Source: Erysipelothrix anatis (GTDB lineage Bacteria; Bacillota_I; Bacilli_A; Erysipelotrichales; Erysipelotrichaceae). Taken from it: DNA of 64,000 bases. The stretch lies in the NCBI RefSeq assembly GCF_009828745.1, contig NZ_WTSX01000002.1, positions 124,001 through 188,000 on the forward strand, read 5' to 3'. The notes under the pieces are model-generated. The model saw only the letters and a program-made list of their open reading frames with translations. It searched no databases and was not told where the DNA came from. The first letter of the stretch is position 1. The number at the start of each line of letters is the position of its first letter. The position numbers and the translations under genes are program-made. Below, piece by piece: positions 1 to 64,000 of the stretch.

Positions 1-541
1 TGAATTACTCTATCTTTTTGATTTAGATGAAGATCAATCTTTAAACTCCTTCTCGAAAGGGATGAAACGGCAAGTCTCACTCCTTCTTGGAATCGCAGCA
101 CGCACCAAAGTACTGCTTTTGGACGAAGCATTTGATGGTCTTGATCCCTTAATGCGCTTCAAAATTCGCCAAATGATTAGTGATGAAGTTGCAACAAATA
201 AAACAATTGTGATCATCTCATCACATAACCTTCAAGAGTTATCAGATATTTGCGATTCAGTAGTTATCTTAGATAAGAATACAATTCAGATGAACTACTC
301 TCAAGAAGAGTTCTTAAATTCCTATCATAAATACCAGATTGCATTTGCGAACGATATTGATCCTAAAGTATTCGCAAACATTGAGACACTACGCATCAGT
401 GGTAAATCACGAATTTTTACACTTCTTGTTAAAGGAAATCGTTCAGAAATAGAAGCATTTCTTGAAACATTAAACCCTATTCTTTACGAACATGATGATA
501 CATCACTCGATGAAATATTTATGGCGGAGGTCAACATATGA
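1..541 (+). CDS. ABC transporter ATP-binding protein (5' truncated by window)
   Basis: The C-terminal part of an ABC ATPase; the reading frame is open from base 2, so the start and the Walker A motif lie outside the window. Visible are the ABC signature (SKGMKRQ), Walker B with the catalytic Glu (VLLLDEAFDGLDP) and the switch His (IISSHNLQEL). GMKRQ-type signatures are usual in drug or peptide exporter ATPases of the ABC-2 (CcmA/YtrB-like) group. The stop overlaps the ATG of the following permease by 4 bases (ATGA), so the two are translationally coupled and form one exporter. Its substrate cannot be told from sequence. Confidence 0.9.
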   Translation, partial: ELLYLFDLDEDQSLNSFSKGMKRQVSLLLGIAARTKVLLLDEAFDGLDPLMRFKIRQMISDEVATNKTIVIISSHNLQELSDICDSVVILDKNTIQMNYSQEEFLNSYHKYQIAFANDIDPKVFANIETLRISGKSRIFTLLVKGNRSEIEAFLETLNPILYEHDDTSLDEIFMAEVNI

Positions 542-2523
542 AACTCTTATTCACATCACGGATAAACTTTGATCTCATCGGCTTCCACGCGAAACGACTC
601 AAGGCATTTATGACGGTTTTCACTATTTTATTGCTAACAACTTTTCCACTACCAATCTTTATCAATTGGCTCAATAGTTCAGCAACATCGACATTGAATC
701 CATTTCCACAATTCTTGGTTAGCCTCCTTGCGACTGTCACTGTTTTCATCAGTGCCATTTCACCATTCTTATTCTTTAACTATTTATTTTCGAGTAAATC
801 GGTGAACATTTATCACTCGTTGCCAGTACGACGTCGTGACCTATATATTACCTATTTATTTGCATCGTTAATGATGGTTGTAATTCCATTTACGATTACA
901 TATGGTTTGGGTTATATTCTTTCTTATATCTTGAATATTATTCCAATGTCCGTTGAACATCTCTTTATATATGCCCGTTTAGTTATTATTTTCGCGGCAA
1001 TAATGAGTATGACAATTTTTGTCATCATGAATACCGGAACATTGTCCGATGCAATTATCTACACTGTAATTCTATCTATTGCACCTTATATTGCATATAC
1101 CGCTGTCCAATTTTTTGCCGGGCGCTTCATTCTTGGTTTTGCATCAGGGTCTGGCGAGATGCTTGCACTCTTCTCGCCTCATATCGCAACATTCCATGTT
1201 ACCAATAGTTTAGGGGTTGAATACAGTCCTACGATTATCTCATCGTACTGGCTTATTCTTGGAATAATTATTAATGCTGTTTCTATCTATCTCTACCAAA
1301 TTCGAAAATCTGAAAAGACAGAACAACCGTTTACGAATCGGGTCTTCTTCAGTCTCATTACATCTTTATTCACGGCATTGTTACTGGTTGGTTTGATTGC
1401 GTTCTGGGCAATTCTCACTAATGTGAACCATTTCCTATCACCATTCGTCATCATTCTCCCAATTTTACTTTGCTATGTCATTTACGTTTTATTAAATATT
1501 ATCAAAAACCGATCGACACGAAATATCCGAGAAATAACACGAAACTACGGTATTGTTGTTCTTGTTACAATTGTAACCTGTGCATTTATTTTTATATCAA
1601 ATGGCTATGGTTTCACAACACGCGTCCCAAATGCCGAAAATGTTGAGCGCATTAAGATTTCAGGAAGTACCGTTGCTCAATTACCTTTTGGTGAAGGTTC
1701 AACTAAAGATATCTTTATCACATCTGATGAGGGTATTACCGATTTCGTTGCATTCCACCAATCAATTGTCGATGATTTCGAAAAAGACGCATCAGTATTA
1801 TCCTACAGTGATATCTTTACAGAACCAGGGCAGTCACCATATGCGTTACTCAAATTTTCCTATAACTTAGATAATGGCAGTCAAATGAACCGAGAGTTCT
1901 TTGTTCGTAAAGACAAGTTGGATCCACTCTTTTCAATGATGCATACATCAGAAACACTGATTCAAATTAATCCATTATCACGACCACGTTTTAATCCTAC
2001 TGCGATGCAAATTTTTAATAACACTCTGACAGCTGAGCATGAGTTCACTGGAAACTTTACAGAACTTGGAACCATCTATACTAATGATTTAAGGAATATT
2101 GATTCAACACAAGATTACACTCAAGATGGTGGCAAACTTGAATACATTGTTATGTATCAAAAGAATGCTGAAACCTATCAATTAAACGTTGACCAACGAT
2201 TCCCAGGAACGCTTGCTTATCTCAAAGCAAACACAGGTAAGAAAACTGATGTTAATCTAAACTATTTCCTTGCCAAGCCAAAGACAGATATTGTAATTCC
2301 GCGATTCTTTAATCCCGAATACGGGTTTATGAGTACCAACGCATTGTCTTTTTTGAACTATGACACCGTTACTTTATCTAATTTATCTCGAACTGAGGCA
2401 GTCACTTATGAGACGGCAGTAACTGCTGCTGATTACACTAATGAACTACATAACATCTTATATGTTGAGTCAATCGGTCAAGATACACTAATTCCATTTT
2501 CAATCGCAATTCCATTGAAATAA
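538..2523 (+). CDS. ABC-2 type transporter permease, large
   Basis: A 661-residue membrane protein. About six hydrophobic segments lie in residues 20-290, two more near 275-320, and one at about 338-355. A hydrophilic C-terminal region of about 300 residues follows, probably extracytoplasmic. The N-terminal layout, with SVNIYHSLPVRRRDLYITYLF after the second helix, is typical of ABC-2 permeases partnered with CcmA-type ATPases. It overlaps the ATPase gene and is followed by a strong terminator, so the pair ends an operon. Substrate unknown; bacteriocin or cell-wall antibiotic export is only a possibility. Confidence 0.8.
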   Translation: MKLLFTSRINFDLIGFHAKRLKAFMTVFTILLLTTFPLPIFINWLNSSATSTLNPFPQFLVSLLATVTVFISAISPFLFFNYLFSSKSVNIYHSLPVRRRDLYITYLFASLMMVVIPFTITYGLGYILSYILNIIPMSVEHLFIYARLVIIFAAIMSMTIFVIMNTGTLSDAIIYTVILSIAPYIAYTAVQFFAGRFILGFASGSGEMLALFSPHIATFHVTNSLGVEYSPTIISSYWLILGIIINAVSIYLYQIRKSEKTEQPFTNRVFFSLITSLFTALLLVGLIAFWAILTNVNHFLSPFVIILPILLCYVIYVLLNIIKNRSTRNIREITRNYGIVVLVTIVTCAFIFISNGYGFTTRVPNAENVERIKISGSTVAQLPFGEGSTKDIFITSDEGITDFVAFHQSIVDDFEKDASVLSYSDIFTEPGQSPYALLKFSYNLDNGSQMNREFFVRKDKLDPLFSMMHTSETLIQINPLSRPRFNPTAMQIFNNTLTAEHEFTGNFTELGTIYTNDLRNIDSTQDYTQDGGKLEYIVMYQKNAETYQLNVDQRFPGTLAYLKANTGKKTDVNLNYFLAKPKTDIVIPRFFNPEYGFMSTNALSFLNYDTVTLSNLSRTEAVTYETAVTAADYTNELHNILYVESIGQDTLIPFSIAIPLK

Positions 2524-2531
2524 TCGAACAA

Positions 2532-2562
2532 AAAAACTGTCTATTTAGACAGTTTTTATTTT
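2532..2562. terminator. bidirectional intrinsic terminator
   Basis: Inverted repeat AAACTGTCT-attt-AGACAGTTT flanked by A and T runs. It lies between the converging permease gene and the first histidine phosphatase gene and can serve both strands. Confidence 0.85.
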
Positions 2563-3164
2563 ATCTTCTCGATTGGATCATAATAGTTCAATGTGATGTA
2601 GTTATTTAACGCATCAAAATCAACATCGAGAATATAACCCAAGCCATTTGGCGTATCGATACGACGATAATTATCAAAAGATACAGGTTTGAGGAACATC
2701 AAGATGGTCTTAATGACTCCTGAATGACAGACGATTGTTACACTATCTTCGCCTGCTTTTTGCATTTCCCCAAGAACTGCCGTCAGTTTTCCAAACAAAC
2801 GCAAACTAACTTGAGAAATGGTTTCACCATTCACATGGGGTTTGTTTTGGATATAAACTTCATTGTAAGGAATGTTGTTGATTTGATCCCAACGAACATC
2901 TTCATAATCACCAAAGTTAATCTCACGGAAGGCAAATGTTGATTCCGTAATTGGTGTTTCTTCACCATAAATAAGTTTAAATGTATCAATTGTACGTGTT
3001 AAATCAGATGTATAATAACGATCTGTTTCTGGGTAATTATACGCTTCACGGTATTCTTTGAGTTCGCGAATTCCTTTATCCGACAACATTGTGTCGCTCC
3101 AACCTGTATAAGTACCTAAATCATTTCCAACTGTAAATCCATGTCTTACTAATACAACTTTCAT
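2556..3164 (-). CDS. histidine phosphatase (phosphoglycerate mutase-like), copy 1
   Basis: A 202-residue histidine-phosphatase superfamily protein. The catalytic RHG motif is at residues 7-9 (VLVRHGFTVGND), and the second catalytic His is in VTIVCHSGVIKTIL. The family includes cofactor-dependent phosphoglycerate mutases and broad phosphatases; the short length and lack of mutase-specific insertions favour a phosphatase. A good ribosome site (GAGGTG) precedes the ATG. The next gene upstream on this strand encodes a clear paralogue of nearly equal length, so the pair looks like a tandem duplication. Substrate unknown. Confidence 0.85.
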   Translation of the reverse strand: MKVVLVRHGFTVGNDLGTYTGWSDTMLSDKGIRELKEYREAYNYPETDRYYTSDLTRTIDTFKLIYGEETPITESTFAFREINFGDYEDVRWDQINNIPYNEVYIQNKPHVNGETISQVSLRLFGKLTAVLGEMQKAGEDSVTIVCHSGVIKTILMFLKPVSFDNYRRIDTPNGLGYILDVDFDALNNYITLNYYDPIEKIK

Positions 3165-3214
3165 GCTATCACCTCTGGTTGTATTGTACCAAGATTCGCC
3201 CTTGAAAGCGACCT

Positions 3215-3817
3215 TTACTCCCAGACTTTATGGTAAGAGTTAAGGCGGATATGATTGTGCATTGCATCAAAATCTAAATCCATGACATATCCCAGTCCAT
3301 TGGGTGTTTCAATATTCATACGCTCTTCAAACGACAGTGGCGCAAGAAATGTAAGAACCATCATAATTACACCTGCATGACAAACAATCGTAACACTATC
3401 TTCATTCGATGCATCCATTTCGGAAAGTATTTTTGTTAGCTTTCCAAAAACACGTAAACTCATTTGCGAAACAGTCTCACCATTTAGAACTGGCTTGTTG
3501 TTGCCAAAAAGTTCGTCGAACGGATTAAAATCCATGGCATCCCACGCAACATTTTCATAATCGCCCACTGACATTTCACGAAATGCTGATGTTTTCTCTG
3601 CAAGCGGTGTTTCATCACCATAAAGAATTTTAAAGGTATCGTAAGCGCGGCTCAGATCAGAGCTGTAGTAACGATCGGTTTTGGGATAGGTATACGTTTC
3701 TCGATGTTGATGTAACTCTTCAATTCCTTTTTCACATAACGGTGTATCGTACCAACCTGCACATACACCCGTATCATTGGCCATGGAACGACCATGACGG
3801 ATAAAAACAACTTTCAT
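3215..3817 (-). CDS. histidine phosphatase (phosphoglycerate mutase-like), copy 2
   Basis: A 200-residue paralogue of the neighbouring histidine phosphatase, sharing long blocks such as TDRYYSSDLSRAYDTF and NGETVSQMSLRVFGKL. The RHG motif (FIRHGRSMAND) and second His (VTIVCHAGVIMMVL) are intact, so both copies should be active. The ribosome site AGGAGGAATTT is strong. A metG terminator lies just upstream, so this pair probably starts from its own promoter or from read-through. Function beyond the superfamily is not recognisable. Confidence 0.85.
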   Translation of the reverse strand: MKVVFIRHGRSMANDTGVCAGWYDTPLCEKGIEELHQHRETYTYPKTDRYYSSDLSRAYDTFKILYGDETPLAEKTSAFREMSVGDYENVAWDAMDFNPFDELFGNNKPVLNGETVSQMSLRVFGKLTKILSEMDASNEDSVTIVCHAGVIMMVLTFLAPLSFEERMNIETPNGLGYVMDLDFDAMHNHIRLNSYHKVWE

Positions 3818-3825
3818 AAATTCCT

Positions 3826-3856
3826 CCTAAAAAATAAATCCCTCCTTGCGGAGGGA
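3826..3856 (-). terminator. metG terminator
   Basis: On the minus strand a stem TCCCTCC-gcaa-GGAGGGA is followed by a T-rich tract (TTTATTTTTT), just past the metG stop codon. Confidence 0.8.
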
Positions 3857-3860
3857 CTGG

Positions 3861-5780
3861 TTAACTAATTTGTGTTCCGTTTGCGACAGTTCCACCTGAA
3901 ACAAGATCCATTCCCTCAGCATCTTTAGCTGCTAGAATCATTCCGTTTGATTGGACACCCCGTAAACTGACAGGTTTTAAGTTCGTTACAACAACAACTT
4001 GTTTCCCCATTAGTTCGTCCTTCGTAAAGTGTTCCACAAGACCACTTACGACTTGGACAGTTTTAGATCCTAAGTCAACTTGAACTACATAGAGTTTGTC
4101 GGCTTTTGGATGTTTCTCAACATCCACTATTGTTCCTGTTTTTAGGATCATTTTTTTGAACTCGTCTATCGTGATTTCTTCGACGACTTCTTCAACCACT
4201 TCTGGTTCTTCTTCAACAGTAAGTTTTGCTAAAGTTTCTTCTTTATCTAAACGTGAGAAGATAATTTCAGTTTTATCGATAACTTTGTGACCTAATGGTG
4301 TACGACCATATTGACGCGCACTTTCGAATGAACGATCTTCAACATTAATTTGGTCAAGAATTTCTTGAGATGTCGATGGAATGAAAGCTTCTAAAGCAAT
4401 ACCACCAACACGAATCAATTCTACAAGATTATAAAGTACCGTTTGGAGGCGATCACTTGACGCTTCATCTTTTGCCAGTACCCATGGTTGTGTATCATCA
4501 ATATATTTATTTCCTTTACGGAAAAGACTTACAATTTCACTAATTGCATCCGCAACATGTAATGTTTCCATTTTTGTTTCGACATTTGGTATTAAATTTT
4601 GAATTGCATCAACAAGTTCTGTATCTAGTGGGTCTGTCACAGTGTTTACCGTTAGGACGCCCCCGTAGTATTTATTGATCATCGCAACTGTACGATTAAC
4701 TAAGTTCCCTATAATATTCGCAAGGTCTGTGTTAATACGTTCAATCATCAGTTCATTTGTGATATGGCCATCACGTTCATATGGCATTTCATGAAGCATA
4801 ATATAACGAACAGGATCAACACCAAACACTGCAGCCAAGTCGTCAACATAAACCATGTTTCCTTTTGACTTACTCATTTTATCATCACCGGAAAGTAACC
4901 ATGGATGACCAAAAATTTGTTCGGGTAATTCAACATCTAATGCCATGAGAATAATTGGCCAGTAAATTGTGTGGAATCGTAAAATATCTTTACCAATTAA
5001 GTGAACATCTGCCGGCCACCATTCCGCAAACTCTGCGCTATGGTTTCCATCAGCATCATATCCAATACCTGTAATATAGTTGATTAATGCATCAATCCAT
5101 ACGTAAACAACATGTTCTGGATCAAAATCAACAGGAATTCCCCATTTGAAACTTGTACGAGAAACCGCTAAATCGTGAAGTGGTTCTGTTAAAAAGTTTT
5201 TGACCATTTCATTTTTACGTGATTCTGGTTGAATGAAATTTGGATTATTTTGAATATGTTTTACCAAACGATCCTGGTATTTACTCATTTTAAAGAAGTA
5301 TGTTTCTTCTTTTTGACGTTCTAATTTTGCACCACAATCTGGGCATAAACCATCTTTAACTTGAATGTCTGAGTAAAATGCTTCATCAGCTTTACAGTAC
5401 CAACCTTCGTAAACACCTTTATAGATATCCCCTTGGTCATGTAATTTTTTGAATACTTTTTTGACTTGTGTTTTATGATCTTCATCTGTGGTTCGAATGA
5501 AGTAATCATATTTTACGTCCATGAGATCAAAAAGGTCACGAATAATTGTAGAAATGTTATCGACATGTTCCTTTGGTGTAATACCCGCTGCAATCGCATA
5601 ATCCTCGATTTTTTGTCCATGCTCGTCTGTTCCAGTTTGGAAACGAACATTAAAGCCTTGTGCACGTTTAAATCTCGCGATAGCATCAGCTAATACGATT
5701 TCATAAATGTTCCCAACATGAGGCTTTGCTGAGGTGTAAGCAATGGCGGATGTAATGTAATAATTTTTTTTGTCTTTCAT
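3861..5780 (-). CDS. metG: methionyl-tRNA synthetase
   Basis: A 639-residue class I aminoacyl-tRNA synthetase that charges tRNA-Met. The HIGH-type motif is in AYTSAKPHVGNIYE near the N-terminus, a zinc-ribbon pair CPDC lies in the CP region, and the KMSKS loop is explicit (DKMSKSKGNMVYVDD). A C-terminal tRNA-binding (EMAP/Trbp111) domain occupies about the last 100 residues, ending QVVSGLVEHF...VVVVTNLKPVSLRGVQSNGMILA. This is the usual MetG form of Firmicutes. The ribosome site GGAGG precedes the ATG. No T-box is seen upstream; a promoter lies at 5806-5834. Confidence 0.97.
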   Translation of the reverse strand: MKDKKNYYITSAIAYTSAKPHVGNIYEIVLADAIARFKRAQGFNVRFQTGTDEHGQKIEDYAIAAGITPKEHVDNISTIIRDLFDLMDVKYDYFIRTTDEDHKTQVKKVFKKLHDQGDIYKGVYEGWYCKADEAFYSDIQVKDGLCPDCGAKLERQKEETYFFKMSKYQDRLVKHIQNNPNFIQPESRKNEMVKNFLTEPLHDLAVSRTSFKWGIPVDFDPEHVVYVWIDALINYITGIGYDADGNHSAEFAEWWPADVHLIGKDILRFHTIYWPIILMALDVELPEQIFGHPWLLSGDDKMSKSKGNMVYVDDLAAVFGVDPVRYIMLHEMPYERDGHITNELMIERINTDLANIIGNLVNRTVAMINKYYGGVLTVNTVTDPLDTELVDAIQNLIPNVETKMETLHVADAISEIVSLFRKGNKYIDDTQPWVLAKDEASSDRLQTVLYNLVELIRVGGIALEAFIPSTSQEILDQINVEDRSFESARQYGRTPLGHKVIDKTEIIFSRLDKEETLAKLTVEEEPEVVEEVVEEITIDEFKKMILKTGTIVDVEKHPKADKLYVVQVDLGSKTVQVVSGLVEHFTKDELMGKQVVVVTNLKPVSLRGVQSNGMILAAKDAEGMDLVSGGTVANGTQIS

Positions 5781-5805
5781 ATAGGCCTCCGCATATTTCT
5801 TTGTA

Positions 5806-5834
5806 ATTATAGCTTATTTAGTCACTTCTCACAA
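5806..5834 (-). promoter_or_regulatory. metG promoter
   Basis: On the minus strand TTGTGA (5829-5834), a 17-base spacer and a perfect TATAAT (5806-5811), about 26 bases before the metG start codon. Confidence 0.65.
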
Positions 5835-5837
5835 CTT

Positions 5838-5877
5838 AGAAAAGAAAATCTCAATGGGATTCAATCCCACTGAGATT
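5838..5877 (-). terminator. terminator of the tyrosine phosphatase gene
   Basis: A long inverted repeat (5847-5860 with 5864-5877; AATCTCA...TGAGATT) overlaps the stop codon of the phosphatase gene and is followed on the minus strand by TTCTTTTC. Confidence 0.8.
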
Positions 5878-6643
5878 ATTGTTCTGTTACGTAAATTGTT
5901 TTAAGTATTTCAATATCGTCTGCAGTAAGTTCTAAGACTTCCGCAACGTAGGTATCAAAATCACCATAATCTTCATCGATTGCATCAAATGCCGCTTGAA
6001 TATAGGATTCCGCAACCATTGTATATCCTCGATAATTTTCGATCTGTTCGTGTGTCGCATCAGGATGCTGTTCCAACATGAGATCAACCATGCGTTTTTG
6101 ATTATCTTTGTTGAGGATATTTGTCATCAAATAATCTTCTAAAATTGATTCTCGAGATGCACCCAGAATTTTCAATATTTGAGCAGCTGCGAACCCAGTA
6201 CGATCTTTTCCTGCTGAACAATGGAAGTAAGTAGCACCTTCAGGATTATTTAAAAGTTCCTTGAAGAATTGTCGGTATTCATTACGAGCATCTTCATCAC
6301 GAATAAATGTATCATTTAGCGATTGCATATGCTCAACCGAGTTTACGTCTTCGACCATCTTTAGCATTTCCATTGGGTCTGCTGTTGTGCGTTCACGTTT
6401 CCCAAGTATATCTAAATGTGTATACCGGACACCATCGAGAATTTCGTTAGGTTGACGATCTTGTTCATTAAGCGTTCGCAAGTCGATAACATGCGTTAAC
6501 TCAAATTCATCAACAAGACGGGCCCGCGTTTGGTCATCCAGATTTTCAAGAGGACCACCTCGCAACAATTTATGTGGCTTCACAACACCATTAGTAACAG
6601 GTATTCCAGCTAAATCACGGAAATTTAATATTTTTGTATGCAT
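5876..6643 (-). CDS. tyrosine-protein phosphatase (Y_phosphatase3 type)
   Basis: A 255-residue protein with the Cys-loop phosphatase signature HCSAGKDRTG (nucleophile Cys142, Arg148). The N-terminus NFRDLAGIPV...LLRGGPLENL matches the bacterial Y_phosphatase3 / IphP / LipA family. In other Gram-positives these enzymes act on phosphotyrosine, and some on phosphoinositides. No signal peptide is seen, so it should be cytosolic. The ribosome site AAAGGGA stands 8 bases before the ATG. It lies between metG and a Fur-family gene, each bounded by its own terminator, so it may be monocistronic. Its target is not predictable. Confidence 0.88.
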   Translation of the reverse strand: MHTKILNFRDLAGIPVTNGVVKPHKLLRGGPLENLDDQTRARLVDEFELTHVIDLRTLNEQDRQPNEILDGVRYTHLDILGKRERTTADPMEMLKMVEDVNSVEHMQSLNDTFIRDEDARNEYRQFFKELLNNPEGATYFHCSAGKDRTGFAAAQILKILGASRESILEDYLMTNILNKDNQKRMVDLMLEQHPDATHEQIENYRGYTMVAESYIQAAFDAIDEDYGDFDTYVAEVLELTADDIEILKTIYVTEQ

Positions 6644-6663
6644 GTACTATCCCTTTCATATCT

Positions 6664-6692
6664 ATTGAAAAATCCCGTAATGACGGGATTTA
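6664..6692 (-). terminator. terminator of the Fur-family gene
   Basis: Inverted repeat AAATCCCGT-aatg-ACGGGATTT overlapping the stop codon region, followed by a short T run on the minus strand. Confidence 0.6.
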
Positions 6693-7088
6693 GCTTTTTT
6701 TGGTTCGTTTTTTTAAACATTCGCTGCAGATTCCCTCAAATGACATATCGTGATCAATCACGAGACATCCAAGTTCCTGTTCTACAAGCGCATGTAAATC
6801 ATCACGATACTCAATCTCTACATCTTGTATTCGATTGCATTCGCGACATCTAAAATGATAATGATCATGTAGATTCTTATCATAGATAAATCCTAGCTCA
6901 GGATGGCGCACACGGTTAATCAACTTTTCTGCATACAAAACGTTAAGATTGCGATAAATAGTCGCAATTCCTACCGATACTCCATGCTCTTTTAATGTTG
7001 AATGTATTTCGTCTGCGGTCATATGTCCGTCAGATGCTTGAATAACATCGAGGATTTCTTGTCTTTGTTTTGTAAGTTTTAAACTCAT
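6690..7088 (-). CDS. Fur/PerR family metal-dependent repressor
   Basis: A 132-residue Fur-family regulator. A winged helix spans about residues 1-75, with the recognition helix in VSVGIATIYRNLNVL. The dimerisation part has a metal-binding stretch HDHYHFRC and two CxxC pairs (CREC and CSEC) that hold the structural zinc. The two CxxC pairs and short length suit PerR or Fur of Firmicutes. Which metal is sensed (iron, manganese/peroxide or zinc) cannot be settled by eye, although the HDHYHF motif leaves PerR likely. It follows guaC by 30 bases in the tmk-holB-rsmI-guaC direction and has its own terminator. Confidence 0.88.
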   Translation of the reverse strand: MSLKLTKQRQEILDVIQASDGHMTADEIHSTLKEHGVSVGIATIYRNLNVLYAEKLINRVRHPELGFIYDKNLHDHYHFRCRECNRIQDVEIEYRDDLHALVEQELGCLVIDHDMSFEGICSECLKKRTKKS

Positions 7089-7118
7089 AGCATCACCCTG
7101 TGTAAATTATATCATATT

Positions 7119-8093
7119 TTAACGGTCGCCGTTAAATATAGAATTCTTAACAATTACGTAATCTACTTTGCGGATTGACTCAAGGTCTCTTCCACCCGCA
7201 TAGGAAATTGAAGATTGTAAGTCTTGCTTCATTTCTAACAATGTATCAGCAAGATTTCCCTTGTATGGTACCAAGATTTTCTTACCTTCGACATTTTTGT
7301 GTTCACCTTTTTGGAATTGTGACGCACTACCAAAGTATTCTTTAAATGTAACTCCATCTTTTTCAACAGTTTCCCCTGGAGATTCTTCGTGACCTGCAAA
7401 GAGTGAACCAATCATACACATTGTTGCTCCAAAGCGAATTGATTTTGCAATATCACCATGGTCGCGAATACCACCATCAGCAATAATTGGCTTACGTGCT
7501 GCTTTAGCACACCATGCTAGCGCTGATAATTGCCATCCACCAGTTCCAAAACCAGTTTTTAATTTTGTGATACATACTTTTCCAGGTCCAACGCCAACTT
7601 TCGTAGCATCCGCTCCCGCATTTTCAAGTTCGCGAACAGCTTCAGGTGTTGCGACATTACCCGCAATTACGAATGTTTGAGGAATGAATTTTTTAATATG
7701 TTTAATCATTGAGATAACGGACTCTGAGTGACCATGAGCAATATCAATTGTTATATAATCAGGGATCACATTGTCATTAGCGAGTTGTTCGATAAAACCA
7801 TACTCATCACCTTTGACACCAACACTAATCGATGAAAATAAATTACGTTCTGCCATTTCCTTTATGAAGTCATAACGACGTGCTTCATCGAAGCGGTGCA
7901 TAACATAAAAGTAGTTATTTTCTGCTAACCAGATTGCAAGGGGTTCATCAATAACGGTTTGCATGTTTGCAGGAACAATTGGCATTTCAAAACGGCGGTT
8001 TCCTAATTCAATGCTTGTATCACACTCTGAACGACTGTTCACAATACATTTATTGGGAATCAATTGAATATCTTCATAATCAAAAATTTTCAT
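7119..8093 (-). CDS. guaC: GMP reductase
   Basis: A 324-residue IMPDH/GMPR-family barrel that would convert GMP to IMP with NADPH. The catalytic Cys lies in [17 protein letters not shown], and the phosphate-binding loop is [20 protein letters not shown]. There is no CBS-domain insert and the length is that of Firmicute-type GuaC, which argues against IMP dehydrogenase. The start chosen is the ATG at 8093, preceded by AGGAGAG; a longer frame to 8150 would lack a ribosome site and extend beyond the family N-terminus. It starts 10 bases after the rsmI stop, so it belongs to the tmk-holB-rsmI operon, an uncommon neighbour for it. Confidence 0.93.
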
Positions 8094-8103
8094 TTTATCT
8101 CTC

Positions 8104-8949
8104 CTATTTTGATTCGTGGTACTGCGCATAAAGATCATTTTTAGATACATTATTACGCTTCGCTACCAATGAGATTGATCGTGATACTGAATTTCCTTCT
8201 GAAATTGCGTCATCAATTTGCGAAATGAGCGTTTCAAACGTCACAATTTCTTCAACTGAATTTTTCTCAATGACAAGAACAAATTCACCTTTAATCACAT
8301 CGACTGCATCGATAACTTCGGTAACACTGCCACGTATGAATTCTTCATGCATTTTGGTGAGTTCACGAACAAGGCATATTTGGCGATTACCTAATACATC
8401 ATACACGATTTCTAGGGTCTTTGCTAACTTGTGAACCGATAAATAATAGACAGTTGTCATCGGCAAATCTTTATCTTTTTCGAGTTGTTTTTTTAATTGA
8501 TTTTCTTTATGTTCCAAGAATCCCATAAACGCAAATGGTTGGGCAACAAGACCTGAAGCAACTAATGCATTTAGAAATGCACTCGCACCTGAAATTGGCA
8601 CAACATTATATCCTGCAGCAATAACATCTCGAACCAAAGTTTGCCCAGGATCTGAAATTAGGGGGTATCCTGCATCACTAATTAATGCAACACTCGAATG
8701 GTTATGCAATAGGTCGATAATCCCTTGTGAACTCTCATGTTCGTTGTGAGCATGATGACTGATTAACTTCGTTTCAATATCAAAATGCGAAAATAGTTTA
8801 CGCGCATTACGTGTATCCTCTGCAGCAACAATATCTACTGTTTTGAGAACCTCAATGGCACGTGGTGTCATTTCTTGTAAGTTTCCAATCGGTGTTGCGA
8901 CAAGATACAGTGTTGGCAGTTCATTTTTAAAACTTTGTTGCTTAATCAT
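8104..8949 (-). CDS. rsmI: 16S rRNA (cytidine1402-2'-O)-methyltransferase
   Basis: A 281-residue tetrapyrrole-methylase-fold protein with the RsmI signature [19 protein letters not shown] and the SAM-binding stretch [13 protein letters not shown]. It methylates the ribose of C1402 in 16S rRNA at the decoding centre. The ribosome site AGGAGGT precedes the ATG. It lies 11 bases downstream of holB; tmk-holB-...-rsmI order is conserved in Firmicutes, although the PSP1-domain (yaaT), yabA and yazA genes that often stand between are missing here. Confidence 0.95.
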
Positions 8950-8960
8950 AGCGGGACCTC

Positions 8961-9902
8961 CTAGAGCGTAAATGTTTTATGCTGATTCACAATTTCATAA
9001 GCGAGTTGATCAATGAGTAAGTTTGTATTTACCCCAGGGCGAATTCTATCTTTAATCATCAATACACGCTTCTTATATCCAAGTTTTGTATTGTCATTCA
9101 TTTTATCGACATATTGATTGAATTTTGGAAATGTTTCAAAATCCAAACTTACCAAGAGCACGTCTAAAAATAAATCAATCGTTGTTTTGTCTAAGACTTT
9201 TTGTTTAATACCACGGTGCTGCATAAGAACGACACCTTCGTGAATGCGCATATCATTCAACATCCCTAAAACTTCTAACGCCAAATCTACGGTTGCTTGA
9301 TAACCATCGCTTTGACTTACAGAAAGCATTTCTTCAACGGTATTTTCAACTCTTGATAATAAATAAGCATCTTGTTCATCAAGTCCTTCTTCAATACCGG
9401 CTTCGAAGAGCAATTTTTGGTCGTTATCCTTCAATTGAATAAGTAGGCAACGTGATTTAATCGTTTCTAAGACGCGATTGGGTTGGGATGTCGTAAGAAT
9501 TGCAGTCACATCACTATCCGGTTCTTCAAGAAACTTCAAAATACTATTCATTGCAGCGATACTAGCATTTTCTACATCTTCAATAATATAAACTTTACGC
9601 GAATTGGCTTCCATATTGGTTTGAACAAATTGCTCTTTCAACGTTACAATCTCTTGTTTTTTGATACTTTCATCTTTACTACTTAAAACGCTATAGTCAC
9701 CATGTGTTCGTTCTTTAATTCGAAGACACACACTACATGTTCCACACGCACCAATTTCTTGTTGCATGCACATCAAACTTTGCGCCATATACTCTGCAAA
9801 AGAAAAAGCATCACTTTTCCCTACAATTAGGTATGCATGTGACACACGATTTTTTTCTTGTTGTTTATGAAATAAATTTAATGCTTCAGTTTGAACGTTC
9901 AT
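8961..9902 (-). CDS. holB: DNA polymerase III delta' subunit
   Basis: A 313-residue clamp-loader subunit. A DnaX-type zinc cluster (CMQQEIGACGTCSVC), the SRC motif (ETIKSRCLL) and the delta'-type absence of a working Walker A are seen. It forms part of the delta-gamma/tau-delta' loader that places the DnaN clamp on DNA. The ATG at 9902 is chosen because GAAGAGG lies at proper distance; an upstream TTG at 9917 would overlap this site. It overlaps the end of tmk by 17 bases. Confidence 0.92.
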   Translation of the reverse strand: MNVQTEALNLFHKQQEKNRVSHAYLIVGKSDAFSFAEYMAQSLMCMQQEIGACGTCSVCLRIKERTHGDYSVLSSKDESIKKQEIVTLKEQFVQTNMEANSRKVYIIEDVENASIAAMNSILKFLEEPDSDVTAILTTSQPNRVLETIKSRCLLIQLKDNDQKLLFEAGIEEGLDEQDAYLLSRVENTVEEMLSVSQSDGYQATVDLALEVLGMLNDMRIHEGVVLMQHRGIKQKVLDKTTIDLFLDVLLVSLDFETFPKFNQYVDKMNDNTKLGYKKRVLMIKDRIRPGVNTNLLIDQLAYEIVNQHKTFTL

Positions 9903-10515
9903 TAATAACCTCTTCAATAATTGCTATTGCTTGTGCAGCAACCGCTTCGACAGTTCCAGTACCATCAATTACACGAATACGGTCTGGAAAACGACGAATG
10001 ACTTCTTGATACCCTTCATAGACACGTTTATGAAATTCAAAGCCTTCCATCTCCAAACGATCTTTTGCGCCCCGTTTACCAGTACGCTCTAAACCAATTT
10101 CCGGGTCACAATCAATAAAAATCGTAACATCTGGAAGATGACTATCAATTGCAAACTTATTAATTTCCCAAACTTCATCAATGCCGATTCCACGGGCATA
10201 TCCTTGATACGCTAGTGATGAATCAACAAAACGATCACAAAAAACAATACGACCTGCTTCGACGGCAGGTACAATTTTCTCCACTAAGTGTTGACGACGA
10301 CTTGCTGCATACAATAATGCTTCTGTACGATCATCCATCTCTGTGTGGACTGGATCAAGGATCAGGTTTCGAATCTTTTCTGAAATTCCAATTCCCCCAG
10401 GTTCACGCGTTAGCAAGATATCTTCCCCTTTATCAATAAAATACTCTGTTAAGTATTTCGTGATCGTTGTCTTACCGCTTCCGTCTGGTCCTTCAAATGA
10501 TACAAATAATCCCAT
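9886..10515 (-). CDS. tmk: thymidylate kinase
   Basis: A 209-residue dTMP kinase. The P-loop FEGPDGSGKTT is at the N-terminus, followed by the DR(F/Y) motif FCDRFVDSSLAYQG and the LID region. It makes dTDP for dTTP synthesis. The ATG at 10515 has AGAGGT six bases upstream, whereas the GTG two codons earlier would touch that site. It heads the tmk-holB-rsmI-guaC cluster; a TATAAT lies upstream on this strand at 10537-10542. Confidence 0.95.
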   Translation of the reverse strand: MGLFVSFEGPDGSGKTTITKYLTEYFIDKGEDILLTREPGGIGISEKIRNLILDPVHTEMDDRTEALLYAASRRQHLVEKIVPAVEAGRIVFCDRFVDSSLAYQGYARGIGIDEVWEINKFAIDSHLPDVTIFIDCDPEIGLERTGKRGAKDRLEMEGFEFHKRVYEGYQEVIRRFPDRIRVIDGTGTVEAVAAQAIAIIEEVINERSN

Positions 10516-10562
10516 AATCACACCTCTTTTTTTATCATTATATCATGCATCATTCTTTATTG

Positions 10563-10591
10563 TTGTTTGAAAAAATGATTTCAGTTAGAAT
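10563..10591 (+). promoter_or_regulatory. promoter of small membrane protein / Nudix pair
   Basis: TTGTTT (10563-10568), 17-base spacer, TAGAAT (10586-10591), upstream of the ATG at 10620 and divergent from tmk. Confidence 0.45.
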
Positions 10592-10619
10592 GAAAAGTGA
10601 TGAAAGAAGGATTACGTTG

Positions 10620-10838
10620 ATGAAACCACTTAAACAGGCATTTCACAATGCTGCTGATGACAAAATTTATAATGGATTAATTGCTATAATTTTTATTTTG
10701 ATGATTGTTTATATGTTTTGGCCACAACCCTTTATTCCCGTAATCACAGGAGTCTTGTTGATTGTTTGCTTTGGTTATCTAATTAAACACTATGTTGGTG
10801 CGCGAAAGGATTATAAAAACAATGGTAAAACCTTATAA
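10620..10838 (+). CDS. small two-helix membrane protein
   Basis: A 72-residue protein of unknown function. Two hydrophobic segments (about residues 18-35 and 41-58) separated by WPQPFIP suggest a membrane hairpin with basic ends. The ATG at 10620 is chosen because AGAAGG precedes it; the frame is open upstream to 10545 but without a ribosome site. Its end overlaps the start of the Nudix gene by 17 bases, so the two are likely cotranscribed. No family recognised. Confidence 0.65.
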   Translation: MKPLKQAFHNAADDKIYNGLIAIIFILMIVYMFWPQPFIPVITGVLLIVCFGYLIKHYVGARKDYKNNGKTL

Positions 10839-11364
10839 AAAACTCGATGAACGAAAAAAATTTGATGGCTTTCTCATAGATGCCTTTGAGACTGATTTTG
10901 AGACCGATGCAGGTATTTTCACAGCAGAAGTACTAAAACACCCTGGTGGGGCTGTAATCGCGGCGACACACGATGATGAATACTTTTATGTCGTTGATCA
11001 ATTCCGTTTTGGTACAGAAATGATCATGACAGAATTTCCAGCTGGGAAAACAGATCCTGGTGAGATTCCCCTCAATGTTGCGAAACGTGAACTTCAAGAA
11101 GAAATTGGATACAGAGCGCAAACTATTGTGCCACTTGGCATTATGCATCCAACACCTGCCTATCTTACAGAAGCATTATCCTTATTCTACGCTACTGATT
11201 TAGAATTTGTTGGACAAAATCTTGATGAGGGTGAAGAACTTCACGTTCACCAACTCAAGCTCTCAGAGATTGAAGCAAAAATCATGAATAATGAAATTAC
11301 AGATGCAAAGACAATTGCACTTGCAATGAAACTCCGTCTTTATTTGCAAAATAAAAAGGTATGA
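10822..11364 (+). CDS. Nudix hydrolase, ADP-ribose pyrophosphatase type
   Basis: A 180-residue Nudix protein. The Nudix box is complete (GKTDPGEIPLNVAKRELQEEIGY) and the downstream PTPAYLTEALSLFYA pattern is that of NudF/ADP-ribose pyrophosphatases, which hydrolyse ADP-ribose to AMP and ribose 5-phosphate. The start at 10822 follows AAAGGA; an upstream ATG at 10792 lies deep in the preceding gene. Terminated by the hairpin at 11354. Substrate assignment is by similarity only. Confidence 0.85.
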   Translation: MVKPYKKLDERKKFDGFLIDAFETDFETDAGIFTAEVLKHPGGAVIAATHDDEYFYVVDQFRFGTEMIMTEFPAGKTDPGEIPLNVAKRELQEEIGYRAQTIVPLGIMHPTPAYLTEALSLFYATDLEFVGQNLDEGEELHVHQLKLSEIEAKIMNNEITDAKTIALAMKLRLYLQNKKV

Positions 11365-11390
11365 CATAATGTCATACCTTTTCTATTATT
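11354..11390. terminator. bidirectional terminator between Nudix gene and divIC
   Basis: Inverted repeat AAAAGGTATGAC-ataat-GTCATACCTTTT with flanking T runs, overlapping the end of divIC on the other strand. Confidence 0.85.
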
Positions 11391-11706
11391 CACCCTTAGG
11401 TAAAATAAATACTTGCTCTCCCGACTTCGATAAGAGGTGGGTACCACGCGCATAGTTTTGAACGTATGTCGGATCTTCTAAACGAGCCTTTTCTTCATTG
11501 AGAGTTGTTTGTTCATCTTTCAATGTGTCTAATTGGGATTGAACTGTATTTAGTTCTTGTTTAAGTTGTGCTGTTGTAACTAATTCGTTTACGGATTTTG
11601 TTAACATGTATCCCGAAAATGCAAGAACGGCAACACCAAGACATGTCGAAATAATTTTAACAAGTGGTGATGTTTTTTTAATTTTTTTCTTAGCAATTTG
11701 AGCCAT
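11386..11706 (-). CDS. divIC: septum formation initiator DivIC/FtsB-like
   Basis: A 106-residue single-pass protein: basic cytosolic tail (residues 1-17), one membrane helix (about 18-40), then a coiled coil (LKQELNTVQSQLDTLKDEQTTL) and the DivIC/FtsL C-terminal LEDPTYVQNYAR motif. It joins FtsL and DivIB in the divisome. Neighbourhood supports this: in Firmicutes divIC follows the mfd-yabO region. The ribosome site AAGGAAG precedes the ATG. A promoter lies at 11739-11766. Confidence 0.85.
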   Translation of the reverse strand: MAQIAKKKIKKTSPLVKIISTCLGVAVLAFSGYMLTKSVNELVTTAQLKQELNTVQSQLDTLKDEQTTLNEEKARLEDPTYVQNYARGTHLLSKSGEQVFILPKGE

Positions 11707-11738
11707 AGTGTCTCATCTTCCTTTTCTTTACACACCTA

Positions 11739-11766
11739 ATTATACCGACAAATTATTACGTTTCAA
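11739..11766 (-). promoter_or_regulatory. divIC promoter
   Basis: On the minus strand TTGAAA (11761-11766), 16-base spacer, perfect TATAAT (11739-11744), 33 bases before the divIC ATG. Confidence 0.65.
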
Positions 11767-11883
11767 GAGTTGTCACTTCACTTTCACAAAGCTCACATTG
11801 CAACAATATTTCAAGGATATCTTCACATATTTTAAATTTCCGCACTATGTAGTGACGTTTTTGTCACAATTCAGGGCTATTTT

Positions 11884-11938
11884 CTTAATATATTAAGACT
11901 TCGAATGTGAATTAAAATAATTTAATTCACATATTCGA
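11884..11938. repeat. two adjacent palindromes downstream of rqcP
   Basis: A perfect 14-base palindrome CTTAATATATTAAG (11884-11897) is followed by a 38-base inverted repeat (11901-11938) with arms CGAATGTGAATTAAA and its complement, interrupted by a 2-base bulge. It could end rqcP transcription on the minus strand, although no T run follows. Confidence 0.5.
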
Positions 11939-11944
11939 GGAAAC

Positions 11945-12208
11945 TTATTCACTCTTTTCGATGCGTTTATCATCCAATAATTCATACATTGGCGGATTTG
12001 AACGCAGAATTTTGTCACTTAAAAAGGTTACTTCAACCTTAATATGGCGGTGTTCAAAGCGAATTTCGATGACGTTTCCAACCGCTACTTCAGTCGATGG
12101 TTTTGCCAATTTTCCATTCACAAATACACGATTATCATCAGCCAAATCTTTCGCAATTGTACGCCGTTTTATGATTCGCGATACTTTTAAATACTTATCA
12201 AGCCTCAT
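11945..12208 (-). CDS. rqcP: S4-domain RNA-binding protein RqcP (YabO/RlbA)
   Basis: An 87-residue S4-domain protein (MRLDKYLKVSRIIKRR...AKDLADDNRVFVNGKLAKPS) of the Hsp15/YabO family. In Bacillus this protein (RqcP) binds stalled 50S subunits and helps RqcH add poly-alanine tails in ribosome quality control. The gene overlaps the end of mfd by 11 bases, as in other Firmicutes where yabO follows mfd closely. Confidence 0.88.
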   Translation of the reverse strand: MRLDKYLKVSRIIKRRTIAKDLADDNRVFVNGKLAKPSTEVAVGNVIEIRFEHRHIKVEVTFLSDKILRSNPPMYELLDDKRIEKSE

Positions 12209-15200
12209 GATTTTGCTCCTTTACATGTTCTAAAACATAAATTAAATCTTCAGCCCATCCTTTATAGACAGGTAATTCAATTGATATCATACGATTTGTA
12301 TACTTAATTTTAATCTCACTTGAGCGTTCCGAAATCAATTCAAAAAGACTGATTCCGTCGACATTTGAACTGTATGCTTCTGTGAATCGCAATTCAACTT
12401 TATTCACACGTTCCTTAAATGATTCAATTCGTTCATCTCGCAAGAAGATTTCCAGTCGTGTTTTCTCTAGCAACATTGTTACCGACTCTGGAAGTTCTCC
12501 ATAACGATCTCGCATTTCATCATAGAATCGTTTTAAATCTGAGATTGTTTCTAAGTCATTAATGCGCTGATACAATTCCAGTTTTTCACCATCGTCACTT
12601 GTAAAATCGTCGGGTAAATAACCATCAACACTTAGATTATATCGTGATTCTGTTTCAGGTGTTTCAATTCCTTTACCTTGACGCTCAGAAATAGCTTCTT
12701 TAAGAAGTTGAACGTATAAATCAATACCCACGGTGTCAATGAAACCGGATTGATTTCCACCTAACAATTCTCCCGCACCACGAATGGTAAGATCACGCAT
12801 TGCAATCTTATAGCCACTTCCTAATTGCGTGAATTCCTTAATTGCTTGCAGACGCTTTTGCGCAACTTCTGTGATATTTTGTTTACTTGGTATCATAAAA
12901 TATGCATAGGCTAAACGATCTGATCGACCAACACGACCTTTAATTTGATACAGTTGAGACAGTCCAAATCGATGAGCATTATCTACAATAATCGTATTCG
13001 CATTTGGAATATCAATGCCTGTCTCGATAATTGTGGTACATACCAAGACGTTAATCTCTTTCTCAATAAATTGGATCATAACATCTTCAATATCACTACG
13101 ATCCATCTGCCCATGTATTACTGCAACACGCGCTTGTGGAACCGACATTGCAACATTATTTGCAACACTATAAATTTGCTCTACATTGTTATAGAGATAG
13201 AATGCCTGTCCATCACGATTTAATTCTTTTGCAAGAATTTCTTTAATTGTTTTTTGGTTTTTCTCAATTACATATGTCATAACCGGAAGTCGATTTGACG
13301 GTGGAGTATTAAGTTGTGACAATGAACGAAGACCAATTAATGACATTTGTAACGTTCTCGGAATCGGCGTTGCACTCAGCGAAAGCACATCAACCGATAC
13401 TTTGAATTCTTTAATTCGTTCTTTATGTTCAACACCAAAACGTTGCTCTTCATCAATAATTAATAACCCTAGATCATGGTGCTTGATATCTCGTGATAAA
13501 ACACGATGCGTTCCAACTAAAATATCAACTTTTCCATCTTTAAAACGCTGAATGATATCTTTTTGTTCTTTATCAGATACGAAACGATTCAATACTTCAA
13601 CAACAATTGGATAGTTTGCAAAGCGCTCTTTAAATGTTCGAGCATGTTGGGCACTAAGAATCGTAGTTGGACACAAGAAGATAACTTGTTTACTATCTAC
13701 AAATGCTTTAAATGCCGCCCGAATTGCGACTTCTGTTTTTCCGAATCCGACATCACCGATGAGTAGTCGGTCCATCGGAAGTGGTTTTTCCATATCTTCC
13801 TTGATTTCTTTGATTGCTTGTTTTTGATCTGGAGTCAACTCGTACTCGAACTCTGATTCAAATTGTTTTTGAAATTCGGTATCAGGTTGGTATGCATAAC
13901 CAACACTTTCCATTCGCTGTGAGTAGAGATTAACTAGCTTATCCGCAACTAATGCAACATCCTGTTTAACTCTATCTTTATTCTTTTGCCATGCACTACT
14001 TCCAAGCTTACTGAGCTTAACTGCAGTTGCTTCAGAAGACATGTATTTTCGAACTAAACTAAATTGTTCGAGAGGGACAAACAATTCATCACCATCACGA
14101 TACATGATTCTCATAAAGTCTTTATGGACGCCTTCAATTTCTTTTGTCATAATTCCCATGTAACGACCAATTCCATATTGACGATGCACAACATAATCAG
14201 AAGTATCTAAATCTTGAAGTTGATTCAAAGACTCCGCTTTTGAGAATTTATTGTCATAGCGATATTTCTTTTTACGATATTGGTATAGCTCTTTTTCGGT
14301 GAAAACAAGAATTTTCTCGTCTTCTAAGTAAAATCCACTTTGGATATCTGAGTAATCAATATAAATCCCAGGATTACTTGGGTAGTCCGTTAATACTGTA
14401 TAAGACATATCTGCATTAATGAGTGCGCGGATGAACTCTTCCATGTTGTGTTCATTTAAAGCAATGATGACACGTTGGGTTATAGCTTCTTTACGAATCC
14501 ATTGAAGTGTCTCTACGATATTATCCGATATTATATTTGCACTATGCCAAGGAATGAAGACTTCATTTTCAATCTGATACTCATGAATTTTCATTTTCGA
14601 AGCATCATTAAGGTAAGAGGGGTACTCTGCATACATATTATTGATATAGATTAACTCGTGCATGTCATACAATTCTTCAGAGTACTCCGCTAAATCTATC
14701 GTATTTTGTTTTAATGTTCGCTCTACACCCTCAACCGAACTCAAAATCTGCTGTGCATCTTTCACGAAATCGTAGATGGTTGCATAGTTTTCCCAGTATC
14801 CAAGAAGGGGATAGAGTGTCGTATCATACGATCCTTGGTTTATTTGTTCTCGTTTGACTTCAACGTTATTGATAAGTTCATCATTTTTTTCTAAAGCCAA
14901 TGCTTGATCAACTTTTGATACAATCATCGTTCTATCAGAATCGGTTAATAACACATCATTCGCAAAGACGATTGTTGCTGATTCAAGTTTCTCTTCTGAT
15001 CTTTGATCATCAATATTGAATGACCGAATACTATCAACCTCAACATCAAAGAATTCAATGCGGATTGGTTTTTCCATTTGAACTGAAAAGATATCACAAA
15101 CACCACCACGCATTGCAAACGTAAACGGTTGATCGACGTATTTAACGCGCGAGTAACCCATATTTTGCAAGCGACGCGCAAGTTCAATTGGTTCAAAGTG

Positions 15201-15620
15201 GTCACCAATTTTTATGGTTGTAATTGCCTCTTGTAATGTATTGGGTGACGAAAGCTTACGAATCGAAGCAATCGCATGCGTGATACATATGTCATAGTCA
15301 TTTTCTAATATTCGATAGAGTGCCTCGATTCGATTGGCACGCATAATTTCAGATTGTACGATAGCTTCGACTCTTAGAGATTCTTCATGGTTATAATATA
15401 TAACTCTTGATTCGGGACTTATTCGCTGAATTTGATCGAACAGTTCTTGAGCTTGCTGTTCATTTTCTTTAACAATAAATATTTTTTTCTTGTTTTTTAA
15501 TGTGGCTCCTACAGCTAACATTGCTTCTTGCATCACGCTCAAATGGGCAAAGTTATCTTTGCCCTGGGTGTATTGTTCAACAATAGGATTCGATTTTAAA
15601 TAATCTTTAAGCCAATTCAT
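12198..15620 (-). CDS. mfd: transcription-repair coupling factor
   Basis: A 1140-residue Mfd. An N-terminal UvrB-like part is followed by the RNA-polymerase-interaction domain and the helicase core. Visible are Walker A GDVGFGKTE, Walker B DEEQRF and motif III LSATPIPRTLQMSLIG. The TRG motif region comes next, then a C-terminal UvrA-masking domain. It removes stalled RNA polymerase from DNA lesions and recruits UvrA. The start overlaps the pth stop by 4 bases (ATGA), and rqcP overlaps its end, so pth-mfd-rqcP form one transcript. Confidence 0.97.
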   Translation of the reverse strand: MNWLKDYLKSNPIVEQYTQGKDNFAHLSVMQEAMLAVGATLKNKKKIFIVKENEQQAQELFDQIQRISPESRVIYYNHEESLRVEAIVQSEIMRANRIEALYRILENDYDICITHAIASIRKLSSPNTLQEAITTIKIGDHFEPIELARRLQNMGYSRVKYVDQPFTFAMRGGVCDIFSVQMEKPIRIEFFDVEVDSIRSFNIDDQRSEEKLESATIVFANDVLLTDSDRTMIVSKVDQALALEKNDELINNVEVKREQINQGSYDTTLYPLLGYWENYATIYDFVKDAQQILSSVEGVERTLKQNTIDLAEYSEELYDMHELIYINNMYAEYPSYLNDASKMKIHEYQIENEVFIPWHSANIISDNIVETLQWIRKEAITQRVIIALNEHNMEEFIRALINADMSYTVLTDYPSNPGIYIDYSDIQSGFYLEDEKILVFTEKELYQYRKKKYRYDNKFSKAESLNQLQDLDTSDYVVHRQYGIGRYMGIMTKEIEGVHKDFMRIMYRDGDELFVPLEQFSLVRKYMSSEATAVKLSKLGSSAWQKNKDRVKQDVALVADKLVNLYSQRMESVGYAYQPDTEFQKQFESEFEYELTPDQKQAIKEIKEDMEKPLPMDRLLIGDVGFGKTEVAIRAAFKAFVDSKQVIFLCPTTILSAQHARTFKERFANYPIVVEVLNRFVSDKEQKDIIQRFKDGKVDILVGTHRVLSRDIKHHDLGLLIIDEEQRFGVEHKERIKEFKVSVDVLSLSATPIPRTLQMSLIGLRSLSQLNTPPSNRLPVMTYVIEKNQKTIKEILAKELNRDGQAFYLYNNVEQIYSVANNVAMSVPQARVAVIHGQMDRSDIEDVMIQFIEKEINVLVCTTIIETGIDIPNANTIIVDNAHRFGLSQLYQIKGRVGRSDRLAYAYFMIPSKQNITEVAQKRLQAIKEFTQLGSGYKIAMRDLTIRGAGELLGGNQSGFIDTVGIDLYVQLLKEAISERQGKGIETPETESRYNLSVDGYLPDDFTSDDGEKLELYQRINDLETISDLKRFYDEMRDRYGELPESVTMLLEKTRLEIFLRDERIESFKERVNKVELRFTEAYSSNVDGISLFELISERSSEIKIKYTNRMISIELPVYKGWAEDLIYVLEHVKEQNHEA

Positions 15621-16171
15621 GAATTATTTGCTCCATTATAACGGTTCATAATTTCAAGAATTTCTATTCCTTCAGCAAAATCAATTGCCGCATCTGCAGC
15701 ACGATCGATAGCTGTTTCTTCATCAATTTTTCCCATAACGTAATCTGCAGTATTCATATGTGGATTTTTCCCTATCCCCACCTTAATACGTGCAATTTCA
15801 GATGTACCAATATGTTCGATGATACTCTTGATTCCATTTTGTCCACCAGAACTGCCTTTCGGACGGATTCTGACTTTTCCCAAATCAAGGTCTTTATCGT
15901 CACTTATGATAATAATATCCTCCGGATATGCATCATAATATGCCACAACTTCACGGACAGCTTCGCCGGATAAGTTCATATATGTTTGTGGTTTAACGAG
16001 AATAACCTTTTGACCCCTTACGAATGTCTCCGCAATCAATGCTTTAAATTTCTTCGTAGAAATTGTTACTCCCAATTTCGAAGCAACTTTATCTATTGTA
16101 ATAAAACCAGCATTATGGCGTGTACGTTCGTATTGTTTTCCGGGATTTCCCAGACCTACAACTATTTTCAT
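15617..16171 (-). CDS. pth: peptidyl-tRNA hydrolase
   Basis: A 184-residue Pth, which frees tRNAs from prematurely released peptidyl-tRNA. The signature GLGNPGKQYERTRHNAGF carries the catalytic His, and the second conserved stretch KPQTYMNLSGEAV follows. The ribosome site AAAGAGGT precedes the ATG. It lies 38 bases downstream of jag and overlaps mfd. Confidence 0.96.
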   Translation of the reverse strand: MKIVVGLGNPGKQYERTRHNAGFITIDKVASKLGVTISTKKFKALIAETFVRGQKVILVKPQTYMNLSGEAVREVVAYYDAYPEDIIIISDDKDLDLGKVRIRPKGSSGGQNGIKSIIEHIGTSEIARIKVGIGKNPHMNTADYVMGKIDEETAIDRAADAAIDFAEGIEILEIMNRYNGANNS

Positions 16172-16209
16172 ACATACCTCTTTAGAAAGAAAAGAATAAG
16201 GGCTTCCCC

Positions 16210-16824
16210 TTACTCTTTGTTTGGATCATAAATGATCTTTAGATGACGGTTACGGCCAGAACCTTCACTTAACGTTTTGACATTAGGGAAGTTCGTTAAT
16301 TCTTTATGAATAACGCGGCGCTCATCATTTGGCATCGGATCTAACGATGCATCAACTTTAGATCGTTGAACTTGTTTAGCAATACGTTTTGCCATTGCTT
16401 TAAGTTTTTGGTAACGGTCATTTTTATAGTTATTAATATCAAGGCTAACAAAGAATCTACGTTTGAACTTAGCGTTAACAGCATGACGAACTAATTGTCC
16501 TAGTCCATCGAGCGATTTACCACCACGGCCAATCAAGATTGCATTATTCTCTGCATTAATATTAATGCGAATATTATTATTGTTTTGATCAATTTCAATT
16601 TCAACGTTCTGTCCTAAACCACTAAAGAATGTAGTTAGGTAATCTTTAATGAACTCAGACACGTCTTGGAGGGCATATACTTCAGCAGTAACACTGGACC
16701 CAATTCCTAAGAATCCTGTCTTTTCTTCAGTTACGTAATATACTAAATCTTCGGGTTGAACATTTTTTTCTTTGGCTGCTTTACTTAGTAATTCATCCAA
16801 AGTCTTTGCGGTATATTGCTTCAT
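16210..16824 (-). CDS. khpB: RNA-binding protein KhpB/Jag
   Basis: A 204-residue protein with a Jag-N domain (residues 1-50), a KH domain containing IGRGGKSLDGLGQLVRHAVN, and a C-terminal R3H domain (NDERRVIHKELTNFPNVKTLSEG). KhpB pairs with KhpA in Gram-positive cells to bind RNA and affects cell elongation. It lies 16 bases after yidC, the classic yidC-jag pair. Confidence 0.93.
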   Translation of the reverse strand: MKQYTAKTLDELLSKAAKEKNVQPEDLVYYVTEEKTGFLGIGSSVTAEVYALQDVSEFIKDYLTTFFSGLGQNVEIEIDQNNNNIRININAENNAILIGRGGKSLDGLGQLVRHAVNAKFKRRFFVSLDINNYKNDRYQKLKAMAKRIAKQVQRSKVDASLDPMPNDERRVIHKELTNFPNVKTLSEGSGRNRHLKIIYDPNKE

Positions 16825-16840
16825 GACTTCCTCCTACGAA

Positions 16841-17686
16841 TTATTTTTGATCTGCGTATTTGTTGTTAATATAAAGTGTTTGGAATAGTTGTCCCATAGC
16901 TGAAATCATCCAGTATAGACTCATTCCGATATTCCATGTTAAAGCAAAGAAAACGATCATTGCTAATGATACATACATCATTGAGCTTGCTGGGTTTGCA
17001 GGTTGCTTTTGATTTGGATATTTCTTCAATTTTTGTTTTGCTAAGTATTGTGGTAAGAACATTGATAATGCTTGGAAGATAACCATTAATGCAAATATTG
17101 TAATATACACAACATTCATTTCTTGGAATCCTTGCATTGGTGTTTTTTCTAATGTTTCTCCAAATACTGTTCCGCTAATAATTAAGTCTGCACGTGTAAC
17201 CGCATAGTACATTGCAATCATGATTGGTAATTGTAATAATTGACCGCCGATTGCTGACATCGGTTTGATATCGTGTTTTTGGTACAGCTTTTGCATTTCG
17301 GTTGCTTTAGCCATTTTTGATTGTTGGTCAGTTCTGTTTCGGTATTTCTCTTCAATTTTTGCTTGTTCAGGTCCTAACAATTGCATTTTTTGTTGTTGAA
17401 TCGTTGATTTGATTGATCCACGAATTGTTAATAAACGAATTAACAAAGTAACAATAACAATTGATAATAACGCTCCAACATATTGAGCAAAGAAGTTAAG
17501 TAATTGTGCAATAGGCCATACAAAGATAGCGCCGAACCAGCTCTCTTTACCCCATGTCCATGCATCCCCTAGTCGAATAATTGATTCTGGATATACTTGT
17601 TTCGTTACAGGATCAACATAGCTCATACATCCTGTTAGTACTACAAGTAGTAATCCTAGGAGTGCAATTTTTTTATATTTTCTCAT
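16841..17686 (-). CDS. yidC: membrane protein insertase YidC (SpoIIIJ/OxaA)
   Basis: A 281-residue YidC of the Gram-positive type. It starts with a lipoprotein signal (lipobox LTGC, Cys20), followed by five hydrophobic segments and a basic tail. The conserved cytoplasmic helical hairpin (QQQKMQLLGPEQAKIEEKYR) is visible. It inserts proteins into the membrane together with SecYEG and SRP. It lies 24 bases downstream of rnpA. Confidence 0.95.
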   Translation of the reverse strand: MRKYKKIALLGLLLVVLTGCMSYVDPVTKQVYPESIIRLGDAWTWGKESWFGAIFVWPIAQLLNFFAQYVGALLSIVIVTLLIRLLTIRGSIKSTIQQQKMQLLGPEQAKIEEKYRNRTDQQSKMAKATEMQKLYQKHDIKPMSAIGGQLLQLPIMIAMYYAVTRADLIISGTVFGETLEKTPMQGFQEMNVVYITIFALMVIFQALSMFLPQYLAKQKLKKYPNQKQPANPASSMMYVSLAMIVFFALTWNIGMSLYWMISAMGQLFQTLYINNKYADQK

Positions 17687-17710
17687 CTAAATCTCCTAAC
17701 ATACGTACTG

Positions 17711-18037
17711 TTATATTTTAACTGTTTTTAGGAGTTTTTCCAAGTCTTTTCGGTTTTCCTCAAAACTTGTTTCAAAATAGCTTTTACGTACCATAATAAT
17801 ATAGTCATAATCGCTTTCGAAAACTCCAATATCTTGAACCATTGAGCGTACTTGGCGCTTGGTTTTATTTCTTAATACGGCTCCACCTAATTTTTTGGGA
17901 ACTGATATTCCAAAGCGTGGACTAATCTCTTTTTTTGTATCTATATATACTGAAAAAGACTTCGAATTTTTGAAACGACGTCGTTGCATAATTCGTTGAA
18001 AATCTCTTGGATTTTTTACTCTAAGTTCTCTTTTCAT
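17711..18037 (-). CDS. rnpA: ribonuclease P protein component
   Basis: A 108-residue basic protein with the RnpA signature region RFGISVPKKLGGAVLRNKTKRQVR. It assists the RNase P RNA in removing 5' leaders from tRNA precursors. It is preceded by rpmH and a hairpin terminator, and followed by yidC, the canonical order. The ribosome site GGAAG precedes the ATG. Confidence 0.95.
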   Translation of the reverse strand: MKRELRVKNPRDFQRIMQRRRFKNSKSFSVYIDTKKEISPRFGISVPKKLGGAVLRNKTKRQVRSMVQDIGVFESDYDYIIMVRKSYFETSFEENRKDLEKLLKTVKI

Positions 18038-18054
18038 AATTCACTTCCATCTTT

Positions 18055-18085
18055 ACAAAAAAGCCACCCGCATGGGTGACTTTTT
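18055..18085 (-). terminator. hairpin between rpmH and rnpA
   Basis: Inverted repeat CACCC-gcat-GGGTG flanked by A and T runs, immediately after rpmH and before rnpA on the minus strand. It would lower transcription of rnpA-yidC-jag relative to rpmH. Confidence 0.75.
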
Positions 18086-18218
18086 ATGCAGATAACACTT
18101 TTCTTCCTTTTGATCTACGACGTGAAAGCACTCGACGTCCGCCAACTGTTTTCATACGGGCTCTGAAGCCATGGACCTTTTGGTGTTTCCTTTTGCTCGG
18201 TTGATAAGTTCTCTTCAT
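18084..18218 (-). CDS. rpmH: 50S ribosomal protein L34
   Basis: A 44-residue L34: [20 protein letters not shown] and the C-terminal [12 protein letters not shown] are the family pattern. The ATG at 18218 is preceded by GGAGGTGG; a longer frame upstream is not coding. Its promoter is a consensus one at 18268-18296. Confidence 0.97.
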
Positions 18219-18267
18219 TGAAAACCACCTCCAGTTCTTTTTTACGATAAAGAGCAAATGCTTTAAA

Positions 18268-18296
18268 ATTATATATAATCTGTATCCAAATGTCAA
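18268..18296 (-). promoter_or_regulatory. rpmH promoter
   Basis: On the minus strand perfect TTGACA (18291-18296), 17-base spacer, perfect TATAAT (18268-18273). It is the strongest-looking promoter on the left arm, facing away from the origin. Confidence 0.85.
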
Positions 18297-18300
18297 CGAA

Positions 18301-18814
18301 ACCCACGAGCGAGTACGCTTTTTTTTACTGATTCAGAAAACATGCTTTTCCATCTTAACAAATTCAACAACATTTATCCACATTATTTTAATAATTTAAG
18401 GATTGGTGATAACCCTGTTTATAAATCAGTGGATTAAATATATGTTTTTTTTATCCACTTTGACTCTTAACACCTTTTACCACCACTTTATAACATTGTT
18501 TATCAACACTTTGTTGATATGTGGAAAAGTACATTATATCCAGTATACAAGCGCTATATTGATGTTGTTAATGCGTTTGAAATTCAAGTATTTTTCCTGA
18601 ATCATTCATTTATCAACAGTTGTTGACTATCTTTTCAACTTTCCCCAATTAATCCCCATTGTTAATTTTGTGGATAAGTGTGGATAACTCTAAACTATCC
18701 ACTGTTTACTGTTCGGTTGACACTTACATTTGTGGATAACTTGTTACCAAAAAAATACCTGCTTTTTTTCTTGTTTTTATTTGGTATTATAGTAAATGAA
18801 CAAGGAGAAATGCC
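18301..18814. other. oriC, upstream part: DnaA-box cluster between rpmH and dnaA
   Basis: A 514-base non-coding AT-rich stretch with many DnaA boxes. Perfect TTATCCACA boxes lie at 18374-18382 (plus) and at 18669-18677, 18679-18687 and 18731-18739 (minus). Near-consensus boxes are TTATCCACT at 18451-18459, TTATCAACA at 18500-18508 and 18610-18618, and CTATCCACT at 18695-18703. The two minus-strand boxes at 18669 and 18679 are one base apart, giving a close pair. Position between rpmH and dnaA, and the switch of gene direction here, support an origin of the Bacillus type with box clusters on both sides of dnaA. Confidence 0.9.
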
Positions 18815-20188
18815 ATGACAACGATGAAATTCTATTTAGAGGATGTTTGGGGAAAAGTTAAATCTTATATTCAGAAAAACAGTCCTTTAGATGATATGAT
18901 TTTTAAAACATATATTGAATCTGATACTCGTCTTGGTGCACTCGATGATGCAACAGCAACGATTGTTGTTTCAACTTATTTACAAAAAGTCATACTACAT
19001 GATCAACTTGAATACTTGAATAAAGCCATTAATTCTGTTTTAGAACGAGAAAACATGGTCTGTGAAGTTCTTGAAGAAGGCGAGTTTACACAGAAGAAGC
19101 CAATTACTGCTACTCCTGTTCCAGAAGTAAAGCGTGTTGTTAAATCTGATGGAATTGCGGTTGACCAAACTTTTGAAAATTTCGTAGTTGGACCTAGTAA
19201 TAAGGAAAGTCATTCAGCAGCATTGGGATGTGCGTATCGACCTGGACAATTTTATACGCCTCTTTTTATCTATGGAAACTCTGGTTTAGGTAAAACCCAC
19301 TTATTAAATGCAATTGGTAATTATATTAAAGGAAAGAACCCTAATGCTAAGGTTTTTTATACATCAAGTTCTGATTTTGTTAGACAAGTTGCCAACTCTA
19401 TCCAAAATAGAGAAATTGAAGACTTCAAAGATCAAATGTACGATCTCGATGTTTTACTTATTGATGATATCCAGTTTTTAGCAGGTAAAGAAAAATCCCA
19501 CGAGATTTTCTTCCATATTTTCAATGAATTAATTTATAACCGTAAGCAAATTGTTATTACTAGTGATAGACTTCCAACCGAAATTAAAGGACTCGAAGAC
19601 CGCTTAATTAGCCGCTTTTCCTCAGGTTTATCTGTTGGCGTTGATTCGCCAGAGTTTGAAACTTCACTTGCAATTCTAAAAATGAAAATAATGAGTCGAA
19701 GTGTTGATCCAGGTATTTTTGATGAAGATGTCCTCGCTTATGTTGCTGCAAATTTCTCTAAAGATGTGAGAACTTTAGAAGGTGCACTTAACCGCTTATT
19801 GTTTTACTCTATTCAATTCTCTAACAATGACCATATAAATTTAGATATAGCTATGTCTGCATTTAAGGTAACAAATGGACAACCAATAAAAACAAATGAA
19901 TTGGATACAAAAACTATTAAACGTATTGTCGCTGACTACTATGGACTTACACAAGCTCAGCTTGTTTCTAAGGCACGGACGAAAGCAATTGCGAATGCCC
20001 GCCATATTGCAATTTATCTATCGAGAAAGCATCTCGATTTACCTTACAATAAAATTGGTGAAGAATTTGGAAAACGTGATCATTCAACCATAATAAGTGC
20101 GTGTGACAAAATTGAAAAGAAACTTAAAACAGATCAGCTTCTTGCACGAGCAATTTTTGAAATTGAATCTGAATTTAAAGCCAGCTAA
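18815..20188 (+). CDS. dnaA: chromosomal replication initiator DnaA
   Basis: A 457-residue DnaA. Domain I occupies about residues 1-85, followed by a linker. The AAA+ domain has Walker A GNSGLGKT (154-161) and Walker B LLIDDIQFLAGK. The C-terminal helix-turn-helix DNA-binding domain carries the signature KRDHSTIISACDKIE. It binds the boxes on either side of the gene and opens the origin. AAGGAG precedes the ATG at 18815. Confidence 0.98.
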   Translation: MTTMKFYLEDVWGKVKSYIQKNSPLDDMIFKTYIESDTRLGALDDATATIVVSTYLQKVILHDQLEYLNKAINSVLERENMVCEVLEEGEFTQKKPITATPVPEVKRVVKSDGIAVDQTFENFVVGPSNKESHSAALGCAYRPGQFYTPLFIYGNSGLGKTHLLNAIGNYIKGKNPNAKVFYTSSSDFVRQVANSIQNREIEDFKDQMYDLDVLLIDDIQFLAGKEKSHEIFFHIFNELIYNRKQIVITSDRLPTEIKGLEDRLISRFSSGLSVGVDSPEFETSLAILKMKIMSRSVDPGIFDEDVLAYVAANFSKDVRTLEGALNRLLFYSIQFSNNDHINLDIAMSAFKVTNGQPIKTNELDTKTIKRIVADYYGLTQAQLVSKARTKAIANARHIAIYLSRKHLDLPYNKIGEEFGKRDHSTIISACDKIEKKLKTDQLLARAIFEIESEFKAS

Positions 20189-20212
20189 ATCTATCAGCTG
20201 GTTTTTCTTTTA
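20181..20212 (+). terminator. dnaA terminator
   Basis: CCAGCT (20181-20186) pairs with AGCTGG (20196-20201) followed by TTTTTCTTTT; the stem includes the dnaA stop codon. Confidence 0.7.
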
Positions 20213-20450
20213 GAGAAGTTATCAACAGTTATCCACATATTGATAACACCCTAAAATAGCTTTATTTGGCGTATTATAGGCCTAAATGAAATGTTATCCA
20301 CTTTTCCACAGCCCTTAATAGTATTAAATTACTTAATATACTTATAAATAACAAAAAATCGTTCTTTACGAATTACTTTTTCGATAATAATATTTTGCAT
20401 AATTATGCTATAATAAATGTAATTGTATTCAATATACTTTGGAGGAATCT
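20213..20450. other. oriC, downstream part: DnaA boxes and probable unwinding element
   Basis: Boxes TTATCAACA (20219-20227), TTATCCACA (20229-20237) and TTATCCACT (20294-20302) all point the same way. They are followed by a very AT-rich tract (about 20310-20425) with repeated TTA triplets beginning right after the last box. This matches the Bacillus plan, in which the DNA unwinding element lies between dnaA and dnaN. Melting position is inferred. Confidence 0.8.
20406..20414 (+). promoter_or_regulatory. dnaN promoter, extended -10
   Basis: TGC followed by TATAAT (20409-20414), an extended -10 motif, 36 bases before the dnaN ATG. No convincing -35 box at the right distance. It lies inside the AT-rich part of the origin. 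Confidence 0.5.
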
Positions 20451-21569
20451 ATGAAGTTTAATATCAAAAAACAATCGTTTTATAAATCATTATCTTCAGT
20501 TGGTCGTGCTTCATCAACACACTCACCGCTACCTATACTTTCAGGAATCAAATTTGAATTACGTAACAACACGTTAACGTTGATAGCTAGTGATTCAAAT
20601 ATTTCTATTCGTGAAGTCATTTATGCTAACGATGAAAATAATTTAGTTATCCATGAAGAAGGTGATGTCGTTTTAGAAGCGCGTTATGTTCTGGAAGCAG
20701 TTCGAAAATTAGATGCTGACATTATTAATATGGAAATTATTGATGGTGCTCTAACACGTATCAGTGGAAATCAAGCTGAATATAACATTAATGGAACAAA
20801 GGGCGATCAATACCCAATTATCGACTTTACAAAACCAGAAAAACAATTTGAGATTTCTGGAAGTAAATTATCTGAGATTATTTCTCAGACAGCTTTTGTT
20901 TGCTCAACAAGTGAAGATCGTCCGATTTTTACGGGCGTAAACTTTAAAGCTAATGGAACGACTTTAAATAGTGTTGCAACTGATAGTTACCGTCTTGCAA
21001 AGAAAGTTGTTGAACTTCCTGTAGAGATGGACTTTAATATCTCAGTCCCAGCCTCTAACTTATATGAAGTACAAAAAACAATAACCGGTGATGAAATCAT
21101 TACTATTGCAGTATCGGATAAATTAGTTCAATTTTATATTGGCGAAACATTGATTCAATCTCGACTTATTGATGGTCTTTTCCCAGATGTAAATCGTTTG
21201 ATTCCGAACGAGTATGGATTTGAACTCGTTGTTAAGAAAACTGATTTAATCAATGCTGTTGATAGATCTTCATTCTTAAAGAGTGAAGGGTACTGGACTG
21301 TAAAACTTGAAGCAACTCCAGATGAAATTATTATTAGTTCAAAATCTCAAGAAATTGGATCATCAGAAGAAATTCTCCATCCGATAAATTATGTGGGAGG
21401 TAATCTAAAAATTTCATTCAGTGGAAAATACTTGATTGAAGCTTTAAAATCCTTCAAGTCAGAAACAGTTAAAATTATGTTCGTGGGTGAAATGCAAGCA
21501 TTTGTAATTCGTCATCCTGAAGATGATTCAATTGTTCAGTTAATTCTACCACTTAGAACATTTGACTAA
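20451..21569 (+). CDS. dnaN: DNA polymerase III beta sliding clamp
   Basis: A 372-residue clamp with the three-fold repeated DnaN domain; conserved elements include SPLPILSGIKFEL and the C-terminal MFVGEMQAFVIRHPEDDSIVQLILPLR. It forms the ring that tethers polymerase to DNA. The ATG at 20451 follows TTTGGAGGAATCT. Only 2 bases separate its stop from the ATG of a DeoR-type regulator, an unusual neighbour. Confidence 0.97.
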   Translation: MKFNIKKQSFYKSLSSVGRASSTHSPLPILSGIKFELRNNTLTLIASDSNISIREVIYANDENNLVIHEEGDVVLEARYVLEAVRKLDADIINMEIIDGALTRISGNQAEYNINGTKGDQYPIIDFTKPEKQFEISGSKLSEIISQTAFVCSTSEDRPIFTGVNFKANGTTLNSVATDSYRLAKKVVELPVEMDFNISVPASNLYEVQKTITGDEIITIAVSDKLVQFYIGETLIQSRLIDGLFPDVNRLIPNEYGFELVVKKTDLINAVDRSSFLKSEGYWTVKLEATPDEIIISSKSQEIGSSEEILHPINYVGGNLKISFSGKYLIEALKSFKSETVKIMFVGEMQAFVIRHPEDDSIVQLILPLRTFD

Positions 21570-21571
21570 TC

Positions 21572-22309
21572 ATGTTAAAGAATCAAAGACATCTCGCAAT
21601 TATTGAATACGTAAATGAACATCAATTTGCGAAAGTAGAAGAATTATCGCAACTTCTGAATGTTTCCGAAATTACGATTCGAAGAGATATTAATGAACTT
21701 CATGAAGAAAATGTCATTAAAAAAGTTCATGGAGGCGCGAGCTCTCTCAAACAGAATCACATTGCTATGGATATTGAGCTCGAATTGCGTCGAACTACTA
21801 ATGCTGATGAAAAACTAAAAATTGCTAAAATCGCTGCAGATTATATTCCCGACGATTCATCAATCTATTTAGATGCAGGAACATCAACATCACTTGTCAT
21901 TCCATATCTCGAGAACAAGAATGTAACGGTGTTTACTCATGGCTTACATCATATTGAAATGCTAAATAAATACAATATTGATACGTATATTATCGGTGGT
22001 CATCTAAAAACTAAGACACTTGCAACGGTTGGATCACTAAGTATCAAATATCTTGAACGTATGAATTTTGATATAGCACTTATAGGATTTAATGCTCTCG
22101 ATTCAGAGTTTGGTTATTCAACTCCTGATGAAATGGAAGCAATGATTAAGGCCACTATTATCAAGCATTCTAATGTAGTGTATTTCCTAGGGGATGAAAG
22201 TAAATTTGGGCGGAAGTCAGGAATGTCCTTTGCACAAATTAGTGATGGATACCTAGTTTCAAATAAACATCCAGGAGATAAATACCTAAATATAAAAGTA
22301 ATAAAGTAG
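21572..22309 (+). CDS. DeoR family regulator, probably of the fructose operon
   Basis: A 245-residue DeoR-family protein. An N-terminal helix-turn-helix (EELSQLLNVSEITIRRDINELHEENVIKKVHGGA) is followed by a DeoR sensor domain (DAGTSTSLVIPYL...IGFNALD). Such proteins sense phosphorylated sugars; fruR of Gram-positives regulates fruK-fruA, which follow here. No clear ribosome site precedes the ATG, which stands 2 bases after the dnaN stop, so translation is probably coupled to dnaN. A terminator after the gene separates it from fruK. Confidence 0.88.
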   Translation: MLKNQRHLAIIEYVNEHQFAKVEELSQLLNVSEITIRRDINELHEENVIKKVHGGASSLKQNHIAMDIELELRRTTNADEKLKIAKIAADYIPDDSSIYLDAGTSTSLVIPYLENKNVTVFTHGLHHIEMLNKYNIDTYIIGGHLKTKTLATVGSLSIKYLERMNFDIALIGFNALDSEFGYSTPDEMEAMIKATIIKHSNVVYFLGDESKFGRKSGMSFAQISDGYLVSNKHPGDKYLNIKVIK

Positions 22310-22328
22310 GCGTGTCCTACTTTTTTTA
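22303..22328 (+). terminator. terminator after the DeoR-type regulator
   Basis: AAAGTAGG-cgtgt-CCTACTTT followed by a T run; the stem covers the stop codon. Confidence 0.8.
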
Positions 22329-22350
22329 TTTTTAACAATGATTTGAATGA

Positions 22351-22369
22351 AAATGATAAGAAATGATAA
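22351..22369. repeat. direct repeat, possible regulator operator
   Basis: AAATGATAA occurs at 22351-22359 and again at 22361-22369, a 10-base period (one helical turn), just upstream of the fruK promoter. It is a candidate binding site for the DeoR-type regulator. Confidence 0.35.
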
Positions 22370-22376
22370 ATAGTGT

Positions 22377-22404
22377 TTGAAAACGATTACATTTATGATA
22401 AAAT
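22377..22404 (+). promoter_or_regulatory. fruK promoter with embedded cre site
   Basis: TTGAAA (22377-22382), 16-base spacer, TAAAAT (22399-22404). The 14-mer TGAAAACGATTACA (22378-22391) matches the CcpA cre consensus TGWAANCGNTNWCA at every position and overlaps the -35 box, as expected for catabolite repression. Confidence 0.75.
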
Positions 22405-22422
22405 ACAAATAGAGGTGATTTC

Positions 22423-23334
22423 ATGATACATATTATTGCACTAAATCCGTCAATTGATTATTTGATGTCTGCAAGTTCTGTGGAACTTGGCAAGACGAAT
22501 CGGTCAAACTTCGAGAAAATAAGAATAGGAGGTAAAGGAATTAATGTTGCAATCGTACTCAATAACTTAGGAATTGATACGACGCTTCATGGATTTTTAG
22601 GAGGTTTTACTGGCGAACATATTCGTGAAAATTTGAAAGAGTATCCACTCATAAAAGATAAATTTATCAATTCAAATGTATTAACGAGGATCAACGTGAA
22701 GATTAAAACCGATGTCGAGACTGAGTTGAACGGTTCTGGAGAAATCATCGATTCGAGATACATTGAACAACTTGAACGAGAAATCAAGACATTTACTGAA
22801 AACGATATTGTTGTTATGAGTGGTAGTATTTCCCGGGGAATGAATTACAGTTGGTACACAAAGATAGCACAATATTTACATTCGAAGAATATTGATTTTA
22901 TCGTTGATATAGGAAGTCATGAGCTTATAAATATTTTAAAATATCATCCCCTCTTAATTAAACCAAATATCGATGAATTCCTTCAAATTACCAATGTCCC
23001 GAATGATTACGAATCGATTCTTATTGCAGGTAAGGAAATGCTTAAATTAGGTGTTAAAAATATTATTATCTCTTGTGGTAAAGATGGATCTCTATATATT
23101 TCCAATCAAGACCTGTTTAAGGCTACGGTGCCAGAAGGAAAGCTTATTGATTCAGTTGGGGCTGGAGACTCCATGGTTGCTGGATTTATTGCAGGAATCG
23201 TAAAAGGAGAATCCGAAAAAGAAACATACTTATTAGCATCGGCTTCGGGAACGGCAACGGCATTTTCTGAAGCACTTGCAACATCAGATGAGATATCAAA
23301 TTTAATGAATAAAATCAAAATAGAGAGGATCTAA
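22423..23334 (+). CDS. fruK: 1-phosphofructokinase
   Basis: A 303-residue PfkB-family sugar kinase. Substrate-binding NPSIDYLM at the N-terminus, GGKGINVAIVLNNLG, and the catalytic signature SVGAGDSMVAGF near the C-terminus are present. It converts the fructose 1-phosphate delivered by the fructose PTS into fructose 1,6-bisphosphate. The gene is preceded by GAGGTG and followed after 2 bases by fruA, so the two are one operon. Tagatose-6-phosphate kinase is the main alternative, disfavoured by the neighbour. Confidence 0.92.
   Translation: MIHIIALNPSIDYLMSASSVELGKTNRSNFEKIRIGGKGINVAIVLNNLGIDTTLHGFLGGFTGEHIRENLKEYPLIKDKFINSNVLTRINVKIKTDVETELNGSGEIIDSRYIEQLEREIKTFTENDIVVMSGSISRGMNYSWYTKIAQYLHSKNIDFIVDIGSHELINILKYHPLLIKPNIDEFLQITNVPNDYESILIAGKEMLKLGVKNIIISCGKDGSLYISNQDLFKATVPEGKLIDSVGAGDSMVAGFIAGIVKGESEKETYLLASASGTATAFSEALATSDEISNLMNKIKIERI
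22828..22841. promoter_or_regulatory. Noc-site-like 14-mer inside fruK
   Basis: ATTTCCCGGGGAAT differs at one base from the nucleoid-occlusion (Noc) site ATTTCCCGGGAAAT known from Bacillus. It lies in coding sequence, so chance is possible. Confidence 0.25.
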
Positions 23335-23336
23335 TT

Positions 23337-25196
23337 ATGGAATTAAAAATTAGTGATGTGCTTAAAAGTAATAGTATTATTTTTGATTTGAAAGAAAATG
23401 ATAAGAAATCTGTGCTTTTAGAAATGTCTGAATATCTAAAGGCACAAGGATTTGTTAGTGATGCAAATCAATTCTTAGATGTACTTCTTGAAAGAGAAGC
23501 TGTAAGTACGACTGGTGTTGGAGATGGAATTGCAATCCCTCATGGTCGGAGCAATATAGTTACAGAAACAGTTGTTTTATTTGGAAGAAGTACTGGTGGA
23601 GTGAATTTCGAAAGCATGGATGACAAGCCCGTGCATTTATTCTTTATGATTGCTACTCCGGAAAATTCAGGGAATGAGCATCTTAAGATTCTCGCAGAAT
23701 TATCGGGTAAACTCATGCATTCCGATGTTGTGCTAGAACTAAAAAATGCCTCAACGTATTCAGAAATAATCGAAGCATTCTCAATAGAAGATACTACTAA
23801 TAATATCGAAACGAATGATTTACATAATCATAAAAAAGTTGTAGCAGTGACAGCATGTGCAACAGGAATCGCACACACATATATGGCAGCAGAGAAACTT
23901 CAAGAAATTGCAAAGAAGTTGAACATTGATGTAAAAGTTGAAACTAACGGAACTTCAGGTGTTGGCAATCAGTTGTCGAAGGCTGATATTGAGAATGCTG
24001 ATGCTGTGATTGTTGCTGCTGACATCAAGGTTGAAACATCACGATTTGATGGTAAAAAAATGATTGCAGTCCCAGTAGCTAAAGCAATTAAAGAACCACA
24101 AAAATTATTTGAAGAAGCACTTTCTGATAATACTCCTATTCATAGTGAGAAGGCTCAAGATTCACCACGAGATGAGAAAAAAGGAATCTATAAACATCTA
24201 ATGAGTGGTGTGTCTTATATGCTCCCATTTGTTATTGGTGGTGGAATTGTTATTGCACTTTCATTTTTGGTCGACCAGTTGATAGGTGTACCACAAGATA
24301 GCTTAGGTCAATTGGGTAGTTACAATGAATTAGCTGCATCTCTAAATAAAATTGGTGGTGCAGCATTTGGATTCATGCTTCCAGTATTAGCTGGTTACAT
24401 TGCCTACAGTATTGCAGATCGTCCGGGCCTTGTAGCAGGATTTGTTGCAGGTGGAATTGCTAGCACTGGTGGCGCAGGTTTCCTTGGCGCACTAATTGGT
24501 GGATTTGTGGCAGGGTATGTAGTCAATTTTGTGAAGAAAATGCTCAATGGACTGCCCCATTCACTGAATGGATTAAAAAATATCATGTTATATCCTCTCT
24601 TAGGTGTCCTCATTACTGGTGCAATAATGCTTATTGTTAATGTACCAATGAAAACGATTAATGATATGATGAACAACTTCCTGCTGAACTTGTCAGGCAC
24701 GAATGCTGTTATCCTAGGATTGCTCTTAGGGGCTATGATGGCAATTGACTTAGGGGGTCCAGTTAACAAAGCGGCCTATGTTTTTGGTACAGGAACGCTT
24801 GCTACAGCATCTGTGGGAGGAAGTAGTGTCATGGCAGCCGTTATGGCGGCTGGTATGGTACCGCCGCTTGCAGTATTTGTTGCCACACTATTTTTCAAAG
24901 ATAAATTTACAGTTGAAGAGAAACAAGCCGGACTTACTAATGCTGTCTTAGGGGCATCTTTCATTACTGAAGGAGCAATTCCTTTTGCATCAAAAGATCC
25001 ATTACGAATCATTCCAAGTTTTGTAGTTGGGTCCGCAGTTACCGGTGCACTTGTACTTGCATCAAATATTATGGTAAGTGCGCCTCACGGTGGTATCTTC
25101 GTAATATTCCTTGTTTCGCAACCAGTTCTATACATTGCTTATATTGCAATTGGATCAATAATTAGCGGATTCATTATGGGTATTTTATCCAAATAA
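23337..25196 (+). CDS. fruA: PTS fructose transporter, fused EIIABC
   Basis: A 619-residue fused permease. EIIA covers residues 1-150 with the phosphorylated His69 in GIAIPHGRS. EIIB covers about 165-265 with Cys174 in VTACATGIAHTY. EIIC (about 285-619) is a multi-span membrane domain. It imports fructose as fructose 1-phosphate using PEP through EI and HPr. All active residues are present. It follows fruK by 2 bases and ends at a strong terminator. Confidence 0.95.
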   Translation: MELKISDVLKSNSIIFDLKENDKKSVLLEMSEYLKAQGFVSDANQFLDVLLEREAVSTTGVGDGIAIPHGRSNIVTETVVLFGRSTGGVNFESMDDKPVHLFFMIATPENSGNEHLKILAELSGKLMHSDVVLELKNASTYSEIIEAFSIEDTTNNIETNDLHNHKKVVAVTACATGIAHTYMAAEKLQEIAKKLNIDVKVETNGTSGVGNQLSKADIENADAVIVAADIKVETSRFDGKKMIAVPVAKAIKEPQKLFEEALSDNTPIHSEKAQDSPRDEKKGIYKHLMSGVSYMLPFVIGGGIVIALSFLVDQLIGVPQDSLGQLGSYNELAASLNKIGGAAFGFMLPVLAGYIAYSIADRPGLVAGFVAGGIASTGGAGFLGALIGGFVAGYVVNFVKKMLNGLPHSLNGLKNIMLYPLLGVLITGAIMLIVNVPMKTINDMMNNFLLNLSGTNAVILGLLLGAMMAIDLGGPVNKAAYVFGTGTLATASVGGSSVMAAVMAAGMVPPLAVFVATLFFKDKFTVEEKQAGLTNAVLGASFITEGAIPFASKDPLRIIPSFVVGSAVTGALVLASNIMVSAPHGGIFVIFLVSQPVLYIAYIAIGSIISGFIMGILSK

Positions 25197-25215
25197 TTAA
25201 CATATAAAACATAAA

Positions 25216-25282
25216 AACAACCGAATGCACTCATCTTAAAAAAATAATTTTTGAAGGTGCATATTCGGTTGTTTTTTTTTGT
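25216..25282 (+). terminator. fruA terminator
   Basis: AACAACCGAATGCAC (from 25217) pairs with GTGCAT..ATTCGGTTGTT (to 25272), followed by a long T run; the loop is about 26 bases. Confidence 0.85.
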
Positions 25283-25342
25283 GTAAAAAAATGTCATCAA
25301 ACCCACTAATATAGGACTTTTATGATTATTCATATACGTGCA

Positions 25343-25366
25343 TTTTATCGTAAAATATGATAAAAT
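25343..25366 (+). promoter_or_regulatory. promoter region of yaaA-recF-gyrB-gyrA with inverted repeat
   Basis: TGATAAAAT gives an extended -10 (TAAAAT at 25361-25366). It is part of an inverted repeat TTTTATC (25343-25349) / GATAAAA (25359-25365) that could be an operator. No convincing -35 box is seen. Confidence 0.4.
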
Positions 25367-25393
25367 AGAGGAGTTAAAAAAAGGATGGATAAT

Positions 25394-25595
25394 ATGAAAA
25401 AAGAAGGAGACTACATAACACTTGGACAGTTTCTAAAAGTTATGGACTATGTGCAATCGGGTGGGGAAGCTAAACACCTTATTCATACATTCTCCATTCA
25501 AGTAAACGGCGAAAATGAAAATCGTCGTGGAAAGAAACTTTACCCTGGTGATCAAGTTGTGATTAACGGGAATATGCATGAAATCTCTGAAGAAG

Positions 25596-25606
<11 letters not shown>
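25394..25606 (+). CDS. yaaA: S4-domain protein YaaA
   Basis: A 70-residue S4-like RNA-binding protein (YITLGQFLKVMDYVQSGGEAKHLI...GKKLYPGDQVVING). It is the YaaA protein found between dnaN and recF in Firmicutes and implicated in 50S subunit assembly. The ATG at 25394 has AAAAGG at proper distance; an ATG three codons earlier has none. Its end overlaps recF by 11 bases. Confidence 0.9.
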
Positions 25607-28594
<2,988 letters not shown>

Positions 28595-28604
28595 GGAGGG
28601 AAAA

Positions 28605-31115
28605 ATGGAAGAGAATAAAGAATTTGATCGCGTAAAATCGCGTAGTATTTCTGATGAAATGAAGAAATCTTTCGTTTCATATGCAATGTCCGTTATTGTC
28701 TCACGTGCCCTTCCAGATGTACGTGATGGATTGAAACCTGTTCACCGTCGTATTCTATACGCGATGAGTGATTTGGGTATGACGAGTGATAAACCGTATA
28801 AGAAATCAGCACGTATCGTTGGGGACGTAATTGGTAAGTATCACCCTCACGGTGATATTGCTGTTTATGAATCAATGGTTCGTATGTCACAAGACTTTTC
28901 TTATCGTTACATGCTAGTTGATGGCCATGGTAACTTTGGGTCCATTGATGGCGATGGCGCTGCTGCGATGCGTTATACAGAAGCTCGTATGTCCAAAATT
29001 TCGATGGAAATGATGCGCGATATTAATAAAGAAACTGTTGATTTTCAACCTAACTATGACGGAGAAGAGACAGAACCTTCGGTTCTACCTTCACGTTTTC
29101 CGAATGTTTTAGTTAATGGTGGAACGGGGATTGCTGTCGGGATGGCGACGAATATCCCTCCTCATAACTTAGGAGAAGTCGTTGATGCTACAATTGCATT
29201 AATTGATAATCCAGAAATCACAATTAAAGAATTGATGGATGAGTATATTTTTGGTCCAGATTTCCCAACAGGAGCTTATTTACTTGGACGCTCAGGTATT
29301 AAGTCAGCATTTGAAACTGGTCGCGGATCTGTAGTTATGCGTGCTAAAGTTGATATCACTGAGTTACCTAATGGGAAGCCGGTTCTTACAATTTCTGAAA
29401 TACCTTATCAAGTAAATAAAGCGAATCTTGTTGAGAAAATCGCTAGTCTTGTTCGGGATAAAGAAATTGAAGGGATTACTGACTTAAGAGATGAGTCAAA
29501 CCGAGTCGGTATCAAAATAGTTATTGAATTACGTCGCGAAATACAACCAGAAGTTGTATTAAACCAACTATATCGTTTAACAGCAATGCAATCGACATTT
29601 GGTGTAAATATGTTAGCGTTGGTTGATAATAGACCAAAATTGCTTAACCTTCTTGAAATACTAGGATATTATCGAGATCACCAAATTGAGATTATCACAC
29701 GAAGAACACGATTCGAACTGCGAAAAGCTGAAGAACGTGCTCATATTCTCGAAGGAATGATCATTGCGCTCGATAATATCGATGAAGTAATGACAATTAT
29801 TAGAAATTCAAATGATGATGCTGAGGCAAGTAGTCGTCTCAATGAGAGATTTGGTCTTACAGCAATCCAATCTAAAGCTATCTTAGATATGCAGTTCAGA
29901 CGTTTGACTGGATTGCAACGTGAAAAACTCGATGCAGAATACGCAGAGTTAACACTGACAATAGAAGATTTAAAAGATATTCTTGCAAATCACAGTCGTG
30001 TTTTAGATATCATTAAGACAGATTTAGAAGAAATTAAGACTAAATTTGGTGATCCAAGACGCTCTGAGGTTATAGAAGCAGATATCGATATGCTTGATGA
30101 AGATTTGATACCTGAAGAAGATATCGTAATTTCGATGACCATGAATGGTTATATTAAGCGTACAACTATAGACTCCTTTAATGTTCAAAATAGAGGTGGT
30201 AAGGGTGTTAAAGGTATGGCGACATACGATGAAGATGAAATTGATCAATTCCTAGCTCTTTCAACTCATGATTACTTACTAGTCTTTACTAATAAAGGTA
30301 AAGTGTATAGAATGCGCGGATTTAATGTTCCAGCAGCAAGTAGAACTGCTAAAGGAATTCCAGTCGTCAACTTACTCTCTCTGGATGAAGGTGAAGAAGT
30401 ACGTACACTGGTGAAAGTACCTAGAGATGATGAAGACTCTAAATATGCATTCTTCGTAACTCGACAAGGTATCGTCAAACGTGTTGCAGTGAGTGAGTTT
30501 GAGTCAATTCGACAAAATGGTAAAATTGCAATTACGCTACGCGAAGACGATGAACTCGTGGCTGTCAAAATGACTGATGGTTCAAATGAAATTATCATTG
30601 GTGGAGACAACGGTAAAGCAGTTCGCTTTGACGAAAATGAAGTTAGACCAATGGGACGTACCGCATCTGGTGTTCGAGGATTCGATGTTGATGGTGGAAT
30701 CGTTGTAGGGGTTGCAACTGACCGTGAAGGTAAGTATATTTTAGCCATTACTGAAAAAGGTTATGGTAAACGTACTGAATTAGATGAGTATCGATTAACA
30801 AAACGTGGTGCTAAAGGTGTTAAAACAGTTAATATTACTGAGAAGAACGGTAATCTCGTATCACTTCGAGCTGTGGCAGGTGATGAAGAGCTTCTTGTTA
30901 TTTCAAGTGATGGAACTGTAATCCGAACAGAAGTTGCAAATATAGGAATATATGGTCGCTCAACGATTGGTGTTCGAATTATCAATGTTGGAGAAAATGA
31001 CGCTGTTGCTTCAGTCGCTGTGTTGAAAGTTAGTGAAGAAATTTCTGACTCTGATATCGATGATAAGTCACACGATGATACAGTAGTTGAAACAGAAACT
31101 GTAGATTCAGAATAA
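28605..31115 (+). CDS. gyrA: DNA gyrase subunit A
   Basis: An 836-residue gyrase A. The catalytic Tyr124 lies in MRYTEARMS, and the breakage-reunion domain is followed by the beta-pinwheel C-terminal domain with the gyrase-box motif [10 protein letters not shown], which separates it from ParC. In the quinolone-resistance region the sequence is [11 protein letters not shown]: Ile85 stands where E. coli has Ser83, a substitution linked to fluoroquinolone resistance. An acidic tail ends the protein. It starts 10 bases after gyrB with a strong GGGAGGG site. Confidence 0.97.
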
Positions 31116-31123
31116 TATAGTAC

Positions 31124-31156
31124 AAAAGCATACGATTTATCGTATGCTTTTTCTTT
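31124..31156 (+). terminator. gyrA terminator
   Basis: AAAGCATACGAT-tt-ATCGTATGCTTT followed by TTCTTTATT. Confidence 0.85.
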
Positions 31157-31179
31157 ATTCATAATCAAAACTCACTAAT

Positions 31180-31208
31180 TTGACAATAAATACAGTAATG
31201 GCTATAAT
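31180..31208 (+). promoter_or_regulatory. serS promoter
   Basis: Perfect TTGACA (31180-31185), 17-base spacer, perfect TATAAT (31203-31208), ahead of the T-box leader. Confidence 0.85.
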
Positions 31209-31214
31209 TATCTT

Positions 31215-31425
31215 AAACTCAGTGAGAGGGAATAATATAGTCGTAAGTTATTTAAAGAGAGATACTGTTGGTGAGAGGTATTATTAATTGATTATAGATC
31301 TACCCTTGAGAGATTAAATTCGGAAGACAGCCGTTATCTGTTAAAGGAATGTTTCACGTGAAACATTCGAAAAAGGGTGGCACCACGGTAAATCCGTCCC
31401 TTAATGAGGGTGTTTTTTTTATTTT
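31215..31425 (+). promoter_or_regulatory. serine T-box leader of serS
   Basis: The conserved T-box sequence AGGGTGGCACCACGG (31374-31388) is followed by a G+C-rich hairpin (CCCTTAATGAGGG) and a T run acting as terminator, just before serS. The base of stem I pairs CTCA/AGGG near 31220-31232 with CCCTTGAG near 31303-31310. Directly before the CCC lies UCU (31299-31301), a Ser codon in the specifier position. Uncharged tRNA-Ser should favour the antiterminator and raise serS expression. A perfect parS site lies between stem I and the T-box sequence. Confidence 0.88.
31350..31365. promoter_or_regulatory. parS centromere site (perfect consensus)
   Basis: TGTTTCACGTGAAACA, the exact 16-base ParB (Spo0J) binding site, about 11 kb from the origin. 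It lies inside the transcribed serS leader and as RNA could fold into a stem GUUUC-acgu-GAAAC. Confidence 0.92.
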
Positions 31426-31438
31426 AGGAGAGATAGTT

Positions 31439-32728
31439 ATGTTAGATATTAATCTATTTAGAACTGATGCGGATATTATTCGCGAGAATATCAAGAAAAA
31501 ATTCCAAGATCACAAACTACCAATGGTCGATGAAATCATTGCATTGGACATTGAATATCGTGGTTTAAAGACACGTGCAGATGAATTACGTGGACAAAGA
31601 AACTCATTAAGTAAGGAAATTGGTAAACTAATGGGTCAAAAGAAAATCGATGAAGCAAACGCCATTAAAGAGCAGGTTCAAGCATTTGCTAAAGAACTTG
31701 AAGAAATTGAGCAGAATGAAGAACCAGTATTTGAGAAATTACAACAACTCTTAATGCAAATACCGAACTTAATTGCTGATGATGTTCCTTTAGGAAGAGA
31801 TGACACCGAAAATGTCGAGCGTTCACGTCATGGTGAAATGGTAGAAAAACCGTTTGAAGTCCCTTATCACGTAGATATTATGGAGTCATTCGATGGAATC
31901 GACTTAGATGCAGCGCGAAAAGTTAGTGGACAAGGCTTCTACTACTTACAAAAGGATGTTGCGCGTCTTCATTCAGCTGTCACTGCATACGCAAGAGACT
32001 TCATGATTGATCGTGGCTATGACTATGTCATTCCACCATATATGATCCGTAGTCATGTTGTAACTGGTGTAATGAGCTTCGAAGAAATGGAAAATATGAT
32101 GTATAAGGTTGAAGGTGAGGATCTGTACTTAATTGGTACCAGTGAACACTCAATGATTGGTAAGTTTATTGATACAATCAACCCTGAATCAAAGATGCCA
32201 CAACGCCTCACTAGCTACTCACCTTGCTTCCGTAAAGAAGTAGGTGCACATGGAATAGAAGAGCGCGGAGTATATAGAATACACCAGTTTGAGAAGCAAG
32301 AAATGGTTATTGTATGTAAACCGGAAGAAAGTGCTGCATTATTTGAAGAAATGTACAAAAATTCAGTTGATTACTTCCGAAGTCTAGATATTCCAGTCAG
32401 AGTTTTAGAGTGTTGCTCAGGAGATTTAGCTGATCTGAAACACAAATCTGTTGATGTTGAAGCATGGAGTCCTCGTCAAAAGAAATTCTTTGAAGTAGGA
32501 AGTTGCTCAAACCTTACTGATGCTCAAGCAAGAAGACTAAAAATAAGAATTGATACAAAAGATGGACGCGTATTTGCACATACCTTAAACAATACTGTTG
32601 TTGCACCTCCGCGTATGCTTATCGCATTTTTAGAGAATAACCTTCAAGAAGACGGTTCGGTACTAATTCCTGAAGCGTTAAGACCTTATATGGGATTTAA
32701 AGAGAAAATGGTTCCTGTATCTAAATAA
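31439..32728 (+). CDS. serS: seryl-tRNA synthetase
   Basis: A 429-residue class II synthetase that charges tRNA-Ser. An N-terminal antiparallel coiled-coil arm (about residues 30-100) is followed by the catalytic domain with motif 2 (TSYSPCFRKEVGAHG...IHQFEK) and motif 3 (NTVVAPPRMLIAFLEN). The ATG at 31439 follows TTAGGAGAG. An in-frame ATG at 31349 lies within the T-box leader and is not the start. Confidence 0.97.
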   Translation: MLDINLFRTDADIIRENIKKKFQDHKLPMVDEIIALDIEYRGLKTRADELRGQRNSLSKEIGKLMGQKKIDEANAIKEQVQAFAKELEEIEQNEEPVFEKLQQLLMQIPNLIADDVPLGRDDTENVERSRHGEMVEKPFEVPYHVDIMESFDGIDLDAARKVSGQGFYYLQKDVARLHSAVTAYARDFMIDRGYDYVIPPYMIRSHVVTGVMSFEEMENMMYKVEGEDLYLIGTSEHSMIGKFIDTINPESKMPQRLTSYSPCFRKEVGAHGIEERGVYRIHQFEKQEMVIVCKPEESAALFEEMYKNSVDYFRSLDIPVRVLECCSGDLADLKHKSVDVEAWSPRQKKFFEVGSCSNLTDAQARRLKIRIDTKDGRVFAHTLNNTVVAPPRMLIAFLENNLQEDGSVLIPEALRPYMGFKEKMVPVSK

Positions 32729-32736
32729 ATCACAAA

Positions 32737-32772
32737 GAAAAGGAGTTAATCGTAAGATTATCTCCTTTTTTA
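32737..32772 (+). terminator. serS terminator
   Basis: AAAAGGAGTTAATC-gtaa-GATTATCTCCTTTTTT: a long stem with one mismatch and a T run; may also serve the converging hydrolase gene. Confidence 0.8.
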
Positions 32773-32782
32773 GGTTCATTAT

Positions 32783-33574
32783 TTATTGTTTTGCTAAGTA
32801 TTCTTTAATAATTCGAGTAACAGGGGCAGAATTATTGTCTTCAATTACAAAATCAGCAATTTGTTTGACATCATCATGTGCATTTTTAACAGCATAACCA
32901 ATACCCGCTAGCTCAAGCATTCCAATGTCGTTATGATAATCACCAAATGCGACTACGTCATCTCGATCTATATTCATTTCTTCGAGTAGATGTTTAAGAC
33001 CTTCGCCTTTATCGACATTGCTATGCATGACATCAATCCAGATTTTACCGGCAGTAACAGCATTATAACTGCTTGATAGGGCAGGTTCTATAAAGTTTTT
33101 GTAATTATCAACTGTATTATCAAGACTTAGCATAGTGACTTTGATTATATCATCATCCACCTTTGATATATCGTCAACTATATTATAGTCGAGATAATAT
33201 TCATACAGCTTTTGTTTATGGTCATCATTGTAGACTTCAACATAAGCACTCGTTAGAGACGATGCAATGATTGAAGTTTCTTTTGCTTTACGAATGGGTA
33301 CTAGGACTTCTTCAATATCTTCCTGAGAAAATACAGACTTATAGATAATTTTACCGTTATACTCGACAATTGCGCCATTGTCTGAGATAAAATTGATCTC
33401 ATGTTTAAAATCTTTAACTTTGTTTTTAATACTAAAGAGTGTTCTTCCGGAAGCTAGAACAAGTCCGGAATCACTACTGTTTAGTAGGTCTAGTGTTTCT
33501 TTGAAATCTTTTGGCAACTCTGAATTATCGTTCAGAAGGGTGTGATCCATGTCACTTACAAATAGTTTTGGCAT
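32783..33574 (-). CDS. HAD-superfamily hydrolase, Cof type
   Basis: A 263-residue Cof-type HAD phosphatase. Motif I is DMDHTLLND (nucleophile Asp), motif II is LASGRT, and motif III/IV is FGDYHNDIGMLELAG with preceding Lys. These enzymes dephosphorylate sugar phosphates, nucleotides or flavin precursors; the substrate cannot be told from sequence. GGAGGT precedes the ATG. It is transcribed toward the origin, opposite to its neighbours. Confidence 0.88.
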   Translation of the reverse strand: MPKLFVSDMDHTLLNDNSELPKDFKETLDLLNSSDSGLVLASGRTLFSIKNKVKDFKHEINFISDNGAIVEYNGKIIYKSVFSQEDIEEVLVPIRKAKETSIIASSLTSAYVEVYNDDHKQKLYEYYLDYNIVDDISKVDDDIIKVTMLSLDNTVDNYKNFIEPALSSSYNAVTAGKIWIDVMHSNVDKGEGLKHLLEEMNIDRDDVVAFGDYHNDIGMLELAGIGYAVKNAHDDVKQIADFVIEDNNSAPVTRIIKEYLAKQ

Positions 33575-33604
33575 ATGCTACCTCCAGTGAAATTATATCA
33601 TAAA

Positions 33605-33620
33605 TGTTTCACGTGAAACG
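33605..33620. promoter_or_regulatory. parS-like site upstream of the SRP RNA gene
   Basis: TGTTTCACGTGAAACG, one base off the parS consensus (last base). It ends at the base directly before the -35 box of the SRP RNA promoter. Confidence 0.85.
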
Positions 33621-33648
33621 TTGCATTTATTTGCATATTTGTTATAAT
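33621..33648 (+). promoter_or_regulatory. promoter of SRP RNA gene
   Basis: TTGCAT (33621-33626), 16-base spacer, TATAAT (33643-33648). Confidence 0.7.
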
Positions 33649-33653
33649 AACTA

Positions 33654-33740
33654 TGCTACTACAACATAATCTAATGAACCAGGTCAGGGTAGGAATACAG
33701 CAGCCTTAATTTAGCTCTTATGTGTGTAGTGGCTTTTTTT
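33654..33740 (+). ncRNA. ffs: signal recognition particle RNA (small 4.5S type)
   Basis: The conserved SRP core is visible: ACCAGGTCAGG on the 5' side, then GGAATACAGCAGCC on the 3' side, which form the internal loops that bind Ffh. Outer arms pair GCTACTAC (from 33655) with GTAGTGGC (to 33733), followed by a T run acting as terminator. This is the short form of about 85 bases without an Alu domain. In Bacillus the gene lies between tadA and dnaX; here it is upstream of tadA. Confidence 0.88.
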
Positions 33741-33764
33741 GTATCCAAAATGAGGTGATAAATC

Positions 33765-34652
33765 ATGAATCACGAAATGTATATGAGAGAAGCTATAAAA
33801 CAAGCTAAAATGGCATATGAGATGGATGAAGTACCTGTCGGTGCTATTGTAGTAAAAGACGGGAAAATTATAGGTAAAGGATTCAATCTAAGAGAGAGTA
33901 CCAATAGAACAAGCGCACATGCAGAAATTGAAGCCATGAATGCCGCGGGGAAATCACTTAATAGTTGGAACTTAAGTGGTTGTACTGTTTATGTAACTGT
34001 CGAACCTTGTCAAATGTGCGCAGGAGCAATGATTCAAGCTCATGTAGATACTGTAGTATTTGGTGCTAATGAACCAAATAGTGGTAGCTATGGATCAGTA
34101 TTGAATATGTCTGAAATACAGGGATTTAATCATTACCCGAAGGTAATCCCAAACATACTCGAATCTGAAGGGAGATTACTTATGAAAGAATTTTTTAAAG
34201 AAAAACGAAATAATGAAGTAAAAATCAAACGTGTTGATGATGAATCTTATAATCTATACTTAGATGTCAGGAAGAAAGTGTTTGTTGAAGAACAAAATGT
34301 TGATATAAGCCTTGAAATAGATGAATACGATTCACCTAATGATGAGAACGTAATGCATGTAATGGCGGTTGTTAATAATCAAGTTGTTGGAGCTGCTCGA
34401 TACGTGAAAAAGGGAGATACCCTCAAGGTTGGAAGAGTTGCAGTGCTCAAAGAGTACCGGAAATTCAAAATAGGGACAAAGTTGCTCCAAGATGCAGAGA
34501 AACAAGCGAAAAATAATGGGTTTAAGCGACTAGAATTGGGTGCGCAGATTCAAGCAATACCATTCTATGAAAAAAATGGCTATAAAGAATATGGTGAAGT
34601 CTTTGATGACGCAGGGATTGATCATATAATGATGGAAAAGGAAATCAAATAA
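33765..34652 (+). CDS. tadA: tRNA adenosine deaminase fused to GNAT acetyltransferase
   Basis: A 295-residue two-domain protein. Residues 1-150 are a complete TadA: zinc ligands His52 and Cys82/Cys85 with catalytic Glu54 (AHAEIEA, EPCQMCAGAM), which converts A34 to inosine in tRNA-Arg. Residues from about 155 are a GNAT N-acetyltransferase of the YjcF/ElaA type (VRKKVFVEEQNVD, then VGRVAVLKEYRKFKIGTKLL and FYEKNGYKEYGEVFDDAG). The joint KEFFKEKRNNEVKIKRVD is uninterrupted. TadA is normally about 150-170 residues, so this is a fusion. GAGGTGAT precedes the ATG. Confidence 0.92.
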   Translation: MNHEMYMREAIKQAKMAYEMDEVPVGAIVVKDGKIIGKGFNLRESTNRTSAHAEIEAMNAAGKSLNSWNLSGCTVYVTVEPCQMCAGAMIQAHVDTVVFGANEPNSGSYGSVLNMSEIQGFNHYPKVIPNILESEGRLLMKEFFKEKRNNEVKIKRVDDESYNLYLDVRKKVFVEEQNVDISLEIDEYDSPNDENVMHVMAVVNNQVVGAARYVKKGDTLKVGRVAVLKEYRKFKIGTKLLQDAEKQAKNNGFKRLELGAQIQAIPFYEKNGYKEYGEVFDDAGIDHIMMEKEIK

Positions 34653-34686
34653 AAAAACATCAATCTTAGTGATTGATGTTTTTTAT
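34652..34686. terminator. bidirectional terminator between tadA fusion and sortase
   Basis: AAAAAACATCAATC-ttagt-GATTGATGTTTTTT, a long perfect stem with A and T flanks. Confidence 0.9.
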
Positions 34687-34695
34687 AGCATAAAC

Positions 34696-35301
34696 TTATG
34701 TGTTCGGTACTTCACTGATTTGTGTTGCCTTGACGATAGTTCGCCATGGATCAACAGTCGTTTGTTCTGTACATGTAATTAAAGTAAGTGTTCTAGCATC
34801 TGGAGTATCATTCAAGACCGACACATCCGTATGATGAACGGTAGAAATATCTTCAATACGATAAGTATAAGTATTCTTTTTATCGTTAAGTATTACTTCA
34901 TCACCAATTTCAAGTTTATCAAAATCTCTAAAGACACAGCTTGCACAGTTTCCATTGTGGCCCGCAATAGCGAAGTTTCCGTTACCTGTAGGTTCAGGAG
35001 AACTTTCATATGCAACTACATAGCGAGAAAGATAGTCCCAATCATTAGTTTTAGCAATCAAATGATTAACACCTAGTTTTTCAATAACTATATAGCCCCA
35101 TACATTGGCATCAACAGTCTCAGCTGGAAGTTCTGAGTTTTCAGATAATAAAGGAGCATTCATAAAATTTTGTAGTTCCTGTTCCTGTGATTTACGTTCA
35201 AAGTATTTGATACCGACATCGTAAACAATGATTGAGAGCCCCAGCACAGTCATTAGTATCCCAATGATACCAAGAACATTTACTTTTTTCTTCTTTTCCA
35301 T
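34696..35301 (-). CDS. sortase
   Basis: A 201-residue sortase. A single N-terminal membrane anchor (about residues 9-28) is followed by the catalytic domain with His115 (AIAGHNG), Cys177 (TLITCTE) and Arg187 (PWRTIV). It would join LPXTG-type proteins to the cell wall or to each other on the outer membrane face. The class is uncertain; the LITC motif and short length suggest class D/E rather than A. No LPXTG substrate gene is in the window. Ribosome site is weak (AAGG close to the ATG). Confidence 0.88.
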   Translation of the reverse strand: MEKKKKVNVLGIIGILMTVLGLSIIVYDVGIKYFERKSQEQELQNFMNAPLLSENSELPAETVDANVWGYIVIEKLGVNHLIAKTNDWDYLSRYVVAYESSPEPTGNGNFAIAGHNGNCASCVFRDFDKLEIGDEVILNDKKNTYTYRIEDISTVHHTDVSVLNDTPDARTLTLITCTEQTTVDPWRTIVKATQISEVPNT

Positions 35302-35330
35302 ACCTTAATTATATGGAATCAAATAAGTAA

Positions 35331-35358
35331 TTACAACCAATAGACCGTATGATATAAT
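35331..35358 (+). promoter_or_regulatory. dnaX promoter
   Basis: TTACAA (35331-35336), 16-base spacer, perfect TATAAT (35353-35358), 17 bases before the dnaX ATG. Confidence 0.5.
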
Positions 35359-35375
35359 GAATAATAGGTGATAAC

Positions 35376-37247
35376 ATGGCATATCAGTCATTATATAGAA
35401 AATACAGACCTTCTACGATGGACGAAGTAGTCGGCCAACAACATATTGTTGAAGTCCTTACAAATTCAGTGAAAAAAGATAAGATATCGCATGCATATCT
35501 TTTAACAGGTCCCCGAGGTACCGGAAAAACCTCAACAGCAAAATTGTTTGCACGTGCAGTAAACTGTACAAGTGAAACCGAACTGATCTGTGGTCAGTGT
35601 GATAACTGTGTTGCAGTACAAAATAATACACATCCTGACTTAATTGAAATTGATGCAGCAAGTAATAACGGTGTAGATGAAATTCGAAGTTTAATCGAAC
35701 GTGTTAAATACACACCGATTTTAGGTAAATATAAAGTGTATATTATTGATGAGGTCCATATGTTGACGCAAGGTGCATTTAATGCCCTATTAAAGACATT
35801 AGAAGAACCACCAAGTCATGTTGTCTTTATTCTTGCGACTACAGAGATTCATAAAGTGCTTCCAACCATCATTTCAAGGTGCCAAAGATTCGATTTTACA
35901 AGAATTCCTGAATTGGCAATTGCAGAGCGTTTAGACAGTATTTTAGATCAAGAACATGAAAGTGCAGAACCTGGTGCAACGGAATTGATTGCGTCATTAT
36001 CGGGTGGTGGATTGCGAAATGCACTAACTATTTTAGAGCAAGCAATTGTGCTATCTGATGGTCCGATTACAAAGCAACAAATCTATGCATCAAATGGTGT
36101 ACTATCAGTTGATGGAAAAATGGAAATGTTTAGAAATATTGCAGCAAGTGATATGCAGCAACTTATTGATAATATTCAAGGTATGAAAATGCAATCAGTC
36201 AGCTATGATCGCTTAGTGATGGATATTACAAAAAACCTTAAAGATAGTCTGATTTATACGTATACTAAAATGAATACAATAACTGAAGATACGTTAGTCC
36301 ATTATTTATCAGAAGCATTTACAACAGATGTCCGTCTTAAAATGATTGATATCTTGTTAGAGTATGCAGAAAAGATGCGTTTCTCACAACAACCTGAAAT
36401 GTACTTTGAGATTGCTATGTTAGACATATTTAATCATTTTTCGAATAAATCAGATAGAGTGCAAGGGCAGCAAACTCAAAAAGATACGCAGTTTGTTACA
36501 AATAAACAAGAGACTGTAGTTGAAACTCCAAAAGACTTAAAACCGATAGTGGAATCCGTAAATTCGAAAGTTGCTACAGACTTAGATCCAGTAGTACTCA
36601 CAAAAGATGTAAATAAACAACCAGAAGTTGTTATATCAAATCCGGAAGACGCAATACAGTTTGAGTTTGATGATACTGAACATGAAATAATCGAAGATGT
36701 CGTAGATGATTCAGAAAATTCATCAAATATTGCTCCTGTACATACAGAAAATAGTATTGGCCTAAAGAATATTGATACTGATATGGTTATAAGATTTATG
36801 GTAACTGCTGATAAGTCACTGAGATTAGCGGATGAAGAGCAATTTACGCAAATTCAGAGGTATCGAAATATACCACAATGGGCGCGATCAGCGAGATTAC
36901 TATCTGGCGGTAAAGTAGTGTTAAGTAGTCCATTCTTTGTTGTTGTAGCGATGCAGTCTGAAATTGAAGTTCGTGAAATTGGTGAAGCACGGAATCGTCA
37001 CGAACTCAATAAATTTAGCGAAGTGATTTTCAATAAAGATAAAACAATCTTAGCAATCTCAGTAAATATGTATCAAGAAGCGGTCGCAAAATTTATTGAA
37101 CTTAATAAAGCAGGAACATTACCAAGTCCTGTTCTACCTGAAGAACTTACAGTAACAGAAGATAATGCGGAAGATGCCCGAATTGTTGATGAGTCACTTG
37201 ATAGTGTCTTAAATCTATTTGGTGATTCCGTAGAAATTATTGAATAG
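35376..37247 (+). CDS. dnaX: DNA polymerase III gamma/tau subunit
   Basis: A 623-residue clamp-loader ATPase. Walker A is GPRGTGKTS (residues 45-53), followed by a zinc module (CGQCDNC), Walker B IIDEVHML and the sensor SRC motif (IISRCQRF). The C-terminal half carries an acidic linker (about 370-455) and a tau-like end. It loads DnaN and bridges polymerase and helicase. It is followed by recR; the usual ybaB/yaaK gene between them is absent. Confidence 0.96.
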   Translation: MAYQSLYRKYRPSTMDEVVGQQHIVEVLTNSVKKDKISHAYLLTGPRGTGKTSTAKLFARAVNCTSETELICGQCDNCVAVQNNTHPDLIEIDAASNNGVDEIRSLIERVKYTPILGKYKVYIIDEVHMLTQGAFNALLKTLEEPPSHVVFILATTEIHKVLPTIISRCQRFDFTRIPELAIAERLDSILDQEHESAEPGATELIASLSGGGLRNALTILEQAIVLSDGPITKQQIYASNGVLSVDGKMEMFRNIAASDMQQLIDNIQGMKMQSVSYDRLVMDITKNLKDSLIYTYTKMNTITEDTLVHYLSEAFTTDVRLKMIDILLEYAEKMRFSQQPEMYFEIAMLDIFNHFSNKSDRVQGQQTQKDTQFVTNKQETVVETPKDLKPIVESVNSKVATDLDPVVLTKDVNKQPEVVISNPEDAIQFEFDDTEHEIIEDVVDDSENSSNIAPVHTENSIGLKNIDTDMVIRFMVTADKSLRLADEEQFTQIQRYRNIPQWARSARLLSGGKVVLSSPFFVVVAMQSEIEVREIGEARNRHELNKFSEVIFNKDKTILAISVNMYQEAVAKFIELNKAGTLPSPVLPEELTVTEDNAEDARIVDESLDSVLNLFGDSVEIIE

Positions 37248-37255
37248 GAGTTATA

Positions 37256-37846
37256 ATGTATCCGAAAACACTGCAACAACTCATAGAATCATTTAAGATG
37301 CTACCTGGAGTTGGTCAAAAAACAGCAGAACGTTATGCACTTACAATGTTGGAATCAAACATTGAAGATCTCAACGAATTTGCTAGCAATCTGATGAATA
37401 TAAAATTAAACATTAAAACATGCAAAGTATGCCATAATCTTACAGAAACAGAAATTTGTGACATATGTGCAGATAACACTCGCGATCAAAATACAATTTG
37501 TGTTGTTTCAAGTGCTAAAGAAGTTTTCTCAATCGAAAAAACACAAGAGTATCATGGTGTCTATCATGTGCTTGATGGCCTGATCTCAACGAAAAAGGGC
37601 ATAATGCCTGATCAATTGAATATTGAAAGTTTGGAAAAACGTCTATCTCTAGAATCAAAAGAAGTGATTCTAGCATTGAATGCGACAGTTGAAGGTGAAA
37701 TGACTTCATTATATCTTGCTAAAAGGCTTGAGGATAAAGTTGATGTTACACGTTTGGCTTTTGGACTTCCAATTGGAGGGCATCTCGATTACGCCGATGA
37801 TATGACATTAATCAAGGCTTTTGAAGGACGTAATAAAATTAAGTAA
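37256..37846 (+). CDS. recR: recombination protein RecR
   Basis: A 196-residue RecR. A helix-hairpin-helix (MLPGVGQKTAERYAL) is followed by a Cys4 zinc finger (CKVCHNLTETEICDIC) and a TOPRIM domain (TICVVSSAKEVFSIEKT). It acts with RecF and RecO in gap repair. AGGAG precedes the ATG, 8 bases after dnaX, so the two are one operon. Confidence 0.96.
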   Translation: MYPKTLQQLIESFKMLPGVGQKTAERYALTMLESNIEDLNEFASNLMNIKLNIKTCKVCHNLTETEICDICADNTRDQNTICVVSSAKEVFSIEKTQEYHGVYHVLDGLISTKKGIMPDQLNIESLEKRLSLESKEVILALNATVEGEMTSLYLAKRLEDKVDVTRLAFGLPIGGHLDYADDMTLIKAFEGRNKIK

Positions 37847-37860
37847 AGGAGGATAACATA

Positions 37861-38727
37861 ATGAGCTCAATCGCATATATTTCGGACGAAAGAATGATAG
37901 AATTTCATAGAAGTAATGGTCATCGTTCTATCAATTTTTGGCGTCTTAGTACGAAGCGATTTGAACGCTTTGATGTGGGCTCATTGTTGTTCTTTATAGA
38001 CAAGCGTTATATTCACCCCTTAACAAAGGAAAAGGGAATTATTGGATATGGGCGTGCTCGTAGTGTACGAACGATGAGTATCAAGCGGACATGGGACGAG
38101 TATCAACACATGAATGGATACAAAGATTATCCTTCGTTTCATGAGTCCATTATGAATGCAACTAAAGATGGGGAAGCGCCCAAGCAAATTCAATCAATCG
38201 AATTAGACCATGTCGTATTTTTCAAAGGACCAGTCTTTCTAAGTGAAGTTGACTTCGTCTTACCAAGTAGACTTGAATCGTTCTTGTATCTTGTAGATGG
38301 TGGCAGAGATGTTGCGATTGACCTCTTAAAGAAGGCAGAAACAATTGGTATCGATCAATGGTTTGCAGCAATAAATGCTCGCGTAGAGATGAATTTAATT
38401 TATGAAGATATCCACGAACAGACAATCCGAAATGCAATTTCTGATATAGCCGTGACATGGACACAATTACAAGAAAATTTGACCTACAATATTGAAAATA
38501 CATCGCGAATTGGTCCTATCGCATATCATTATACGGAGCGTTTAACTAAAATCTACTTGCCAAGCTCATCAATAAAAAATCACTTTTATGAACTTCTTGG
38601 TATTATAACGTGGTTAAAAAAAGAACTCGAAGTTTATCAACTTGAGTTCGTCATTGTATCGAAAACTTCGATGCGTGATTTTGAAGATCAATTTAAGCGC
38701 CTGAAGTTAACGCCCTTATATATTTAG
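37861..38727 (+). CDS. conserved-looking protein of unknown function, PUA/EVE-like N-terminus
   Basis: A 288-residue soluble protein I do not recognise. Residues 18-65 (NFWRLS...DVGSLLFFIDKRY...KGIIGYGRA) followed by TWDEYQHMNGY resemble the barrel pattern of PUA/EVE/ASCH folds, which bind RNA or modified bases; this is a pattern impression only. The C-terminal half is helical and ends in a beta-like stretch. It follows recR by 14 bases with a strong AAAGGAGG site, so it is probably in the dnaX-recR operon. Its last 35 bases overlap the end of a gene on the other strand. Confidence 0.7.
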   Translation: MSSIAYISDERMIEFHRSNGHRSINFWRLSTKRFERFDVGSLLFFIDKRYIHPLTKEKGIIGYGRARSVRTMSIKRTWDEYQHMNGYKDYPSFHESIMNATKDGEAPKQIQSIELDHVVFFKGPVFLSEVDFVLPSRLESFLYLVDGGRDVAIDLLKKAETIGIDQWFAAINARVEMNLIYEDIHEQTIRNAISDIAVTWTQLQENLTYNIENTSRIGPIAYHYTERLTKIYLPSSSIKNHFYELLGIITWLKKELEVYQLEFVIVSKTSMRDFEDQFKRLKLTPLYI

Positions 38728-39235
38728 GTTTTGCTTCACGGTATTCAACATCTAACTCATTGAGCATATCTACATAGTGTGGATATGCTTTTTCGTTTGC
38801 TTCATGTAGCTCATATTCCAACTCGAAGTCGTTGTGATTCTCGAATGAGGATGCATCGAGGCACCAAGATCCGTACGCATCATCATACGTATAGCGTTGA
38901 GTATCACTATATGCAATGCAATCCAATTGGCTAACGTCCAAGTTTAACTGATTAAAAAAATTAATAACGGAAGGGTGGTCTAAAGTCTTTGTTTCTAAGA
39001 GCACCTCATGTTCCATGACCCCATCCTCTTGAGGAATTTTAACTGTAAACTCGAAGCGATTGTCGACTGTGCGAATACGGCACATGATGCCCATACTATA
39101 CAGTTGACGATCGGGTGTATCGTAGTAATCATTGCGTTGGTTGACACCAGAATCGAAAGGCAATTTCGACTTAATTTTGTCAAATAAAGGTTCATCCAAC
39201 ATTGTTTTGTATTCAATCTCTAGGTTATGTTTCAT
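38693..39235 (-). CDS. CYTH-domain protein
   Basis: A 180-residue CYTH (triphosphate tunnel) protein: the N-terminal EIEYK motif (ExExK), then YYDTPDRQLYSMGIMCRIRTVDNRFEFTVK with the basic residues that bind triphosphate, and acidic residues later (DFELEYEL). The family includes triphosphatases and YjbK of Bacillus; NAD kinase next to it is also a common neighbour of YjbK. Ribosome site is not obvious. Its end overlaps the unknown gene by 35 bases (convergent). Confidence 0.82.
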   Translation of the reverse strand: MKHNLEIEYKTMLDEPLFDKIKSKLPFDSGVNQRNDYYDTPDRQLYSMGIMCRIRTVDNRFEFTVKIPQEDGVMEHEVLLETKTLDHPSVINFFNQLNLDVSQLDCIAYSDTQRYTYDDAYGSWCLDASSFENHNDFELEYELHEANEKAYPHYVDMLNELDVEYREAKPKYIRALTSGA

Positions 39236-39277
39236 ATTACTATGTTACAATATGTCTAAAGGAAAAGGAAGTAACTT

Positions 39278-40060
39278 ATGAAACGATTTATAACAATTCA
39301 TCGTGGTGATAATGCATCAGAAAGTATTTGCCAATTGGTAACACGCAAATTAACTGAAGGTGGGATGGTTCGTGATGAGCATCAACCAGAATTAGTGATT
39401 TGTGTCGGTGGTGACGGTACTTTGTTGAAAGCCTTTCACGAGTATATTGATAAAGTTGAAGACGTCTCGTTTGTGGGTATTCATACGGGAACTTTAGGGT
39501 TTTCAACTGATTATACACAGGATCAAATTGATGATTTCATTGCGGATGTATTAACAAAACAACCAATCATTGATGAGAAGAGAATCTTAGAAGTCACTTT
39601 AAAAAATACTACGAAAGTGTCCCATTACTACGCACTTAATGAAGTTCGCGTGGAAAACATTGTAAAGACGCAAACGATGGATATTCATATTGATGATTCA
39701 TATTTTGAAACCTTTAGAGGAAATGGCGTATGTATCTCAGGACAATACGGATCGACTGCATATAACCGTTCTATTGGCGGAGCTGTAATTTATCCGGGAC
39801 TTGATTTATTACAGATGACGGAAATATCTGGAATTCATCATCGCCATGCCCGAAGCTTAGGATCACCTTTGGTAATGAATCCACATACAACAATTAGACT
39901 TACAAGTGACTCGTTTGATCATGCATTGCTTTGCTATGATCATCTACATGTTCATTTAGATTCAATCCATGATATTACGATTCGAAATAGTGACCACATA
40001 ATGCGTTTTGCTCGTTTCAAAGAGATACCTCATATTACTCGCTTAAATGCACTATTCTAA
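39278..40060 (+). CDS. nadK: NAD kinase
   Basis: A 260-residue ATP-NAD kinase that makes NADP. The GGDGTLLKAF motif and NEVRVE(N) substrate motif are present, followed by the glycine-rich GQYGSTAYNRSIGGAVI. AAAGGAAG precedes the ATG. It is divergent from the CYTH gene, as nadK often is near yjbK. Confidence 0.94.
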   Translation: MKRFITIHRGDNASESICQLVTRKLTEGGMVRDEHQPELVICVGGDGTLLKAFHEYIDKVEDVSFVGIHTGTLGFSTDYTQDQIDDFIADVLTKQPIIDEKRILEVTLKNTTKVSHYYALNEVRVENIVKTQTMDIHIDDSYFETFRGNGVCISGQYGSTAYNRSIGGAVIYPGLDLLQMTEISGIHHRHARSLGSPLVMNPHTTIRLTSDSFDHALLCYDHLHVHLDSIHDITIRNSDHIMRFARFKEIPHITRLNALF

Positions 40061-40091
40061 AAAAAAAACAGGATATAATCCTGTTTTTTAG
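40061..40091. terminator. bidirectional terminator between nadK and ftsW/rodA-like gene
   Basis: AAAAAACAGGAT-ata-ATCCTGTTTTTT; the right arm reaches the stop codon of the convergent gene. Confidence 0.85.
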
Positions 40092-41293
40092 TGTCTATGT
40101 CTATTTTGTGTTTCGCTGTACATATGAAATGCAACGGCAAGCGGAATCATATAAGAAAGCAATGATGATCCCCCATACGAAATAAAGGGTAAAGTAATTC
40201 CGGTAATCGGAAGCACTGCCATGATCATCCCAATATTTTCTAGATGCTGGAAGAAAATCATTCCAATGATTCCCATCATCATATAACGTTCTTTTGGTAA
40301 ATCACTGTTTTTAGTAATGGAGACAAGTTTAATATCAAATAAGAATGATAGTGCGATAGTTATTGAACCACCGATGAAGCCAAAGTTTTGAGAAATAACT
40401 GCAAAGATGAAGTCTGTTTGTGCTTCAGGATAGTGGGCAATCATCGTTCCGAGAGGATGTCCATTAATACCAGCAGTTCCGTAAGAAATCATTGATTGGA
40501 AAAGTTGATACCCATGGCCCATAGCGTACTTTTCATAGTCAAGCCAACCATAGAAACGATCCAAGCGATATGACGTCGAACCACCACCAAGCAAAGTATT
40601 CAAGATATCTGGGTAGTTATAGTAGAGGAAGACAATTCCTAATAATGCGCCAATACCTAATGTTGCAATGATAATGAACCATTCGCGTCGTACGCCAGAA
40701 AGAATAAACATAGTTGCTAAACTAAATAGAATAACAATTGGAACTCCCGTATCTGGTTGTAAGAAAATTAGGATAAAAGGTGGGAGTGCAAATTTAGCAA
40801 TTTTGAAAAATAGTTGAAAATCACTTTGAAATGTATACCCTTCTTTATCGGTATTATGTTGATGAATGACGTTTGCAGCTTTGATAACTAAGACAATTTT
40901 CATGAACTCACTAGGTTGGAAAGAACCAATTCCAGGGATCATATACCAAGCCCGTGTTCCGTTAATGGGTGCAACGATACTGCTGTTGATATTTGCAAAA
41001 CGTGCAATTACAAGACCAGCTAGAAGAACCATTAAGATCCAATAAGCTATATCTATCGCAGTAAACAGTCGGTCTATTCCGATTTTAATTAGAAATGCGA
41101 TAACTGCGAATCCAATCGCAAACCACATTAATTGTTTCTTAACTAAAGAAATTGCATCTGCTTGACCATTATCTAAAAGTGGTGCGGATAGATAGATGGC
41201 CACAACACTTATCGTTGCGAATGCAATCATAATTCCGAACAAAACTTTGTCTAAGGTAAAGTAGCGCTTACTTTCATTGATGAATTTGTTCAT
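40088..41293 (-). CDS. SEDS-family cell-wall polymerase FtsW/RodA/SpoVE
   Basis: A 401-residue protein with about ten membrane segments. Conserved SEDS elements are the GxxPSEFMKIVLV stretch (GSFQPSEFMKI), the large loop ending HPLGTMIAHYPEAQTDFIFAVISQNFGFIGG, and the C-terminal GITLPFISYGGSSLLSYMIPLA. SEDS proteins polymerise glycan strands with a class B PBP. The sequence pattern suits RodA better than FtsW, but this is uncertain. AAAGGAG precedes the ATG. Confidence 0.88.
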   Translation of the reverse strand: MNKFINESKRYFTLDKVLFGIMIAFATISVVAIYLSAPLLDNGQADAISLVKKQLMWFAIGFAVIAFLIKIGIDRLFTAIDIAYWILMVLLAGLVIARFANINSSIVAPINGTRAWYMIPGIGSFQPSEFMKIVLVIKAANVIHQHNTDKEGYTFQSDFQLFFKIAKFALPPFILIFLQPDTGVPIVILFSLATMFILSGVRREWFIIIATLGIGALLGIVFLYYNYPDILNTLLGGGSTSYRLDRFYGWLDYEKYAMGHGYQLFQSMISYGTAGINGHPLGTMIAHYPEAQTDFIFAVISQNFGFIGGSITIALSFLFDIKLVSITKNSDLPKERYMMMGIIGMIFFQHLENIGMIMAVLPITGITLPFISYGGSSLLSYMIPLAVAFHMYSETQNRHRH

Positions 41294-41360
41294 TGTCGCT
41301 CCTTTTGTGAATAGATAGAATAGTGTATAATATATAAAGATAAATCAAGAGGTGTTCCAC

Positions 41361-42914
41361 ATGAATCGTCTTCAAACTTATTACGAACAATTACAATTAC
41401 CTTTAAAATCATTATTCTTTGGATCGTTGCTAGTCGCAATTGGTACGATTATACCCAATCCATATGTGAATAGTGTTTTAAAATTGGACAGCCCAATACT
41501 CCTTACAATATCACGTGTGTTATTGATGAGTGGTGGTATCATTTTAGCATATTTCCCACTATATGTTTTTATCAAGTTACTCTCTCATGAGAAAAACGAA
41601 CCGAACATAGTAGTCACAGGAATTATATCATATCTAGCATTTTTAGTATCTATGCTACTCTTGTCACCAACGACATCACCTACAGCTACTTATATTAGCG
41701 CATTAGTGATCAAATTAGGTGATAAACAGTACATGTTATACCGTACAGGGATATTTGGTTTAATTGCAATCTATCTCTTTGTTAAAAATATATATCGTAA
41801 AACTTCAGAAAAACGTCACATAAGTAATGTCTCTTTTGCGGATCGTGAAACAGTTAAGATGGTTTTCGCAATCGTTGGATCATCTGTGATCGGTATGCTC
41901 TTTGCATTTGGATGGCCATATTTTATGGAAATGATGTACAGCATCATGGAATTTATTTCGCAAGATGTGAATAATCCAATGAGTCTATTTGCCTATGGGG
42001 CGCTAGAGCGTCTCATGGCACTAGCTAACCTTGATGTTATATTACACCAAGAATTCTGGCTCAATACCTTAGGTGGAACCTGGATGAACCTTGCAGGTCA
42101 ATCATTCGTTGGTGATGTCAACATCTGGGCCGGACAGTTAAAAGAAACGGTGAATGTCTTTGGTGCTGGTCGTTTTACAAGTGCATATTATGTGATGAAT
42201 ATCTTTGCAGTACCAGCTTACTTAATTGCTATCTCAACGACCATTTCAAACAAACGTGCACGTAACCGTAATATTGGATTATTAATTGCTGCGATTCTTG
42301 TATCGATGGTTGGTGGTACATTGTTACCAATAGAAATTCTAATGTTACTTACAAGCCCAACACTATACTTCTTCCACCTGTTTGCAACAAGTTTTATTTA
42401 TGCAATTCTGAGTGGATTCTCGGTGGCACTGGGATTCTCTTTCTTTGGAAATTTACTCTCAGCAACACCTGGAAATATTATCGATTTGATGGGTATTTCT
42501 TATAATACTGTATTAGTAAGTAAAGTCTTTATCTTATTGCTTGTAGGAATCATTGTCTTCTTAGTTTACTTCTCATTCACACGCTTGTACTTCAATAAAC
42601 TAGCATTGGATGTTCTAAGTATTACGAATAAGCAACAACGTATTGAAGACTTTACAGAAGGCCTTGGTGGTGTTTCAAATATCGAAACAGTATCAAGTAC
42701 ATTAACGCGAATTCATGTAGAACTAAGGGAACGCGAAGACTTAAATATTGCTGCGCTTCACCGTCAGGGTGTTACTCGAATTGTTGAGACTCGCCAAGGC
42801 TTTGTCTTATCCATTGGTTCACCAGCATATATGATTCAAAAAGCTATTAATAAAAATATTAAAACATACAGAGCAATACACGAAGTAGAGGAAGTTGAAG
42901 AGAATGAAGGATAA
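41361..42914 (+). CDS. PTS EIIC-EIIB-like protein lacking the phosphorylatable Cys
   Basis: A 517-residue membrane protein resembling glucose-family PTS permeases. About ten hydrophobic segments cover residues 15-420. The EIIC-like loop (VILHQEFWLNTLGGTWMN ... GRFTSAYYVMNIFAVPAYLIA) corresponds to the substrate-site region. A C-terminal EIIB-like domain follows (about 430-505; GLGGVSNIETVSSTLTRIHVEL...GVTRIVETRQGFVLSIGSP). In true EIIB domains a Cys stands before xTRLR; here Thr447 replaces it, so phosphotransfer looks impossible. The gene overlaps mutS by 11 bases. A sensor or non-PTS carrier role is possible. AGAGGTG precedes the ATG at 41361. Confidence 0.75.
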   Translation: MNRLQTYYEQLQLPLKSLFFGSLLVAIGTIIPNPYVNSVLKLDSPILLTISRVLLMSGGIILAYFPLYVFIKLLSHEKNEPNIVVTGIISYLAFLVSMLLLSPTTSPTATYISALVIKLGDKQYMLYRTGIFGLIAIYLFVKNIYRKTSEKRHISNVSFADRETVKMVFAIVGSSVIGMLFAFGWPYFMEMMYSIMEFISQDVNNPMSLFAYGALERLMALANLDVILHQEFWLNTLGGTWMNLAGQSFVGDVNIWAGQLKETVNVFGAGRFTSAYYVMNIFAVPAYLIAISTTISNKRARNRNIGLLIAAILVSMVGGTLLPIEILMLLTSPTLYFFHLFATSFIYAILSGFSVALGFSFFGNLLSATPGNIIDLMGISYNTVLVSKVFILLLVGIIVFLVYFSFTRLYFNKLALDVLSITNKQQRIEDFTEGLGGVSNIETVSSTLTRIHVELREREDLNIAALHRQGVTRIVETRQGFVLSIGSPAYMIQKAINKNIKTYRAIHEVEEVEENEG

Positions 42915-45417
42915 TTCAAAACTGACACCTATGCTCCAACAGTATATGGAAATAAAACAAAACACCAATGATGCGTTGGTGTTTTATCGATTAGGTGATT
43001 TTTATGAACTCTTTTTTGAAGATGCCGTAGTTGCATCAAAAGTTTTAGATCTTGTGCTAACAGCACGATCAGCAGGTGGTAATGAGAAAGCACCCATGGC
43101 GGGTGTACCCCATCATGCCGCAGCATCTTATATTCAAAAACTTGTGAATGCGGGTTATAAAGTAGCGATTGTTGAGCAAGTTGAAGATCCCAAATCGGTT
43201 AAGGGGATTGTGAAACGTGAGGTTGTTGAAATTGTAACTCCGGGTACATATCTCGAAGTTGAAGATCATGAAACACGTGAGATTGCAGCCATTCATACAG
43301 ATCTCGTTTATGCGAGTATTGTGAGCTGCGACATCGTTTCGGGTACAGTTCGTGCCATAAGAGTTATGAATGATTTCGTAGATATCATTAAAGTACTCCA
43401 ACAATTTCAAGTTAAAGAAATCGTAGTTAGCGAAGACTTTGACCCCAATATTTTAAAAGAAGTTAAAGCCAAAACAGATATTTATGTATCATATCAAGAA
43501 ACAATTGATGAGACCATGAACCATGACGATAAAGCGATTGGAATGGCCTTAGCACGTTTGAGTGCCTATCTTAAGTATACACATAAGCGGTCATTGCAAC
43601 ATTTATCAGATGTTGTCGTTTTGAATGACCAAGCATACCTTCGTATGGATTATGCAACAATGACAAACCTTGAACTGATAGATCATCAAAACGGCAAAGA
43701 ATTGTCCTTGTTTCACTACCTCAACAAAACCCGCACGAATATGGGAGCACGAGCTTTAAAACAAGAATTAATGCAACCGATGGTGAGTAAGTCAGACATC
43801 TACAAACGTCATGCACAAATTGAAACACTAATTCAAGATTATCTATTAAATGATAAATTAGTAGCAAGTTTAAAAGAAGTCTATGATATTCATCGTGTCG
43901 TTGCCCGGATGGCGACAGGAAAACATAATGCCCAAGACCTAGTTCGTTTGAAGAAAACATTGGGAGTCTTTCGCACAATTCAAAGAGATATTGAAGGTTT
44001 TGATGAGTTCCAATTCATCAGTGAATTAGATCCCTTAGAAGCAGTTTTTGAGGTGCTTGATAATACTATTTTAGATGATGCTCCGGTTCAATTAAAAGAA
44101 GGGCGTACATTTAAAACGGGGATTCATGAGACCTTAGATGAACTTCTTGAAATTTCAAAAAATGGCAAGCAATGGCTCGTTGCGTATGAAGCCAAACAAC
44201 GGGAAAAAACAGGAATTAAAAATTTAAAAGTGGGATACAATCGTGCGTTTGGATACTTTATCGAAGTGTCCAAAGGACAAGTCGATAATGTTCGTGATGA
44301 TTTCGGTTATATCCGAAAACAAACACTAACAAATGCGGAACGCTATATCAGTGAAGAACTTCAAGAATATGAAGTGAAGATAAGCCAAGCAAGTGACCAA
44401 ATTCTACAGATAGAGACCGAACTCTTTGTGAAGTACTCTGAGTATGTTTCGGAACATGCGAAATCCATCCATGCGATTGGAGATGGTCTTGCGACATTGG
44501 ATGTACTTGTTGCTTTAGCAGAAATTTCGGCGCTTCCTGGTTTTACGAAACCTGAAGTTGTAGAGGGACGTTACCTCGATATTCAAGAAGGAAAGCATCC
44601 CGTATTACAAGCAACGCTTAAAGACCAACAGTACATAGCAAGTGATACACTAATGGATGAATCGATTTATACATTGATTTTAACTGGACCGAATATGGGT
44701 GGTAAGAGTACCTATATGCGAATGGTCGCATTAAATGTTGTGCTCGCACAAATGGGATGTTTTGTACCGTGCGACCGTATGGTGTGGAGTCTTGTTGATC
44801 AAATCTTTACACGCATGGGTGCTAGTGACGATATTCTCATGGGTCAATCTACGTTTATGGTCGAAATGATTGAAGCTCAAGCAGCTTTATCTAATGCGAC
44901 TGAACAGTCATTAATTTTGTTTGACGAAATTGGTCGTGGAACCTCAACCTATGACGGGATGGCATTAGCCCAAGCAATTATTGAATATATTAATAACTCG
45001 GTTAAAGCACGGACGATTTTCTCAACACATTATCACGAACTGGTTGCACTCGAAGAAATGTATGATGGCATTAAAAATATTCATGTTGAAGTTCATGAAG
45101 AAAATGATCATGTAACATTCCTATATCGTGTTTTAGATGGGCGAGCAGATAAATCATATGGGATAAACGTTGCCCGTCTTGCACATTTACCGCAAAGTAT
45201 TATTGATCGCGCAAAGCAAAATCTTGAAGTTCTCGAACTTTCTAAAAACTCAGTTAATATTGATAGTAAAGTAATTCAAGTAGAAGTAGAACCGCAAGGT
45301 TATGGTTTTGTGAAGCAACGTCTGCAAGGGATCGATGTTAATCAACTGACACCGATTGAAGCGTTAATGCTTGTTTCTGAACTCAAAAAAGTTTTAGAAG
45401 GTGATTCACATGAGTAA
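42904..45417 (+). CDS. mutS: DNA mismatch repair protein MutS
   Basis: An 837-residue MutS. The mismatch-binding Phe-x-Glu lies in FYRLGDFYELFFEDA, followed by connector, lever and clamp domains. The ATPase has Walker A GPNMGGKSTYMR and FDEIGRGTSTYDGMA, with the Walker His in STHYHELV. The ATG at 42904 is favoured, with GAGGAAG upstream inside the preceding gene. It overlaps mutL by 8 bases. Confidence 0.96.
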   Translation: MKDNSKLTPMLQQYMEIKQNTNDALVFYRLGDFYELFFEDAVVASKVLDLVLTARSAGGNEKAPMAGVPHHAAASYIQKLVNAGYKVAIVEQVEDPKSVKGIVKREVVEIVTPGTYLEVEDHETREIAAIHTDLVYASIVSCDIVSGTVRAIRVMNDFVDIIKVLQQFQVKEIVVSEDFDPNILKEVKAKTDIYVSYQETIDETMNHDDKAIGMALARLSAYLKYTHKRSLQHLSDVVVLNDQAYLRMDYATMTNLELIDHQNGKELSLFHYLNKTRTNMGARALKQELMQPMVSKSDIYKRHAQIETLIQDYLLNDKLVASLKEVYDIHRVVARMATGKHNAQDLVRLKKTLGVFRTIQRDIEGFDEFQFISELDPLEAVFEVLDNTILDDAPVQLKEGRTFKTGIHETLDELLEISKNGKQWLVAYEAKQREKTGIKNLKVGYNRAFGYFIEVSKGQVDNVRDDFGYIRKQTLTNAERYISEELQEYEVKISQASDQILQIETELFVKYSEYVSEHAKSIHAIGDGLATLDVLVALAEISALPGFTKPEVVEGRYLDIQEGKHPVLQATLKDQQYIASDTLMDESIYTLILTGPNMGGKSTYMRMVALNVVLAQMGCFVPCDRMVWSLVDQIFTRMGASDDILMGQSTFMVEMIEAQAALSNATEQSLILFDEIGRGTSTYDGMALAQAIIEYINNSVKARTIFSTHYHELVALEEMYDGIKNIHVEVHEENDHVTFLYRVLDGRADKSYGINVARLAHLPQSIIDRAKQNLEVLELSKNSVNIDSKVIQVEVEPQGYGFVKQRLQGIDVNQLTPIEALMLVSELKKVLEGDSHE

Positions 45418-47269
45418 AATTCACGTATTAGATACACATTTAACAAATATGATTGCTGCTGGTGAAGTTGTTGAACGTCCTGGTGGCATTGTAAAAGAAC
45501 TTGTTGAAAATGCGATTGATGCTAAGGCTACAACGATTGATATTAAAATCATTGAAGGTGGAATGCAATTAGTTGAAGTATCTGATAATGGTGAGGGTAT
45601 GAGTGCAGATGATTTGTCACGTGCCTTTGAACGTCATTCAACAAGTAAAATATCAGATACAGATGATTTAAACGCAATTCTGACATTTGGATTTCGTGGG
45701 GAGGCATTGCCGTCGATATCGTCAGTTAGCCAAGTTGAAGCGACAACGAATAATGGCGATACGGGACATCGCATTTTTATTGATAATGGAAAAAAACGGG
45801 ATGTCGTTCGTTTTGCACGAAATAAAGGAACAACAATTCACGTTCGAAATCTCTTCTTGAAAACTCCTGCGCGTCTTAAATACATTAAAAACATTCATTA
45901 TGAAAACTCAATCATACAAGATACGGTGCAAAAATTTGCACTTGGGCGCCCGGATATCGCATTTTCCCTTACCCTTGATGACCGCATGGTGTTTAGAAGT
46001 TATGGAACTGGTGATGTCATGGATGTATTCCACCGAATTTATGGGGGAACCATTACAGAAGATTCACGCCGTTTTGAAGCATCAAATTATGATTTCAAAA
46101 TCGAAGGTGTTGCTGCTTTACCACAGCACAATCGCTCGAATCGATATGCAATTTGGTTATATATCAATGATCGAATGATTCGTTACCCGAAAGCGCAAAA
46201 AGCAGTCGTTGATAGTTTCAGACGTCATATGCCAACCGATCGTTATCCAATCGTTGTAATGAAGATAACAGTAGATCCGCAACTCGTTGATGTTAACGTT
46301 CATCCAAGTAAATGGGAGATACGTTTGTCGAAAGAGGAACAACTCGTATCCTTAATTCAAAATCATTTAGAGGCTTTATTGTCAGAAGGTATGCGTCCAC
46401 AAAAAATCACGATAAAACCGAGTTTGCCAGAACAAACGGATATGCGTGAAGCACTACAAAATGCGATTATTGAAACTCAAAAGGAAATATTTATTGAAGA
46501 AAGTGTTGATAAAAATACGGTTTTACCAAACACACACAATGATGAATCGGAAGAAGTATCAGAACCAATAAACATTACAGATATGCCAGTTATTGATACG
46601 CCGGTATTTATTCACGATTATCGTGTTGAAGAAAAGGAGACTGCTTTTATACCTCAAACTCCATATCCGTCAGAACCAAAGCCCATCGAAGTTTTGATTG
46701 AGCCATTGACAGTTCTATCACAGTTAAGTGGTAAATATATCTTGGCACAAGGGGATGCGGGATTATATATAATTGATCAACATGCAGCAATGGAGCGTGT
46801 TCGTTATGAATACTATCAAGATAAACTTTTAAATAAAGACGTACCGATGCAAGACTTTTTGATTCCTATGGTAATTGAAGGGCGTCAAAAACTTATCACT
46901 CAGATCAATGCTATCAATGAAGTTTTTAGACCATTTCAAATGCAACTCGAAATTTTTGGAGATGATGCATTTATCCTTCGAGCAGTTCCAGTTTGGATTG
47001 ATGAAGCAGAGGTCCATGAATTTGTGAATGAAGTATTGGATATGTTTGAAACAGATAAAGTTGTACGTGAGGAAGATATGCGTCGTAATGTCATCGCAAC
47101 ATTGGCGTGTCATTCTTCTGTGCGCTTTAATGAGTTTATGTCAATGGATGCGATGGAAACGTTGGTTGAGCAATTGCGACATACACAACAACCGTTCCAT
47201 TGTCCTCATGGACGTCCGACATTTATAACAGTCGAACACAATCAACTCATTAAGGAATTTAAACGATGA
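45410..47269 (+). CDS. mutL: DNA mismatch repair endonuclease MutL
   Basis: A 619-residue MutL. The GHKL ATPase has ELVENAIDAKA, DNGEGM and GFRGEALPSISSV. The C-terminal domain carries the endonuclease motif DQHAAMERVRYE and the zinc-site motif ACHSSVR and CPHGRP. Thus it is the nicking type used by bacteria without MutH. The ATG at 45410 lies inside the end of mutS; GAAGGTG is at ribosome-site distance. Confidence 0.96.
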   Translation: MSKIHVLDTHLTNMIAAGEVVERPGGIVKELVENAIDAKATTIDIKIIEGGMQLVEVSDNGEGMSADDLSRAFERHSTSKISDTDDLNAILTFGFRGEALPSISSVSQVEATTNNGDTGHRIFIDNGKKRDVVRFARNKGTTIHVRNLFLKTPARLKYIKNIHYENSIIQDTVQKFALGRPDIAFSLTLDDRMVFRSYGTGDVMDVFHRIYGGTITEDSRRFEASNYDFKIEGVAALPQHNRSNRYAIWLYINDRMIRYPKAQKAVVDSFRRHMPTDRYPIVVMKITVDPQLVDVNVHPSKWEIRLSKEEQLVSLIQNHLEALLSEGMRPQKITIKPSLPEQTDMREALQNAIIETQKEIFIEESVDKNTVLPNTHNDESEEVSEPINITDMPVIDTPVFIHDYRVEEKETAFIPQTPYPSEPKPIEVLIEPLTVLSQLSGKYILAQGDAGLYIIDQHAAMERVRYEYYQDKLLNKDVPMQDFLIPMVIEGRQKLITQINAINEVFRPFQMQLEIFGDDAFILRAVPVWIDEAEVHEFVNEVLDMFETDKVVREEDMRRNVIATLACHSSVRFNEFMSMDAMETLVEQLRHTQQPFHCPHGRPTFITVEHNQLIKEFKR

Positions 47270-48183
47270 AAAAAATAGTAGTTATTGCAGGTGTAACTGC
47301 ATCTGGGAAAACAAAAATGGGTGTTGCGTTAGCCCATCGTTTTAACGGTGAAATTATAAGTGCCGATTCGGTTGCGGTTTATCGCGAATTGAATATAGGT
47401 TCTGCGAAGCCGTCTGTAGAAGAACGTGAGGGTATCATCCATCATTTAATTGATGTTACTTCAATTGTGGAACCGTATCATGTTGCTCAGTTTCAAAAAG
47501 ATGCGCGCGCAGCGATTGCAGCGATTCATGCAAAGGGAAAACTACCAATCATTGTAGGTGGTACGGGACTATACATTAATGCTTTAGTAAATGATTATCG
47601 TTTCGAAACGGAAGTAACGCCTACGATGGAAACGTTTGATGATTTTGATGATCACACACTGCATCAAATGCTTCAGGACCGTGATTCGGAGGCCGCGCAA
47701 ACAATCCATCCCAACAATCGTAAGCGTGTTGTACGCACGTTAAATATGCTTCAAGATGGTAAGACAAAGACAGGCATTCACGAAAACCAAAAGGATGTTG
47801 CATTGTTTGATGCGTGCATTTTTTTCTTGCAAACAGATCGCGATGTACTTTATGAGCGAATTAATAAACGCGTTGATATGATGATTGACCAAGGTCTTGA
47901 GACAGAGGTCGCGGATTTGCTCAGCCATCATCAAAAACTCTTCGAACTGCAGGCTTTACAGGCGATTGGTTACCGTGAATTTGAACCTTTTTTTAACCAT
48001 GAGATTAGTGCGGAAGAGCGCGATGAACTCATAAAACGTAACACACGTCGTTTTGCTAAAAGACAGATTACGTGGTTCAAACACCAAACTCCGAGTCAAT
48101 GGATTGATATTCAATCAGAGAATGCTTTCGAAACAGTATCGCAAAGGGTTGCACAATTTATACAAGGACCTACGGAATCGTAG
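47266..48183 (+). CDS. miaA: tRNA dimethylallyltransferase
   Basis: A 305-residue MiaA. The P-loop GVTASGKTKMG, the DSVAVYRELNIGSAKP motif and GGTGLYINAL are present. It prenylates A37 of tRNAs that read UNN codons. Its start overlaps the mutL stop by 4 bases (ATGA), the well-known mutL-miaA pair. Confidence 0.96.
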   Translation: MKKIVVIAGVTASGKTKMGVALAHRFNGEIISADSVAVYRELNIGSAKPSVEEREGIIHHLIDVTSIVEPYHVAQFQKDARAAIAAIHAKGKLPIIVGGTGLYINALVNDYRFETEVTPTMETFDDFDDHTLHQMLQDRDSEAAQTIHPNNRKRVVRTLNMLQDGKTKTGIHENQKDVALFDACIFFLQTDRDVLYERINKRVDMMIDQGLETEVADLLSHHQKLFELQALQAIGYREFEPFFNHEISAEERDELIKRNTRRFAKRQITWFKHQTPSQWIDIQSENAFETVSQRVAQFIQGPTES

Positions 48184-48196
48184 GTCTTTTAATTTC
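48167..48196 (+). terminator. miaA terminator
   Basis: GACCTACG-gaat-CGTAGGTC followed by TTTTAATTT; overlaps the miaA stop codon. Confidence 0.8.
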
Positions 48197-48205
48197 CCAG
48201 GAAAT
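48192..48205. promoter_or_regulatory. Noc-site-like 14-mer in intergenic DNA
   Basis: ATTTCCCAGGAAAT differs at one base from the Bacillus Noc site ATTTCCCGGGAAAT and is placed in non-coding DNA directly after the miaA terminator. Confidence 0.3.
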
Positions 48206-48247
48206 AGTACGTGTGAAGTATCTTTCATTAATCGAAGCGTAAAACTA

Positions 48248-48276
48248 TTGAAAGCACAATGTCACTGTGTTAATAT
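48248..48276 (+). promoter_or_regulatory. promoter of MacB-like ABC exporter gene
   Basis: TTGAAA (48248-48253), 17-base spacer, TAATAT (48271-48276), 28 bases upstream of the ATG. Confidence 0.6.
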
Positions 48277-48303
48277 ATTGATACAGCGGAAGGAAGTTAG
48301 TTT

Positions 48304-50592
48304 ATGCTTAAACTGAAGAATATTACAAAGAATTATGGACAAGTTCAAGCACTCAAAGATGTTAGCCTTACATTTAGAGATACTGAATTTGTATCTATCC
48401 TGGGACAATCAGGAAGCGGAAAAACAACATTATTAAATATTGTAGGTGGGTTGGATCGTTATACATACGGTGATCTAATTATCGATGGGCAGTCCACAGA
48501 AACCTATACAGATAAACAATGGGATGCGTACCGAAATAGCTCTGTCGGCTTCGTCTTCCAATCCTATAATTTAATCCCCCACTTGACAGTACTACAGAAT
48601 GTCGAGCTATCTATGAAGTTATCGGGCATTGGAAAACAGGAAGCGCACAAGCGCGCGGAAGAAGCACTGATTAAAGTTGGTTTACATGACCAAATCAACA
48701 AAAAACCGAATCAAATGTCAGGTGGACAAATGCAACGAGTGGCGATTGCAAGGGCATTGGTGAATGATCCAGATATTATCTTAGCGGATGAACCAACTGG
48801 AGCACTTGATAGTAAAACAAGTGTGGTGGTCATGGACCTTCTCAAAGAAATATCAAAAGAAAAGTTAGTTATTATGGTAACGCACAATGCGGAACTTGCG
48901 CATACCTATAGTTCACGAATCGTTGAATTTCTCGATGGAGAAATGGTTTCTGATAGCAATCCTGTAAGTAATGATATTGAAGAAGAAAGCAATCATAAAC
49001 AAGTTATGACAGCAATGCCATATCGTACAGCATTAACATTGAGCGGACGAAATCTATGGGCTAAAAAGGGTCGTACCATTCTAACAAGCATTGCTGGAAG
49101 TATCGGAATCATTGGAATTGCCTTGGTATTAGCACTTTCAACGGGATTGTCGAATACGATCAAAACGATGCAAGAAGAAACATTGGCATCATCGCCAATC
49201 ACAATCGAACAAACGGCGATGGATTATGGCATGGCGATGAATCCAAACATATCGAACCCTGGTGAATCTTATCCAGATTCTACATCAATCAATGTCTATG
49301 ACCCAATGGAAGGTTACGAAGCGAAGAAGAATGTCATCACTGCAGACTACATTGAGTATGTACGAAAACTTGATCAAAACCTCTATATTTCCATTCAAGA
49401 GTCAACAGGTGTTTCCATGAATTGGATTACACAAAAAGGGTCAAACTATGAATTAGTTCAAACGGGCCAAGATGGTGTTGGGGAACTTCTAAACAACGAT
49501 GATTTTAATAATCGCCAATACGATGTGATTGCTGGAAAGATGCCTACCAATCAAAATGAAATTGTAGTTGTCGTCGATGAATACAACCGAATCCCTAAAC
49601 AATCGCAACGTATTTTAGGGATTGAAGGGGAATCGTTTGATGCAACTTCCATTGTTGGTAAAGAATACAAACTTATTGAACATAATGATTTCTATCAAGA
49701 AACGGCTATGGGCATTTTCCCACCGGCAAATACATCACAATACGAAACACTCTTTTACAGTGATGCTGCAACAACATTAACAGTGTCAGGAGTTTTACGT
49801 AAGAGTGAAGCATCGTCAGTTTCAATGTATAATCCAGGACTTTATTACACTGAGGCACTTTCTAAAGATTTCGCAACACGTGCACGTCAATCGAATGTTG
49901 TGGCAAAACAATTAGAGGTTAAAGATCTTTACTCGGTTGTGTCTGGACAACCCATTGCGAATGCAAATCCATTCATGGACTCAGAACAAGTTTACAATGA
50001 AGTTCTAGCATCATTGGGTGGTTCAGATGTAGCAACGAAACTCGCAATTATTCCCAAAGATTTTGAAACGAAGTCACAAATTCGCGATTATCTTGATGCA
50101 TACAATCAAGGTCACGAAAAACCTGATCAAATTACGTATACAGATATGTCAGAAATTATGACAAATATTATGGATACAATGGTTAATACGATTTCTTACG
50201 TATTAATTGGTTTCTCATCAATTTCATTAGTTGTATCATCATTCATGATCGGTATTATTACTTATGTATCGGTTATCGAACGTACAAAAGAAATTGGCGT
50301 CCTCCGTAGTTTAGGAGCTCGTAAAAAAGATATCTCACGTGTCTTTAATGCGGAAACATTCCTCATTGGACTTGTATCCGGTACGTTCGGAATCGTAGTA
50401 ACATACTTACTCCAGTTCCCAATTAATGCAGTCGTTTATGACTTAACGGGAGCACAAAATATCGCCAACCTAAGTATTAACCACGCATTAATTCTGATTG
50501 CAATAAGTATTACATTGACCTTTATTGCAGGATTCATTCCTTCAAAAATGGCAGCTAAAAAAGATCCAGTTGTCGCACTTCGTAGCGAATAA
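48304..50592 (+). CDS. MacB-like ABC exporter, fused ATPase and FtsX-type permease
   Basis: A 762-residue fusion. Residues 1-220 are an ABC ATPase (Walker A GQSGSGKTT, signature MSGGQMQRVAIARAL, Walker B IILADEPTGALD). A first membrane helix lies at about 260-280, then a long external region (about 285-620) and three C-terminal helices with the FtsX-family stretch VIERTKEIGVLRSLGARKKDISRVF. Such proteins extrude peptides or signal across the membrane rather than import. The substrate is unknown. GGAAG precedes the ATG, with its own promoter and terminator. Confidence 0.9.
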   Translation: MLKLKNITKNYGQVQALKDVSLTFRDTEFVSILGQSGSGKTTLLNIVGGLDRYTYGDLIIDGQSTETYTDKQWDAYRNSSVGFVFQSYNLIPHLTVLQNVELSMKLSGIGKQEAHKRAEEALIKVGLHDQINKKPNQMSGGQMQRVAIARALVNDPDIILADEPTGALDSKTSVVVMDLLKEISKEKLVIMVTHNAELAHTYSSRIVEFLDGEMVSDSNPVSNDIEEESNHKQVMTAMPYRTALTLSGRNLWAKKGRTILTSIAGSIGIIGIALVLALSTGLSNTIKTMQEETLASSPITIEQTAMDYGMAMNPNISNPGESYPDSTSINVYDPMEGYEAKKNVITADYIEYVRKLDQNLYISIQESTGVSMNWITQKGSNYELVQTGQDGVGELLNNDDFNNRQYDVIAGKMPTNQNEIVVVVDEYNRIPKQSQRILGIEGESFDATSIVGKEYKLIEHNDFYQETAMGIFPPANTSQYETLFYSDAATTLTVSGVLRKSEASSVSMYNPGLYYTEALSKDFATRARQSNVVAKQLEVKDLYSVVSGQPIANANPFMDSEQVYNEVLASLGGSDVATKLAIIPKDFETKSQIRDYLDAYNQGHEKPDQITYTDMSEIMTNIMDTMVNTISYVLIGFSSISLVVSSFMIGIITYVSVIERTKEIGVLRSLGARKKDISRVFNAETFLIGLVSGTFGIVVTYLLQFPINAVVYDLTGAQNIANLSINHALILIAISITLTFIAGFIPSKMAAKKDPVVALRSE

Positions 50593-50606
50593 TTGTGATT
50601 GTGATC

Positions 50607-50644
50607 AAACCTTGAGTTTCATAGCAAATTCAAGGTTTTTTAAT
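50607..50644 (+). terminator. terminator of the MacB-like gene
   Basis: AAACCTTGA and TCAAGGTTTTTT with a loop of about 14 bases. Confidence 0.75.
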
Positions 50645-50940
50645 GACTTAGATATCAATCATTAATGTTGAATAACAGTTGATCTAAAACGGTGTCCGAC
50701 AAGCATAAATATGCACAGATTTGAAAGTATACTTTAAGGTAACCTGATAAGTGCGATCACCAGAAATAAGGATTTAGAGTCGAAACAAATTGCTAAAATA
50801 GAAACCCTCAAGCTTCAACAGAGCTAGAGGGTTTTTTGTGTGCATTCAAAAAGAGAACACTAATTCGTATCGAAATTCCTATAATCTATGACTGTTAGAT
50901 ATCGCCATAAAAACCTAAACTAAAAGAAAAGGAGTCAAGT
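50645..50940. other. intergenic stretch before the glycan locus
   Basis: No gene is recognised. A 29-codon frame without a start (50738-50827) could be the tail of a lost gene. A TATAAT at 50880-50885 may be the -10 box of the GH20 gene, although its -35 box is poor. AAGGAG stands before the GH20 ATG. A separate terminator lies at 50803-50837, so a short transcript may start within 50645-50800. Confidence 0.35.
50803..50837 (+). terminator. orphan intrinsic terminator
   Basis: AACCCTC-a-AGCT-tcaacag-AGCT-a-GAGGGTT with T run. No annotated gene ends here, which hints at a small RNA or a lost gene upstream. Confidence 0.75.
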
Positions 50941-52131
50941 ATGTTAGAAGACAAAATAAAAATACTATATCCTCATTATCGGGAAGTACTCGATGTTGCC
51001 ATCGACCCGACAGTAACAGGATATATCATTAATGGTAACACGATACGCGGATCATCTGACGTGATGGCTTTTTATGGCGCACTGGATCGTATTCAAGGCG
51101 TTGAAGCAATTCACCAAAAACCGTGGATTCAAGAACGTGGCGTTCATATTGATATGGGACGTAAATATTTCTCGAAAACGTGGTTTTTTGATTTGATTGA
51201 AGTCATGGCCAAACAAAAACTGAATACCTTGCAAATTCATATATCAGAAAATGAAGGTTTTCGTCTTGCATTGGATGGTTATGAATCATTATGTTCTCCA
51301 GAGCATTTAACCACATTTGAGATGCGCGATATCATTCGCTATGCTAATTTCTTTTATATTAAAGTAATTCCGTCCTTTGATACACCTGGACATTTAAAAT
51401 ACATCCTTAAAGATTATCCACAGTACCAATTAAAGGGAAACGAAACAGCTTTAGATATTACGAATCCTAAAGCACGTCGATTCATCAAGGGGATGTTAGG
51501 GAGTGTTATGGAGTGTTTCTATACATCCCAAATTATTCATATCGGTGGTGATGAGTTTATTCCATTTGAAAATTATGGTGATTATCCGCAGCTTGAAGCC
51601 TATGCAAAAGCTCACATTAGTCCTGATGCGACGGGTGTTGATACCTACATTGATTACATCAACGATATTGCAAACTACGTCTACGAATATAAAAAAGAAG
51701 TTCGTGTTTGGAATGACGGTTTGTATCGAACGAATCAGAAACCCATTGTTAAGCTGGATAAACATGTTCAAGTCACATATTGGACGAGTTGGAATCAATA
51801 CATGGCACCGGTAGAAACGTTTATCAAACATAAGCATAAAGTACTTAATTTTATGGACCAATATCTCTATTTTGTATTGGGTGAAAAAGCAGGATATACG
51901 TATCCAACGGTAGATAAAATACAGGCTTCATTTGAGCCACATGTATTTCCATTACGCCATGAACTTGCTTCTGAGCAGCGTGATCAAGTCATGCTAGACA
52001 CATCAGAGCAATACTTAGGAAGTTTCTTTGCGGTCTGGTGTGATGACCCTAATGCACTGTCACAGACAGCTGTATTAGCCATGATTACACCATTAATTGA
52101 AGCGTTTGGAGGTAAATTATGGAGCGACTAA
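50941..52131 (+). CDS. GH20 family beta-hexosaminidase-like glycosidase, cytosolic
   Basis: A 396-residue GH20 barrel. The signature HIGGDEF holds the Asp204-Glu205 catalytic pair, and the earlier RGVHIDMGRKYFS and LNTLQIHISENEGFRL strands fit the family. GH20 enzymes remove beta-linked GlcNAc or GalNAc, or lacto-N-biose. No signal peptide, so it works inside the cell on imported sugar. At 396 residues it is short, lacking the extra N-terminal domain seen in many. It opens the putative N-glycan locus and may act on the GlcNAc core left after mannose removal; this is inferred. Confidence 0.85.
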   Translation: MLEDKIKILYPHYREVLDVAIDPTVTGYIINGNTIRGSSDVMAFYGALDRIQGVEAIHQKPWIQERGVHIDMGRKYFSKTWFFDLIEVMAKQKLNTLQIHISENEGFRLALDGYESLCSPEHLTTFEMRDIIRYANFFYIKVIPSFDTPGHLKYILKDYPQYQLKGNETALDITNPKARRFIKGMLGSVMECFYTSQIIHIGGDEFIPFENYGDYPQLEAYAKAHISPDATGVDTYIDYINDIANYVYEYKKEVRVWNDGLYRTNQKPIVKLDKHVQVTYWTSWNQYMAPVETFIKHKHKVLNFMDQYLYFVLGEKAGYTYPTVDKIQASFEPHVFPLRHELASEQRDQVMLDTSEQYLGSFFAVWCDDPNALSQTAVLAMITPLIEAFGGKLWSD

Positions 52132-52203
52132 ATATATGTATTCTACGTGTAAAATCTATAGTTTGTGCTTTTTTACATATATTTTGTCCCTATATTAAAC
52201 AAA

Positions 52204-52219
52204 ATGTAAGCGGTACAAT
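52204..52219. promoter_or_regulatory. possible cre site upstream of permease operon
   Basis: ATGTAAGCGGTACAAT matches the broader cre form WTGNAANCGNWNNCAW except at one position. It lies 43 bases before the first permease gene. CcpA control would fit a sugar-uptake operon. Confidence 0.35.
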
Positions 52220-52261
52220 TAGGATGTCACAAGGCAAACTGTATAACAACTGGGGTGATAG

Positions 52262-53197
52262 ATGATGAAACAGTTTATAAAAGACATGCGCAAGAATTGG
52301 GTCTTGCTACTAATGGCATTACCTGGTGCGCTTTGGATGATTTTCTTCTTCTACATTCCGGTATTCGGAAACGTAGTCGCATTCAAAGACTTCCGATTCT
52401 CCAGCGATGGTGGATTCTTACGAAGTCTTTACGAAAGTGAATGGGTAGGACTTAAGAACTTTGAGTTCCTATTTAGTTCCGATAATGCATGGATCATAAC
52501 CCGTAATACCGTACTCTACAACCTGGGATTCATAGTGATTGGTACAGCCTGTGCTGTTGCCCTTGCTATAGTCATGAGTATGTTACGGAATAAACGCCGC
52601 GTGAAAACGTACCAAACGGCAATGATGTTCCCATATTTTATCTCATGGATCATAATTTCATCCTTCGTATATTCCTTCCTTAGCCCTGACAAGGGTATTG
52701 TAAACCGCGTGATGGTAAATATGGGATCGTCGCCAATTAATTGGTATACAGATCCAACCTACTGGCCGTTTATTATTATCTTTATTGGGATTTGGAAGAA
52801 CCTTGGTTATCAAAGTGTTATCTACTTTGCATCAATCATGGGAATTGATCCAACATATTATGAAGCAGCTAAAATTGACGGTGCTAACCGTTGGCAACAA
52901 ATTCGACATGTTACAATTCCACAAATTGTCCCATTAATTAGTATCTTGATGATTCTCGCAGTTGGTAATATCATGCGAGCAGACTTCGGTCTCTTCTATA
53001 ACGTACCTCGAAATTCAGGACCATTAACACCAGTAACACAAGTTCTCGATACATTCGTCTATAAAGGATTAGCTGCATCGGGTGACTTAGGAATGTCGTC
53101 CGCGGCGGGACTTTATCAATCTGTCGTCGGTTTGGTGATCTTGGTAGGAGCGAACGCAATTGTTCGAAAACTCGACCCTGATTCAAGCTTATTCTAG
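52262..53197 (+). CDS. ABC sugar/oligosaccharide transporter permease 1 (LplB/NgtP1-like)
   Basis: A 311-residue binding-protein-dependent permease with six membrane helices. The EAA loop (YYEAAKIDGANRWQQIRHVTIPQIVPL) docks the ATPase. It belongs to the LplB/YtcP type, as in pneumococcal NgtP1. GGGGTGAT precedes the paired ATGs; the first is used here. It forms an operon with the second permease (9 bases) and the binding protein. No ATPase gene is in the locus. Confidence 0.92.
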   Translation: MMKQFIKDMRKNWVLLLMALPGALWMIFFFYIPVFGNVVAFKDFRFSSDGGFLRSLYESEWVGLKNFEFLFSSDNAWIITRNTVLYNLGFIVIGTACAVALAIVMSMLRNKRRVKTYQTAMMFPYFISWIIISSFVYSFLSPDKGIVNRVMVNMGSSPINWYTDPTYWPFIIIFIGIWKNLGYQSVIYFASIMGIDPTYYEAAKIDGANRWQQIRHVTIPQIVPLISILMILAVGNIMRADFGLFYNVPRNSGPLTPVTQVLDTFVYKGLAASGDLGMSSAAGLYQSVVGLVILVGANAIVRKLDPDSSLF

Positions 53198-53206
53198 GAG
53201 GACATT

Positions 53207-54127
53207 ATGGATAAAAAAACTAAGAAACGAATTGCAAGTGTAGAAGTTCGAAGTTTTGGTAGAAAAACAGACCTATTCTTCTCAATCTTCCTTGGAATCA
53301 TTGCATTATCGTGTTTATTCCCGTTCTTCTTTATTATCGCAGTATCCTTTACCAGTGAGTCAGCATTAGCGATTCAAGGGTATCGATTGATACCTGGAGA
53401 ATTTAGTTTAGATGGATATAAATACTTGTATGAATTCAAAGGACAACTTCTATCGTCATTAGGTGTTACCGTATTTATTACTGTAGTGGGTACAATTATC
53501 AATACAACATTTACCTCTACATATGCATACGCAATTTCAAGACAAAACTTTAAATATCGAAAATTCTTTACGAAATTTGCATTACTTACGATGTTATTCT
53601 CAGCAGGGATGATTCCAAACTACTTGGTTGTTACCAAGATGCTGGGACTTCGTAACTCGATTTGGGCCTTAATTTTGCCAATGGCACTGAGCCCATTCAA
53701 CATTATGGTTATGCGTACTTTCTTTAAAAAGACAGTACCAGATGCCATTATTGAATCAGCCCGTATTGACGGTGCAAGTGAACTTCGAATCTTTGTACAG
53801 ATTGTTGTGCCACTTGCAGTTCCAGGAATTGCGACAATCAGCTTATTTGCCGCATTAGGATTCTGGAATGACTGGTTTAACGCACTCTTGTATATCACTT
53901 CTGATAACTTATACCCACTTCAATATCTGTTGATGCAGATCCAATCAAACTTGGATTACATCGCGAAGAATGTTGGAAACGCGGGAATCAGTGCTGGGAT
54001 GTCAATCCCACGTGAAGCTACACGAATGGCAATGGTCGTAATTTCGACATTACCAATTGCACTTACATATCCGTTCTTCCAAAAATACTTCGTCTCAGGA
54101 TTGACTATCGGTGGCGTTAAGGAATAA
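53207..54127 (+). CDS. ABC sugar/oligosaccharide transporter permease 2 (LplC/NgtP2-like)
   Basis: A 306-residue permease with six membrane helices and an EAA loop (AIIESARIDGASELRIFVQIVVPLAVPG). With permease 1 it makes the membrane channel. The C-terminal YFVSGLTIGGVKE ending is typical of the LplC/YtcP type. AGGAGG precedes the ATG. Confidence 0.92.
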   Translation: MDKKTKKRIASVEVRSFGRKTDLFFSIFLGIIALSCLFPFFFIIAVSFTSESALAIQGYRLIPGEFSLDGYKYLYEFKGQLLSSLGVTVFITVVGTIINTTFTSTYAYAISRQNFKYRKFFTKFALLTMLFSAGMIPNYLVVTKMLGLRNSIWALILPMALSPFNIMVMRTFFKKTVPDAIIESARIDGASELRIFVQIVVPLAVPGIATISLFAALGFWNDWFNALLYITSDNLYPLQYLLMQIQSNLDYIAKNVGNAGISAGMSIPREATRMAMVVISTLPIALTYPFFQKYFVSGLTIGGVKE

Positions 54128-54181
54128 GAGGATATAAAATATTGCCTATTTATGAAGTTTTAGAGGAAGAGGAGGACTATC

Positions 54182-55636
54182 ATGAAAAAAGGCGCATTAA
54201 AATTTGCAGTAGTAGCATTAGCATTCTTGTTAGTGTTGACAGGCTGTGGTTCAAAGAAAGGTGCTGAAGGAACAGGTTCAGGAGAAACTGTAACTTTACA
54301 AGTTTACCAAATTGGGGACGCACCAAAAAACATTAAAGAGTTAACAGACAAAATTAACACAATTTCAGAGAAAGAAATCGGCGTTAAAGTTAACTTCACA
54401 TATATTGGTTGGGGAGACTATGACCAAAAAATGTCTGTAATGGTTACAGCAGGTGATGAATTTGATATCGCATTTGCTCAAAACTATACAGTTAATGCTC
54501 AAAAAGGAGCATATGCTGACTTAACAGATCTTGCAAAAACACATGCAAAAGAATTCTTTGATTCAGTAGACCCAATTTACTACGACGGTAACGTTGTTAA
54601 CGGAAAACTATACGGTTTCCCAGTAAACGGTAACGTATTTGCGGCTCAAATGTTATCATTCAACGGAGAGCTTTTAGACAAATATAACTTAGATATCTCA
54701 AATGTTAAAACATATGCAGATGCTGAGCCAATGTTACAAACAATTAAAGACAACGAACAACAAACTGTACCATTCGCAATTGGTAAAACATTCAAAGCTA
54801 ACTTAGGTAACTTTGACTACATCTTAGGTGATGCACTACCATTCGCAGTAAACATCGATGGTGATCAAACACAAATTATCAACCCATTCGAAACAGAAGT
54901 TGGTATGCAACGTCTTCGTGAATTACACGATCTATACAACAAAGGATTAATTCCTACTGATGCAGCAACAAACGATACATCATACGACTTGAACAACAAC
55001 ACATGGTTCATGCGTCAAGAAACTCAAGGTGCTGCTGACTACGGTGATAACTTATTAACACAAGTTGCTGGTAAGAAAATCGTATCACGTCCATTAAACA
55101 ATAACTTAAAATCAACAGCTCAAGCTCAAATGGCTAACTTCGTTGTTGCTCAAAACTCAAAAAATAAAGAAGCAGCAGTTAAATGGTTAAACCTCTTGAA
55201 CACAAATGCTGAAATGATGAATACATTAGTATACGGTATTGAAGGCGAATCATGGGAAAAAGTAGGGGATAAACACCTCAAATTCTTAGATGGATATAAA
55301 GAAGGTTTCCACATGGCAGCATGGAATACAGGAAACTCAGAATTATTACTTCAACCAGAAAATGTAACAACAGAAATGATTGAAAAACGTGAAGCAGATA
55401 CTAAAGCAGCTACAGTTTCACCAATCTTAGGATTCAACTTTGTTACAGATTCAGTTAAGACAGAAATCAGTAACGTTACAAACGTTGTTGATGAATACTA
55501 TGCAGTATTACACACAGGTACAGTTAACCCTGATGAAGTCGTTCCAACATTCATTGCTAAATTAAAAGAAGCAGGATACGAAACGATTCAAAAAGAAATG
55601 CAAAAACAATTTGACGAATTTAGCAAAAAAGCTTAA
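54182..55636 (+). CDS. glycan-binding lipoprotein of the ABC importer (NgtS-like)
   Basis: A 484-residue extracellular binding protein. A lipoprotein signal peptide ends in the lipobox LTGC (Cys22). The mature part has the family-1 solute-binding pattern (QVYQIGDAPKNIKEL...VNFTYIGWGDYDQKM...GDEFDIAFAQNY). The codon usage differs from neighbours: a narrow set of codons such as GCA, ACA, CCA, TTA and AAC dominates, as in highly expressed genes. AGAGGAGG precedes the ATG. It lies 54 bases after permease 2 and is followed by a terminator, giving more binding protein than the regulator genes. Confidence 0.9.
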   Translation: MKKGALKFAVVALAFLLVLTGCGSKKGAEGTGSGETVTLQVYQIGDAPKNIKELTDKINTISEKEIGVKVNFTYIGWGDYDQKMSVMVTAGDEFDIAFAQNYTVNAQKGAYADLTDLAKTHAKEFFDSVDPIYYDGNVVNGKLYGFPVNGNVFAAQMLSFNGELLDKYNLDISNVKTYADAEPMLQTIKDNEQQTVPFAIGKTFKANLGNFDYILGDALPFAVNIDGDQTQIINPFETEVGMQRLRELHDLYNKGLIPTDAATNDTSYDLNNNTWFMRQETQGAADYGDNLLTQVAGKKIVSRPLNNNLKSTAQAQMANFVVAQNSKNKEAAVKWLNLLNTNAEMMNTLVYGIEGESWEKVGDKHLKFLDGYKEGFHMAAWNTGNSELLLQPENVTTEMIEKREADTKAATVSPILGFNFVTDSVKTEISNVTNVVDEYYAVLHTGTVNPDEVVPTFIAKLKEAGYETIQKEMQKQFDEFSKKA

Positions 55637-55646
55637 TGATCAAATG

Positions 55647-55676
55647 AAGGAGGGGGCATTGACCCTCTCCTTTTTC
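55647..55676 (+). terminator. terminator after binding-protein gene
   Basis: AAGGAGgGGG-cattga-CCCtCTCCTTTTT; it separates the transporter genes from the YesL-YesM-YesN group. Confidence 0.75.
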
Positions 55677-55679
55677 TTC

Positions 55680-55693
55680 GTAAAGCGCTATCA
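55680..55693. promoter_or_regulatory. possible cre site before yesL-like gene
   Basis: GTAAAGCGCTATCA keeps 12 of 14 positions of the cre consensus, missing only the first two. A TATAAT follows at 55706-55711. Confidence 0.3.
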
Positions 55694-55736
55694 TCAAAAA
55701 TAGTATATAATTATAGAAGTAAGGAAGATGATGATT

Positions 55737-56339
55737 ATGGGAACCTATGTAAGTGATTTTTTTGACCGAATATATGTATTGATCAAATTATCGTTAATGT
55801 TTTGGATTATGACGATGATGGGTGGAGTCGTTCTAGGCATTGGTCCTGCGTTCTCAAGTGTTATTCAGTTGTACACCGATCATGAATGGACGCATCGTGA
55901 TATGCGTTGGAAGCAGATTGGTACACTCTTTGTAAGTAATTTTAAAAGAGGAAATATGATATTCTATACATATTTCTTGATTATCGCAGTTTTGGCATAC
56001 AATATGTACCTTGCAGTACAAATTAGAGGTATCGCAATTTTATTCGTTCAATTCTTGATTGCTGCCGCATTTGTACTAACAGTCTGTGCATATTTATATG
56101 CGGTCTTAATTGATAATAATTTTGAAATTTCATATAAAAACTTATTGAAGCTAAGTGCAATCGCAGTCATGGGGAACTTCTTTAGTGTCTTAAAATTATT
56201 GCTAGCAATGATTGTGGTAGGGTTTATTACGTCGAAATATATGGGTCTTTTACCATTCTTAACAATCGGTATGATTACAGTATTAGTGTCCCGAATTGGG
56301 AAGCCAATGATTGTAACCATTGATGAGCACATCGGATAG
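55737..56339 (+). CDS. YesL-like membrane protein (DUF624)
   Basis: A 200-residue protein with five to six membrane segments. It matches the YesL/DUF624 pattern, including the MMGGVVLGIGPAFSSVIQLY stretch in helix 1 and WKQIGTLFVSNFKRGN after it. YesL-like genes sit beside YesM/YesN two-component genes and sugar ABC importers in many Firmicutes; their function is not settled. The ATG at 55737 is chosen because AAGGAAG is 9 bases away; ATGs at 55728 and 55731 are too near. YesM starts 2 bases after its stop. Confidence 0.82.
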   Translation: MGTYVSDFFDRIYVLIKLSLMFWIMTMMGGVVLGIGPAFSSVIQLYTDHEWTHRDMRWKQIGTLFVSNFKRGNMIFYTYFLIIAVLAYNMYLAVQIRGIAILFVQFLIAAAFVLTVCAYLYAVLIDNNFEISYKNLLKLSAIAVMGNFFSVLKLLLAMIVVGFITSKYMGLLPFLTIGMITVLVSRIGKPMIVTIDEHIG

Positions 56340-56341
56340 TT

Positions 56342-58042
56342 ATGCAAAAGAAAAGCCTGATGAAACGTTTGATTCATACCTATGCCGCGATACTGATTGT
56401 CGTTATACTCATCTTTTCGTTGATGGTGAGTTATGCAACAACACAATCCGATCGAACGGCAGTACAGAATCAAGTGGATCAAATAACGAAAAAAGTATCA
56501 GCAGTAACAGGGGGATATCAAACAGATTTACGACGTATGATCAATGATCTCTTTCCCGATCAGGCGCGTCTTGATAGTATGCGTGATTACTTTTATATGG
56601 ATTTTAGTAAGTATTATACGCAACAGTTGGGACGTCCACAGTTCCAACTTTTTCCGCGTGATGTCGAAAAACTCTACGAACGCTACGATGCGATTGAAGG
56701 GTTTGTAATTTCGCTTGAGGCAACCAATGATATATATCATTCAAGCCGAGAGAACAAAATGGGGAGTAAACCGGAGCAATTACCTGATATCTCCGATTAC
56801 ATGGTCTTTTCCAGACCGATTATTAATTATGATGCATACCTACCGCTAGGAAATATCTATCTATACATTGATTACTCGGTATTTGATTCGATTGTACAAC
56901 AGGAGCAACGCTTTGTAGAACCCATTGTATTCCTACTTTCGAGTACGGGAAATATTCAATATCAATACAATACGGGGAATGGTGATGTCTTACAAGAACA
57001 CATCAAAACGCAGTATGAAACCCGTTCACCCTTAGATTCAGCGATATTTGAACAGTATGTCTATAATCGTGTTGAGTTATCAGATGGTTCGGTACTCATT
57101 GTAGCTGCTGATAAGCACGATATCTTTATGAAGTCATTCTCTACATATGCGTTGATTACTGCGGGAGGGACGTTCTTAATTGTGATTCTACTGTTTGTCT
57201 TGTTCAGGACATTTGGACGTTATGATACACAAGTGAACGATGTGTTGGGAACCATGGAACGCGTGCGTCGTGGTAATGTTTCAGATCGTATTGAAATTCA
57301 AAATAAAGAGGATGAGCTTCTTACGATTTCCCAGGCAATTAATGAGACGTTGGACAGTATGAATCGATATGTTAAACAAATTTATCAGATGGAGATTCGC
57401 CAACAGGATATTAATATGCGTGCCTTACAATCACAAATCAATCCTCATTTCTTATACAATACATTAGAATTTATTCGTATGTATGCTGTCTCAGAAGGTG
57501 TTAATGAGTTAGCGGATATTGTCTACACATTCTCTACATTGCTTCGCAACAACATTTCGTTAGAGAAGACAACGACGTTAGCGAAAGAACTGGAATTTGT
57601 TGAAAAGTACGTCTATCTTCATCAAATGCGATATCCCAATAAAATTGCTTATAAATTTGATGTTGCAGAAAATTTTGAAATGATTAGTATTCCTAAATTT
57701 ACGCTGCAACCTTTGATTGAAAACTATTTTGTACACGGTGTAAACTATCGTCGAGTTGATAACGCCATTAAAGTTGCAGTCTACAAAGACAATAAACGAA
57801 TTCATATTAAAGTATCGGATAATGGTCGAGGGGTCGCGGATGAAGTCTTAACGACAATTCGTCGACGCTTGCAAGAATCGGAATTTGATTTGGATAATGA
57901 CAAGTCAGTAGGGCTTGTGAATGTTCATGAACGATTGAAAGTATTCTACAAAGACAATGACTATCGTATGGAAGTCGCACATAGTGATAATGGAGGATTT
58001 GAGGTTTTAATTAGTTTTATAGAGGAGGAATCGGATGTATAA
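56342..58042 (+). CDS. sensor histidine kinase, YesM family
   Basis: A 566-residue kinase. Membrane helices lie at about residues 12-35 and 265-290 and enclose an extracellular sensor domain of about 230 residues. A HAMP linker (VLGTMERVRRGNVSDRIEIQNKEDEL) follows. The His_kinase domain has His369 in SQINPHFLYNTLEF, and the ATPase has DNGRGV. In S. pneumoniae the homologous TCS07 responds to N-glycans. No good ribosome site is seen, so it is likely coupled to the yesL-like gene. It overlaps the regulator gene by 8 bases. Confidence 0.92.
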   Translation: MQKKSLMKRLIHTYAAILIVVILIFSLMVSYATTQSDRTAVQNQVDQITKKVSAVTGGYQTDLRRMINDLFPDQARLDSMRDYFYMDFSKYYTQQLGRPQFQLFPRDVEKLYERYDAIEGFVISLEATNDIYHSSRENKMGSKPEQLPDISDYMVFSRPIINYDAYLPLGNIYLYIDYSVFDSIVQQEQRFVEPIVFLLSSTGNIQYQYNTGNGDVLQEHIKTQYETRSPLDSAIFEQYVYNRVELSDGSVLIVAADKHDIFMKSFSTYALITAGGTFLIVILLFVLFRTFGRYDTQVNDVLGTMERVRRGNVSDRIEIQNKEDELLTISQAINETLDSMNRYVKQIYQMEIRQQDINMRALQSQINPHFLYNTLEFIRMYAVSEGVNELADIVYTFSTLLRNNISLEKTTTLAKELEFVEKYVYLHQMRYPNKIAYKFDVAENFEMISIPKFTLQPLIENYFVHGVNYRRVDNAIKVAVYKDNKRIHIKVSDNGRGVADEVLTTIRRRLQESEFDLDNDKSVGLVNVHERLKVFYKDNDYRMEVAHSDNGGFEVLISFIEEESDV

Positions 58043-59531
58043 AGTAATCTTAATTGATGATGAGTATATGATTTTACAGGGGTTACAAAAGCTAATTCAA
58101 TGGGAGCAACTTGGTATTGAATTAGTAGGGACCTTTGATGATGGCATCGATGCTTTGGATTATGTTCGCGAAAATCCTGTAGATATTGTTATTACGGATG
58201 TGAGTATGCCCGTAATGACGGGTATTGAGTTTGTCGCACAATCGCAGGAGGAAGACATCAACTTTAACTTTATTATTTTGTCAGGGTATCAAGAGTTTGA
58301 GTATGTCAAAGAGGGGATTCGCCTTGGTGCTGAAAATTTCATCCTTAAACCGATTGATACGGTTGAGTTGAATGGATCGATTCGTAAAATAGTTCAAAAG
58401 CTCGATGAAGAAAAGTATCACGAGCAAGGCGATGAAATTCTCTTTAGGAATACAATTATTCGTTGGTTAACGGGGGAGATTGATTCCGTTGATTTACGTC
58501 GTATCTTAAAACAATTGGGACATCGTCTTGAATTAACAGATTTGTATTCGGTGATTGCAATTGGTGGCGTAACTGAAGCCCGTAAAGCAGTTTGGAATCA
58601 CTTCATGAAAGAGATGATGATTCCATACTATGCTTATATGGGGGAGGAACTGTACATTGTTGTTGAGGGATCTAACCTACGTTTTGATCAGGTTCGTAAG
58701 GGAATCATTCATCTCATTATAAAAGAAGATGAAAAGATTGCGATTGGCGATTTGTTTGTAAAGTTTGATCAAATTCATCGTAGTTATGACCACGCCTCAG
58801 CACTTTTGGAAATTGTTGAGTTTTATGACGATGATTCGTACTTGCGTGATCAAAGTATTAAAGATAGTACGAGTATCGAAATGAATGCCAAGATATCGTT
58901 TGAGAAATTTCATCAGTCACTTGCTTTAGGCGATGGTGCAGGAATTCGTGAAGAGATGAAGGGTCTTATCGATGAGGCGATTGCAACCAATCCACAACCA
59001 GAGTATATACGCTATATTGCGTTTATTGTTTTTTCAGACATTTACCGTCATTATAATCGCATGTCGTCAGAGCATTACTATTCAAATCTTAAATTGCTAC
59101 ATGGCGCAAATTCAATCGGTGAAATTTTAGATGTCCTTGAGTCATCAATTGAAGTTAATCATGCGCAAACTGATGTCAAACAATACAATGTAAATGTGCA
59201 AAAAGCACTGCAAATGATTCATCAAAATTACACTGATGATTTAACAATCGGAACAATCGCAGACTCATTGCATTTAAATGCGATGTATCTCGGACAAATT
59301 TTTAAAAAGGAAACGGGACTTAGCTTCTCACAATATTTAAATCAACATCGTATTAAGAAAGCACAGAATCTATTGATGCAATCAAGTCACAATGTCAATG
59401 AAATAGCGGAACTTGTTGGATATACAAGCTCTGGATATTTCTACAAAAACTTTAAGAAGGAATGCGGAATCTCTCCTCGAGAGTTCCGTGAACGGTGGCA
59501 CAAAAACGGCGACGTCCTTCACTTAGACTAA
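58035..59531 (+). CDS. response regulator with AraC output domain, YesN family
   Basis: A 498-residue regulator. The receiver domain occupies residues 1-120 with phosphorylated Asp55 (IVITDVSMPVMTG). A middle region of about 250 residues follows, and a C-terminal AraC helix-turn-helix pair (about 390-495; LNAMYLGQIFKKETGLSFSQYL and VNEIAELVGYTSSGYFYKNFKKE). GGAGG precedes the ATG inside yesM. It should switch on the transporter and glycosidases in response to glycan. Confidence 0.93.
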   Translation: MYKVILIDDEYMILQGLQKLIQWEQLGIELVGTFDDGIDALDYVRENPVDIVITDVSMPVMTGIEFVAQSQEEDINFNFIILSGYQEFEYVKEGIRLGAENFILKPIDTVELNGSIRKIVQKLDEEKYHEQGDEILFRNTIIRWLTGEIDSVDLRRILKQLGHRLELTDLYSVIAIGGVTEARKAVWNHFMKEMMIPYYAYMGEELYIVVEGSNLRFDQVRKGIIHLIIKEDEKIAIGDLFVKFDQIHRSYDHASALLEIVEFYDDDSYLRDQSIKDSTSIEMNAKISFEKFHQSLALGDGAGIREEMKGLIDEAIATNPQPEYIRYIAFIVFSDIYRHYNRMSSEHYYSNLKLLHGANSIGEILDVLESSIEVNHAQTDVKQYNVNVQKALQMIHQNYTDDLTIGTIADSLHLNAMYLGQIFKKETGLSFSQYLNQHRIKKAQNLLMQSSHNVNEIAELVGYTSSGYFYKNFKKECGISPREFRERWHKNGDVLHLD

Positions 59532-59532
59532 C

Positions 59533-59566
59533 AAAAAGGAAGAACAATCATTGTTCTTCCTTTTTT
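59533..59566. terminator. bidirectional terminator between yesN-like and GH92 genes
   Basis: AAAAAGGAAGAACAA-tca-TTGTTCTTCCTTTTT, a 15-bp perfect stem with T run on both strands. Confidence 0.92.
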
Positions 59567-59569
59567 GGT

Positions 59570-61705
59570 TTATTTTGACATTGAGTACGGAAGTTCATCA
59601 TCCGTGTATTGATGTTGACGAGGAACAATTCCTAACTCGAAATCAAGCCGCGTACCTTGGATAAGGTCACTGTGTTTGAGATAGAGTGGTGTATACTCAG
59701 TACCATCTTTCATCATCTTGGAAACGAAATTATGATGACACGTGTTATTTTCAGTATTGATTTGTAATGCTTCACTATTGGGTAGATTTACTGTAACAGT
59801 ATCAAAGAAAGGAATACCTACGACATATTCTTGTGTTCCGGGACTAACTGGATAGAATCCCATAGCGTTGAAGACATACCATGCGGACATACTGCCATTG
59901 TCTTCGTCGCCGGGGTAACCTGTGAATGTAGGCTTGAATGTTTCGCGCATGAGGCTTCGTAAAAGTACTTGTGTTGAAGCCGGTTCGCCACCATACGTGA
60001 ACAGATAAGGAATATGGAAACTTGGTTGATTTGAGATTGCCATTTGGCCAAAATCAATCGCAGCGACTTCGCTCATTTCGTGAATTTCAAAGCCATAACT
60101 TCCTGATGTGAAGTACGGTTTTTGGTTCACAAGATGGGTGATTTTATCAAGATATGCTTGTTTTGAATCATATAACTTAATTAGACCGGCAAAGTCGTGA
60201 TAGACAGCCCAAGAGTTTTGCCAAGAGGAACCTTCGGTATACGCATGTCCCCATTCTATATCGCTAAATGAATCACTGAAGTTGCCTTCTGTATCTTTCG
60301 CGCGCATCAATCCTGAGTTTGAATCAAAGAGCTGTGCATAATTTTTTGAACTATCCATGAATTTTTGGTAATCATCGGTACGTCCAAGCATTTTTGCAAC
60401 TTGTGCGATACAAAAATCACTGTAACTGTTATCTAATGATTGGTTGACACTTTCATGGTAGGATGATGGAACGTAACCATATTTCCAATAATCATTAACA
60501 GCACGACGGCCATACTGTGGATTCTCAGACTCGACTGTTGCAGATTGTTTCATTGCCTCATACAATGGCTCAATGTTATCGTGAGCGAGACCTTTTGTGA
60601 GCGCATCACTGATAACTGCATCGACAAGAGTGCCAGGCATAAGTCCACGTTCATCGGGTGAAAGCCATTTTGGAAGGTATCCGGCTTCACGGAAACTGTT
60701 GAGGAAACCTTCAAGCATCAGCTCATAGTGTTCAGGTTCAATAAGAGAAAAGAGTGGGAAAAGTGATTTATAAGTATCCCAGAATCCGTTATTAGTAAAT
60801 AAAACTCCAGGTGCACTCGATTGCGTAATTGTATTGTAGTGGATAGGTTCGTTGTTAGCATCCAATTCATAGAATGTTTGAGGGAAAAGGAAACAACGAT
60901 AAAGTGCCGCATAAAACATTTTGACGGCTTCTTGGTCAGTGTGAGTTACTTCAACTTTGGATAGTTTTTGTTCCCATGCATCTTTCGCATTTGTTAGCAT
61001 GCTTTCAAAGGTTGAGGGTAAGCGCGATGCATTGATTTTTGCTTGTTGCGAATTGATAAAAGAGGTCGCAACGGTAATGGTTGGATGTGATGAAGTTGTA
61101 CGAATAATGATAATGTCAGTACCATCTTCAAAAGTACTTGCTTCAGCAGTAAATGGAACATCTAACGTCATGTGCACATACATTGTGAAGTTTGGGTCTT
61201 CTGATCCCGAAGCATTCACGACAGCATATGAAATGGTGTCTGCGTCAATACGTATATCATGGATGCCTTTGATTGCTGATATCACGAAGCCGACTGCTTC
61301 AGAACGTAAACTCGTGTTCTTAAGTTTCATTCCGTAAGTTGATGCAGTAAGTTCTGATTCAAGGGCATAGCGTTGGCTCGTAAGTTTGAGATATCCTGGA
61401 TTGTATACAGCTTCTTCAATACGATAACTGCTTTGAAGGTGAAATACACTTCGGATAAGTGGATCAGTTGTAAAGGGAGTTATTAAAAAACTACTGAAGT
61501 CACCCATCCAAGGACTCGGTTGGTGAGTACAGCGAAAACCTGCAAATAACGGTTTGCTTGGATTAAACCACCATGACCCTTCATCATTTTGAGGTGCAAA
61601 GTAGTTCATGCCAAAGGGAACTCCGGTGAAAGGGAGGGTGTTACCGTTTGAATAACCGGGATAGTTTTGTGTCCCGACGCGTGTATCAATTGTATCGTGT
61701 GTCAT
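59570..61705 (-). CDS. GH92 family alpha-mannosidase, cytosolic
   Basis: A 711-residue GH92 exo-mannosidase. The N-terminus (DTRVGTQNYPGYSNGNTLPFTGVPFGMNYFAPQN) and the catalytic part (GYPGDEDNGSMSAWYVFNAMGFYPVSPG) are characteristic. GH92 enzymes are calcium-dependent and cut alpha-1,2-, alpha-1,3- or related mannosides of N-glycans; S. pneumoniae has an alpha-1,2 member. No signal peptide, unlike the secreted Bacteroides enzymes. AGGAG precedes the ATG. It lies 8 bases after the GntR-LacI regulator gene, so the two form an operon. Confidence 0.93.
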   Translation of the reverse strand: MTHDTIDTRVGTQNYPGYSNGNTLPFTGVPFGMNYFAPQNDEGSWWFNPSKPLFAGFRCTHQPSPWMGDFSSFLITPFTTDPLIRSVFHLQSSYRIEEAVYNPGYLKLTSQRYALESELTASTYGMKLKNTSLRSEAVGFVISAIKGIHDIRIDADTISYAVVNASGSEDPNFTMYVHMTLDVPFTAEASTFEDGTDIIIIRTTSSHPTITVATSFINSQQAKINASRLPSTFESMLTNAKDAWEQKLSKVEVTHTDQEAVKMFYAALYRCFLFPQTFYELDANNEPIHYNTITQSSAPGVLFTNNGFWDTYKSLFPLFSLIEPEHYELMLEGFLNSFREAGYLPKWLSPDERGLMPGTLVDAVISDALTKGLAHDNIEPLYEAMKQSATVESENPQYGRRAVNDYWKYGYVPSSYHESVNQSLDNSYSDFCIAQVAKMLGRTDDYQKFMDSSKNYAQLFDSNSGLMRAKDTEGNFSDSFSDIEWGHAYTEGSSWQNSWAVYHDFAGLIKLYDSKQAYLDKITHLVNQKPYFTSGSYGFEIHEMSEVAAIDFGQMAISNQPSFHIPYLFTYGGEPASTQVLLRSLMRETFKPTFTGYPGDEDNGSMSAWYVFNAMGFYPVSPGTQEYVVGIPFFDTVTVNLPNSEALQINTENNTCHHNFVSKMMKDGTEYTPLYLKHSDLIQGTRLDFELGIVPRQHQYTDDELPYSMSK

Positions 61706-61713
61706 AAAGTCTC

Positions 61714-62769
61714 CTAATTGTGCGTAGATTCGCGTTTGATGAGTGAAACATCAATAATCAGTCGTTCTTGTGGTGTGTTTGGATCTTGGATAATTTTAAG
61801 TAAGTGTTGCATTGCACGCATCCCAATTTGCTTAAAGTTCTGTTCAAGGGTTGTAAGTGGCGGATTGACGAATTGTGAAGCCTGGGTATTGTCGAAACCA
61901 ACAATCTTGAAATCTTGTGGAATCGAATAATTCAGATGTGTTAAGGCATTCATAATAGAAATTGCGAGAATATCGTTTTCACACACAATACCATTGATCT
62001 CTGATGCAATCAGATCGTGGATCAAATCTTTAAAGTCATCTGCATGCTTCGTTAAGTTACAATAGATCGGTTTGGCATTATGATTCAATCCCGAATCACT
62101 TAGAGCCTTAAGATATCCGAAATAGCGCTCGCGAACTGATGAAACATCTTCGATGCGTGTGGTACTTATGTAAGCAATATTTTTTAATTCTTGATCAATC
62201 AGGTGTTGTGTTGCAAGATATCCCCCTTGAAAGTTGTTGGAAATAACACTTGAAAAGGGAACACCGGATACTTCTTTATCTAAGATTACGGTTGGAACAT
62301 TGAGCAAATAGAGAGGGTAAGCATATTCTAAAATATCATTGTTATTGAATGGATAGAAGATAATACCAGCATAATTTGTCGCAATATCTTGAAGTTGTTC
62401 GGCTGAAATTTTGCTGTTTTGCTGAACTTGCAGACGATAGGGTGTATCTTGAAGTGCTTGAAGAATGCCTTGCGTATAATTCCCGAAACTGTAAGTATCG
62501 GGGAAAGGCATAATAAATAGAATATCGGTTAAATCACGCGTAGACGTAATTTTTTCTATTGGACTTACAAAACTTCCAAGACCACGTTTGCGGTAAATAA
62601 GGCCTTCTTGCTCAAGGTCGTTTAAAACACGTTTTGATGTAATACGACTGACATTGAATGTGGCAGCAATATCATTCTCACTTGGTAACTGGTCGTGAGC
62701 GTGGTATTTGCCATGGTAAATGTCGTTTTTTATGTGCTCTTTAATTGTTTGGTATAGAGGTTTGGTCAT
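61714..62769 (-). CDS. GntR-LacI hybrid transcriptional regulator
   Basis: A 351-residue regulator. A GntR winged helix (residues 1-70; LPSENDIAATFNVSRITSKRVLNDLEQEGLIYRKRGLGSF) is joined to a LacI/GalR-type sugar-binding domain (about 85-350; ending FKIVGFDNTQASQFVNPPLTTLEQNFKQIGMRA). This AraR-like fusion class senses sugars. The ATG at 62769 has AGGAGG upstream; an earlier ATG at 62793 lacks one and would include an operator sequence. It probably controls itself, GH92 and the divergent GH125 gene through the operators at 62782-62928. Confidence 0.92.
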   Translation of the reverse strand: MTKPLYQTIKEHIKNDIYHGKYHAHDQLPSENDIAATFNVSRITSKRVLNDLEQEGLIYRKRGLGSFVSPIEKITSTRDLTDILFIMPFPDTYSFGNYTQGILQALQDTPYRLQVQQNSKISAEQLQDIATNYAGIIFYPFNNNDILEYAYPLYLLNVPTVILDKEVSGVPFSSVISNNFQGGYLATQHLIDQELKNIAYISTTRIEDVSSVRERYFGYLKALSDSGLNHNAKPIYCNLTKHADDFKDLIHDLIASEINGIVCENDILAISIMNALTHLNYSIPQDFKIVGFDNTQASQFVNPPLTTLEQNFKQIGMRAMQHLLKIIQDPNTPQERLIIDVSLIKRESTHN

Positions 62770-62781
62770 AATGCCTCCTGG

Positions 62782-62793
62782 TTGGTATATCAT
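62782..62793. promoter_or_regulatory. operator-like repeat 1
   Basis: TTGGTATATCAT, upstream of the GntR-LacI gene; matches operator-like repeat 3 except for the last base. Confidence 0.5.
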
Positions 62794-62804
62794 CTACATT
62801 TTAC

Positions 62805-62816
62805 TTGTTATATCAA
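62805..62816. promoter_or_regulatory. operator-like repeat 2
   Basis: TTGTTATATCAA, within CTTGTTATATCAAG, a near-palindrome sharing the core with the other two repeats. Confidence 0.5.
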
Positions 62817-62856
62817 GAAAAATCAATCCAATAATTCGTACACAAAGACCTATAGT

Positions 62857-62883
62857 TTGTCCATTAAAAACCTATTGTATAAA
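62857..62883 (+). promoter_or_regulatory. possible GH125 promoter
   Basis: TTGTCC (62857-62862) and TATAAA (62878-62883), spacing 15, a little short. CTATAGTTTGT at this -35 region recurs at 52157-52167 upstream of the permease operon. Confidence 0.35.
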
Positions 62884-62916
62884 GAATAAAATTGAAGTGT
62901 AACTGGTAACTATATC

Positions 62917-62928
62917 TTGGTATATCAA
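62917..62928. promoter_or_regulatory. operator-like repeat 3
   Basis: TTGGTATATCAA, 15 bases before the GH125 start and overlapping the region where the transcript should begin. Confidence 0.5.
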
Positions 62929-62942
62929 CTTTAGGAGGAACT

Positions 62943-64000
62943 ATGACAGTCTATAAAGAAATGCCAAAATCCGTACGTGATTTTATGAATGAAATTGCTG
63001 AACTTTGTGGTGAAGAACACAAAGGGTGGTCAGAAATATTTGAAAACGTGTATTCAAATACACTGCTTACAACAATCAAACGTATCAGTGAAGACGATAC
63101 ATATGTACTGACAGGAGATATTCCGGCAATGTGGCTTCGTGATTCAACAGCCCAAGTACGTCCATATCTTCCTATTGCTGAACGTGATGCAGATATTCAA
63201 GCCATGATTCGTGGTGTTATCTCGCGTCAATTTGACATGATTCTACATGATCCTTATGCCAATGCATTTAACGAAGATGCGAATGGTGCAGGTCATCAAA
63301 CTGATGATACAACCATGACCCCTCTCATTTGGGAACGCAAATATGAAATCGATTCATTATGCTACCCAATTCAACTTTCTTATCTTTACTATCAACATAC
63401 TCAAGATGCAACAATCTTTGACGATCGCTTCAAACAAGTCGCACAAACAGTCATTGATTTATGGGTAGTCGAGCAAGACCATACGCAATCCCCATACAAC
63501 TTTGAACGTCCAACAGACCGAAAAGAAGACACATTAACCAATGGTGGTCGTGGTGGTGAAGTTGCCCGCACGGGTATGACTTGGTCAGGATTTAGACCAA
63601 GTGATGATGCGTGTGAATACAACTACTTAGTACCATCAAATATGTTTGCGGTTGTTGTTCTAGAATATATGGAAACGATCTTTACGACCATAAATGTTGA
63701 TGCAAACTTAGCAAATCAAGCACAACAACTCAAACTTGAAATTAAGAAAGGTATCGAAGACTTTGCCGTATTCTCAAATGGTGAAAAAGATATTTATGCC
63801 TATGAAGTTGACGGCTTAGGTAATGCCCTATTAATTGATGATCCAAACGTACCAAGCCTTCTTGCAGCTCCATACTTGGGATTCTGTGATGTCGATGATG
63901 TTCTGTATCAAAATACGCGTGATCACATATTAAGTCCTAAAAATAAATATTTCTATGAAGGACAATTTGCACGTGGATGTGGTAGTTCACATACCCCAGA
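62943..64000 (+). CDS. GH125 family exo-alpha-1,6-mannosidase (3' cut by window)
   Basis: The frame is open from the ATG to the window edge: 352 residues are visible of a family usually about 420-430 long. GH125 (formerly DUF1237) patterns are clear: LTGDIPAMWLRDSTAQVRPYL near the N-terminus, YEIDSLCYPIQLSYLYY in the middle and GMTWSGFRPSDDACEYNYLVPSNMF after. GH125 removes alpha-1,6-linked mannose from N-glycan cores without metal. No signal peptide. TTAGGAGG precedes the ATG. It is divergent from gntR-GH92 and shares the operator region. Confidence 0.95.
   Translation, partial: MTVYKEMPKSVRDFMNEIAELCGEEHKGWSEIFENVYSNTLLTTIKRISEDDTYVLTGDIPAMWLRDSTAQVRPYLPIAERDADIQAMIRGVISRQFDMILHDPYANAFNEDANGAGHQTDDTTMTPLIWERKYEIDSLCYPIQLSYLYYQHTQDATIFDDRFKQVAQTVIDLWVVEQDHTQSPYNFERPTDRKEDTLTNGGRGGEVARTGMTWSGFRPSDDACEYNYLVPSNMFAVVVLEYMETIFTTINVDANLANQAQQLKLEIKKGIEDFAVFSNGEKDIYAYEVDGLGNALLIDDPNVPSLLAAPYLGFCDVDDVLYQNTRDHILSPKNKYFYEGQFARGCGSSHTP

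Follow-up and report, generated by a model that had tools for sequence, protein, structure and literature searches.

In T-box leader RNAs, stem III forms part of the 'discriminator' and is indispensable for aminoacylation sensing, the helix being enclosed in a 5'-RRRxG - stem III - AA motif and its stem and loop being variable in sequence (PMC7583486). For the ParB family, the residues that distinguish specificity for parS from specificity for the Noc-binding site have been named (PMC7383237). In the DNA analyzed here, a 64,000-nucleotide stretch of the Erysipelothrix anatis genome that we call the window, a T-box leader and a parS sequence occupy the same letters. To our knowledge, no described chromosomal parS lies within a structured regulatory RNA as a functional helix.

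The palindrome in the serS leader

A perfect parS, TGTTTCACGTGAAACA, is present at 31350-31365, matching the 16-bp consensus palindrome TGTTNCACGTGAAACA with 0 mismatches, as found from motif matches in the window, the genome and the genus. It lies ∼140 bp downstream of the promoter of serS (31180-31208, forward strand, as are all oriented features given below), in which TTGACA and TATAAT, separated by a 17-nt spacer, agree with the sigma-A consensus at 12 of 12 positions. Between this promoter and the seryl-tRNA synthetase gene itself (serS, 31439-32728; TIGR00414, E 8e-122), the T-box covariance model RF00230 is matched over its full length, model positions 1-219, by a leader RNA at 31213-31404 (97.4 bits against a gathering score of 93, E 3.6e-20). 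The sequence-only reading had placed a perfect parS inside this leader, between stem I and the antiterminator, and both points hold; the location can now be given more precisely, as the Rfam alignment puts the palindrome at exactly the stem III position of the model.

We examined how the individual elements of the leader are arranged around the site. The probable specifier codon, read from the sequence, is UCU (serine) at 31299-31301, and the same column in relatives holds UCU, UCC or UCA (UCN), which fits the serine gene downstream. Stem III is preceded by the purine string AAAGG (31343-31347), a reading of the 5'-RRRxG motif whose last G (31347) doubles as the first base of the predicted stem, and it is followed by GAA, such that both flanks of the motif are present. 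The hairpin itself, supported by fold and Rfam alignment, spans 31347-31368 with 9 bp and an ACGU loop, contains the whole of parS and has a predicted stability of -10.4 kcal/mol, which none of 200 shuffled sequences equaled. The earlier proposal that the same bases make up a DNA site and an RNA stem is supported. Downstream, an antiterminator (31374-31402, from the Rfam alignment and the fold) bearing the T-box sequence GGGTGGCACC at 31375-31384 competes with the leader terminator, a hairpin at 31395-31412 followed by a T tract (31395-31420 in all). Because parS lies upstream of this terminator, it is transcribed whether or not the tRNA is charged. The minimum-free-energy fold of the full leader gave no canonical T-box outside stem III.

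The origin region and its ParB proteins

The presence of dnaA, dnaN, recF, gyrB, gyrA, serS, the SRP RNA gene and dnaX identifies the window as the origin region of the chromosome. The gene dnaA (18815-20188; TIGR00362), which marks the replication origin region, is ∼12 kb from the leader parS, and gyrA (28605-31115; profile match and synteny) is the neighbor upstream of serS. A second parS, TGTTTCACGTGAAACG, with 1 mismatch, is found 2.2 kb downstream of the first at 33605-33620, where it abuts the probable -35 element (TTGCAT) of the SRP RNA gene (33652-33739; RF00169, 63.7 bits), giving the clustering close to the origin that is typical of such sites. With up to 3 mismatches allowed, 4 parS matches are observed in the window compared with 0.63 expected, a number reached in 0 of 100 shuffles. 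In the 2.19-Mb genome the leader site and the one at 33605-33620 are the only two with 0 or 1 mismatch; three further sites with 2 mismatches lie elsewhere, compared with ∼0.6 expected from our own arithmetic assuming uniform letters, and a reversed control pattern searched genome-wide over the same 2.19 Mb gave 0 matches.

Two ParB-family genes flank a parA gene ∼36 kb upstream, and both soj-spo0J and noc are present. With the specificity positions counted by hand on the HTH segment and residues as in PMC7383237, the first paralogue carries the equivalents of R173, N178 and G201, which are of the parS type, and the second carries Q173, K179 and R201, which are of the Noc type. The genome therefore encodes a ParB with predicted parS-type specificity. 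Near matches to the Noc-binding site ATTTCCCGGGAAAT are present at 22828-22841 and 48192-48205, with none expected by chance, which fits the Noc paralogue.

Several other features of this region were noted. The second parS, considered with its surroundings at 33605-33626, abuts the SRP RNA -35 element, so that ParB could affect transcription of the SRP RNA. Gene order in the origin region is conserved, but here dnaN and recF are, unusually, separated by a fructose operon (21572-25196) encoding a DeoR-type regulator, a 1-phosphofructokinase and a PTS fructose transporter. At 33765-34652, a single reading frame of 295 amino acids apparently joins TadA (tRNA adenosine deaminase) to a GNAT acetyltransferase domain.

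Conservation and constraint on the stem

Absence of the palindrome from the serS leaders of close relatives had been named in the sequence-only reading as the observation that would count against it, and no such absence was seen. Each of the 13 Erysipelothrix genomes read has parS or a variant of it as stem III of its serS T-box, 8 having the perfect site, 4 having TGTTCCACGTGGAACA and 1 having TGTTTCATGTGAAACA. The change in TGTTCCACGTGGAACA is matched on both arms, preserving the palindrome and the RNA pairing, and this is the form of parS found in Pseudomonas putida and Pseudomonas aeruginosa (PMC7022226). The parS sites of the genus outside the leader (≤1 mismatch) lie ∼2.1-2.3 kb downstream, adjoining the SRP RNA gene, the exceptions being extra copies on the same contigs in genomes G189 and G179. 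In the latter (L148, 1-4275), TGTTTCATGTGAAACA occurs three times, once in the leader and the other two near the SRP RNA gene; ParB has perhaps co-evolved with this repeated off-consensus parS.

Across the genus and family we compared 73 serS loci, chosen by the SerS protein and not by parS, counting the T-box sequence of their leaders as GGTGGNACC or the variant GGTGGCAAC. Stem III is parS in 33 of these loci and unrelated to it in 32, the other 8 being without a T-box. The likeness is bimodal, with stem III either within 2 mismatches of parS or unrelated, and no intermediate was found among the 65 T-box serS loci. In many relatives the T-box of serS is retained but lacks parS, which is instead found at another position close by; as a separate observation, parS starts right behind the serS stop codon in many other Erysipelotrichaceae genera. 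Mapping the presence of parS in the leader on the SerS tree requires 8 changes, and well-supported branches force at least 3 of these.

Elsewhere in the class, parS ahead of a T-box sequence was detected in six further families; a phylum-level sample drew only genomes of this class. The downstream protein, where scanned, is TIGR00414 in five of the six, the scanned leaders match RF00230, and gyrA is upstream of serS within ∼3 kb in five of the six. The SerS proteins of these families are only ∼33% identical to that of Erysipelothrix. The class contains two SerS types at this level of identity, both with a T-box parS and, in several families, with the same location close to gyrA (L164-L172, L232 and L246-L249). 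Either the leader was retained while the gene behind it was exchanged, or there were two separate entries of parS. Matches in high-GC actinobacteria and proteobacteria, among those listed, mostly look like chance occurrences of GGTGGNACC; at L005, which was checked, no synthetase gene is preceded by a leader resembling a T-box.

Two layers of constraint can be separated in these alignments. In a clade with parS, identity between genomes is 93% over the inner 12 letters of the stem and 57% over the rest of the leader, whereas in a clade without parS the corresponding values are 26% and 68%, these values, like the counts of 33, 32 and 8, resting on samples chosen by SerS. As the stem persists where parS has been lost, what the RNA requires is pairing at this position and not this particular sequence. 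The alignments suggest that the letters are held by something other than the RNA, for which ParB is the natural candidate. The outer part of the stem behaves differently. Around T-box parS sites the outer letters vary yet stay complementary, with outer pairs 3, 4 and 5 paired in 96, 88 and 61% of cases compared with 69, 48 and 39% at 117 parS sites outside T-boxes; the T-box set used here was gathered by the parS pattern, such that the identity of its core is partly by construction. Stems are longer at the T-box sites than at the others (p 3e-9, a value that ignores the relatedness of the sequences). Because complementary extension is commoner than at parS sites outside T-boxes, selection seems to act on the RNA stem as well. 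Around parS, the trailing purines and the RRRxG motif are likewise kept, the motif exactly or nearly so, with some relatives one letter off. Frozen inner letters combined with covarying outer pairs appear to be the signature of a dual constraint on DNA and RNA.

Competing explanations and relation to known systems

Taking together the position of the palindrome, its RNA fold and conservation, the frozen core, the covarying outer stem and the parS-type ParB, we consider it very probable that the same stretch is both a parS DNA site and stem III of the serS T-box. The putative DNA role of the leader palindrome rests on homology, and we infer both occupancy by ParB in vivo and normal tRNA control through stem III. 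As double-stranded DNA the stretch would be one of two main chromosomal parS sites, loading ParB close to oriC, and as RNA it would form the stem III helix, which must exist but whose letters are free. Since a palindrome always gives a hairpin, stem III would be a slot able to host parS without harm to the riboswitch, with the conserved letters of the RNA itself staying in the antiterminator and in the purines on either side of the stem (RRRxG ... AA). The serS gene neighbors gyrA close to oriC, in the part of the chromosome expected to carry parS sites, and on the simplest account parS settled in this slot and is now maintained by ParB at the DNA level and by the T-box at the RNA level. Most likely the shared use is a matter of evolutionary convenience, the leader offering a palindrome-tolerant position near the origin, and not a regulatory circuit.

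That the palindrome is simply a conserved stem III whose likeness to parS is incidental seems scarcely credible to us. It does fold well and exactly at the stem III position, but stem III is unrelated to parS in 32 serS T-boxes from this family, these genomes carry further copies of the 16-mer beyond the leader, and the genome, which encodes a parS-type ParB, has no other perfect parS. The converse reading, of a parS site in a leader whose stem III is dispensable, so that pairing in the RNA simply follows from the site being palindromic, draws on the fact that any parS forms an RNA hairpin. We regard it as improbable given that the stem extends past parS through changing complementary letters more than at other parS sites, that the purine flanks are kept, and that stem III is reported to be indispensable (PMC7583486).

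Regulatory coupling of the two functions, which the sequence-only reading had suggested could arise from ParB spreading over serS, is unlikely. Under this reading, ParB at parS, or sliding clamps or loaded SMC, would slow transcription through the serS leader, and the state of segregation and serine starvation would act on one another throughout a whole clade. Such coupling is conceivable because ParB represses the promoters next to parS3 and parS4 in P. aeruginosa (PMC5521831), and it would suit both the distance of ∼140 bp from promoter to parS and the recurrence of the overlap only with serS T-boxes among the loci read. However, lineages that have a leader parS and lineages that lack it both place serS close to gyrA and oriC, and hence location alone can explain the association with serS. 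In Streptococcus pneumoniae, moreover, the genes that change when ParB is lost do not lie close to the parS sites of that species (PMC7022226). As parS precedes the terminator and is transcribed whatever the tRNA charge, and as relatives have repeatedly gained or lost it while the T-box mostly stayed, coupling is not favored, and no observation demands it. Were it true, ParB loading and tRNA-Ser sensing by the same bases would change each other.

The locus offers a natural case of a centromere site and a riboswitch helix on one stretch, in which clades with and without the overlap make it possible to test directly how much imposed sequence stem III of a T-box can tolerate. The influence of ParB loading on RNA polymerase at a transcribed site, and the reverse influence, can also be tested here, and work on parS or ParB in such bacteria may disturb an essential gene. 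A search of the literature on parS with T-box, serS, riboswitch or Erysipelotrichaceae, with most subscription journals outside its reach, did not find the overlap.

Compared with known systems, the leader is like any transcriptional serS T-box (RF00230) in having stem I, a UCN specifier, a purine-flanked stem III, an antiterminator, a terminator and the synthetase gene downstream, but unlike the usual T-box its normally variable stem III letters are fixed as a putative DNA-binding site. Likewise, the 16-bp palindrome, its origin-proximal position, a ParB with R173 and G201 equivalents and the presence of soj-spo0J and noc are as in chromosomal parS systems with ParB/Spo0J, whereas location inside a structured regulatory RNA, transcribed as a predicted functional helix, sets this site apart from other chromosomal parS sites. 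The parS3 and parS4 sites of P. aeruginosa are similar in being origin-proximal and next to promoters, which there are affected directly (PMC5521831), but neither is described as part of an RNA switch. Both parS and the T-box are of known kinds, and it is their overlap for which no earlier description was found in the literature covered.
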